Shown here: positions 1 through 44,074 of the stretch, piece by piece
How the letters are laid out: each line of letters opens with the position of its first letter
Numbering within the stretch: the first letter of the stretch is position 1
Assembly (NCBI GenBank): GCA_009693615.1
Contig: SHWX01000003.1
Coordinates: 1 to 44,074 of the forward strand
DNA length: 44,074 nucleotides
Reading direction: 5' to 3'
DNA from: Chitinophagaceae bacterium
GTDB taxonomy: Bacteria; Bacteroidota; Bacteroidia; Chitinophagales; Chitinophagaceae
The notes under the pieces: model-generated
Databases searched by the model: none
What the model was told of the DNA's origin: nothing
Seen by the model: only the letters and a program-made list of their open reading frames with translations
Program-made: the position numbers and the translations under genes

Positions 1-388
1 CAAATGCCAGGGCGCTTCCTAAATTAAATAGTCCATCAGAGCTACCAAACTTATAAGGCACCATGGCGCCTGTAAGTACAATGGTTTTGCCTTTGCAATG
101 CTTTGCTAAATAAGAGGCAGTGAGGGTTATGGTATCAGTGCCATGCGTAATTAAAATTTTATCTTCTTTAATTTCATTGCAGGCTGTAGCAATCATTTGT
201 CTGTCGGCTTCAATGAAGTCTAGGCTATCTTTCATCATAAGTGTAGTAATGGATAAATCTAATTTACTTCTACCTAATTGCAACATTTCATGTAAATGCG
301 TTTCTTTAAAGAATAAACTACCATTTAACTCATTGTACTCTTTATCAAAAGTACCCCCTGTAACAAAAACTTTAATAGTACTTGACAT
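1..388 (-). CDS. Type I L-asparaginase-like protein, partial (C-terminus beyond window start)
   Basis: Reverse-strand translation from ATG at 388 reads MSSTIKVFVTGGTFDKEYNELNG...LITHGTDTITLTASYLAKHCKGKTIVLTGAMVPYKFGSSDGLFNLGSALAF, with asparaginase TGGTFD and HGTDT motifs; runs off the window. Not in the ORF track. Confidence 0.88.
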   Translation of the reverse strand, partial: MSSTIKVFVTGGTFDKEYNELNGSLFFKETHLHEMLQLGRSKLDLSITTLMMKDSLDFIEADRQMIATACNEIKEDKILITHGTDTITLTASYLAKHCKGKTIVLTGAMVPYKFGSSDGLFNLGSALAF

Positions 389-392
389 AAAA

Positions 393-1271
393 TTATTTTT
401 GATGAAAGCTATCGCCAATGAAAGCTAAAGCGTCTATAATACCTGTTCTCCAATAGGTCCAATTATGGGCGCCATCCCTCATCCTAAATTCATGAGGTAC
501 ATTTTTAGTAGTCAGTGCTATGTGTAACTGCGCATTACCAATGGTTAAAAAATCGTCATCACCGCAGTCAATCCAATATTTAATAGAAGACAATTCTTCT
601 TTGGTCTTTTTTTCAATAATAGCTAAGGGGCTATTGCTTAACCAGGCTGGCGTTAAACGGTCTTTTCCTTTTAAATTTTTCCCCATTGAATTGCCAAACA
701 AACCATTGAACATATTTTCATCAAGATTAATAATATCGTTGTCTGTCCATACTGCTGCGCTTAAGGGAGCAGAAGCTGCAAATAAATTAGGATATTTAAG
801 AGCGTACATTAGTGCACCGTATCCACCCATGGAAAGACCAGCAATGCCTCTATATTTTCGCTCAGCTTTTACTTTGTATGTTTTTTCAATATGCGGGATT
901 AATTCTTTGATAAAAAAATCCTCGTAATTTAACTTACCATCTGCTGTATTAATATAAAAACTTGTAAAGCCATCGGGGGTTACAATAATCATAGGCGGAA
1001 TTTTACCTGCTTTAATGGCGTCATCCGCTAAGCGGTTCACTTCACCAAACTGAATCCAGCCATCATCTGCATCACCATAACCATGTAATAAATAAGTGAC
1101 AGGATAAGCGCGCTCACTCGTATAATAGTCGCTAGGTAAGAAAATGGAATAATGTACTTCTTTATTTAGGATGGTACTTTTTATGACTTGTTTTTCTTTA
1201 ACAAAACCTTGTGCAAAGCTTCCAATGACAAAACTGAAAACAAAAAGAAGTAGTAATTGTATTTTTTTCAT
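393..1271 (-). CDS. Secreted alpha/beta-hydrolase esterase (esterase D / feruloyl-acetylxylan esterase-like)
   Basis: Signal peptide, LLHGYGD, nucleophile motif GLSMGGYGA, C-terminal GAHNWTYW. Confidence 0.85.
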   Translation of the reverse strand: MKKIQLLLLFVFSFVIGSFAQGFVKEKQVIKSTILNKEVHYSIFLPSDYYTSERAYPVTYLLHGYGDADDGWIQFGEVNRLADDAIKAGKIPPMIIVTPDGFTSFYINTADGKLNYEDFFIKELIPHIEKTYKVKAERKYRGIAGLSMGGYGALMYALKYPNLFAASAPLSAAVWTDNDIINLDENMFNGLFGNSMGKNLKGKDRLTPAWLSNSPLAIIEKKTKEELSSIKYWIDCGDDDFLTIGNAQLHIALTTKNVPHEFRMRDGAHNWTYWRTGIIDALAFIGDSFHQK

Positions 1272-1334
1272 AAGACCTAATTTATAAGTCTAAGATACAA
1301 AAAACAAGTTCCTGATAAAAGAATGTTTTATGAA

Positions 1335-2771
1335 TTAGTTTTTAGGCTTTAGGGGCTTATCAAACATATCTAATTTATCTTGAATAGGATTGTCGGAAAT
1401 AGATGCCGCTTGCAGTTTGTTGGCCCTTGAAACCGGTCTAGCACTGCCAATGGCACTGGCTTTATAAGCTACGGGGCCAATGATATTGAGTGCTTTATTT
1501 AAATAAGTTTCATTAGGGTCGCCTAATAATTTATAAGGGAGTACATCGTCCGTAAGTGCATAGTCTGGTAAAAACCCATTCACTGATCCGTAATCGGATT
1601 GGTCAAGTGCATTTAATATTTTAAAGGTGATGGGTTGTAAACCATAGTTCCATCTTTTAGCATTGTCAGTAATAGTAAAAGAACCTACATTTTTACCATA
1701 AGTATGTTCGCCAATTAAAATGACATTCATAAATGGTTTTAAATTATTAATGATAAGTTCACTAGCTGATGCAGTGCCAGTAGAAGTTAAAAAGAATACT
1801 CTATTTAAGGAACCGATATTATTAGACTCCATTTTAAAATTGGTGACAAGGGCTGATGCTCCATATTGTTTTATTACTTCCTTTGTATAAGCATCGTTGT
1901 ACTGTCTTTTATTCATCACTTTATCTACTTTACTAGCTAAGTCCTTCACCATTAAATTGGTTAATAAATCTGAACTAGAAACATAGCCACCACCATTATA
2001 ACGAAGGTCAATTACTAATTCATTGACTCCTTTTTGTTTAAACCTGCCAAATACAGCTCTTAAGCTATCATCGAAACTAGATAGGAATTGTAAGTAGGCA
2101 AAATAGCCAACTTTTTTACCTGCCCAATTAATAACCGTGTCTTGTAAAATGGGATTGGTTTGTAATTCAACTTTAGTAACGGTTATAGTTTTACCTGTAC
2201 TGCTAAATACTTTATTATCATAAGCACCTAAACCTAATTTCAAGGTTTGATTTTGTAATACTGAACTATAATTTGAGGAAGTGACGGTTTTGTCATCTAC
2301 CGATAAAATGATATCTCCTCTTTTCAATCCATTTTTTTCAGCAGGACTTCCTTTTAATACATAGGCTATCACCAAGGCTACATTTACTTTTGCATCATCG
2401 GTATAAAAAGCACTCACTCGAATACCTAAAACGGTATTAATACCATTTAATTGGTTTATTAAATTGGCGGAACTACTATCTATCCAAGAAAAACGATCGG
2501 TGGTTTTATATTCATATAAAATACTATAAAAATAATCCATAGGATTACTACTGGTATTGGTTTTAGCTAAAGCCGGCATTTTATCAGGCCATAAATAATA
2601 GGCTGTCATATTTTCATGAATCCAGGTATTAATATCGGTATTGGTAATTTTTGTTACAGTGGTATTATCTACTACAGGCGCTACAGGTGTTTCAGGAATG
2701 GTCGTAACCGTTTTATTACAAGCCATAGCCCCCATAAATAAAAACCCAATAAGTAATTTCTTTAGTTGCAT
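1335..2771 (-). CDS. S41 family peptidase (C-terminal-processing type) with PDZ domain, probable lipoprotein
   Basis: Lipobox-like GAMAC, PDZ segment GSPAEKNGLKRGDIILSVDD, catalytic region TSTGTASASELIINNLKPF...GKNVGS. Confidence 0.88.
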   Translation of the reverse strand: MQLKKLLIGFLFMGAMACNKTVTTIPETPVAPVVDNTTVTKITNTDINTWIHENMTAYYLWPDKMPALAKTNTSSNPMDYFYSILYEYKTTDRFSWIDSSSANLINQLNGINTVLGIRVSAFYTDDAKVNVALVIAYVLKGSPAEKNGLKRGDIILSVDDKTVTSSNYSSVLQNQTLKLGLGAYDNKVFSSTGKTITVTKVELQTNPILQDTVINWAGKKVGYFAYLQFLSSFDDSLRAVFGRFKQKGVNELVIDLRYNGGGYVSSSDLLTNLMVKDLASKVDKVMNKRQYNDAYTKEVIKQYGASALVTNFKMESNNIGSLNRVFFLTSTGTASASELIINNLKPFMNVILIGEHTYGKNVGSFTITDNAKRWNYGLQPITFKILNALDQSDYGSVNGFLPDYALTDDVLPYKLLGDPNETYLNKALNIIGPVAYKASAIGSARPVSRANKLQAASISDNPIQDKLDMFDKPLKPKN

Positions 2772-2886
2772 GCTATTATGTTTTAAAGGTTAAATTTAAG
2801 AAATTTATATGATTCTAGGCTTTAATTATCTTAATTTTGTGAGACCTAGAAGTATTTCTACGTGCATTACAGATACAGACTAATAA

Positions 2887-3777
2887 ATGAAAAAAATAAT
2901 ATATACTTTACTGCTTTTAAACTCCTTTTTTTTAACGAAAGCTCAAAAATCAAATACGTATACGAAGTCTGTCAATAATTGGCATAAAGCCCGTATAGCC
3001 GATTTAAAAACGCCTAATGGCTGGTTGAATTTAGAAGGCCTTTTCTGGTTACATAAGGGAACAAATACTTTAGGGAAAAAAGAGGGTAGTGATTGCAGGT
3101 ATGACAATGCCGTTTTCCCCGCTGTATTAGGTTCATTTATTTATGAAGGCGATTCAGTATTATGGATGAATAGCACAAATAATGCTATTAAAGTGAACGG
3201 TGTATTAGTGAATGGAACAAAACCTGTAAAAGTATTTTCTAAAGAAGAGCAAGCTATTACTATGTCATGGTCGCATTTCATTTGGACCATTATAAAAAGA
3301 GAAGATAAAATTGGCGTTAGGTTTAGAAATTTAAAAGCAAAAACTTTAGTGAATTTTAAAGGCATAGAGCGATTTCCTATTGACGCTAATTGGCGTGTAA
3401 AGGCGAGCATGGTGGCGCCTTCACAAAACTTATTAATGATTACCAATATACTTGGTCAAACTACTGCAACAAAAGCAGCAGGCAAATTAATATTTACCAT
3501 TCATAATAAAGAGTATTCATTAGATGTGATTGATGAAGGAGAGCCTAAATTTTTTATTGTATTTGCTGATGAAACCGCAGGCAAAACTACTTACGGAGCA
3601 GGTCGTTTTATTGAATTAACTAAACCCGATGCTTTAGGCAATACTGAAATTGATTTCAATAATGCCTATAATCCGCCTTGCGCCTTTACTGAATTTGCTA
3701 CCTGCCCCTTACCTCCGCCACAGAATAGATTAAAACTAGCCATTACAGCAGGTGAAAAAAATTATGGTAATCACTAG
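2887..3777 (+). CDS. DUF1684 domain-containing secreted protein
   Basis: NGWLNLEGLFWLHKGTNTLG and C-terminal NPPCAFTEFATCPLPPPQNRL are recognisable DUF1684 features; signal peptide. Confidence 0.85.
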   Translation: MKKIIYTLLLLNSFFLTKAQKSNTYTKSVNNWHKARIADLKTPNGWLNLEGLFWLHKGTNTLGKKEGSDCRYDNAVFPAVLGSFIYEGDSVLWMNSTNNAIKVNGVLVNGTKPVKVFSKEEQAITMSWSHFIWTIIKREDKIGVRFRNLKAKTLVNFKGIERFPIDANWRVKASMVAPSQNLLMITNILGQTTATKAAGKLIFTIHNKEYSLDVIDEGEPKFFIVFADETAGKTTYGAGRFIELTKPDALGNTEIDFNNAYNPPCAFTEFATCPLPPPQNRLKLAITAGEKNYGNH

Positions 3778-3800
3778 TTGGTCCGTTACCTTTGAAATAG

Positions 3801-5072
3801 ATGACTCAAAATCAAACCATATCACCCACCATAGCCATAGTAGGCCTAGGTTATGTAGGCTTACCACTTGCCCTCGCTTTTGCTAAGAAGTATACAGTCA
3901 TTGGTTTTGATATTAATGAAACGAGGGTAAAGGATTTACAAAATGGGAAGGACATTACCTTAGAATGTACAGAGGCCGAAATCAAAAATACGAAACATTT
4001 AACTTTTACGAGTTCGCTTAGTTCTATTAAAGACGCTACTATATTTATTGTAACGGTACCCACTCCGTTAGATGCAGATAAGCGCCCTAATTTAAAACCA
4101 TTATTAGAAGCAACTGCCATGATAGGTTCGGTTTTAAAAAAAGAAGATGTAGTTATTTATGAAAGCACAGTGTATCCTGGTTGCACCGAAGAAGACTGCG
4201 TTCCAGTTTTAGAAAAACAAAGTAGTTTAGTTTTTAATAAAAATTTTTATGTTGGGTATTCTCCAGAGAGAATAAATCCGGGTGATAAAGTACATACACT
4301 TACTACTATTAAAAAATTAACAGCAGGCTCTACACCAGAGATAGCTGATAAGGTAGATGCACTTTATGCAAGTATAATTACAGCAGGTACTTTTAAAGTA
4401 TCTAGTATAAAAGTGGCAGAGGCGGCTAAGTCAATTGAAAATGCACAACGTGATATTAATATTTCTTTTGTGAATGAGCTAGCACTCATATTTGATAGAA
4501 TGAATATTGATACGCATGAAGTATTAGAAGCTGCTGCTACTAAATGGAATTTTCTACCTTTTAAGCCAGGCTTAGTGGGCGGACATTGTATTGGAGTAGA
4601 TCCTTATTATTTAGCAAGTAAGGCTACAAGTTTGGGGTATCATCCGCAAGTAATATTATCGGGAAGAAATGTGAATGATCAAATGAGCAATTTTGTGACT
4701 GAAAAATTAATTCAATTATTAAGTGGTAATGGTATTAATGCTAAAGGCGCCAAGGCATTAATACTGGGTATAAGCTTTAAAGAGAATTGCCCTGATATCA
4801 GAAATTCAAAAGCCTTTGAAATTCATGCCCAGCTTAGAGCTGCGGGCATGGAAGTGGATGCCTTTGACCCTTATGCAAATGCATTAGAAGTGAAGCAAAA
4901 ACATGCTATTGATTTAGTGACTGCCTTGGGAAAATATGATGTGATTGTACTTGTGGTTGCCCACGATTTTTTCAAGTCATTGGATTATACAAGCCTGAAG
5001 CGCTCAGATAAAACTGTCATTTACGATATCAAGGCCTTCTTGGATAGAAGCATTGTTACAGCAAGATTATAA
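3801..5072 (+). CDS. Nucleotide sugar dehydrogenase (UDP-N-acetylhexosamine 6-dehydrogenase-like)
   Basis: Rossmann IAIVGLGYVGLPLALAFAKKY, VGGHCIGVDPYYLASKA catalytic Cys motif, ENCPDIRNSKAFEI. Confidence 0.93.
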   Translation: MTQNQTISPTIAIVGLGYVGLPLALAFAKKYTVIGFDINETRVKDLQNGKDITLECTEAEIKNTKHLTFTSSLSSIKDATIFIVTVPTPLDADKRPNLKPLLEATAMIGSVLKKEDVVIYESTVYPGCTEEDCVPVLEKQSSLVFNKNFYVGYSPERINPGDKVHTLTTIKKLTAGSTPEIADKVDALYASIITAGTFKVSSIKVAEAAKSIENAQRDINISFVNELALIFDRMNIDTHEVLEAAATKWNFLPFKPGLVGGHCIGVDPYYLASKATSLGYHPQVILSGRNVNDQMSNFVTEKLIQLLSGNGINAKGAKALILGISFKENCPDIRNSKAFEIHAQLRAAGMEVDAFDPYANALEVKQKHAIDLVTALGKYDVIVLVVAHDFFKSLDYTSLKRSDKTVIYDIKAFLDRSIVTARL

Positions 5073-5114
5073 AACTTGCTCTTTATTATTACTTATTTAA
5101 AACTAATAATTGTA

Positions 5115-7190
5115 CTACTGAGGATGATAAGTACGCTTCGCATTTTTTAACACTTCGTTTTTATCCAAGGTCATTTTTTTCACTTGCTGGGCTTGATACA
5201 TGGCACGTTGGTCGGCATAATGTGCATCTCCTTTATTAGAGCTTGCTCCAAAAGTATTTACTGATTCTATTAACGGCAAGCCTCCGTCTTTAGGAAAGCG
5301 AACAAATTCAATATAGGCATCACCGCTATTCATTTTTCTTTGCCCTGCACCATAAGGTTGAGTTTGCACTGCTGCGATTACATCGGGCATCCCACCTTGT
5401 GGCCAGTTCTCATCGCCTCTTACTAGTCTTTGCATTTCACCTAAGGTAACGTCAAGTCTATTATAATTTTTCATTAAAAAATCATAAATATATTGATAGG
5501 TAGCAATCGCTTCTTGCATGTTTAATTTATCATTTTTTCTTCCCTCCATTAATTTAGGTATTTCATAATAAGCTAAATTATAAATTAGCGCCCCATTACT
5601 TTCAGGGTTGGTATTGTGGTCCCAATTCTTTAAAGCTTTAATAATTGGAGACAGTGTTGGATATTTATTTTCATCTATTAAAAACATAGTATCTGCCGTA
5701 AAGCCATAAGGGAATAAAATAGTTGCAGGTAATTGACGATCAAATTTGATACGCTTTAAATCGGCGTAGGAAATTTTTTCTAATGGGTCTATTAAATCCT
5801 TGGCACGGCGGCTTCTATTGTCATGGTATAATTCATAACCATCATTGGCATCAAAATTTTTAGGGTCTAAATTTTCATTCTCTGCAGTGGCTAAAAAAGG
5901 AGAGTGATTCATGTTAATTAAATATCCACTTTTAGGATTTGTGTATTGAGGAAACTCGTTTAAAGGTTTAAACTTTGTCCATAGCGTTGCCCTTGTATTG
6001 CCTGGTAGCGTTGAATTCCAGTGGTAGCTGGTATCTGCATTTCGATATGGCATTTTTCCACTAGAGATATAAAATATAGTATCGGACTTATCGGCATACA
6101 TAATATTAAACATAGCTAAATGGTTCTGCGCCACCGCCGTTTTAAATTCAGTAAAATTAGTAGCCCTATTCATCGCATACCATTGTTGTAAAGCGCCCGC
6201 ATCCATCAGGGCAGGTAAACGCATCGAAAAATATTTTCCTTCAGGGGTTTTAGCGGTTGGTCCGTATATAGAAGTGTATGCCATTTTAGAAATAGGAAAA
6301 GGAATGCCTTTAATACTTAATTTAATTTTTCTTTTTTCAAGTGCAAGCCACTCGCTATCTACTTTATATTGTCCTTTATGTGCTTTGTCGGTTTCTAATT
6401 GGTAGATATCTATTTTATCTTGAAAGTTAACTGTATGTGCCCATGCTAAATTAGGAGTCGTACCATGAAAAATTAAGGGACCGCCTGGAAATAAACCTCC
6501 TAAAATATTCCAGCCTTCTTCACTTTGTAAATGTGCTTCATAAAAAGCAGTAGCGCCTTCAATGGGTTGATGCGCGTTAATCACCAACATATTTTCACCT
6601 GTTGTGGATTTACTTGAATGTACTGCAATGGTATTAGAACCTTCTCCAGTCATACCTGCTAAATGTGCAATAGAACCATTGAGTATTTTAGGTAAGGTTC
6701 TATCCACGCCACAAAAAACGGCTACAGAAAAAACAGTAGTAGCTAAATAGTCTTCAATAGTAATGGGAAATACATTTTTGTTTAATACTTTATCGGGATG
6801 CGCTTTGGCAAATGCTTCTAAGCCTGCTAAATAACCTTTTACTAGTAAAATAAGTTTAGGGTCTAGGCTATTTATTTGAGCAAGTACAGTGGCCTTTGTA
6901 TTTAATAAACCAAATACATAATCAACAGGAGCCCCTTTTTTGCCTAAATAAGTAGCTAACTTTCCTTTACCTGTTAAAATAAGGGTTTGAATGGTGGTAA
7001 AATCGTCCTCGGCATGTGCCCAAGCTAGGCCATAGGCCACTTCAGGGTCGGTGGGTGCAAAAATATGCGGCACTCCATAAGTATCTCTAGCAATGGTAAT
7101 TTTATCTACACGAATAAGGGGCTCACTACTTGATTGAGCAATAGCGAATTGTTGTAATAAAATACAAAGAGAGAATAATAGAATACGCAT
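5115..7190 (-). CDS. Penicillin acylase family protein (Ntn hydrolase), copy 1
   Basis: Signal peptide, DTYGVPHIFAPTDPEVAYGLAWAHAEDDF, autocleavage/nucleophile region GEGSNTIAVHSSKSTTGENMLVINAHQP. Confidence 0.9.
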   Translation of the reverse strand: MRILLFSLCILLQQFAIAQSSSEPLIRVDKITIARDTYGVPHIFAPTDPEVAYGLAWAHAEDDFTTIQTLILTGKGKLATYLGKKGAPVDYVFGLLNTKATVLAQINSLDPKLILLVKGYLAGLEAFAKAHPDKVLNKNVFPITIEDYLATTVFSVAVFCGVDRTLPKILNGSIAHLAGMTGEGSNTIAVHSSKSTTGENMLVINAHQPIEGATAFYEAHLQSEEGWNILGGLFPGGPLIFHGTTPNLAWAHTVNFQDKIDIYQLETDKAHKGQYKVDSEWLALEKRKIKLSIKGIPFPISKMAYTSIYGPTAKTPEGKYFSMRLPALMDAGALQQWYAMNRATNFTEFKTAVAQNHLAMFNIMYADKSDTIFYISSGKMPYRNADTSYHWNSTLPGNTRATLWTKFKPLNEFPQYTNPKSGYLINMNHSPFLATAENENLDPKNFDANDGYELYHDNRSRRAKDLIDPLEKISYADLKRIKFDRQLPATILFPYGFTADTMFLIDENKYPTLSPIIKALKNWDHNTNPESNGALIYNLAYYEIPKLMEGRKNDKLNMQEAIATYQYIYDFLMKNYNRLDVTLGEMQRLVRGDENWPQGGMPDVIAAVQTQPYGAGQRKMNSGDAYIEFVRFPKDGGLPLIESVNTFGASSNKGDAHYADQRAMYQAQQVKKMTLDKNEVLKNAKRTYHPQ

Positions 7191-7282
7191 GAAAGAGATA
7201 TTTAGGCTTAATTATAATTTCAACGGTGTAATTTATAGAAACTATCTAAATTTGCAATAGTTAATAATTAAAATAGATAACA

Positions 7283-7624
7283 ATGATTGAATCCAAAAGG
7301 TTTGGTTCGAAGAAAGCACTAATTGATATAGATGAAACCATCTGCTTTTATTCAGACAAGCGTGTATATGAGCTAGCTGAACCTAATTTTGAAAATGTGG
7401 CTAAGATTAATAAACTATACGATGAAGGTTGGCATATTACTTATTGGACTGGCAGGGGAGAAAGCTCAAAGCGAGATTTAAGAGGCCTTACTTTAGAACA
7501 GTTAAATAAATGGGGCTGTAAGTTTCATGACTTAATTACTGGCTACGACCCTAATGGAGGCCCTACTAAACCCAACTTTGATTTAGTGATTGATGATAAG
7601 GCTAAGAGGATAGAGGAGCTTTAA
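7283..7624 (+). CDS. Small HAD-superfamily hydrolase (sugar-phosphate phosphatase-like)
   Basis: ALIDIDETIC (DxDxT), TYWTGRG, KPNFDLVIDDKA motif III/IV. Confidence 0.8.
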   Translation: MIESKRFGSKKALIDIDETICFYSDKRVYELAEPNFENVAKINKLYDEGWHITYWTGRGESSKRDLRGLTLEQLNKWGCKFHDLITGYDPNGGPTKPNFDLVIDDKAKRIEEL

Positions 7625-8321
7625 TAGCTTGCTTATTTTTTTTAGCAAAGGGTAAATAGAAAACCCAGAAATGAACCAAGGCAACAGCTTCAAATATTAA
7701 TATATAATAAGGCCATTCTCCTATTACAAATGGGTTGTTTACTGCTGGCTTGGCCGATAAATACATATAATTAGCACCCACCGTATGATTAACAATACTT
7801 ATGCCAATGGCTACTAATTGTGTGTAGCCTAATACCCATAACCAAGACTTTGGTCGGGGTACAAAGTTCAAATGAACAATCATATAAATAATAACTAATA
7901 GCAAACCACCGTGGTCTATAAAGTAGGCGTAAAAATTATAACCTTCCATGCCTGCTGTAAGTTCGGGAGTGAGTAAAGCATGTATACCACCGGCTAATCC
8001 CCAGTAGTAAAGGCATTCAGCCAACCACTGCTTATAATTAATAAGTGTGGTAATACATAAAAAATAACTAATACTACATAAATGAACAGGTAAGCTTTGT
8101 TGCAAGTTCCAATAGCCTGTTGAATAAACGTAATAATTTTCTACAATATAATTTATGCCAAAAAATAAGGCAATAAAATTAGCGTAAGTTTTAGGTTGAA
8201 TTTTTTTAAAATGCAAAGGTGCTCTTACAACAATAGTAATAATGAGTATGACCATTATAATACATTTCCACCAAAAAAGGGAGAAAGGTTCAATAAAAGC
8301 AGGCGGATGAAATTTTCCCAT
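7602..8321 (-). CDS. TIGR02206/YwaF-like integral membrane protein
   Basis: Multi-TM protein; ORF track starts at 8393, but ATG at 8321 (MGKFHPPAFIEPFSLFWWK) avoids overlap with the upstream CDS. Confidence 0.7.
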   Translation of the reverse strand: MGKFHPPAFIEPFSLFWWKCIIMVILIITIVVRAPLHFKKIQPKTYANFIALFFGINYIVENYYVYSTGYWNLQQSLPVHLCSISYFLCITTLINYKQWLAECLYYWGLAGGIHALLTPELTAGMEGYNFYAYFIDHGGLLLVIIYMIVHLNFVPRPKSWLWVLGYTQLVAIGISIVNHTVGANYMYLSAKPAVNNPFVIGEWPYYILIFEAVALVHFWVFYLPFAKKNKQAIKAPLSS

Positions 8322-8337
8322 TATAATAATTATAAAA

Positions 8338-9099
8338 TTATAAGTTGCGAATCCAAATATTTCTATAACTAATTGGATTACCATCGTCTCCATGGTCTTG
8401 TAACATCAATGGTAATTTAGAAGCATGCTTTTCATACTTAGGCTTTGTTAACCAGTCGGTAGGGCCTAAAATGGTTACATTATTTTGTATGAGTACTCCA
8501 TTATGAATAACAGATACACGCGCAGGGCTTTCTAGATCGCCATTCTCTTTAAACAAAGGCGCTGTAAAAATTATATCATAAGACTGCCACTCACCAGGTT
8601 TGCGACTTGCATTCACTAAAGGCACATGTTGCTTATACACTGCCCCCGCTTGCCCATTAGAATAAGTAGGATTATTATAAGAATCTAAAACTTGAATTTC
8701 ATATTTACCCATTATATAAATACCACTATTGCCTCTTCCTTGACCACTGCTTTTTACTTCAGCCGGCTCTCTAAATTCAATATGTAGTTGACAGCTTCCA
8801 AAAGCTTCCTTGGTAATTAAATCACCAGCGCCTTTAATATCGGTAACAGCGCCATCTGCATCTATTTTCCAGCCAGCAGGGCTACCATCTTTTTTTTGAA
8901 AAGCACCTAGGCCATGACCATTATATAATATAGTGGCGTCGGAAGGAGCCCCTGCATTGCTTTGACCAGGTGTGACCAAGGGTACATTGACCCATACTTC
9001 CAATAAGCCAGCAAGGCTATCTACATTTAATTTTTTTTGAGCCGTTACAAATTGTGTGCTAGCTAATAGGCAAGTCAACACAAGTAATTGTTTTCTCAT
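8338..9099 (-). CDS. DUF1080 (3-keto-disaccharide hydrolase-like) secreted protein
   Basis: Signal peptide; DLITKEAFGSCQLHIEFREP, GRGNSGIYIMGKYEIQVLDSY, GEWQSYDIIFTAP, ISYRNIWIRNL. Confidence 0.92.
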   Translation of the reverse strand: MRKQLLVLTCLLASTQFVTAQKKLNVDSLAGLLEVWVNVPLVTPGQSNAGAPSDATILYNGHGLGAFQKKDGSPAGWKIDADGAVTDIKGAGDLITKEAFGSCQLHIEFREPAEVKSSGQGRGNSGIYIMGKYEIQVLDSYNNPTYSNGQAGAVYKQHVPLVNASRKPGEWQSYDIIFTAPLFKENGDLESPARVSVIHNGVLIQNNVTILGPTDWLTKPKYEKHASKLPLMLQDHGDDGNPISYRNIWIRNL

Positions 9100-9211
9100 A
9101 AAATAGTTTTAAAGTAAGCAATCGTTACTATGAATATAATAAAAAAAACATTGTTAATGGGAGCAAAAGGGTATAAATACTAGGCTATTACCATGCTATA
9201 CTAGGCTGGTG

Positions 9212-10690
9212 CTAAATTTTATTACCTGCAGTTCCTTTAATGAGGCCGCGACAATTAGCAGCACTACAATTACAGTTAAAAGGTTCCATGGTTTCATCTA
9301 AAAAGCTACCATAATCCAAGGTAAGCTCTTCTCCTTTTTGAACTGCTCTATTAATAACTACATTTAAACCAATATAACTACAGTTGGCATCGCAGTGATG
9401 GTTTTGAGGAGACCACTCTTCGGGCTGCAAGTCCCATAATATATATACATCCTTACTAATTGGATAGGCGTATCTTCTGAAATTTGATTTTTCTCTTTCG
9501 TCCCAATTTTCATCTACAAATTTTTTGGTGACTATACGTTGTGCTTTTTCTTCCCCTTGAAATAAAATAGTGTCTTTAGGTAAATCCCATTTTGCATACA
9601 TACCATAACCAGAAATGGCATTGCCTTTAATTTTATATACTTTTTCTTTTCTTCTATAACGCGCCATCCCTTCAATAATAATTCTTTCTAAGAAGCCACG
9701 CTGGCCTGCTCCATCATGTAGTAAAATATAATCGGCAGAGCCTTCATAACCTTGGGCATAAAACACAGAACAAGTGAAATTTATTTCAAGAAAAAATAGT
9801 TCTCCTTTATCGTTCATTCTAAAATCCATTCTTCCATAACCCACGCCATTGAAAGACATGAAAACTTGCTCGGCAATGCTTTGTAGTCTCTTCGCTAAAT
9901 TAGCATCGGTTACTGGAATATTTGCATTGGGATGTAATTCAGAAGTTTTTAAAGCGTAGGTTTTAAAACTAAAACCTACAGGGAAAATATATTCAACAGG
10001 CAGAAAGCTGGTACAAGTTTTTCCATCTGCATTGGCAGATACTAATACTGTGAATTCACGACCATCAATATACTCTTCCACCAAGGCAGCGCCAAATTCT
10101 GCTAATATGCTTTTTACCTTGGGTACTAATTCGACCATATTATTGGCCTTGGAAGCATTGTCCACTCCTAGGCTATCACCCGCCTTGGCAGGCTTTACAA
10201 ATAAAGGGAACTGAAGATTACCTGGAAGCTGCGCTATATCTGCCTCTGACTCTATATGTATATGGGCGGGTGTTTTGACATCTTCGCAGAAGGCCAAATA
10301 CTTCATGATGGTTTTAGGGGGGTCGTATAAATTGGTGCTAGGTCCAGTATAAGGCAGTCCTAATAAATCCAAACTCATAATCACATCAATGGAAGGTACT
10401 GTCCATTCTAGATAACCTTCACATAAATTAATATAGATATCGTAATTTTTTTCTTTGAGTTCTTTTAATTGTTGATAGGTAGTAAGCTTATTTAAAAAAA
10501 CATGATCGATATGCGCTTCGGGCATAATGGTAGAGAGGTCTCTTTTTGGATCGTAGTATTGGTAATCTACTTCAGAGGTTGAATAGTCGGGTTGAAGTAC
10601 ACAAATTCTTAAATCTTTAAAACTTGCAGCATTATGAATAGTGGGAAGGGCGCGCATAAATTTATTTTTTTCTTCTAGCAAATGCGTCAT
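9212..10690 (-). CDS. ATP-grasp (Ddl-like) ligase fused to C-terminal SET/post-SET methyltransferase-like domain
   Basis: ATP-grasp: LPYTGPSTNLYDPPKTIMKYLAF, FPLFVKPAKAGDSLGV, GYGRMDFRMNDKGELFFLEINFTC. SET: GYGMYA, NHHCDANCSY, GEELTLDYG, post-SET FNCNCSAANCRG. Start may be 10690 or 10657 (MRALPTIH). Confidence 0.88.
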   Translation of the reverse strand: MTHLLEEKNKFMRALPTIHNAASFKDLRICVLQPDYSTSEVDYQYYDPKRDLSTIMPEAHIDHVFLNKLTTYQQLKELKEKNYDIYINLCEGYLEWTVPSIDVIMSLDLLGLPYTGPSTNLYDPPKTIMKYLAFCEDVKTPAHIHIESEADIAQLPGNLQFPLFVKPAKAGDSLGVDNASKANNMVELVPKVKSILAEFGAALVEEYIDGREFTVLVSANADGKTCTSFLPVEYIFPVGFSFKTYALKTSELHPNANIPVTDANLAKRLQSIAEQVFMSFNGVGYGRMDFRMNDKGELFFLEINFTCSVFYAQGYEGSADYILLHDGAGQRGFLERIIIEGMARYRRKEKVYKIKGNAISGYGMYAKWDLPKDTILFQGEEKAQRIVTKKFVDENWDEREKSNFRRYAYPISKDVYILWDLQPEEWSPQNHHCDANCSYIGLNVVINRAVQKGEELTLDYGSFLDETMEPFNCNCSAANCRGLIKGTAGNKI

Positions 10691-11780
10691 TAATAATATG
10701 AACCACTAATTCTGTAAAACTTTGATTAGCAAAACGTAAAATAGCACCAATAGAAGTAAAGTTTTCGTCCTCACTAATGCCACACTGTGCATTGACTTCT
10801 AATACATAGGCTTCTCCTGTTTTATTATCTATGCGCACATCTACTCTTGTATAACCAGTTCCATTACAAGCCACATAGGCATCCCAAGAAACTTTTTGAA
10901 CAGCGAGTTGAACTGCCTCGTCTCCTAATTGGTATTGATAAAAATTTTCATCTTCTGGCATAGCTGTTTCTTCTTCATAAATTTCCCATAATCTATCAAA
11001 GGATAGAAACTTTTCTTTTTCTGGAAGAGAGGCATGAAAGACTCTTTCTACCGGCGGGTAAATCTTTGCATACTCAGGATGGGTATGGCTTCCCACAATC
11101 ATCACTGTGTATTCAGGTCCTTCCACAAAAGACTCTGCTATTATACCGTCTGAAGATAAATTCCAACCTCTGTATCCTTTAAACATTTTAGCTAATTGGG
11201 TTTTCAAGGCACGTTCTGTTTCTACTACATTTTCAATGCCCACCCCTAAACTTCCACCAGAGACAGCAGGTTTTACAATTAAGGGACTTCCTAATTTTTC
11301 AATAATTTCTTTCGCATTAATATTATTATCTCTAATGGCTTCCCATTTTGGTGTAGCAACACCTGCTTCATCAAAAGCTTTTTTCATGGGAATTTTAGAA
11401 GTAGTGATATCGTAGAAATAATCGTTGGCCCCGGTGTATACTAATTGTTTTGCTTCTAGAGCTTTAATTACTGAAACGCCTGGTGCTCCATTAATTTCAT
11501 CACCATCACATAAGTTTAATACAACAGGAAAATGAATTCCTTTTTCTCTATCATGTGCAATTTCTTGCACAATCATTTTATAATTTTCTAAAGTAACAGG
11601 TTGCCATTTCCATGGAAGATCTAGTTGTTCAAAGACGCGTGTATATTCTTCTATGCTTTGACTAAAATCATAATAGTATGCTAAGTTCGGATCTGGATTA
11701 TCCAAGGCGGGGGCTAAGACCCAAACTTTCAAATGTCCTACTGGAACAAAAGGGTAAAATAAGTTACGAATATTTGTCAA
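10662..11780 (-). CDS. ATP-grasp (Ddl-like) ligase; probable non-ATG (TTG) start
   Basis: LVYTGANDYFYDITTSKIPMKKAFDEAGVATPKW, SPLIVKPAVSGGSLGVGIENV, GYTRVDVRIDNKTGEAYVLEVNAQCG. First codon TTG; in-frame TAA just upstream and no ATG until about codon 69. Confidence 0.87.
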   Translation of the reverse strand: MTNIRNLFYPFVPVGHLKVWVLAPALDNPDPNLAYYYDFSQSIEEYTRVFEQLDLPWKWQPVTLENYKMIVQEIAHDREKGIHFPVVLNLCDGDEINGAPGVSVIKALEAKQLVYTGANDYFYDITTSKIPMKKAFDEAGVATPKWEAIRDNNINAKEIIEKLGSPLIVKPAVSGGSLGVGIENVVETERALKTQLAKMFKGYRGWNLSSDGIIAESFVEGPEYTVMIVGSHTHPEYAKIYPPVERVFHASLPEKEKFLSFDRLWEIYEEETAMPEDENFYQYQLGDEAVQLAVQKVSWDAYVACNGTGYTRVDVRIDNKTGEAYVLEVNAQCGISEDENFTSIGAILRFANQSFTELVVHIINDAFARRKK

Positions 11781-11793
11781 CGCTGTGCAAGAG

Positions 11794-11813
11794 GGTTAGT
11801 ATAGGTTAGTATA
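11794..11813. repeat. 10-bp tandem direct repeat GGTTAGTATA x2
   Basis: Exact sequence GGTTAGTATAGGTTAGTATA, 14 bp upstream of the ATP-grasp TTG start. Confidence 0.9.
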
Positions 11814-11854
11814 ATATTCAATGAAGTTATAAAATATATAATACTAGCAAATTA

Positions 11855-11891
11855 TTATAGGCATTAATTTCATAACTACTATAGCCTATAA
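11855..11891. promoter_or_regulatory. 8-bp inverted repeat TTATAGGC...GCCTATAA in divergent intergenic region (candidate operator)
   Basis: TTATAGGC at 11855-11862 and GCCTATAA at 11884-11891, 21-bp spacer. Confidence 0.35.
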
Positions 11892-12038
11892 ATACATACT
11901 ACTTCATGTTCATTTCGAAAATACTTCAATGGGATAAATCACAATGTAATTAAAAGCCATTTATATATTATAGATGCCTGTATATCAATATGTTATGAAA
12001 AATTAATTTAATTGCCAATACATTAAAAAGTAATAAAG

Positions 12039-12758
12039 ATGCAAACTCAAGTAATCATTTGTGATAAACAAATTGTGTATGCAATGGGATCTAGCTTACT
12101 TATAAAAGACAATCCGCAGTTAATAGGCTATCATATCATCAAAAGTATAGAGGAGTTAACTGGTTATATAGCCTATGATAAAACCAAACAGGTCTTACCC
12201 ATGGTCTTAGTGGTTGATAGTGCCATGTTTCATTTTGGAAATCCATCCACCATGCATCAAATTAAAGAGATTAAAACCAGAATGGGCGTGATGGTGGTCT
12301 TTAATGAACAAGACGAGGCTCATTTGTATCAATTAATTGATAATGGCATATCAGTGATAGTGGCACGTAATGTTTCCAAGCAAGAATGGTCCAAAGCACT
12401 TGAAATGGCAAGGCTTCAAAAAATATACTTTTGTAATCGAATTGCAGATAAGGTATTTAATATGGTGAATTGTATAGATAAAGTAAAGCTAACAGAGAAA
12501 GTGCATCAGTTACATACTTATGATAAATATATTTTAGTGCGCATATGCGAAGAGGCTTCTAGTAAGCAAATTGCTTATGAAGTGGGCCATAGCAAACGCA
12601 CTATTGAAGGACACCGTACAAAAATGATGCAGCAACTAGAAGTTAAAAATTTAGCAGGCTTGGTGAAAGCTGCTTTTATGTCAAAGCTATATGATCATTA
12701 TTTAGAAAACCCAGGTTTATATGATGTGACTTCATGTGCTAAAACATCTTCTTTATAA
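12039..12758 (+). CDS. LuxR/NarL-type regulator with degenerate receiver-like N-terminus
   Basis: C-terminal HTH EEASSKQIAYEVGHSKRTIEGHRTKMMQQLEVKNLAGLVKAAF; N-terminal VIICDKQIV...VLVVDSAMFHFG resembles a REC fold but lacks the full acidic pocket and conserved Lys. Confidence 0.82.
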   Translation: MQTQVIICDKQIVYAMGSSLLIKDNPQLIGYHIIKSIEELTGYIAYDKTKQVLPMVLVVDSAMFHFGNPSTMHQIKEIKTRMGVMVVFNEQDEAHLYQLIDNGISVIVARNVSKQEWSKALEMARLQKIYFCNRIADKVFNMVNCIDKVKLTEKVHQLHTYDKYILVRICEEASSKQIAYEVGHSKRTIEGHRTKMMQQLEVKNLAGLVKAAFMSKLYDHYLENPGLYDVTSCAKTSSL

Positions 12759-14905
12759 AAATGTATGGTTTTAAAATCGCCATCAATATATTTTTGAGCT
12801 TGGTCTGTAAAATGATTTGAACTGGCAAAACGACTTTGCCCTCCCGTAATAATTGTTTTCGCTTCTAATTTTTTTCCAAAACTAACGGCTGCAATAAAAC
12901 TACTACCAGAATAACCATAACGCTTTAAAGTATTATCATATCTTCTACTCTCAAAAGCAGGCAGGGAGCCCCATTTAGAAGATGTTTGTCCTACTGCTAT
13001 ACTAGGCGCATTATCATTAAATTTTTCTCCTGGGTTAACTCTTTGATATCTATTTAAATCGCCCCATTGAATTTCCCAATTACCATAAGTTTTTTCTAAT
13101 TGATCTAATGCCGCATTTAAGAGCGCTAATTTTTTTTCATTCGAAACAGCTTGAACCATCTGCTCATATTTTTTTATAATTTGAGTAGTGCCTTCTTCTG
13201 TGGTGGCCGGAGGAATTTCTTTAGACCAGTTATTGGCCCATTCAATAGCAATAGTAGTAGCAACAGAGGAAATACCAGCATCCCCATTCCAACCAGTTAA
13301 ATAGTTCATTACTTTTTTTTCTCTTTCATTTAAACCAATAGTTTTTGTATACGCCATAAAAGAAGGCAGTAAAATATCAAAAGCACTTAAATGTTTATTA
13401 TATCCCAATTGAATTAATTCATCCAAGGAAATTTTATCTACTTTACTTAATAAGTTAACTGCGTTAATACCGCGTCCATTCTCGCCATCGGGCGCCATAT
13501 AATGAGGATAGTCTTTTTCTTTAGGACTATATGCCCCAGCCACTGTGAAGGGGGTTGCATTACAATTTTGTAACCAACCATTGGCGGGGTTAATACTTTG
13601 TACAATTTCATCTAATGCATGCACGCCTATCCAATTAGTGGCTTTAATGGAACCATCTACAGGCACACTATAATCATAATTAGTATTTCTTTTGGGAATG
13701 AAATTACCATGCCAGTAAGCAATAGAGCCATCGGCATCGGCATAGACCGTGTTATTACTATTATTACCTAGTAAGGATAAGGCTTTTTGATACTCTTTTA
13801 AATTAGTAGCCTTGGTCCTGGTCCAGCATTCCATTAAGGCATTTAAAGAACGATTATTTTCTTGCAAGCTTAACCAATTACCATTTTTAGATCCCATCAC
13901 AGGGCCATGTAATGTGCGATAAGTAAGGAATGATTTTGTTTTTATTTGACCTTGCTCCAAATACTGAATAGGAATATTTCTTGCTTTAATGGGTTGAAGA
14001 CCTTGTTCATAATGCGATACCCAGCCTGTTTTATTTTTAGCTACTTTTTCTTCATACACATCGGCTACATCGGCATAGCCGCTGGTATGCATAAAACCTA
14101 GATGTTCATTGAAGCCTTGATAAATAAACATTTGCCCCCAAGTAACAGCTCCGTATACATTTAAGCCTTCTTCACTCACCATATGCATTTCTGATCTAAA
14201 ATAAAATGGTACATGCGGATTAATATATAATAATGCATTTCCGTTTTTACTATGCTGAGGCGCTATTGCAAAACCATTAGAACCTTTTTGTATTTTTTCT
14301 TCTAAGGCATAAGGCTCTTCGGTATTTTGCGCCACTAATTTTTCTGCACCTGGCATTTGTCCGTAAAAAGAAGCTACTTGTTCTTTTTTGATGCCACCTG
14401 TTTTAGTAGGAGAAACACTTCCGTCTGTCCACATTAAATGATACCAGGGTTTATAATATTGAATGGCTTTTAGTTTTACTTCAGGATGTTTGTATAAATA
14501 ATAATTTAGTCCATCGGCGTGCGCTTGTAGTAATGCCTTAAACCAAACAGGGCTTTTATTATAATCATTGATTGCGGCTACACTATCTTGAATAAGGCGC
14601 ATCATTAAATCTTCATAAATAGCTGCACTACCTTTTACTTCAGCAGTGCGGCCTAGCATTTCTAAATAGTTCAATTCTATTTGTCCTACATTCTCTTCGC
14701 TTTGTGCATACATTAAACCAAATACAGCGTCAGCGTCAGTTTTTCCATAAACATGGGCAATACCCCATTCGTCTCTTATAATGGTTACTTGTTTTGCATG
14801 TTGTTCCCACCTTGCAATTTCACTAGCGCTATACTTTTGTGCCTTGCTCATAAAAGAGCAACTCATGAGTATACATATAAAAAAGATATAGTTAAGGTAC
14901 TTCAT
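12698..14905 (-). CDS. Penicillin acylase family protein (Ntn hydrolase), copy 2
   Basis: DEWGIAHVYGKTDADAVFGLMYAQSEEN, KGSNGFAIAPQHSKNGNALLYINPHVPF nucleophile region. ATG at 14905 (MKYLNYIFFICILMSCSF, signal peptide) preferred over ORF-track start 14965. Confidence 0.9.
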   Translation of the reverse strand: MKYLNYIFFICILMSCSFMSKAQKYSASEIARWEQHAKQVTIIRDEWGIAHVYGKTDADAVFGLMYAQSEENVGQIELNYLEMLGRTAEVKGSAAIYEDLMMRLIQDSVAAINDYNKSPVWFKALLQAHADGLNYYLYKHPEVKLKAIQYYKPWYHLMWTDGSVSPTKTGGIKKEQVASFYGQMPGAEKLVAQNTEEPYALEEKIQKGSNGFAIAPQHSKNGNALLYINPHVPFYFRSEMHMVSEEGLNVYGAVTWGQMFIYQGFNEHLGFMHTSGYADVADVYEEKVAKNKTGWVSHYEQGLQPIKARNIPIQYLEQGQIKTKSFLTYRTLHGPVMGSKNGNWLSLQENNRSLNALMECWTRTKATNLKEYQKALSLLGNNSNNTVYADADGSIAYWHGNFIPKRNTNYDYSVPVDGSIKATNWIGVHALDEIVQSINPANGWLQNCNATPFTVAGAYSPKEKDYPHYMAPDGENGRGINAVNLLSKVDKISLDELIQLGYNKHLSAFDILLPSFMAYTKTIGLNEREKKVMNYLTGWNGDAGISSVATTIAIEWANNWSKEIPPATTEEGTTQIIKKYEQMVQAVSNEKKLALLNAALDQLEKTYGNWEIQWGDLNRYQRVNPGEKFNDNAPSIAVGQTSSKWGSLPAFESRRYDNTLKRYGYSGSSFIAAVSFGKKLEAKTIITGGQSRFASSNHFTDQAQKYIDGDFKTIHFYKEDVLAHEVTSYKPGFSK

Positions 14906-14919
14906 AAAATAGTGGGTAT

Positions 14920-15843
14920 TTAGATACCCCAAGTTTTCATTATAGTTAAATCTTTTTTCAAACAATCTAATGGTGCTAAGCCTTGATAAGACTCTTGTTC
15001 AATGATAAAATGGTGTGCTCCTCCAATTTTTTTAGCAAGTAAGGCAATGGCTTTAGGATCTACCACGCCTTCCCCTAAAATAGTGCTTTCATAGCCATCA
15101 TTCATCTCCCCTTTTTCTGCTTTAATTTCATCTTTAACGTGAAGTGATTGGAAACGACCTGGATATTTATTAATCCATTCAGCACCCCTTGCACCTGCAC
15201 CATACATATTGCCAAAATCTAATTGGTGTATTACTAAATTCGGATCGGTATGTTGTAAGATGAGATCATACATTAAAGTGCCATTCAATTTTTCTTTAAA
15301 TTCAAAATCGTGATTATGGTATCCAAATTTCATACCACTTGCTTTACACAATTCACCCGACTTATTGAATGCGTCTATTTGTTGCATTAATCCATCATAA
15401 GTACTTCTTAATTTATTATCCATTGAAGGGCTTATAACATATTCTTGTCCTACAATAGCCGCATCTTCAACTGTGCGTTTCCAGGCATCGGTAAAATCCT
15501 TCTTGGTATTATCCCAATGATTAGTGCCCATCACTGTATGTCCACTAGGCATTTTTAAACCTAGCCCTTCCAATACTTTTTTAAATTCTGTAGCTGTCCA
15601 TCCGTAGAATTTTCTGTTCATATAATTTGCATGTTCAACATATTCAAATCCCATTGTAGACAAAGCCGTTAAGGTTTCCATCGGGTTTTTTTTCATGTCT
15701 TCACGCACTGAATACAATTGAACACCAATTAAATTTTTACTAGCAGCAAAACTTGTATTTGCCCATAAAGCACTTGGTTTTAAACTAGCACCCAATATTG
15801 CAAGCGATGCGTTTTGTATAAATTTTCTTCTAGAGTTTTTCAT
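14920..15843 (-). CDS. Sugar phosphate isomerase/epimerase (xylose isomerase-like TIM barrel), Tat-type signal
   Basis: MKNSRRKFIQNASLAILGASL Tat-like signal; GVQLYSVREDMKKNP, GYHNHDFEF, LQLDFGNMYGAG, SLHVKDE, FIIEQESY. Confidence 0.88.
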   Translation of the reverse strand: MKNSRRKFIQNASLAILGASLKPSALWANTSFAASKNLIGVQLYSVREDMKKNPMETLTALSTMGFEYVEHANYMNRKFYGWTATEFKKVLEGLGLKMPSGHTVMGTNHWDNTKKDFTDAWKRTVEDAAIVGQEYVISPSMDNKLRSTYDGLMQQIDAFNKSGELCKASGMKFGYHNHDFEFKEKLNGTLMYDLILQHTDPNLVIHQLDFGNMYGAGARGAEWINKYPGRFQSLHVKDEIKAEKGEMNDGYESTILGEGVVDPKAIALLAKKIGGAHHFIIEQESYQGLAPLDCLKKDLTIMKTWGI

Positions 15844-15884
15844 AAGAATTGTTTTTAGTATTTAAACTTAACATTAATTTTTGA

Positions 15885-18800
15885 TTAATCTTCTACCTTT
15901 GTGTTTTTAATAGGTTTTTTATCTAACCACTCAGAACGGTCTAATTTATGTTTACCCGTTTTCACTTCATCTAATGTATTACCATTATATAAGCGACCGT
16001 TTTTCATAACTAAATCTATCGAGTTGGTATTGCGTATATTATCCAATGGGTTTTTATCTAAAATAAGTAAGTCCGCCAATTTGCCTACCTCTATACTTCC
16101 TAAGTCTTTGTCTAAACCTAATCCAGCGGCGCCTAAAATAGTAGCTGTTTTCAAAGCATCTATATTACGCATGCCACCAGATTGCATTGACCAAAGCTCC
16201 CAATGATAGCCTAGTCCTTGTAATTGACCATGACTTCCAATACCTGCAAGTCCTCCTTCTTCTACAATTTTTTTCATACTCTTTGCATGTTTTTGGAATA
16301 CATGTTCTTCTGGTAAGAACCATGTAGCACGACGACGCGATTTATTGGCTAACTCTTCATAAGGCGTAAAGTATTGTAGCTTCTCATTGCTATATGGGTT
16401 TTCATTTTCGTAATAATAGTTCTCTGCCCATGGCCCACCATAAGAAACTAGTAAGGTAGGGGTAACTGTCATTTTAGAAAAAGCAATTGTTTTCACTACA
16501 TCATTGTATAAAGGATAAATAGGAATAGAGTGCTCATGTCCAGGATAGCCATCTAATAAATTGGTCATGTTTAATTTAAAATCAAGACCGCCTTCAGTGG
16601 TTGGCATTAATTGTTGATTTTTTGCAGCTTGTATTACCCATTGTCTGTGTTTACGATTACCTACTAAATACATTTTAATATACTTTGTATTATAGTATTT
16701 GCTGTACTGACTTAATACCGATTCTGCTTGTGCAGAATCTTTTAAGTTGTAAGCCCAATAACCTACACCAGGTCCTGTTGAGTATACTCTTGGTCCCACC
16801 ATCATACCCGCATCTACCATATCGCTATAAGTTAATACATCGGTAGTGGCTGTTTGAGGGTCACGTGTGGTAGTCACACCATAGGCTAGGTTGGCTGCAT
16901 ATACCCAGGCCTGTGTTTTATGAATGCCCCAGCTTGGCCACATATGAGCATGTGTATCTATAAATCCAGGAACAATTGTTTTGCCCGATACATTTACTCT
17001 TTCTGTATTACTAGCTACTTTTAAACTACCCGTTTTACCAATAGCTTTAATTCTATTATTCACAATATAAATATCTCCTCTGCTAATGACTTCATCACCT
17101 TTCATGGTAATAATTCTTGCATTGGTTAACAGCATATGGGTGTTAGGCATATCTTTTTCATAAAATACTTTCACCCAATTTTCAGTAGCCTTGTATTTAG
17201 GATCTTCTTTCTTTTCTGCTTTCTTCGCTGTTTCTTTTTTAGTACTGTCTTTAGCAGTCGTATCTTTTTTAATAGCTTCTTCTGCTTTTTTAGCCACCGC
17301 TAAGCTATCATCAAAAGCGTAAGAAGCGTCTATATCATAAGTAAAATGTGCAGCGCCTAAACTATAGTGTATAATTTTACCATTTGCTTCCCAGCTTGGA
17401 AACTCGCCACCCATCTCTGTTAAGAGTTTACTAGGGAAGGCGGCACTTTTTGCATCTGCTACAGAAATCTCTACTAATTTACCAGCTTGTGGTATAGTGA
17501 TATAGTAAATATTATTATTCACTTGTGTAATAGCCGCTTTACCTAATGGCGACATTAAAATAGTATTCGCACTTGAAGCAGGATTATTTTCTTTAGCGGC
17601 ATCTTCATCGTTTTCGTCTAAATCTAATACATCTGCAACAGGTTTTCCTTTGTGTTCTGGGATGCTACCAAAAGTTGTAATGCCCGTAATTTTTACAATT
17701 TCTTTTTCATCTCCACCATCCCATTGAATAGAAGTTAATTTTCCATATTTGTTTAAATAAATACGGTCTTCGCCATTTACAAAATGTGCATTGCCGCGTC
17801 CGTTGGCTTTATCAATTACATGAATACTTCCATCATTTAAATCTAACCAACAAAGGTCGTCTTCATCATCGCTATAAGTAGGATCTTTTGAATCTTTAAA
17901 TTTTTGAACAGTGGTTCTATTAAATACAAGTCTATTACCTGCTGGATTTATGGATAGGCCTTGGTATAAAGCATTTTCTTTAGTAAGTGTTGTTTCTGTA
18001 CTATTAGCTAAATCAATACTTCTAATACTACCCCCATTTTCAGACCAGGTAGCAAAATAAATTGTTTTGCCATTAGTATTCCAAATAGGTTGTGCTTCTG
18101 TAAAATTATTTTTAGTTAATTTTTTAGGCGTTCCATTCGGATAGTCCATTACATATAATTTATTCAATACTGTAAAGGCTAATTTTTTTCCATCGGGTGA
18201 TGGAACCGCATCTCTAATTTGTGTGGCTTGTGCAGCACTGGTATCTTTAATAGGGTATTTGAAAAGAACTTCTGGTCCCATTTCAATAGATGCATCTACT
18301 GTATAGCTAATTTCTTTTTGAGCAGCAGTTTCAATATCAATGCTATGAATTTTTCCACCATAAGAAGCTAATAAATTTTTGCTATCAGGTGTGAACGTCA
18401 TAGTAGGTAATACACCTAATACAGCAATCGATTCTTGATCATCTCTTTGCACAGGGTAGGCCAACCATGTTTCTTCACCTGTGTTTAAATTACGTTTAAC
18501 TAATCCTGTTTTATCTTCAAATCTTGTTCCGTACACCATCCATTTACCATCCTTAGAAAGTACGGGTGTGAAAGCAGAACCATATCTTGAAGCAATGGTA
18601 CGTGTGGTTCCTTTATCTCTATCATACACGCCAATACTATACTGAGGCAACATGGCATTGTAGTTCCAAGCACCCATTCTTGCAGAATAATAAATATATC
18701 TTCCATCTGCACTTACTGCAGGATCAATTGTTTTTAAATTTGCTGGTAAAGAAATTAAAGAAGTACCCGCGCCTCCATTTTTATGCATTAAATATAATTT

Positions 18801-19301
18801 TGTATTTCTTCTACCTTTGGTATACACTATATAATTACCATCGGGTGTATACACAGCGCCTGGAAAATTTTGATTTTGTTCTTCCGTTAAAGCAATGGTA
18901 TCTTTTTTAGCAATATCGATATACCATAAATTTTCTGCACCGCCTCTATCTGAAATAAATAAAATTCTTTTACCATCTGGGCTATAGCTAGGATGATTGT
19001 CATAAGCCATTCCCTTGGTAATAGCTATTGCTTTACCGCCTTCTACGGGCATGCTATAAATATCTCCCATTAGATCAAACAAAATAATTTTTCCATCGGG
19101 GCTAATAGCTAAAGAGGTCCAAGTGCCTTCGCTTGTTTTCATAGTAATGGCGCGTGTTGCTTTTAAGGGCATACCTTTATAGCTTGTAAAATTAGTGCTG
19201 TCTTTTACAGCATTTGTTTTTGTTTGTGCATAGCTGTTGGTTAAACCAAACATCATTAAAAGCATCCAACTCAAAACGCAGGTAATTGTATATTTTCTCA
19301 T
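15885..19301 (-). CDS. Amidohydrolase with N-terminal TolB/PD40-type beta-propeller
   Basis: Repeated SPDGKxI/FTPDSKNLL/SxDGRYIYYS propeller motifs, then FIDTHAHMW and GSIEVGKLADLLILDKNPLDNI amidohydrolase motifs. Confidence 0.92.
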   Translation of the reverse strand: MRKYTITCVLSWMLLMMFGLTNSYAQTKTNAVKDSTNFTSYKGMPLKATRAITMKTSEGTWTSLAISPDGKIILFDLMGDIYSMPVEGGKAIAITKGMAYDNHPSYSPDGKRILFISDRGGAENLWYIDIAKKDTIALTEEQNQNFPGAVYTPDGNYIVYTKGRRNTKLYLMHKNGGAGTSLISLPANLKTIDPAVSADGRYIYYSARMGAWNYNAMLPQYSIGVYDRDKGTTRTIASRYGSAFTPVLSKDGKWMVYGTRFEDKTGLVKRNLNTGEETWLAYPVQRDDQESIAVLGVLPTMTFTPDSKNLLASYGGKIHSIDIETAAQKEISYTVDASIEMGPEVLFKYPIKDTSAAQATQIRDAVPSPDGKKLAFTVLNKLYVMDYPNGTPKKLTKNNFTEAQPIWNTNGKTIYFATWSENGGSIRSIDLANSTETTLTKENALYQGLSINPAGNRLVFNRTTVQKFKDSKDPTYSDDEDDLCWLDLNDGSIHVIDKANGRGNAHFVNGEDRIYLNKYGKLTSIQWDGGDEKEIVKITGITTFGSIPEHKGKPVADVLDLDENDEDAAKENNPASSANTILMSPLGKAAITQVNNNIYYITIPQAGKLVEISVADAKSAAFPSKLLTEMGGEFPSWEANGKIIHYSLGAAHFTYDIDASYAFDDSLAVAKKAEEAIKKDTTAKDSTKKETAKKAEKKEDPKYKATENWVKVFYEKDMPNTHMLLTNARIITMKGDEVISRGDIYIVNNRIKAIGKTGSLKVASNTERVNVSGKTIVPGFIDTHAHMWPSWGIHKTQAWVYAANLAYGVTTTRDPQTATTDVLTYSDMVDAGMMVGPRVYSTGPGVGYWAYNLKDSAQAESVLSQYSKYYNTKYIKMYLVGNRKHRQWVIQAAKNQQLMPTTEGGLDFKLNMTNLLDGYPGHEHSIPIYPLYNDVVKTIAFSKMTVTPTLLVSYGGPWAENYYYENENPYSNEKLQYFTPYEELANKSRRRATWFLPEEHVFQKHAKSMKKIVEEGGLAGIGSHGQLQGLGYHWELWSMQSGGMRNIDALKTATILGAAGLGLDKDLGSIEVGKLADLLILDKNPLDNIRNTNSIDLVMKNGRLYNGNTLDEVKTGKHKLDRSEWLDKKPIKNTKVED

Positions 19302-19407
19302 TGGTAATTTTTTTGAAAGTTAGCTAAATAGGTGAAAAAATTGACTCCAAATTTGCCTTCCAATTGCCGTTTATCAATAAATGCTGTTTTTTATATAAAA
19401 ACTAAGC

Positions 19408-19430
19408 AAAATGGGCCTAAAAATGGCCTA
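19408..19430. repeat. Imperfect tandem repeat AAAATGGGCCTA/AAAATGGCCTA upstream of the outer-membrane receptor gene
   Basis: Read directly at 19408-19419 and 19420-19430. Confidence 0.85.
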
Positions 19431-19459
19431 TTTACGAATAGAATCGTAATTTTATAAAT

Positions 19460-22267
19460 ATGTTAAAAACCACTATGCTAAGGCTTCTTATTCTAAATGG
19501 CTTATTATTAATAAGTTATGTATCCATGGCTCAAAATATTCAAATTGAGGGTACAATTATGGATAGTGCCGCTAAAAGAGCCCTGCCTTACGCTACTATT
19601 TCTTTAGTACGCTCAAAGGACTCCTCTTTAGTCAGTTTTACTAGAAGTAATGATGATGGTTTTTTCACTATTAAAAATGTACCTGCTGGAAAATATTTGT
19701 TGTCTATTTCTTATGTAGGCTATCAACAACAATGGTTTGCCTTTAAAACAGGCACTACTTCTGTATTGAATCTCAATAATATTTATTTAGAAGATGCTAG
19801 TAAAATAACAACCGTCACCGTAACTGCACGCAGGCCTCCAGTAGTTATTAATGGCGACTCTATAGAATTCAATGCAGAAAATTTTAAAACACCACCCAAT
19901 GCAGTGGTAGAAGATTTATTGAGAAAAATGCCAGGCATTGAAGTGGATAAGTCGGGTGGTATTACAGTGAACGGAAAAACGGTGACCAAGGTATTTGTGA
20001 ATGGAAAAGAATTTTTTACAGGAGATCCTAAAATGGCCACTAAGAATTTACCCGCGGATGCCATTGATAAAATACAAGTGTATGATCGTAAATCGGATCA
20101 AGCCATGTTCACAGGTATTGATGATGGAACGGAAGAGACAGCGATAAATTTAAAAGTAAAAAAAGATAGAAACCAATCCAATTTTGGAAAATTAACAGGA
20201 GGCGCAGGCACACCTAGTAGGTTTGATGCACAAGGCAATTTGAATAGATTAAATAATGACGAACAATACTCATTAATTGGGACGGCTAATAACACCAATA
20301 GACAAGGCTTCTCTAACAGAGATATTACTAATTTCTCTGGTGGTGGTGGTGGAAGACCCGGTGGCGGCGGGGGCATGACGCTTTCTTTTGGCGGCGGCGG
20401 TGGAACCGACAACAATGCACAAGGGGTGGCTACCACGTTTTCTGGTGGCGGTAATTATTCTAATTTATTTAATAATAAGAAAACAAATTTCAATGCTAAT
20501 TTTTCATTGAATGATGTGGAGCGTAATAATAATAGTAATTCATTTACACAAAATTTAACAGCTGGTAATTTATTTAACAGAAGCTCCAATTCAAGATCTG
20601 TTACTAGAAATCAACAACAAAGTTATGGTAGCACCATTGACCAAACAGTTTCAGAAACTTTTTCTTATAAGTTTACACCTAGTATAGGTAGGCAAAATGG
20701 GACTTCTGAGTCTTATGATACCACTGAAACTTTTTTACCAGATGCTTTTAAAACTAAAACCAATGCTACGCGCTCTGCTTCAACTAGTGTAACAGATGCA
20801 AGCAATGCAGCTAGTAATTTATTATTAAGAAAAAAGTTTGCCAAAAAGGGTCGTACCATTTCTTCTACCATTACCAATAGTTATAATGAGTCTAATGCCA
20901 AAGGAACTCAATTTACCGATCAATTCATTTACGGTAGTGGAGGCGTTTTATTAAAAGACTCTATCTTAGACCAACAAAATATTAGAAAAGGCAATACCCT
21001 TTCATATTCAGCTAATTTAGTATATACCGAGCCCTTGGGTAAAAAATCTTTACTTGAATTCAATACTTATTTAAGTCAAAGTATTGGCAAGACAAGTAGA
21101 AAGGTATATGATAAAAACACAGGTACGGATGCCTATGATCAGTTAAATACAAGGCTTACCAATGAATTTAATAGCGAGTATACCTATACTGGCGGAGGTT
21201 TAAATTTTAGAACCAATCAAAAAAAGTATAATTTCTCTACAGGTTTTAGTTTGCAAAATGCGAAATTAGTGGGAGAGAATATTAGTGCGAATACAAAATT
21301 GAATCAAAACTTTAAGGATATCTTGCCAACGGCTACGTATCAATATAATTTTTCTCAAACGAAGAACTTGAATATTAATTACCGTACTTCTACCAATCAG
21401 CCTTCTTTAACGCAGTTACAACCGGTATTGGATCAAAGTAATATTAATAGACAAACTATTGGTAATCCCGATTTGAAAAGAAGTTATGTACATAATTTAA
21501 ATATGCGTTTCTTCTCTTCTAAAATTATATCAGGTCGCAATTTCTTTACTAACCTAAATGCCTCTACTACAAATAACTCTATTGTGAATTATGATAGTGT
21601 CTTACCCACTAGAGTTATTTTATCAAGGCCTGTGAATGTGAATGGTGCTTACCGTGTGAATGGTAGTGTGAACTATGGTTTTGGATTAAAGAAATTATAT
21701 TCAAGAATGAATTTTGGAATAAATGGAGGCATGAGTAATAATATATCTTATGCAAACGCTTTATTAAATACCATTGTAACTAAATCATTAGGGCCCTCTG
21801 TATCTTATAACTTCCAATTGGATGAAGTTATTGATATCGATTTTTCTACTAGATATTCTTATAGCAAAACCAATAACGCCATTAACGCAGGTTTAAATAC
21901 CAACTTTTTAACAAAGGTATTTAGTGCCGAGATGAATAATTACCTGCCTAAAAACTTTTTACTCAATCAAAGCTTTACCTATACCATTAATTCTGGAAGA
22001 GCAGCCGGGTTTAATACTTCTATCCCTATTTGGAATGCTAGCTTCTCTAAGTTTTTCATGAAGAATAAAAAAGCGGAATTAAGAGTGAGCGCCTTTGATT
22101 TATTGAATAAAAATGCAGGCATTAGCCGAAATGTATCGCAGAACCAAATCGTTGACCAACAGTACAATGTAATTAACCAGTACTTCTTAGTAAGCTTCAT
22201 CTATAGTTTACAAAAGTCGGGTTTAGGCGGCGGCGGTCCTAGAAATGTGATGATTCGTATGAATTAA
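19460..22267 (+). CDS. TonB-dependent-receptor-like outer membrane beta-barrel protein (CarboxypepD_reg + OMP_b-brl_3 type)
   Basis: Carboxypeptidase regulatory-like N-terminus, VVEDLLRKMPGIEVDKSGGITVNGKTVTKVFVNGKEFFTGDPKMATKNLPADAIDKIQVYDRKSD, long beta-rich C-terminus, Gly-rich insertions. Confidence 0.92.
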   Translation: MLKTTMLRLLILNGLLLISYVSMAQNIQIEGTIMDSAAKRALPYATISLVRSKDSSLVSFTRSNDDGFFTIKNVPAGKYLLSISYVGYQQQWFAFKTGTTSVLNLNNIYLEDASKITTVTVTARRPPVVINGDSIEFNAENFKTPPNAVVEDLLRKMPGIEVDKSGGITVNGKTVTKVFVNGKEFFTGDPKMATKNLPADAIDKIQVYDRKSDQAMFTGIDDGTEETAINLKVKKDRNQSNFGKLTGGAGTPSRFDAQGNLNRLNNDEQYSLIGTANNTNRQGFSNRDITNFSGGGGGRPGGGGGMTLSFGGGGGTDNNAQGVATTFSGGGNYSNLFNNKKTNFNANFSLNDVERNNNSNSFTQNLTAGNLFNRSSNSRSVTRNQQQSYGSTIDQTVSETFSYKFTPSIGRQNGTSESYDTTETFLPDAFKTKTNATRSASTSVTDASNAASNLLLRKKFAKKGRTISSTITNSYNESNAKGTQFTDQFIYGSGGVLLKDSILDQQNIRKGNTLSYSANLVYTEPLGKKSLLEFNTYLSQSIGKTSRKVYDKNTGTDAYDQLNTRLTNEFNSEYTYTGGGLNFRTNQKKYNFSTGFSLQNAKLVGENISANTKLNQNFKDILPTATYQYNFSQTKNLNINYRTSTNQPSLTQLQPVLDQSNINRQTIGNPDLKRSYVHNLNMRFFSSKIISGRNFFTNLNASTTNNSIVNYDSVLPTRVILSRPVNVNGAYRVNGSVNYGFGLKKLYSRMNFGINGGMSNNISYANALLNTIVTKSLGPSVSYNFQLDEVIDIDFSTRYSYSKTNNAINAGLNTNFLTKVFSAEMNNYLPKNFLLNQSFTYTINSGRAAGFNTSIPIWNASFSKFFMKNKKAELRVSAFDLLNKNAGISRNVSQNQIVDQQYNVINQYFLVSFIYSLQKSGLGGGGPRNVMIRMN

Positions 22268-22304
22268 TTATCTTTAGTAAAATTCAATTTTTAAAATAAA
22301 CAAT

Positions 22305-23129
22305 ATGCGTAAAATATTCTTAGCACTTACAGTAATGCTAGTATCCATTACAAGTTCTTTTGCTCAAGTAAAAGAAGGCAAGCTCATTTTTGAAAGAAAA
22401 GTGAACATGCATAAAATGATTACTGATCCTGAAATGAGGGCTCGTATTCCTGAGTTTAGAACAGATAAGTTTGAACTTTTATTTAACGAGCAAGCAAGTA
22501 TGTTTAAAACCATACCAGAAGAAGAAGCGCCAGACCCATTTGCGAATAGCGGCGGTGGTGGTGGAGGTGGTGCTCGTTTTGCTTTTAGAATGCCTGAAAC
22601 AGCTACCTATACAGATATTCCTAATCAAATGCAGTATGAGTCTCGTTCCTTATTCGAGAAAGAATTTTTAATTGTAGATTCTTTAAAGCCTAATAACTGG
22701 AAATTATCAGAAGAAACGAAAACCATTGCAAAGTTTGTTTGTAAAAAAGCAACTACAATGATTGTCCCACAACAAATGAATATGCGTTTTGGTGGTGGAA
22801 GAAATAGAAATAACCAAGATACAACAGCACCTGTAAAACCAAAAGAAATTGAATTAGTGGTTTGGTATACAGAATCTATTGCTGTATCTGTTGGTCCTGA
22901 CGCTTATGCGGGACTGCCAGGCGCTATCTTAGAAGTAGATAGTGATAATGGCGGTAATGTTATTACTGCGACTGAGTTTACAGCTAAATACGCTGCCAAA
23001 GAATTAAAGCAACCTACTAAAGGAGATAAAATGAATCGTGCGCAATTTGCACAGAGCATGAAAAAAATTATGGAAGACATGCAAAGAGGCGGTGGAATGG
23101 GAGGTATGAGAATGAGAATTAATCAATAA
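22305..23129 (+). CDS. GLPGLI family protein
   Basis: KEGKLIFERKVNMH, WYTESIAVSVGPDAYAGLPGAILEVDSDNGG; immediately downstream of an OMP_b-brl_3-type receptor, a common pairing. Confidence 0.9.
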   Translation: MRKIFLALTVMLVSITSSFAQVKEGKLIFERKVNMHKMITDPEMRARIPEFRTDKFELLFNEQASMFKTIPEEEAPDPFANSGGGGGGGARFAFRMPETATYTDIPNQMQYESRSLFEKEFLIVDSLKPNNWKLSEETKTIAKFVCKKATTMIVPQQMNMRFGGGRNRNNQDTTAPVKPKEIELVVWYTESIAVSVGPDAYAGLPGAILEVDSDNGGNVITATEFTAKYAAKELKQPTKGDKMNRAQFAQSMKKIMEDMQRGGGMGGMRMRINQ

Positions 23130-23136
23130 TTTTTTC

Positions 23137-25200
23137 TTATTTTATTATATACCATTTCCAACCAATGGTAATGGCCCTGGGTTCTCCTAAATAATAAGAG
23201 TAGGCGCTGCTTCCTTTCACACTAAAGTTTTTGGTAGCCATGGTCGAATAATAAGTATTGGTAAGGTTTAAAACATTCAACCAAATTTCCGATTTCTTGA
23301 ATTGAAGTCCGAACCTGGCATTTAATAAATTAAAACCAGGGTAACGAGTGGCATTGGTTTCATCCATATAATAAGCCGATTGGTGTATCCATTCAAGCGA
23401 ACTGCGTATTAGTTTAGTAGGCTTCCAGTTAAAAGATAAATTATTGAATAAGTTGGGCGCGGCATTCATTTCTTTACCACTTACATCTACGCCTTTAATA
23501 CTGGTATTTAAATATTTATGTCGAGTATTAGAACCATTAAGGCTAATTTCCATAGAAGGTGCTAATTGATAGCGTACCTGATATTCAATACCCATATGGC
23601 TTGTAGCACCCGAGTTTTGATTTAAGTTTACGCCATCTGTTTGTCTTACTGAAATAATTTCGTTCTTACCTTGTAAAGAATAAATAGAAACTTCAGCGCT
23701 TATTTTTTTATTTTGATACCAACCGCCTAATTCCATATTGGAAAAATTCTGAGGTAATAAATAAGGCACTCTAATGGCATTGTATATCTCGGTTATTTGA
23801 GGAGGCACAAAACCTTTGCTATAATTTAAATAACCACCCCATTGCCTTTGGTTATAAGTAAGCCCTAATTTTGGCGTGAACTGTGTAAAATTATTTTTGG
23901 CAGAAGGCGTTCCAATAGGAAGTAGGTTGTTAAAAAGGTATTCAAAATTATCGTAGCGCATGGTCATGTTCAAGCGAATAGCTTTATTCAAATTGGCGAT
24001 ATAATTAAAGTAAATAGCTTTATTACTAATTTGGGTATTGTAATTGGTAATAAGTGAATCCCTACTAGGGTAAGTATATTTTGTGAATTTGCCAATGCTG
24101 GTATCTTTTACAATATCTATATAGTGCGCAATTAAATTTTGATTGGTGATATCCCAGTAACCACCCAACATTATTTTACTACTTAGCACTGGAATGCTCC
24201 ATACATTTTGAAGGTCTAGTACATAGGCATCAAAATGGTTACTATTTACCTGGCCTTTAAATTTTGTGGCGTTAGCAGTTGAGGCTATTAAATAGGCAGG
24301 ATTTTGGTCCATGGTATTGTTTCGATACATGAAATTGAAGGTCGTATTTGAATGCGTATTCCAGTTATAGTCTAGGTTTTGTCGAAACCTTAAGGCATCA
24401 ATTTTTCTAAAGGTGAAGCTTTGCTGTGATCCAAAATTTTTCTGAAAAAATTTAATACTATCTAAGGAGCCTGTCATTTGAGTATAGTAATTAATATATT
24501 GAAGGTTTTGGTATCCCTTTAATTTATTGCTTACCCTAAAATTTCTTTTTACACTCAAGGCTTTTTTATTAAAATCGCTGTACTCGGTAATTCCATTTTT
24601 TTGATCCGTCCAAGCACCACTAATTATCCAGCCACCTGTTTTGGTGGGAGCGCCCCAACTCAAATCTAATTTTTTAAAACCTGTATTAGTTATTTGAGTA
24701 CTTATAAAAGCATTGACTTTACTAGGAACGGGGGTAGTTAATATATTCACCACGCCTCCGATGGCTTCAGCACCATAGAGGGCCGAGGCAGGGCCTTTAA
24801 TAATTTCAATACTATGAATATTACTGCTATTCATTTCAATAAGGGCGTTGCTGCTAAATAAGCCACTGGTTCTAATGGGCATGCCATCTTCTAAATATAA
24901 ATAAAGACCCTTTAAGGAAATAGGTTGTCTAATGGACATCATATGTTGTTCATTACCAATGCTGGGCATATAGACACCACTTACTTTATTCAATAGAAAA
25001 TCAATTCTTTGTGCTTTCGCTTCATCAACAGTTTTTGGAGATAGTATGGAAATGGCTACAGGCGATTCTATTCTTTTTTCTTTCAACTTATTGGCAGATA
25101 CCACAATAGTGGTCAATTGGGTATAGCTTGTATCTTGTCCAGATGCAGTGGCCACACCAAAAACTAAAATTCCCAACATAAATTTTCTTAAAAAAACCAT
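23137..25200 (-). CDS. TonB-dependent receptor
   Basis: Plug: TQLTTIVVSANKLKEKRIESPVAISILSPKTV...HSIEIIKGPASALYGAEAIGGVVNILT; C-terminal beta-strand. Confidence 0.92.
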   Translation of the reverse strand: MVFLRKFMLGILVFGVATASGQDTSYTQLTTIVVSANKLKEKRIESPVAISILSPKTVDEAKAQRIDFLLNKVSGVYMPSIGNEQHMMSIRQPISLKGLYLYLEDGMPIRTSGLFSSNALIEMNSSNIHSIEIIKGPASALYGAEAIGGVVNILTTPVPSKVNAFISTQITNTGFKKLDLSWGAPTKTGGWIISGAWTDQKNGITEYSDFNKKALSVKRNFRVSNKLKGYQNLQYINYYTQMTGSLDSIKFFQKNFGSQQSFTFRKIDALRFRQNLDYNWNTHSNTTFNFMYRNNTMDQNPAYLIASTANATKFKGQVNSNHFDAYVLDLQNVWSIPVLSSKIMLGGYWDITNQNLIAHYIDIVKDTSIGKFTKYTYPSRDSLITNYNTQISNKAIYFNYIANLNKAIRLNMTMRYDNFEYLFNNLLPIGTPSAKNNFTQFTPKLGLTYNQRQWGGYLNYSKGFVPPQITEIYNAIRVPYLLPQNFSNMELGGWYQNKKISAEVSIYSLQGKNEIISVRQTDGVNLNQNSGATSHMGIEYQVRYQLAPSMEISLNGSNTRHKYLNTSIKGVDVSGKEMNAAPNLFNNLSFNWKPTKLIRSSLEWIHQSAYYMDETNATRYPGFNLLNARFGLQFKKSEIWLNVLNLTNTYYSTMATKNFSVKGSSAYSYYLGEPRAITIGWKWYIIK

Positions 25201-25275
25201 ATTTGCAAATTTAGTAGTTAATTTAGTTATTCAGTTTTTCGTTGAACCTATTTTATCATAATTCAAATTTATCCG

Positions 25276-26583
25276 ATGCGTAAAATCCTATTCCTACTCA
25301 CATTACATTTATTGGTAGGAGCCCCTTTTATAACTGCTACTGCCCAAGTCAAAACGGTACGAGCGCAAGCAAGTATTGTCAATGAATTATTAGCAGATCG
25401 TTTTAATAATTTACTACCCACTTTAATGGATCGTGCCAATATGGATTGTTGGGTAATCATAACAAGAGAGTATAATGAAGACCCTATTTTAAGAACTATG
25501 CTACCAGCGGAGTGGATAGCAGCGCGTCGTAGAACTATGCTAGTGTTTTATAGAAACAAGGAAAAAAATACTACTGAAAAGTTTGCAATAGCTAGGTATG
25601 CAGTGGGTACAGAAATTGCTGCCGCTTGGGATGTAGCCGCCTTTCCTAATCAATGGGATGCCTTGACTAATTTATTAAGAAAGCTTAACCCAAATAAAAT
25701 TGGCATTAATACTTCTACCGATTATGGACATGCCGATGGTTTAGATCATACAGAATATGTAGAATTCATGCAAAGCTTAAGTGCAACTGAGCAAGCAAAA
25801 ATAGTTTCAGCAGAACCTTTAGGGGTGAGTTGGTTAGAAACTAGAACAGAAAAAGAAATGCAATTGTATCCAAGCTTATTAAAAATTACGCATGCTATTA
25901 TTAAGGAAGGTTTTAGTAATAAAGTGATAAAGCCTAATGTAACTACAACGCAGGACTTAGTTTGGTGGTTTAGACAAAAATTAAGCGACAATGGCCTTAT
26001 AACATGGTTTCATCCTTCCATAGAAATTCAAAGAAGAGTAAGTAATGAAAAAGATGATGTGATTAGACCAGGCGATTTTTTACATGTAGATTTTGGCATT
26101 ACTTATTTAAGATTAAATTCAGATGTACAAGAGCATGCCTATGTTTTACTGCCTACAGAAAAAGAAGTACCTGCTGCATTGCAAACTGCTTTTACAAAGA
26201 CCAATCAATTACAAGATTTTCTAACCAATGAATTTGCGCTAGGCAAATCGGGTAATGAAATTTTAAAGCAAGCATTAACAAATGCCAAGGCTGCAGGTAT
26301 TAACCCAAGTATATACACACATCCCATTGGATTTCATGGCCACGCAGCGGGCACTACTATTGGCATGTGGGATTTCCAAAATGGTGTTCCTGGTTCTGGT
26401 GATTATACTATGAAGGCCAATACCTGTTATTCTATTGAATTAAATGCTACACATATATTAGTAGGTTGGAATAAGCCAGTGAAAGTAGCCTTAGAACAGA
26501 ACGGTTATTTTAATGGAACTAGTTTTGAATATATCGGTGGAAGACAAACTAAAATTCATGCTATACAATCGAAGTATTTTTAA
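25276..26583 (+). CDS. M24 family metallopeptidase (Xaa-Pro peptidase-like), secreted
   Basis: Signal peptide; HVDFGITYLRLNSDVQEHAYVL, HPIGFHGHAAGTTIGMWD, CYSIELNATH, VALEQNGYF metal-ligand series. Confidence 0.9.
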   Translation: MRKILFLLTLHLLVGAPFITATAQVKTVRAQASIVNELLADRFNNLLPTLMDRANMDCWVIITREYNEDPILRTMLPAEWIAARRRTMLVFYRNKEKNTTEKFAIARYAVGTEIAAAWDVAAFPNQWDALTNLLRKLNPNKIGINTSTDYGHADGLDHTEYVEFMQSLSATEQAKIVSAEPLGVSWLETRTEKEMQLYPSLLKITHAIIKEGFSNKVIKPNVTTTQDLVWWFRQKLSDNGLITWFHPSIEIQRRVSNEKDDVIRPGDFLHVDFGITYLRLNSDVQEHAYVLLPTEKEVPAALQTAFTKTNQLQDFLTNEFALGKSGNEILKQALTNAKAAGINPSIYTHPIGFHGHAAGTTIGMWDFQNGVPGSGDYTMKANTCYSIELNATHILVGWNKPVKVALEQNGYFNGTSFEYIGGRQTKIHAIQSKYF

Positions 26584-26618
26584 AAAATATAAAAATTATT
26601 ATTACTGATTCTAATTAT

Positions 26619-26651
26619 AAAAAAGCCCTCCTAAATTCAGAGGGCTTTTTT
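26619..26651. terminator. Bidirectional intrinsic terminator between convergent M24 peptidase and PiT genes
   Basis: AAAAAAGCCCTC-CTAAATTCA-GAGGGCTTTTTT, perfect 12-bp stem. Confidence 0.93.
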
Positions 26652-26675
26652 ATAAGACTAGTAAGAGTAACTTAA

Positions 26676-28388
26676 TTATTTAGTGAAATAATGAACAATA
26701 AAATATGTAAGAGCAGCTAATACGCCACTGACAGGAATGGTTAAAACCCATGCCCATAAAAGGGTAGTAGTTACGCCCCATCTTACGGCACTTAAACGTT
26801 TAGTAGCACCTACGCCTATTATGGATCCTGTAATGGTATGTGTAGTTGAAACGGGTATACCCATTTGTCCGGTAAAAAATAAAGTAAATGCACCCGCTGT
26901 TTCAGCAGCTACTCCTTCAAGTGGTGTTACCTTGGTAATTTTAGATCCCATTGTTTTTATAATTTTCCACCCACCACTCATGGTACCTAAGCCAATGGCT
27001 AAATAACAAGCAACTGGAACCCAATCTGGTAATTGACTAAAATCTTGCATACTTCCGTTGGCAATTAAAGCAGCGCCAATAATACCCATTACTTTTTGTG
27101 CATCATTACCACCGTGCCCAATACTGAAGGCAGCAGAGCTAAACAACTGTAGTTTTTTAAACATATAGGCTACTGAGTGAGCTGTAGGTGTTTTTATTTT
27201 CTCTACATACACATAGATAATCATAAATAAAATGGAAGCTCCAATAATACCGAATACAATAACTGTATTATCTGCCTTGTCAATTTCACCTGCAAATATT
27301 TTTTCAATATTAAATTTGTTAATTTTTACTTTAACTTTATCCAAGTTTTTATCTGCAATTGGGTAAATGCTATTCACAACAACTAATGCTGAGTCTAATG
27401 ATATGTTCCCTTCTAAATATAATTTTAAAGGCTCTTTATATTCTTCTGTTTTTACTTTTGCTATAGCATATTCTTCTCTAGCTTCTTCATTTTCTGGTGC
27501 TTTTGCTTCAAGCACTAAAAAATTGTTTGCGTTTCTTACTGCATCTTTTAATTTACTAACCGCTGCAGTTTTTAACCAGCCACTATCTTTAGCCGTTGCT
27601 GCAATTTTATCAGCATAAGATTTATCAAAATCAGATAAGTAAGGAACTAAATGATTATAATAAGTATTTGCCTTTTCTAATTTGCCTTCATTTAATTGAA
27701 GAGCAGCTAATAAGCTAGTATCGCCTTGCTTAGTTACAAGGTTACCTTGAATGGTAGCAATTTCTTTTTGGTATTTATCAATGCTATAAAACTTTTGAAT
27801 GTTTTCTTTAATTTTAGTGTCTTCAAATTTATCAAACATTAGTACTGTAACTAAAGTAGCAATGGATATAATGGCTAGACGCCACCATACATTCCGCATA
27901 ATAGTAACTACTGTAATAAATATGGATATCACAATTCCAATAATAGGTGCTAGAAAAATAAACAATATAGTTTTAGTAATTGTATCGCTATCAACAATTT
28001 TAGCCCAAGAATAATCAATGCCTTTGATCATTAAAGCATGTGCAATAGCGGCTCCTGCAAAGCCTCCTATAAGGGTATGTGAAGAAGAAGAAGGTATACC
28101 ATACCACCAAGTAAGTAAGTTCCAGAATATGGCTGCTATTAAGCCTGAGAAAATTACGGGTAATGTAATAAAGTCTTTGTAGACCGTTTTGCTTATAGAG
28201 TTGGCTACAGCATGGTCCTTGAAAATCCAGAAGGCAACAGAATTAAATAAGGCTGCCCACAATACTGCTTGAAACGGTGTCAACACCTTTGTGGAAACCA
28301 CAGTGGCAATAGAATTGGCTGCATCATGGAATCCATTGATATAGTCAAATATTAGCGCAAGGGCTATAATGATAATTAATAAAGTCAT
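26676..28388 (-). CDS. Inorganic phosphate transporter (PiT family) with large central soluble insert
   Basis: N-terminal GFHDAANSIATVVSTKVLTP and second signature SIGHGGNDAQKVMG; VSTTHTITGSIIGVGATKR. Confidence 0.95.
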   Translation of the reverse strand: MTLLIIIIALALIFDYINGFHDAANSIATVVSTKVLTPFQAVLWAALFNSVAFWIFKDHAVANSISKTVYKDFITLPVIFSGLIAAIFWNLLTWWYGIPSSSSHTLIGGFAGAAIAHALMIKGIDYSWAKIVDSDTITKTILFIFLAPIIGIVISIFITVVTIMRNVWWRLAIISIATLVTVLMFDKFEDTKIKENIQKFYSIDKYQKEIATIQGNLVTKQGDTSLLAALQLNEGKLEKANTYYNHLVPYLSDFDKSYADKIAATAKDSGWLKTAAVSKLKDAVRNANNFLVLEAKAPENEEAREEYAIAKVKTEEYKEPLKLYLEGNISLDSALVVVNSIYPIADKNLDKVKVKINKFNIEKIFAGEIDKADNTVIVFGIIGASILFMIIYVYVEKIKTPTAHSVAYMFKKLQLFSSAAFSIGHGGNDAQKVMGIIGAALIANGSMQDFSQLPDWVPVACYLAIGLGTMSGGWKIIKTMGSKITKVTPLEGVAAETAGAFTLFFTGQMGIPVSTTHTITGSIIGVGATKRLSAVRWGVTTTLLWAWVLTIPVSGVLAALTYFIVHYFTK

Positions 28389-28398
28389 CTTGAATAAA

Positions 28399-29046
28399 TT
28401 AAGCGTACTTGATAATAATAGATTCGATTACATTGGAAACATCTTCAATTTTATCTGTTGCAATTTCAAGTACTTGGTATATTTCTCTTTTCTTAATTAC
28501 TTCTTTAAAATCGTTTTCTTGTTCAAATAATTTTTCGATACTCATATCAAAAATATCATCTGCCTGATTTTCGATACTGTTTACTTTAATCATGGCTTCT
28601 GTCATTTCCTTAATATTCTTCATATTACGTAAGCCCAATACTGCCTTCTTTGTTTCCTGTGTTCCTTGTAAGATTAATTCAGCCAATTTATGAATACCTG
28701 TATCGTTAGGGTTTACTTTATAAAAATTAATCTTTTTTGCAGAAGCATAAATATAGTCTGCAATATCATCTAATGAAGAGGCTAAATAGTGAATGTCTTC
28801 TCTATCAAATGGAGTAATAAAATTTCTACCTAATTCGGTAAATATAGAATGCGTTAAATCGTCGTTCTTGTGTTCTAGGTTTTCAATCTGTGCTAATATA
28901 TTAGCTCTCACATCTGCATCTGGCTCGTTTACCATTTCTTTTAATTTCATGCCCATTTCGTAAACATGTTCAGCAACTTCTTCGAATAATTGAAAGAAAA
29001 CCCTATCCTTAGGTAAGAAAATTTTCATGATTGAATTGAAGTCCAT
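28399..29046 (-). CDS. DUF47 family (PhoU-like) phosphate transport regulator
   Basis: FFQLFEEVAEHVYEMG, DREDIHYLASSLDDIADYIYASAKKI, KREIYQVLEIATDKIEDVSNVIESIIIKYA; 10 bp upstream of PiT, same strand. Confidence 0.93.
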   Translation of the reverse strand: MDFNSIMKIFLPKDRVFFQLFEEVAEHVYEMGMKLKEMVNEPDADVRANILAQIENLEHKNDDLTHSIFTELGRNFITPFDREDIHYLASSLDDIADYIYASAKKINFYKVNPNDTGIHKLAELILQGTQETKKAVLGLRNMKNIKEMTEAMIKVNSIENQADDIFDMSIEKLFEQENDFKEVIKKREIYQVLEIATDKIEDVSNVIESIIIKYA

Positions 29047-29121
29047 AATTAAGCTTTTTATAGGTTTGAATAATGCTTCACAAAAGTCTCATTTTTAGCC
29101 CAAAAGGGTTTCAGGCCTATA

Positions 29122-29141
29122 TTACCAAATTGTTACCAAAT
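29122..29141. promoter_or_regulatory. Direct repeat TTACCAAAT x2 with 11-bp period (Pho-box-like architecture)
   Basis: TTACCAAAT at 29122-29130 and 29133-29141, 81-105 bp upstream of the DUF47 start; sequence read directly, function inferred. Confidence 0.4.
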
Positions 29142-29170
29142 CCATTAGAGGGGGGTTTTAAACCGATCAT

Positions 29171-29201
29171 AAAAAAAGGGAGTCGTTTTCACGGCTCCCT
29201 T
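29171..29201 (-). terminator. Intrinsic terminator on minus strand in the DUF47/29370 intergenic region
   Basis: Minus strand: AAGGGAG-CCG-TGAAAA-CGA-CTCCCTTTTTTT; 7-bp perfect stem extended by 3 pairs (one G-T), followed by T7. Confidence 0.75.
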
Positions 29202-29298
29202 ATAAAATGCATAGCTTTCCCCCAAAAGCTCTTCAAAAGAACTCCATTTGAAGAAATATAATATCCAATTGAGTTACCTATTAAGTTTCGTAATAGGT
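29171..29298 (-). ncRNA. Candidate structured RNA or attenuating leader (four consecutive hairpins ending in terminator)
   Basis: Stems ACCTATTA/TAATAGGT (29276-29298), CTTCAAA/TTTGAAG (29231-29253), AGCTTT/AAAGCT (29213-29230), AAGGGAG/CTCCCTT (29176-29201). No convincing ORF. Confidence 0.4.
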
Positions 29299-29369
29299 TA
29301 TTTCCTATATTTAGGGCAATAAAGAAATTTATAGAATAAGTTATTTACCTAATTTAAAATTGATAATCA

Positions 29370-30776
29370 ATGAAATACGTAAAATCTATCATATTCACAA
29401 TTTTTTTATATTTTCTTATTGTTTTAAGGGCTAATGCCGCTATCATTCAGCTCCCAGAACTGTTTACAATAACTAATAATCCATTTTTAGATAAGATAAC
29501 CAGTATAAATGACCTAGAATGCAAGGTTTTTCTATCTAAGCAAAATGAAATGATTCCTATTGAGGGGACCATTTTTAAGATGAATGGACAGGAGCTGATA
29601 AAGACTAAAGAGAGTCTTTACTTATTTATATCGCAAACAGGGGTTATTTATCAATTAGAGGGAAAGGTAGATTCTACCTATTCTTTTCGTAGAATTGACG
29701 CCACTATTAACATTAATTACAATATAGCGAGTAACAATTTTGTTTGGGATAAACATATTTATAGTTATGGTGGCTATGGTTTTTGGAAATTAAATGGTCA
29801 TTTGAGGGCTTTTAATTTTTTAGACAGGGAATGGGATATTGCACCTACTAATAATGAAATCATATCCAATGGGCATAATTGGTTTTCCAAAAAAGAAGGT
29901 AGAGTATATGTACCCTTTCAGTCCATTATCAATGCAGGCATTGTGGGCCCTGAAAGTATATCAGGAAAAAAAAACTATGATAGCTATTACTTAGACCTTG
30001 CTTCTAAAAAATGGGTAAAATTAGGAACGATGCATGCGAGCGCCAAAAAATTGGTAGAAGAATCTAGCATAACAAATTCATTTTTTGCAATTGACAGCGG
30101 GTACATTTATTTACATCAGGATGAAGCTTACTATTTTAATTTCATTTCTAATAAAATATACAAATCTAAAAATTCAGAACTGAATCAGTTTTTTATAAGA
30201 AGGGCGAATAGTAAAGATATTTTTTTATACAAAGACTCTCTTTTTAGTTTTAGTCCAGAGAGTCAATCTTATTCTACAAAAAAATTGTTATCCGCGTCAT
30301 TCGAACTATTGAATTTTCCTATTTGGGGGCTTGATAATAATTATTTTTATGTCATTGCCTTCGTTATTTTTATATTGACAGCATTTGGTTTTTCTATTTG
30401 GCTATTTAATAGAAGCGTTGATAAAAAACTAAAGCATTCGCATCTTAAAATATTGAAATCAAAATCGACCAATCAGGCCTTTGTGGGCACGGAGGTGGCT
30501 TTAATTTCTTTATTACTAAGAAGCTCTAAAAAAGGCATGAATGTTGAAATTAATGAAATTAATCATGTGTTGGGTATTAAGGATAAAAATGTGGGGCTAC
30601 AGAAAAAAGTGAGAAGTGATATGATTAACGCTATTAACGAAAAGTACCAATTTGTTACACAATCTGAATTACAGCTTATAAGTAGTGTGCGCAAGGAAGA
30701 CGATAAAAGATTTTACGAATACTTTATATCGGCTACTGAAATAAAATCTATTGAGCGAATTTTAGAGCAAAATTGA
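29370..30776 (+). CDS. Uncharacterised single-pass membrane protein: periplasmic (propeller-like?) domain + TM + cytoplasmic possible wHTH domain
   Basis: N-terminal signal peptide, aromatic/Gly-rich repeats, TM YFYVIAFVIFILTAFGFSIWLF, then helical tail TEVALISLLLRSSKKGMNVEINEINHVLGIKDKNVGLQKKVRSDMINAINEKY. Confidence 0.6.
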   Translation: MKYVKSIIFTIFLYFLIVLRANAAIIQLPELFTITNNPFLDKITSINDLECKVFLSKQNEMIPIEGTIFKMNGQELIKTKESLYLFISQTGVIYQLEGKVDSTYSFRRIDATININYNIASNNFVWDKHIYSYGGYGFWKLNGHLRAFNFLDREWDIAPTNNEIISNGHNWFSKKEGRVYVPFQSIINAGIVGPESISGKKNYDSYYLDLASKKWVKLGTMHASAKKLVEESSITNSFFAIDSGYIYLHQDEAYYFNFISNKIYKSKNSELNQFFIRRANSKDIFLYKDSLFSFSPESQSYSTKKLLSASFELLNFPIWGLDNNYFYVIAFVIFILTAFGFSIWLFNRSVDKKLKHSHLKILKSKSTNQAFVGTEVALISLLLRSSKKGMNVEINEINHVLGIKDKNVGLQKKVRSDMINAINEKYQFVTQSELQLISSVRKEDDKRFYEYFISATEIKSIERILEQN

Positions 30777-30847
30777 TTTGTCATAAAATTGTAAAATTAT
30801 ATGGTCCTTAGACTAAGTTTTATCTTGAATATAGGTATCTGTGTATT

Positions 30848-30863
30848 CAAAGTTCGAACTTTG
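30848..30863. promoter_or_regulatory. 16-bp perfect palindrome CAAAGTTCGAACTTTG
   Basis: Identical to its reverse complement; ends 7 nt before ATG 30871. Confidence 0.6.
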
Positions 30864-30885
30864 CGGCTTCATGTGTAAGAAGCCG
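30864..30885 (+). promoter_or_regulatory. Hairpin CGGCTTC-ATGTGTAA-GAAGCCG with start codon in loop
   Basis: Perfect 7-bp stem, 8-nt loop beginning with ATG at 30871-30873. Confidence 0.5.
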
Positions 30886-32967
30886 TTAATATTATTATTT
30901 TTTATTATTCCTCAATGCTTATGGAGCCAAGCCCAGTTTGTAAAAGATACCTTATTTACAAATGGCGACAGTGTGGTGGTTTCAGCTACAAGATCGGAGC
31001 GTAAATTGAGTAATTTGACTGTTCCCGTTACACTTATTAATGCCCAAACTATTCAACAAACTGGCTCTATTCGATTAACCGACATACTCAAAGAACAAAC
31101 CGGCTTAACCATGACAAGTGGTTTTGGTGCCGGTATACAATTGCAAGGGTTAAACCCCGACTACACTATTATTTTAATAAATGGAGAACCTCTAGTAGGA
31201 AGAACTGCTGGTGTACTTGATTTAAATAGAATTGCACTAGGTAATATTAAAAAAATTGAAATTGTGAAAGGGCCTTCTTCTAGCTTATATGGAAGTGAGG
31301 CCATGGCGGGAGTAATTAATATCATTACAGATGCTTCCAACAAGGTACCCTTAGAAGCTTCACTAAGAATGGGTACCTATAATACCAAGGATATCAATTT
31401 AAACAGTGGGCTTCGTTCAAAATCTATTTTTTACCAAGGTTTTTATAATTACTATGCCACCGACGGGTATAGCATAAGACCCAATAGTAATAATAGAATT
31501 ACTACACCTATTAATAGGCTAACTACTAGCCAACAAATTAAATTAAATATTAACGACCGTACTAGTATTTTATTCAACGCAAGACTTACCGATGAAACTA
31601 TAAAAAGTAATATAGCCGTTTCAAATGGAGGGGTTACTATAAACTCCAATGGGAAGGAACACAATACCGATGCCAATTTGAGCGCTACTTTGAATTACCG
31701 TTTTACGCCTAATTTAAAAACAAGTTTTCGTAGTTATCTAACCAACTATATTTCAAAACAAGATTTATTAACTATTTCAGGGGCGCCTTATAACGATCTT
31801 TTAAATCATTTATTTAAAAGAGTAGAAAATCAAACCGACTGGGCAGTGGGTAAAAACTTAAATGGAATTTTTGGAATGGGCGCTGTTTGGGAAGGTGTAA
31901 AGAGTAGCAGATATGATAGTGAAAAATTAAGAAAAGAAAATGCTGTTCAGTATGGTTTTACACAGTGGGAATGGACAGCTTCCGATAAATTTATTATCAT
32001 TGGTGGTATAAGATTTGATAAAAATGCAACCTACGCTTCGGCTTGGAGTCCAAAACTTTCAATGCTATATAAATTGAATGCTTCTCATAAAATTAGATTA
32101 AGTATTGGGCAAGGGTTTAAAGCCCCCGATTTTAGACAACTATACTTAAACTTTACCAATGCGGCGGCAGGTAATTATAGTGTATTTGGTTCGGCGCAAG
32201 CTCAAAAAGTAATTGGTCAATTAAATAGCTTAGGGCAAATAGGTGTCTTATATAATAATTATTATTTATTAAAAGACTTAGAACCAGAATCCTCTAATGG
32301 CATGCACCTTTCTTGGGAATGGACGCCTACTAGCAAGACATTTATTAACACGCAACTATTTAGAAACGACATTACCAATTTAATTGAAGTGCAACAAGTG
32401 GGCACTTATTTCAGCGGCGCACAAATATTTAGTTATTTAAATATTGGAAGGGCCTTTACACAAGGCTTGGAGTTAGAGTTTAAACAAAATATAAATAATC
32501 ATTTGGTTTTTAGTGGTGGCTATCAATATTTAATCACTGGCGACAAAGACCAGATAGCTGAAATTAAAGCCGGCACAGTATATACTAGAAATGCTAGTAA
32601 TATGAGTACTAGATTAACTATGTCGGATTATGCAGGCCTTCCCAATGTAAGTAAACATAAAGCACAATTAAAAATTAATTATACCAACCAGAAGGGGGTG
32701 TTTGCAAATGCAAGAATTATTTATAGAAGTAAATGGGCTGTCAATAATACCAACGGTAACGAAGTATACGACAATGGAGATGATTTTGCACAAAGCTATT
32801 TTTCATTGCACAGTTCAATTGGAAAAGAATATCAAAATGGCCTCACAGTTCAACTGGGTGCTGATAATATCAACAATTATATCGATGCTATTCATTTACC
32901 CAACCTAGCAGGCAGAACTTATTTCATAAACCTTAAATATCAAATTAAATATAAATCTCAAAAATAA
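30871..32967 (+). CDS. TonB-dependent receptor (heme/hemin-type by linkage to HmuY-like gene)
   Basis: Signal peptide MCKKPLILLFFIIPQCLWSQ; VVSATRSERKLSNLTVPVTLINAQTIQQTGSIRLTDILKEQTGL...IEIVKGPSSSLYGSEAMAGVINIITD. ORF track starts at in-frame GTG 30841. Confidence 0.92.
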   Translation: MCKKPLILLFFIIPQCLWSQAQFVKDTLFTNGDSVVVSATRSERKLSNLTVPVTLINAQTIQQTGSIRLTDILKEQTGLTMTSGFGAGIQLQGLNPDYTIILINGEPLVGRTAGVLDLNRIALGNIKKIEIVKGPSSSLYGSEAMAGVINIITDASNKVPLEASLRMGTYNTKDINLNSGLRSKSIFYQGFYNYYATDGYSIRPNSNNRITTPINRLTTSQQIKLNINDRTSILFNARLTDETIKSNIAVSNGGVTINSNGKEHNTDANLSATLNYRFTPNLKTSFRSYLTNYISKQDLLTISGAPYNDLLNHLFKRVENQTDWAVGKNLNGIFGMGAVWEGVKSSRYDSEKLRKENAVQYGFTQWEWTASDKFIIIGGIRFDKNATYASAWSPKLSMLYKLNASHKIRLSIGQGFKAPDFRQLYLNFTNAAAGNYSVFGSAQAQKVIGQLNSLGQIGVLYNNYYLLKDLEPESSNGMHLSWEWTPTSKTFINTQLFRNDITNLIEVQQVGTYFSGAQIFSYLNIGRAFTQGLELEFKQNINNHLVFSGGYQYLITGDKDQIAEIKAGTVYTRNASNMSTRLTMSDYAGLPNVSKHKAQLKINYTNQKGVFANARIIYRSKWAVNNTNGNEVYDNGDDFAQSYFSLHSSIGKEYQNGLTVQLGADNINNYIDAIHLPNLAGRTYFINLKYQIKYKSQK

Positions 32968-32974
32968 ATAAACC

Positions 32975-33622
32975 ATGAAAAAGCAATTTTTAAAAATCAC
33001 ATTTGTATTAGTAGCAGCAATACAAATAGTAGCATGTTCAAAATCAGAAACTATTACTGTGCCTGTAGTTACTGTAAGTACAAAAGTAGTTAAGGATTTA
33101 ATCGCAGATACTGTACTTGGTATTGCCTCTAACGGAATGCCCTATAGTGCTGGAAAGTATACATTTTACAGTTTAGAAAATAATGCCATTGTTCCTAGTA
33201 TCGATAGCGCAAGCGCCAAATGGGATTTAGCTTTTATGTCTACTAGAATTATAACCAATGGTGGTACAAGTGGTCCTGCTTTAGGCGGCGCCTTTATTTA
33301 CACTGGCTTATTCGATGATTTAAAAACTATTTCCGCCGATTCTATTTTTAAAACAGACAATGCGCCTACTTATGCTGTTACAACTGGAAGTGGTAAGGGA
33401 TGGTATACCTATGATCAATTAACAAGTTTAATTAACCCATTAGCAGGAAGGGTATTAGTCATTAGAACAGCATCTGGTAAATACGCAAAACTAGAAATTA
33501 CTTCTTATTATAAAGGAGGCGTGACATTACCTGTTTCTGCATCTGATGTAGAAAAATTAACCAAGCAACGCTACTATAATTTTAGATATACTTATCAATC
33601 AAACGGATCTAAAGTATTTTAA
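32975..33622 (+). CDS. HmuY family lipoprotein (heme-binding-like)
   Basis: Lipobox IQIVACSK; SAKWDLAFMSTRIITNGGTSG, GKGWYTYDQLTSLINPLAGRVLVIRTASGKYAKLEITSYYKGG typical of HmuY proteins; 7 bp after TonB receptor. Confidence 0.9.
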   Translation: MKKQFLKITFVLVAAIQIVACSKSETITVPVVTVSTKVVKDLIADTVLGIASNGMPYSAGKYTFYSLENNAIVPSIDSASAKWDLAFMSTRIITNGGTSGPALGGAFIYTGLFDDLKTISADSIFKTDNAPTYAVTTGSGKGWYTYDQLTSLINPLAGRVLVIRTASGKYAKLEITSYYKGGVTLPVSASDVEKLTKQRYYNFRYTYQSNGSKVF

Positions 33623-33658
33623 ATAAATAGTAAATAAAATTTTCTTTCTCCCAAAGTG

Positions 33659-33703
33659 CTCCCCATAAGCAGTCTATTTTTTTAGACTGTGGGGAGTTTT
33701 TTT
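33659..33703 (+). terminator. Intrinsic terminator downstream of hmuY-like gene
   Basis: CTCCCC...CAGTCTA-TTTTTT-TAGACTG-T-GGGGAG followed by T7. Confidence 0.88.
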
Positions 33704-33719
33704 ATGCTAGTTTAAATAT

Positions 33720-35216
33720 TTAGCGTTCTAATTTAAAATTAGCATCGGTAGCTGGACGCTTCGCTAAGTTGGCTACTTTCCAACCACTGCGGTACATCCA
33801 GTCGGCCATTTTCTTTAGCTTAGGGTAGTTAATATTTTCTGCATTATCAAGTGGTGTATGATAATCTTCATGTAATAAGGTAGTATACATCACAGCAGGA
33901 ATGCCTAATCTTGCATAAGGCAGATGGTCGCTTCTAAAATACCAGCCTTCTACATGGGTTACTTTATCGTAGGTGGTATCTAATTTAAACTTAGGCCCTT
34001 CATTATTGGCAGCTAAAATAAGGTTCACTAATTCAGTTGAATTTTTATGCGGAGATTGCATACCTAAAAAGGCAGCGCTATCTATATGATTTCTACCAAT
34101 CATATCACCATTTAATACGGTAACTATATTTTTAATAGGTACAGTAGGATGCTGCACATAATATCTTGAACCTAATAAACCTCTTTCTTCAGCGCCATGA
34201 ATCACAAATAAAATAGAACGCTTCGCTGGGTTTTTCATAAAGGCTCTTGCATTAGCAAGCATAGCCACATCTACACTTGCATTATCATCTGCGCCATAAT
34301 AAGTAGAATCATTATTTTGTGCATTTCTAATACCATGTGCATCTTGATGACCACTGTATAAAACATATTCTTCTTTTAACTTAGGATCGGTGCCATTTAT
34401 TTTTCCAATAATATTTACAGAAGGGTAACTGTATTTATCTACTAGAATATTGGCATTCATAAAGGCAGTATTATTTTGCAAATCTGCTTTTACATTCGCA
34501 TGCATCCATAAAATAGGCACAGTAGTAGTAAGCGTTACATTGGCACCACCATCAATATCATAAGTGCCTCTTTTAAAATTTTCTGCAGCGTCGTCCCAAG
34601 CTTTTTCCGCAATATCATCTGCAATAATAATAACGGCGGAAGCACCTTTTCTTATAAGTGGCATAGCATATTTAGTTTGCACACTCCTGCTATAGCGCCA
34701 AGTAGGCAAAGAAACATTGGTATTAATTCCTAGAGCAGAAGCTTCAATAGCCACTACTTTATTTTTAATATCTAATTTTAAAGTATCTATGTCTGCAGCA
34801 TTACCTAAATACACAATAGGCGCCACTATGGTAGCATTCGCCATTTGTGCCACAGCCACTTCATTCCATAGCTTTGCAGTTTTATTATTAATTTTTATCA
34901 CCGACTTATCTGAAATATGATTGCGCCATAAATTAAAGAACTGTAAATAAGTACCATCGTCGCCTGCAGGTAACAAACCAATACTTCTATATTTTTCAAC
35001 CAACCACATAGATGCTTTTAATTCATCTAAAGTACCAGCCGATCTTCCATTAAAATGTGCATCGGTAAGGGTGTATAAATCTTTTTTTAATTCGCTTTCT
35101 TTAATGTATTTCAAACCTGGAGGGGGTGCGTTTTGAGCCAATAAAGAACTGCTTATAAATACTATAAGAAAACAGTTCATTGTGAATACTAGAATATTTG
35201 TTTGATTTTTTTTCAT
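33720..35216 (-). CDS. M28 family zinc peptidase with PA-like domain, secreted
   Basis: YSGHQDAHG, YYGADDNASVDVAML, FVIHGAEERGLLGSRYYV, RSDHLPYARLGIPAVMYTT. Confidence 0.92.
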   Translation of the reverse strand: MKKNQTNILVFTMNCFLIVFISSSLLAQNAPPPGLKYIKESELKKDLYTLTDAHFNGRSAGTLDELKASMWLVEKYRSIGLLPAGDDGTYLQFFNLWRNHISDKSVIKINNKTAKLWNEVAVAQMANATIVAPIVYLGNAADIDTLKLDIKNKVVAIEASALGINTNVSLPTWRYSRSVQTKYAMPLIRKGASAVIIIADDIAEKAWDDAAENFKRGTYDIDGGANVTLTTTVPILWMHANVKADLQNNTAFMNANILVDKYSYPSVNIIGKINGTDPKLKEEYVLYSGHQDAHGIRNAQNNDSTYYGADDNASVDVAMLANARAFMKNPAKRSILFVIHGAEERGLLGSRYYVQHPTVPIKNIVTVLNGDMIGRNHIDSAAFLGMQSPHKNSTELVNLILAANNEGPKFKLDTTYDKVTHVEGWYFRSDHLPYARLGIPAVMYTTLLHEDYHTPLDNAENINYPKLKKMADWMYRSGWKVANLAKRPATDANFKLER

Positions 35217-35239
35217 TAGATTATTTTTATAAAATTAAA

Positions 35240-35725
35240 TTATTTTTTTGCTTTAAAGCTCCATGTAAAATTAAACTCAGCAACCACTTCGCCTTTTGAA
35301 TTCGTGCCCACCGTCTTACAAATTACTGTTTTTCCTTCACCCGTAGCAATTGTTTCATTAATGGCTGCTTGAATAGCTAAGCCATCTTCACAGCTAAATA
35401 AAATAGTACCTGTTGCTTTTTTTAAAAAATTGGCCTGCGTACTAACTACTAGCATACTTATTTTAGGCACTCTTTGATAAACTTGAGCAAAGGCTAACAT
35501 GCCACAAGTCATTTCTGCTGCCATGGCTTCCACCGCAAAATAAATAGATTGAAAGGGGTTTTGACTAAACCAAGAGTAGCGAATACGCACCACACATTTA
35601 TTTGCATCAAAATGTTGAATTCTTAAACCCGCAAAAAAAGCGGCTGGTAATTTTTGAAATAAAAAAAATCCGAAGGAAATAGGGTTGGTAATTAAACGAC
35701 TGAATTTACTAAAGGCTGGGTTCAT
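35240..35725 (-). CDS. DUF4442 hotdog-fold (thioesterase-like) protein
   Basis: LPAAFFAGLRIQHFDANKCVVRIRYSWFSQNPFQSIYFAVEAMAAEMTCG; typical size and motif. Confidence 0.8.
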   Translation of the reverse strand: MNPAFSKFSRLITNPISFGFFLFQKLPAAFFAGLRIQHFDANKCVVRIRYSWFSQNPFQSIYFAVEAMAAEMTCGMLAFAQVYQRVPKISMLVVSTQANFLKKATGTILFSCEDGLAIQAAINETIATGEGKTVICKTVGTNSKGEVVAEFNFTWSFKAKK

Positions 35726-35852
35726 AGTGTATATGCTTGTGCTATAAAATTAAGGATATCTTAGATGAAAGGGCTTCTGATTTATAAAATTTATAACTAA
35801 GAAAGATGATTAAACTTGGTTTGGCCTAGAACTGTAGCTTTGGTATTGAAAA

Positions 35853-35877
35853 AAAGGCAGTCTCAATGGGTGCCTTT
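35853..35877 (+). promoter_or_regulatory. Stem-loop AAAGGCA/TGCCTTT near the predicted 5' end of the downstream operon
   Basis: AAAGGCA 35853-35859, TGCCTTT 35871-35877; TAGCTTTG (TAnnTTTG-like) at 35835-35842. Confidence 0.35.
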
Positions 35878-35917
35878 ATAAGTTTATAGCCTAATTTTAA
35901 GACCAAAACCAATTACT

Positions 35918-37624
35918 ATGACTCAAGGATTGCAAAGCTATGATTACATTGTTTTTATACTCTACTTTTTAATAATTGCCAGCTATGGATTTTGGATCTA
36001 TAAACGCAAACAATCGGCCACAGCTAATTCCACCGATTTCTTTTTAGCAGAAGGTCAATTAACCTGGTGGGCTATTGGAGCAAGTTTAATTGCCTCTAAT
36101 ATTTCAGCAGAACAATTTATTGGCATGAGTGGGAATGGTTTTAGATTAGGTATCGCTATTTCTGCTTATGAGTGGATAGCAGCCGTTTCATTAGTAGTGG
36201 TGGGTGTATTTTTTATGCCGGTGTATTTGAAAAACAGAATTTACACCATGCCACAGTTTTTAAAAACAAGGTATAACGAAACAGTGGCCATGATCATGGC
36301 TATCTTTTGGTTGTTCTTATACATATTTGTAAACCTTACTTCCATTTTATATTTAGGAGCTATTGCTATTAATAATTTAACTGGTGGCGCGCATTTTCAT
36401 TTAATTATGATAGGCCTTGCGCTATTTGCCTTGTTCATTACTCTAGGAGGTATGAAAGTAATTGGCTACACCGATGTCATACAAGTATTAGTATTAACGG
36501 TGGGAGGACTTATCACTTCTTATATAGCATTAACAGTAGTAGGTGAAAAGTTTGGCTATGGTAATAATGCCATTGCAGGATTTAATCATTTATTAAAAGC
36601 AGCACCCGATCATTTTAATATGATATTTGATAAGCCAGGTGCAGGTGCTACACAAAAACAAATTGACGATTATTCAAGCTTACCAGGACTTGCTATGATG
36701 GCAGCCGGTATGTGGGTAGCGAATTTAAATTATTGGGGATGTAATCAATACATTACACAAAGAGCCTTAGGCGCCGATTTAAAAACAGCAAGAACTGGAA
36801 TTTTCTTTGCAGCCTTTTTAAAATTATTAATGCCTGTTCTAGTGGTGCTTCCAGGTATTGCAGCATATGTTTTATATCAAAATGGAGGCTTGCAACAAGA
36901 AATGTTAAGTAATGGTAGTTTGAATCAGGATAATGCTTATTCTTCTGTAGTAGGGTTTTTACCTGTTGGGCTGAAAGGCTTGTCCATGGCCGCTTTAACA
37001 GCAGCTATTGTAGCTTCTTTAGCAGGCAAAGCTAATAGCATATCCACTATTTATTCTTTAGATATTTATAAAAAATATATTAATAGAGAGGCTTCTGATA
37101 CTAAAATTGTAAACACAGGACGCATTATAATTATTATCTCTTTAATCATTGCAATAATAATTAACTGGAACGATACATTAGGTATTGGTGGAAAAGGTGG
37201 CTTTGAATTTATTCAAAAATATACAGGTTATATTTCACCTGCTATCTTCCCTGTTTTCTTATTAGGTTTCTTCTGGAAAAAAGCAACTTCAAAAGCAGCT
37301 ATCACTGGAATTATTATTGGAGTGGTATTGTCTATTGTATTTGATAAGTTTATAGTGGGCCTCGCTGGCAATGAAACTATTTTATATACTGCTTATTCTA
37401 ATGGACATGGTGGTTTTGAAATTCCTTATTTAATTCAAATGGGATTAGTATTTGCCTTTACCATGATTACCATTGTACTTGTAAGTTTATTGGATAAGGC
37501 TGGTCAAAAACATGAAAACGATTTAATAGAAGACAACACTAAATATAAATTGACCAATGCCAATTTAGCAATGATTATTATTGTACTTGGATTAGTAGCT
37601 GCTATGTATATTCGTTTTTGGTAA
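35918..37624 (+). CDS. Sodium:solute symporter (SSS family)
   Basis: Multi-TM; DFFLAEGQLTWWAIGASLIASNISAEQFIGMSGNGFRLGIAISAYEW typical SSS signature. Confidence 0.92.
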   Translation: MTQGLQSYDYIVFILYFLIIASYGFWIYKRKQSATANSTDFFLAEGQLTWWAIGASLIASNISAEQFIGMSGNGFRLGIAISAYEWIAAVSLVVVGVFFMPVYLKNRIYTMPQFLKTRYNETVAMIMAIFWLFLYIFVNLTSILYLGAIAINNLTGGAHFHLIMIGLALFALFITLGGMKVIGYTDVIQVLVLTVGGLITSYIALTVVGEKFGYGNNAIAGFNHLLKAAPDHFNMIFDKPGAGATQKQIDDYSSLPGLAMMAAGMWVANLNYWGCNQYITQRALGADLKTARTGIFFAAFLKLLMPVLVVLPGIAAYVLYQNGGLQQEMLSNGSLNQDNAYSSVVGFLPVGLKGLSMAALTAAIVASLAGKANSISTIYSLDIYKKYINREASDTKIVNTGRIIIIISLIIAIIINWNDTLGIGGKGGFEFIQKYTGYISPAIFPVFLLGFFWKKATSKAAITGIIIGVVLSIVFDKFIVGLAGNETILYTAYSNGHGGFEIPYLIQMGLVFAFTMITIVLVSLLDKAGQKHENDLIEDNTKYKLTNANLAMIIIVLGLVAAMYIRFW

Positions 37625-37641
37625 ATAATAATTTAATTAAA

Positions 37642-39186
37642 ATGAGAACAAAATTTCTAAGCGTTTTTTCTTTCCTACTGCTTGTAATAATAACAATATC
37701 ATTATTTGCACAAGAAAAAAATACAGCTAATCAAAACACCCAATTAATTACCAATGTCCAATTAATAGATGGTACGGGTAAGCCTGCTTATAAAGCGTCG
37801 GTAAGAATACAGGGAAAGAAAATTATTCAAGTAGGGCAGTTAAAAGCTGGTACAAATGAGCAGGTCATTAATGGCAAAGGACTAGTCTTAGCCCCTGGTT
37901 TTATTGATTCTCATAGTCATCATTTTGGAGACTTGGATGATCATCCCGAGGCTATTCCAACCAATAGCCAAGGCATTACCACTATTATTATAGGTCAGGA
38001 TGGGGGAAGTTATGCAATGGATACTTTAACCAAAATGTTTAAAGACCAATCCATGGCAGTGAATGTAGGAACCTATACAGGACAGGCAAGTTTAAGAGAA
38101 GAAGTGATGGGAGAGAATGATGTGTATAGAGAAGCTAGCCAAGCAGAGATAGATAAAATGAAAATTATTTTACAAAAAGAATTAGAGAAAGGTTCATTGG
38201 GTTTATCCACAGGGCTTGAATATGAGCAAGCCATTTTTTCAAGTAAAGATGAAGTAATACAACTTGCAAAAGTAACGGCGGCTGCTGAGGCAAGATATAT
38301 GAGTCATATAAGAAGTGAAGATATTAAATTTCAAGAAGCCATTGATGAAATAATTGAAATTGGAAGGGTGACTAAAATGCCGGTACAAATTTCACATATT
38401 AAAATTGCCCTAAAAGACGATTGGGAAACTTCTAAGGCCTTAATTGCAAAATTAGAAAAAGCAAGAGCTGCTGGAATTAATATTACTGCCGATATATATC
38501 CTTATACTTATTGGAACTCTACATTGAGGGTTTTATTTCCTACCAGAGATTACACCAATCCGGTGAGCGCAGAGTTTGCAGTGAACCATACATTTGATGC
38601 GAATGAATCTTATTTAGTAAAGTATGCGCCCGTAGAAGCCTATAGAGGTAAGACCCTTGCAGCTATTGCTGCTATGAGAAATGAAAAGCCATCTGTTAGT
38701 TTAATGGCATTAATAGCTATTGCTTCTGATTTTAAAGAAAAGAACCCCAATTTTAAAGGAACGGTAGAAGCCATTGCAGCAAAGTCAATGATTGAAAAAG
38801 ATATTGCTAATTTAATGGCATGGCCTTATACGAATATATGTTCCGATGGCAGTGCTAGCGGCCATCCTAGAGGTCATGGTGCTTTTACTAGAGTATTGAG
38901 TAAGTATGTTAGAGAAGATAAAATCATTTCATTAGAAAATGCTATTCATAAAATGACAGGGTTAACAGCAAAACATTTAGGCATAACAGACCGTGGTATT
39001 ATTGCAGCAGGTAATTATGCCGACTTAGTTTTATTAAACCCAGCTACCGTGAAGGACAATTCAACTATTCAAAATGGCACGGCTTTGTCAACAGGTATTG
39101 AAATGGTATGGATTAATGGACAACTTAGTTATCAAAATAAAAAAGCTACAGGTAACTACCCAGGGGTGCTTATCAAAAGAAAATAA
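37642..39186 (+). CDS. D-aminoacylase / N-acyl-D-amino-acid deacylase-like amidohydrolase, secreted
   Basis: ATG at 37642 gives signal peptide MRTKFLSVFSFLLLVIITISLFAQ; APGFIDSHSHHFGD, GLSTGLEYEQ, YMSHIRSED, QISHIKIALK, CSDGSASGHPRGHGAFTRVL. ORF track starts at 37618. Confidence 0.88.
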   Translation: MRTKFLSVFSFLLLVIITISLFAQEKNTANQNTQLITNVQLIDGTGKPAYKASVRIQGKKIIQVGQLKAGTNEQVINGKGLVLAPGFIDSHSHHFGDLDDHPEAIPTNSQGITTIIIGQDGGSYAMDTLTKMFKDQSMAVNVGTYTGQASLREEVMGENDVYREASQAEIDKMKIILQKELEKGSLGLSTGLEYEQAIFSSKDEVIQLAKVTAAAEARYMSHIRSEDIKFQEAIDEIIEIGRVTKMPVQISHIKIALKDDWETSKALIAKLEKARAAGINITADIYPYTYWNSTLRVLFPTRDYTNPVSAEFAVNHTFDANESYLVKYAPVEAYRGKTLAAIAAMRNEKPSVSLMALIAIASDFKEKNPNFKGTVEAIAAKSMIEKDIANLMAWPYTNICSDGSASGHPRGHGAFTRVLSKYVREDKIISLENAIHKMTGLTAKHLGITDRGIIAAGNYADLVLLNPATVKDNSTIQNGTALSTGIEMVWINGQLSYQNKKATGNYPGVLIKRK

Positions 39187-39206
39187 ATTTCAAAAGAAAA
39201 TAAATT
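39173..39206. repeat. 17-bp tandem duplication (TCAAAAGAAAATAAATT x2) spanning the stop codon of the deacylase gene
   Basis: 39173-39189 and 39190-39206 are identical. Confidence 0.92.
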
Positions 39207-39228
39207 TTAAATTAAAAGAAAGGTTAGC

Positions 39229-40281
39229 ATGATGAACAATGCAATTATATTAACGAATGGTTTATTAAAAGCACTAGATGCCAAAACTGCTCACGGACTT
39301 ATAAGAGGTACAGAACGCTTTACCATTAAAGGTGTGGTAGACTGTGCAAATACTGCAGGACAGGATGCTGGAACTATATTAGATGGTAAAAATAGAAATA
39401 TTCCGGTATTTGAAAATTTACAAGAGGCTATAAAGTCACTTACCAATATTCAATTTTTAGTTATAGGAGTGGCAACTGTGGGAGGAAAATTACCTGCTAA
39501 TATGTTAACCACTATTGTTGAAGCCATTCATGCAGGATTATCTATTGTGAATGGTTTACATGAATATTTAAATGAGAAGCCAGAGATAGTAGCTCTTGCC
39601 AAAGAAAAAGGAGTACAATTAATTGATGTAAGAAAACCTAAAACTAGAGAGCAACTTAGTTTTTGGACAGGAGATATCTATAAAGTAACCGCACCCATCA
39701 TAGCTGTTATAGGTATGGACTGCGCCATGGGTAAAAGAACCACTGCTAGAATGTTAAGACAGGCCTGCGAAGCAGATGGACTAAAGGCTGAAATGATTTA
39801 TACAGGACAAACCGGTTGGTTACAAGGCGGTAAATATGGCTTTATTTTTGATTCAACTTTAAATGATTTTGTTTCTGGCGAATTAGAAAATGCTATTGTT
39901 ACTTGTTGGAAAGAAACGGCCCCCGATTTTATTTTCTTAGAAGGGCAATCTTCTTTAAGAAACCCAAGCGGTCCTTGTGGCATTGAGTTATTAATATCTG
40001 GAAATGCTGAACATGTAATATTATTATTCGCCCCTAAGCGTAAATATTTTGACCACGATGAAAACTGGGGATCTATTCCTAGCGTTGAATCAGAAATTGA
40101 GATTATAGAAAAACTAGGTTCAAAAGTAATAGCGCTAGGTATTCATACTGAAGACTGTTCTACCGAAGAAGCCTTTGCCTTCCAAAAACAATATGAGCAA
40201 AAATTAAATATTCCTGTTCTATTACCGATACAAGAAGGAGTAGATAAAATATTACCTACTTTAAAAAACTTAAAAAAATAA
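39229..40281 (+). CDS. DUF1611 domain-containing protein (DgcN-like)
   Basis: P-loop VIGMDCAMGKRTTARMLRQAC, YTGQTGWLQGGKYGFIFDSTLNDFVSGELE, LEGQSSLRNPSGPCG characteristic of DUF1611. Confidence 0.87.
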   Translation: MMNNAIILTNGLLKALDAKTAHGLIRGTERFTIKGVVDCANTAGQDAGTILDGKNRNIPVFENLQEAIKSLTNIQFLVIGVATVGGKLPANMLTTIVEAIHAGLSIVNGLHEYLNEKPEIVALAKEKGVQLIDVRKPKTREQLSFWTGDIYKVTAPIIAVIGMDCAMGKRTTARMLRQACEADGLKAEMIYTGQTGWLQGGKYGFIFDSTLNDFVSGELENAIVTCWKETAPDFIFLEGQSSLRNPSGPCGIELLISGNAEHVILLFAPKRKYFDHDENWGSIPSVESEIEIIEKLGSKVIALGIHTEDCSTEEAFAFQKQYEQKLNIPVLLPIQEGVDKILPTLKNLKK

Positions 40282-40305
40282 GTATCAAAAAATAATTAGT
40301 ATCCA

Positions 40306-41370
40306 ATGAAAATAGTTGCCGTAAGATCTTATCTAAAAAATATGGCTTTGACCAAGCCTTATACCATTGCCTATAGTACTTTCTCCGATGTAAGTTTAGC
40401 TTTTTTTGAAGTGGAGTTAGCCAATGGTATGGTGGGCTATGGTTGTGGAAGCCCAGCGGGAGAAGTAGTGGGAGAAACGACTGCGCAAACAGCTGTTAAT
40501 TTAGAAACTGAATTCGTTAAAAATTTTGTAGGCAGAGATATTCGTCATTTTCAAAAAATGATTTATGAAAGCAGACAACATTTTGATCACCTACCTGGAA
40601 CACAGGCTGCCATTGATATTGCCATGCACGATGCCTTTGGAAAATTCATAGGTATTTCAGTGGCTGAATTTTATGGACAAAAAATTAAAGCCTTACCTAC
40701 CTCTATTACCATTGGTATTAAAAGTGTGGAAGAAACTTTAGAAGATGCTACAGGTTTTTTAAGTCTAGGTTTTAAAGTTTTAAAAGTAAAATTAGGATTG
40801 AATGTAGAGGAGGATATTGAAAAAATTCTTAAGCTGCATGAAAAATATCCAACTGAATATATAATAAGAGTAGATCCAAATCAGGGCTATAGCTTAGCCG
40901 ACTTGAATAAATTTATAGAGGCTACTAAAAAAGTAAATGTAGAATTAATAGAACAACCTTTACCCGTAGGTAAAGAATTAGAATTATTAAAAGTAGATCC
41001 TGCTTACCGTTCTATATTAATGGGGGATGAATCATTGAAAGACCCTCAAGCAGCATTGGAATATGCCACTAGCAAACCCTTTGGCGTTTATAATATTAAG
41101 TTAATGAAATGTGGTGGTATCATGGGGGCTATGGAAATTGCCACTATTGCTAAGAATGCAAGCATTAATTTATTCTGGGGATGTAATGATGAGAGTATTA
41201 TAAGTATTACCGCGGCGCTTCATGCAGCTTACTGCTGTTCCAATACTAAGTATATCGATTTAGACGGCAGCTTTGATTTAGCTGAGGACTTAGTTACCGG
41301 AGGCTTTGAATTAAAGGATGGCTATATGCATATTAATAGCCAGCCAGGTTTTGGGGTTACAAAACTATAG
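40306..41370 (+). CDS. Enolase-superfamily (muconate cycloisomerase subgroup) epimerase: L-Ala-D/L-Glu epimerase- or DgcA-like
   Basis: KVLKVKLG (KxK), IRVDPNQGYS, LIEQPL, MGDESL, YNIKLMKCGGI, DLDGSFDLAEDLVTGGF. Confidence 0.9.
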   Translation: MKIVAVRSYLKNMALTKPYTIAYSTFSDVSLAFFEVELANGMVGYGCGSPAGEVVGETTAQTAVNLETEFVKNFVGRDIRHFQKMIYESRQHFDHLPGTQAAIDIAMHDAFGKFIGISVAEFYGQKIKALPTSITIGIKSVEETLEDATGFLSLGFKVLKVKLGLNVEEDIEKILKLHEKYPTEYIIRVDPNQGYSLADLNKFIEATKKVNVELIEQPLPVGKELELLKVDPAYRSILMGDESLKDPQAALEYATSKPFGVYNIKLMKCGGIMGAMEIATIAKNASINLFWGCNDESIISITAALHAAYCCSNTKYIDLDGSFDLAEDLVTGGFELKDGYMHINSQPGFGVTKL

Positions 41371-41402
41371 TGAACATTATATAGAATACACTAAATTGAA
41401 GA

Positions 41403-42776
41403 ATGGAAGTATTAAAACCTAAAATTGGATTCAGCACTGCTACTTTTTTAGTAGTAAGTGTAATTATTGGTTCGGGCGTGTTTAAGAAATTAGCGCCCAT
41501 GTCTCAGGAGTTGGGCTCTCCCTTATTAGTTATTCTATGTTGGGTGGTTGCTGGCCTTATTAGTTTAGCAGGCGCTTTGTCCACTGCTGAAATGGTAAGT
41601 ATGTTTCCTAATTCAGGAGGAGAATATTTTTACTTTCAAAAAGTATATGGTCGCTTTTTTTCTTTTATGTATGGATGGGCCAGTTTCACAGTTATAAAAA
41701 CATCTTCTATTGCAGCACTAGCTTATATTTTTGCGCAATCATTAAATAGTTTATTTCCACTATCTATTATAGATGGGGGTACTAGTTTTTTAGGTATAGC
41801 TATCTCACAAGGGTTATTTATTAAATTGCTAGCTTCTTTATTAATTATAGCACTCACCTTATTAAATTATCGGGGGGCACAGTTTGCAACAAAGTTAAGT
41901 ACGGTGTTAACTTATTTAATGTTAACTAGTATCGTTGCCTTTATAGCCATTGGTTTTGGTTCTTCGCAAGGAAGTATTACTAATATTACAACCCCTAGCC
42001 AATTACCAAATGCCCCCGATTTACATGGCTTTAGTTTGCTGAAAGCCTTATTTGTGGCTAGTTTAGGTGCTTTTTGGGGATATGAAGGATGGAATAATGT
42101 GGCCTATGTAGGTGAGGAAGTAAAAAATCCTAAAAGAAATTTACCACTAGCATTAGGCATTGGTACTTTAATTGTAATGACTGCTTATGTTTTATTAAAC
42201 ATTGTTTTTGTATATATTTTACCTATTGATTATTTTATTCAATTAACACCTAATAAAATTGCTGCAGTTGAAGTAGCCGGTAAATTAAGTGGACCTATTG
42301 GAATGGTACTTGTAGCTAGTTTAATTGTAGTCACTACTTTGAATGCTACCAACAGCACTATATTAACTTCGGCTAGAATGATGTATGCAATGGCTAGAGA
42401 TAAATTATTTTTTTATAAAGCAGCTAACATACATCCCAAATACAATACACCCGACATAGCTTTATTTATTCAAGCTTTTTGGGCCATTGCTTTAGTATTC
42501 TCTGGTAGCTTTGATCAATTAACCGATATGCTAGTATTTGCTTCCTTTATATTTTATGGAAGTACAGCATTAGGGGTAATTATATTAAGAGTAAAGCATC
42601 CGGAATACGAAAGAAAGTATAAAGTAATCGGCTACCCTTTTGTACCGGGCCTATTTTTACTATTCTGCGCCGCCTTATTTGTAATTACTATATTGAATAA
42701 ACCTTATGAAGCCATTTGGGGCTTAAGCCTTATTGCTACTGGCTTTCCTGTGTATTGGTGGTTGAATCGTAAATAA
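41403..42776 (+). CDS. APC family amino acid permease
   Basis: FSTATFLVVSVIIGSGVFKKLAPMS, FPNSGGEYFYFQKVYGRFFSFMYGW, 12-TM-like profile. Confidence 0.92.
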   Translation: MEVLKPKIGFSTATFLVVSVIIGSGVFKKLAPMSQELGSPLLVILCWVVAGLISLAGALSTAEMVSMFPNSGGEYFYFQKVYGRFFSFMYGWASFTVIKTSSIAALAYIFAQSLNSLFPLSIIDGGTSFLGIAISQGLFIKLLASLLIIALTLLNYRGAQFATKLSTVLTYLMLTSIVAFIAIGFGSSQGSITNITTPSQLPNAPDLHGFSLLKALFVASLGAFWGYEGWNNVAYVGEEVKNPKRNLPLALGIGTLIVMTAYVLLNIVFVYILPIDYFIQLTPNKIAAVEVAGKLSGPIGMVLVASLIVVTTLNATNSTILTSARMMYAMARDKLFFYKAANIHPKYNTPDIALFIQAFWAIALVFSGSFDQLTDMLVFASFIFYGSTALGVIILRVKHPEYERKYKVIGYPFVPGLFLLFCAALFVITILNKPYEAIWGLSLIATGFPVYWWLNRK

Positions 42777-43077
42777 CTACTTTCTCCCATAAATGGGCGT
42801 AGTTGTTTCTAAATTCATCATGAATAGGATGTCCTTGATATATTATTTCTTCTTCGGCAGTATTAAAAATACAAAGCCAAGAATAGCTATAGTCTCTTTC
42901 AATTACCAACCTGTTAGTGGCAGCGGGCGTTCCAATATCTGAAAAACGAATACATTCAATGGTAGCTAATTTTTGAAGTCCCTCTAATAATTTATTTTTA
43001 TCAGTAACCGATGTAGGATTTTTTAAATAAAAGAGTACATGATGTACAAAAATATTTTTAGCAATGTTCTGGTTCAT
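42736..43077 (-). CDS. Dabb (stress-responsive alpha/beta barrel) domain protein
   Basis: FVHHVLFYLKNPTSVTDKNKLLEGLQKLATIECI, YSYSWLCIFNTAEEEIIYQGHPIHDEFRN. Confidence 0.88.
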   Translation of the reverse strand: MNQNIAKNIFVHHVLFYLKNPTSVTDKNKLLEGLQKLATIECIRFSDIGTPAATNRLVIERDYSYSWLCIFNTAEEEIIYQGHPIHDEFRNNYAHLWEKVVIYDSTTNTQESQ

Positions 43078-43090
43078 AAAAATTTAAATA

Positions 43091-44074
43091 TTATCCTTCT
43101 AAAATTGCTTTAGCATACTCGAAACATTTTTTGGTTTCTTTTACTGCATCAGAGCCTACAGGAATATCATATTCTAATTCAATAGAAGCAGGTATTTTAT
43201 ATTTTTTAGTTTTTAATAAAGTAAGTACTTCTTTAAGTGGTGTGTCGCCTTCGCCCCATGGCATATTTTTTGTTCCATTTACTTTATTCTTACGATCCTT
43301 AATATGCATACTTGTAATACGATCATGCTTTGCTTCTATTAAGGCTAATAAAGAAGCTGTGGTATTCGCCCCGCCTGCTGCAATATAATGGCCGCAGTCA
43401 AGGTTCATTGCATTATAAGGAGATTGGCTCAAAGCTATATCCCATGCAGTATCTGTGGCTTGCAGATGCGCATGATAGCCAACATATACTTTATGTTTTA
43501 AACCAAACTCGCCTAGTCTTTTTGAATGATCTGCATTGGTTGAAAGTTCTACATTCACTGAAGTTGCTCCTAATGCTTTAGCTGCTCGCATTGCGTAATC
43601 AATTTCGCCATCGGTACTTTTTACACCTAAAGCGGCGTCTGGTTTATATGCATAAATAGTAATACCTGCATCATTGAACATTTTTCTTAGCTCTACAAAT
43701 TTATCCATAGAAGCGGTCTCTCTCCATGCTCTTGCTTTTGTATTTCTTTCTTCCATTGTTTTCATATATTCCTCGCGAGTCATTTTTGGCATGTTTCCTG
43801 CTGGACTTCCTGCATAGGCTTCAGCAGGGTCTCCCATTAATTCAATAGCAGAAATACCTGTCTCTTTTAAGTATTGTAATAATTGTTCTGCACTTCCTGG
43901 CATAGATCTAAAAGAATAAGTGATAGCACCAATTTGCACACCTTTAATTTTAGAGTTTGGATTAGCTAGGAAGAAAGAATTAGCAGCTAATGTATTTTTA
44001 CCCATAAACACTAAGCCTAATGAAGCTAAAGAGCTTTGGTATAAAAAATTACGGCGTGAATTGTTTTGAATGGT
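43091..44074 (-). CDS. Sugar phosphate isomerase/epimerase (TIM barrel), Tat-type signal; 5' end beyond window
   Basis: GVQIGAITYSFRSMPGSAEQLLQYLKETGISAIELMG, GYHAHLQA, NLDCGHYIAAG, SMHIKDRK. Reading frame continues upstream of 44011 as TIQNNSRRNFLYQSSLASLGLVFMG to the window edge. Confidence 0.9.
   Translation of the reverse strand, partial: TIQNNSRRNFLYQSSLASLGLVFMGKNTLAANSFFLANPNSKIKGVQIGAITYSFRSMPGSAEQLLQYLKETGISAIELMGDPAEAYAGSPAGNMPKMTREEYMKTMEERNTKARAWRETASMDKFVELRKMFNDAGITIYAYKPDAALGVKSTDGEIDYAMRAAKALGATSVNVELSTNADHSKRLGEFGLKHKVYVGYHAHLQATDTAWDIALSQSPYNAMNLDCGHYIAAGGANTTASLLALIEAKHDRITSMHIKDRKNKVNGTKNMPWGEGDTPLKEVLTLLKTKKYKIPASIELEYDIPVGSDAVKETKKCFEYAKAILEG

Follow-up and report, generated by a model that had tools for sequence, protein, structure and literature searches.

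The ligase pair and the fused SET domain

The window, as we call the whole 44,074-nucleotide stretch of Chitinophagaceae DNA analysed here, comes from a freshwater bacterium of the Sediminibacterium type and carries two adjacent ligase genes on its reverse strand. FUS (9212..10690, minus strand, 492 aa as listed) encodes an ATP-grasp ligase and a SET/post-SET methyltransferase domain in one chain, and LIG (10662..11780, minus strand, 372 aa, TTG start) encodes a second ligase of the ATP-grasp type related to D-Ala-D-Ala ligase (Ddl). Both open reading frames are as an earlier note on this DNA had claimed, and the motifs that it quoted, GYGMYA, NHHCDANCSY, GEELTLDYG, FNCNCSAANCRG, EINFTCSVFY, and EVNAQCGISED, are all present. 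Homologues of LIG begin near residue 15, which puts its TTG start in doubt. For FUS, the ATG at 10657 is more likely to be the true start than the listed one, as it lies 4 nt after the LIG stop and the first listed residues are unconserved and poorly modelled.

The Dala_Dala_lig_C core of FUS (9779..10252, minus strand, residues 147-304) scores 72.5 bits against a Pfam cut-off of 24, and its SET domain (9308..9610, minus strand, residues 361-461) scores 32.6 bits against a cut-off of 22.4; the corresponding Dala_Dala_lig_C score of LIG is 65.4 bits. The fusion that the earlier note described is real, and it is no chance event, since the family has 33 relatives in which LIG likewise adjoins such a fusion, 56-65% identical to the window copy. 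A structural model, which had been proposed as a check, was obtained for the whole FUS chain with AlphaFold2 (44 sequences; mean pLDDT 81.8, pTM 0.80), with the SET part modelled less surely (ten-residue blocks at pLDDT 62-90). The top Foldseek matches of this model are Ddl structures, for the ligase half. A plasmid search returned no fusion, only matches to the ATP-grasp part at approximately 30% identity.

The ATP-grasp fold and the ATP/Mg residues are common to FUS, LIG, and Ddl (TIGR01205 / PF07478), and K166, S173, E205, E212, R287, D289, E302, and N304 are invariant in FUS, LIG, and distant FUS homologues, as in canonical Ddl. Since Ddl supplies the best family matches and folds, the two proteins could be read as Ddl paralogues that alter cell-wall precursors, which we consider highly improbable. 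Against the TIGR01205 cut-off of 245.65, FUS reaches 75.8 bits and LIG 83.8 bits, and across the Ddl models the two score 76-93 bits where the cut-offs are 243-246, or about a third. The NTxPG loop of Ddl is replaced after N304 by NFTCSVFY in FUS and NAQCGISED in LIG, and by an NPNCGVFY-like sequence in green sulfur bacteria and two other families; NTxPG was never found after the last metal ligand in the aligned FUS and LIG sequences, while the three canonical Ddl rows read NTIPG. A separate canonical Ddl is encoded in the genome of the window (G000:C70; 278 bits, above the 245.65 cut-off), and the same holds for 6/6 genomes tested. The missing TxPG loop and the separate Ddl at G000:C70 together indicate that neither FUS nor LIG is the cell-wall Ddl, in line with the earlier view that D-Ala-D-Ala synthesis is unlikely here. 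FUS moreover adds a C-terminal SET domain, and SET enzymes are not known to act in peptidoglycan.

Other Bacteroidota also have Ddl-type ligases. At L211:5593-9478, L213, L218, and L219, two tandem Ddl-type ATP-grasp ligases occur with a radical SAM protein resembling lysine-2,3-aminomutase (KamA), and with a GNAT acetyltransferase in 3/4, which makes a paired-ligase cassette parallel to that of FUS and LIG. At L206-L208, a single Ddl-type ATP-grasp protein (~350 aa) lies beside a protein of ~278-298 aa that resembles the C39-type peptidase fold, with a HAD-like gene nearby in 2/3. These KamA/GNAT and C39 types were considered as orthologues of FUS and LIG and rejected, as the tree sets them apart. 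The join between FUS and LIG in the tree is itself unsure, owing to long branches.

SET domains are known chiefly as histone and protein lysine methyltransferases, and FUS has the full SET/post-SET motif set of GxG (361-363), NHxCxxN (NHxC at 430-433), the ELxxDY tyrosine (Tyr460, at the catalytic position), and CxCx4C. The cysteines of this last motif (C473, C475, and C480) lie in the post-SET region (9233..9280, minus strand, residues 471-486) and are invariant, as are G361/G363, N430/H431/C433/N436, and Y460, in FUS alignments of 34 and 44 sequences. C433 together with the three post-SET cysteines is expected to form a four-Cys zinc site. A sequence search with the SET half returns KMT2C/D, SETD2, and BurB, and KMT2C/D is the best PDB match (38.8 bits). 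That the SET part has lost catalysis, as in human TTLL12, is very unlikely. A protein combining SET and ATP-grasp-type parts has been described with an apparently non-catalytic role (PMC3520985), and the window copy has NHHC in place of the NHSC of most homologues, but the GxG, the NHxC..N, Tyr460, and the four cysteines are invariant in both alignments, unlike in TTLL12.

Several other genes near the pair were considered as module parts, namely a LuxR-type regulator, two acylases, a TMEM164-like gene, and a 3-keto-disaccharide hydrolase, and were set aside because they are common only to close relatives. The two acylases are penicillin-amidase/PvdQ-like and flank the locus (window 5115-7190 and 12698-14965), this flanking arrangement too being confined to close relatives. 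The TMEM164-like integral membrane protein (window 7602-8393; PF14808, TIGR02206) belongs to a family named as acyltransferase. No RNA families were found, and the promoter scan gave no excess over shuffles.

SET1 and the distribution of the genes

The distribution of FUS was examined in a family sample of 100 genomes including the window's own, of which 35 have FUS and 65 do not. LIG adjoins FUS in the window and in 33/33 homologous loci examined from the window's family, as well as in 80 named loci, so the pairing claimed from the window alone held up in the neighbourhood comparison. Named relatives with the pair include Sediminibacterium, Ferruginibacter, Hydrotalea, Parafilimonas, and other Chitinophagaceae. 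A third gene, SET1, encodes a stand-alone SET protein of ~165 aa and is found beside the FUS-LIG pair in 28/34 loci, usually directly upstream of LIG; the commonest order in the family is SET1-LIG-FUS. Sediminibacterium magnilacihabitans DSM 22423 has the full cassette, at L137:4407-8507. SET1 is unlinked from FUS in the clade of the window, and the genomes with FUS and an unlinked SET1 are G000 (that of the window), G022, G054, and G095. The copy in the window's genome is intact (G000:C6:18689-19156). The same genome has a further SET-domain match, L001 (G000:C47:2807-3103), which contains one in-frame TAA and is possibly a pseudogene or an assembly error. A PADLOC defence search gave no match for FUS or SET1, and a marginal one for LIG (17.6 bits).

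SET1 was found in 35/35 family genomes with FUS and in 0/65 without it (Fisher p ~9e-28, a value that ignores kinship). In the green sulfur bacterial family of G278 (61 genomes), it was found in 6/6 genomes with FUS versus 0/55 without. A phylum sample of 393 genomes contained FUS in 17, SET1 in 16, and both in 15, so that SET1 was seen in 1/376 genomes without FUS. The pattern thus recurs in many genera and two families, although the p-values take no account of kinship. In G321, from another family, SET1 adjoins LIG on contig C18 and FUS lies on C31. Exceptions occur: of the 17 FUS-positive genomes or MAGs searched, 8 yielded no SET1, most of them belonging to a single Sediminibacterium-like subclade close to the species of the window, and two FUS genomes of the phylum sample, G320 and G438, yielded none either. 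MAG incompleteness may be behind some of these absences.

Two lineages add a membrane protein. Beside FUS in 11/34 loci lies a gene for a ~295-aa ABC-type transmembrane protein without a nucleotide-binding domain (PF13748), which sometimes follows SET1-LIG-FUS. This TMD-only gene is present in 13/35 family genomes with FUS, once unlinked, versus 0/65 without FUS, and it was not found in the window's own MAG, which is 74% complete. In green sulfur bacteria the operon reads SET1-FUS-full ABC exporter (~590 aa)-SET3, where SET3 is a third SET protein of ~118 aa with a shortened N-terminal half (L190:12756-13112; L194:6812-7174); LIG was not found in the green sulfur bacteria tested. The FMO protein PF02327 was detected in 4/4 green sulfur FUS genomes tested and in 0/3 FUS genomes from other families.

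Among solved structures, profile and fold both place SET1 nearest to the methyltransferase BurB / MSMT (PDB 9l4t, 9l4v). The SET1 profile scores 71 bits against BurB and 38 bits against the next solved structure, and in Foldseek a SET1 model (L137 copy, pLDDT 89.1) has BurB as its first match (E 1.3e-10, TM 0.68), with the ASH1L/MLL histone methyltransferases at ~1e-6. BurB methylates free methionine, rather than histones, to S-methylmethionine (PMC12542666, PMC7496086), which feeds DMSP. A 2020 report presented it as an unusual SET enzyme from secondary metabolism, noting that prokaryotic SET methyltransferases were little known and that all methyltransferases found until then for natural products belonged to classes I and III (PMC7496086). 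The positions of Tyr124 and the SAM-binding His93 of BurB (PMC12542666) are kept in SET1 as Y113 and H82 (A6 numbering), both invariant, while the sequence of the SAM-gating loop, Gln37-Ala44 in BurB, is not conserved. SET1 is without a GxG motif and reads FFY in place of the xDY of most SET domains, which leaves its activity in doubt. As BurB holds methionine through main-chain atoms (PMC12542666), the sequence of SET1 does not reveal its substrate. The earlier assumption that a SET domain means lysine methylation is accordingly unsafe, the nearest solved relative of SET1 being a methionine S-methyltransferase. The SET domain of FUS is itself nearest to the KMT2 histone methyltransferases.

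A candidate pathway for a methylated amide

We propose that FUS, LIG, and the unlinked SET1 probably work together as a biosynthetic module whose product would be a small methylated amide, the likeliest candidates being di- or tripeptides and conjugates of an amino acid. The enzyme activities, substrates, order of steps, product, and export, as we infer them, would be as follows. SET1, as a BurB relative, would use SAM to methylate an amino-acid building block. The ATP-grasp domains of LIG and FUS would each activate a carboxylate by forming its acyl phosphate and then couple it to an amine, and the C-terminal SET domain of FUS would methylate the nascent or finished product, which in several lineages could be moved by the ABC-type membrane protein. 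In favour of this reading are the invariant ATP/Mg-site residues, the operon linkage, the genome-by-genome co-occurrence, and the kinship of SET1 with BurB. Against it stand the closeness of the FUS SET domain to KMT2, the altered motifs of SET1, the FUS genomes in which SET1 was not found, the absence of LIG from the green sulfur bacteria tested, and the failure to find the TMD-only gene in the window's MAG. The two-ligase plus methyltransferase module imagined in the earlier note survives as an idea and was incomplete, as it lacked the stand-alone SET1 and, in some lineages, the ABC-type protein. A bolder version, which we regard as doubtful, is that two to three class V (SET) methyltransferases and the ATP-grasp ligases build a non-ribosomal peptide with a sulfonium or methylated amino acid (such as S-methylmethionine made by SET1), which is further methylated by the ligase-fused SET domain and exported by the ABC protein.

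It is possible, if on the whole unlikely, that the ligases instead act on a ribosomal peptide or protein, to which they add an amino acid or in which they form a ring, and that the SET domains methylate lysine on it. The KMT2C/D lysine methyltransferases are the best solved relatives of the FUS SET domain with its full motif set, ATP-grasp enzymes of other families cyclise ribosomal peptides (PMC8939145), and a distant FUS homologue (L188:5041-8872) lies beside a glutathione-synthase-like ATP-grasp protein, a protein of the QEGLA/MATCAP peptidase family, and an N-formylglutamate amidohydrolase. However, a comparison of small ORFs across 33 loci yielded no credible conserved precursor peptide near the cassette, the recurring matches resembling frame shadows of flanking genes; the ligases are Ddl-type, with Ddl rather than any graspetide family as top match; and SET1 is nearest to a methyltransferase of a free amino acid.

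The product might also be kept inside the cell as a compatible solute or a redox- or metal-type metabolite, the ABC-type proteins being incidental, which seems to us rather unlikely. Such a role would agree with the paired Ddl-type ligases found elsewhere with lysine-2,3-aminomutase-like radical SAM and GNAT genes, a gene kit that we take to be reminiscent of the osmolyte N-acetyl-beta-lysine. It would agree also with the passage of the BurB product into DMSP (PMC7496086) and with the many Chitinophagaceae carriers, the majority, that are without an exporter of the TMD-only ABC type. Set against this, an ABC-type membrane protein is linked to FUS in two lineages through different genes.

The preferred reading, a module for a small methylated amide, would represent a pathway that has apparently not been described before. 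The FUS/LIG/SET1 architecture was not found in the literature searched, where a mention in older comparative-genomics surveys is still possible. If the reading is true, this patchy yet self-consistent module of two to three SET enzymes with ATP-grasp ligases, in Chitinophagaceae and in green sulfur bacteria, would show that SET chemistry has been used repeatedly in small-molecule assembly, and it would bear on the roles of bacterial SET domains outside chromatin.

Comparison with known systems

In the literature searched, human TTLL12 was the only other fusion of SET and ATP-grasp-type domains found (PMC3520985). Like FUS, it unites a SET-type domain with an ATP-grasp-type ligase in a single chain, but its domain order is reversed, its ligase belongs to the TTL rather than the Ddl family, its active sites are degenerate, and it is eukaryotic (PMC3520985). 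The SET/post-SET domains of KMT2C/KMT2D (MLL3/MLL4) share their SAM, catalytic, and zinc motifs with FUS; the likeness is limited to these motifs, and FUS differs in its bacterial origin and in its fusion to an ATP-grasp ligase. Graspetide and other ATP-grasp RiPP clusters resemble the present loci in combining an ATP-grasp ligase, a methyltransferase, and an ABC transporter, whereas here no precursor was found, the ligase is Ddl-type, and SET takes the place of a PIMT-type methyltransferase. BurB and SET1 are both small stand-alone SET proteins in biosynthetic loci and have in common the STE and I..GA motifs after the tyrosine at the catalytic position. The two are 28% identical, SET1 has no GxG-type motif and reads FFYP where BurB reads MDYA, and their partner genes differ, being ATP-grasp ligases for SET1 and DMSP enzymes for BurB.
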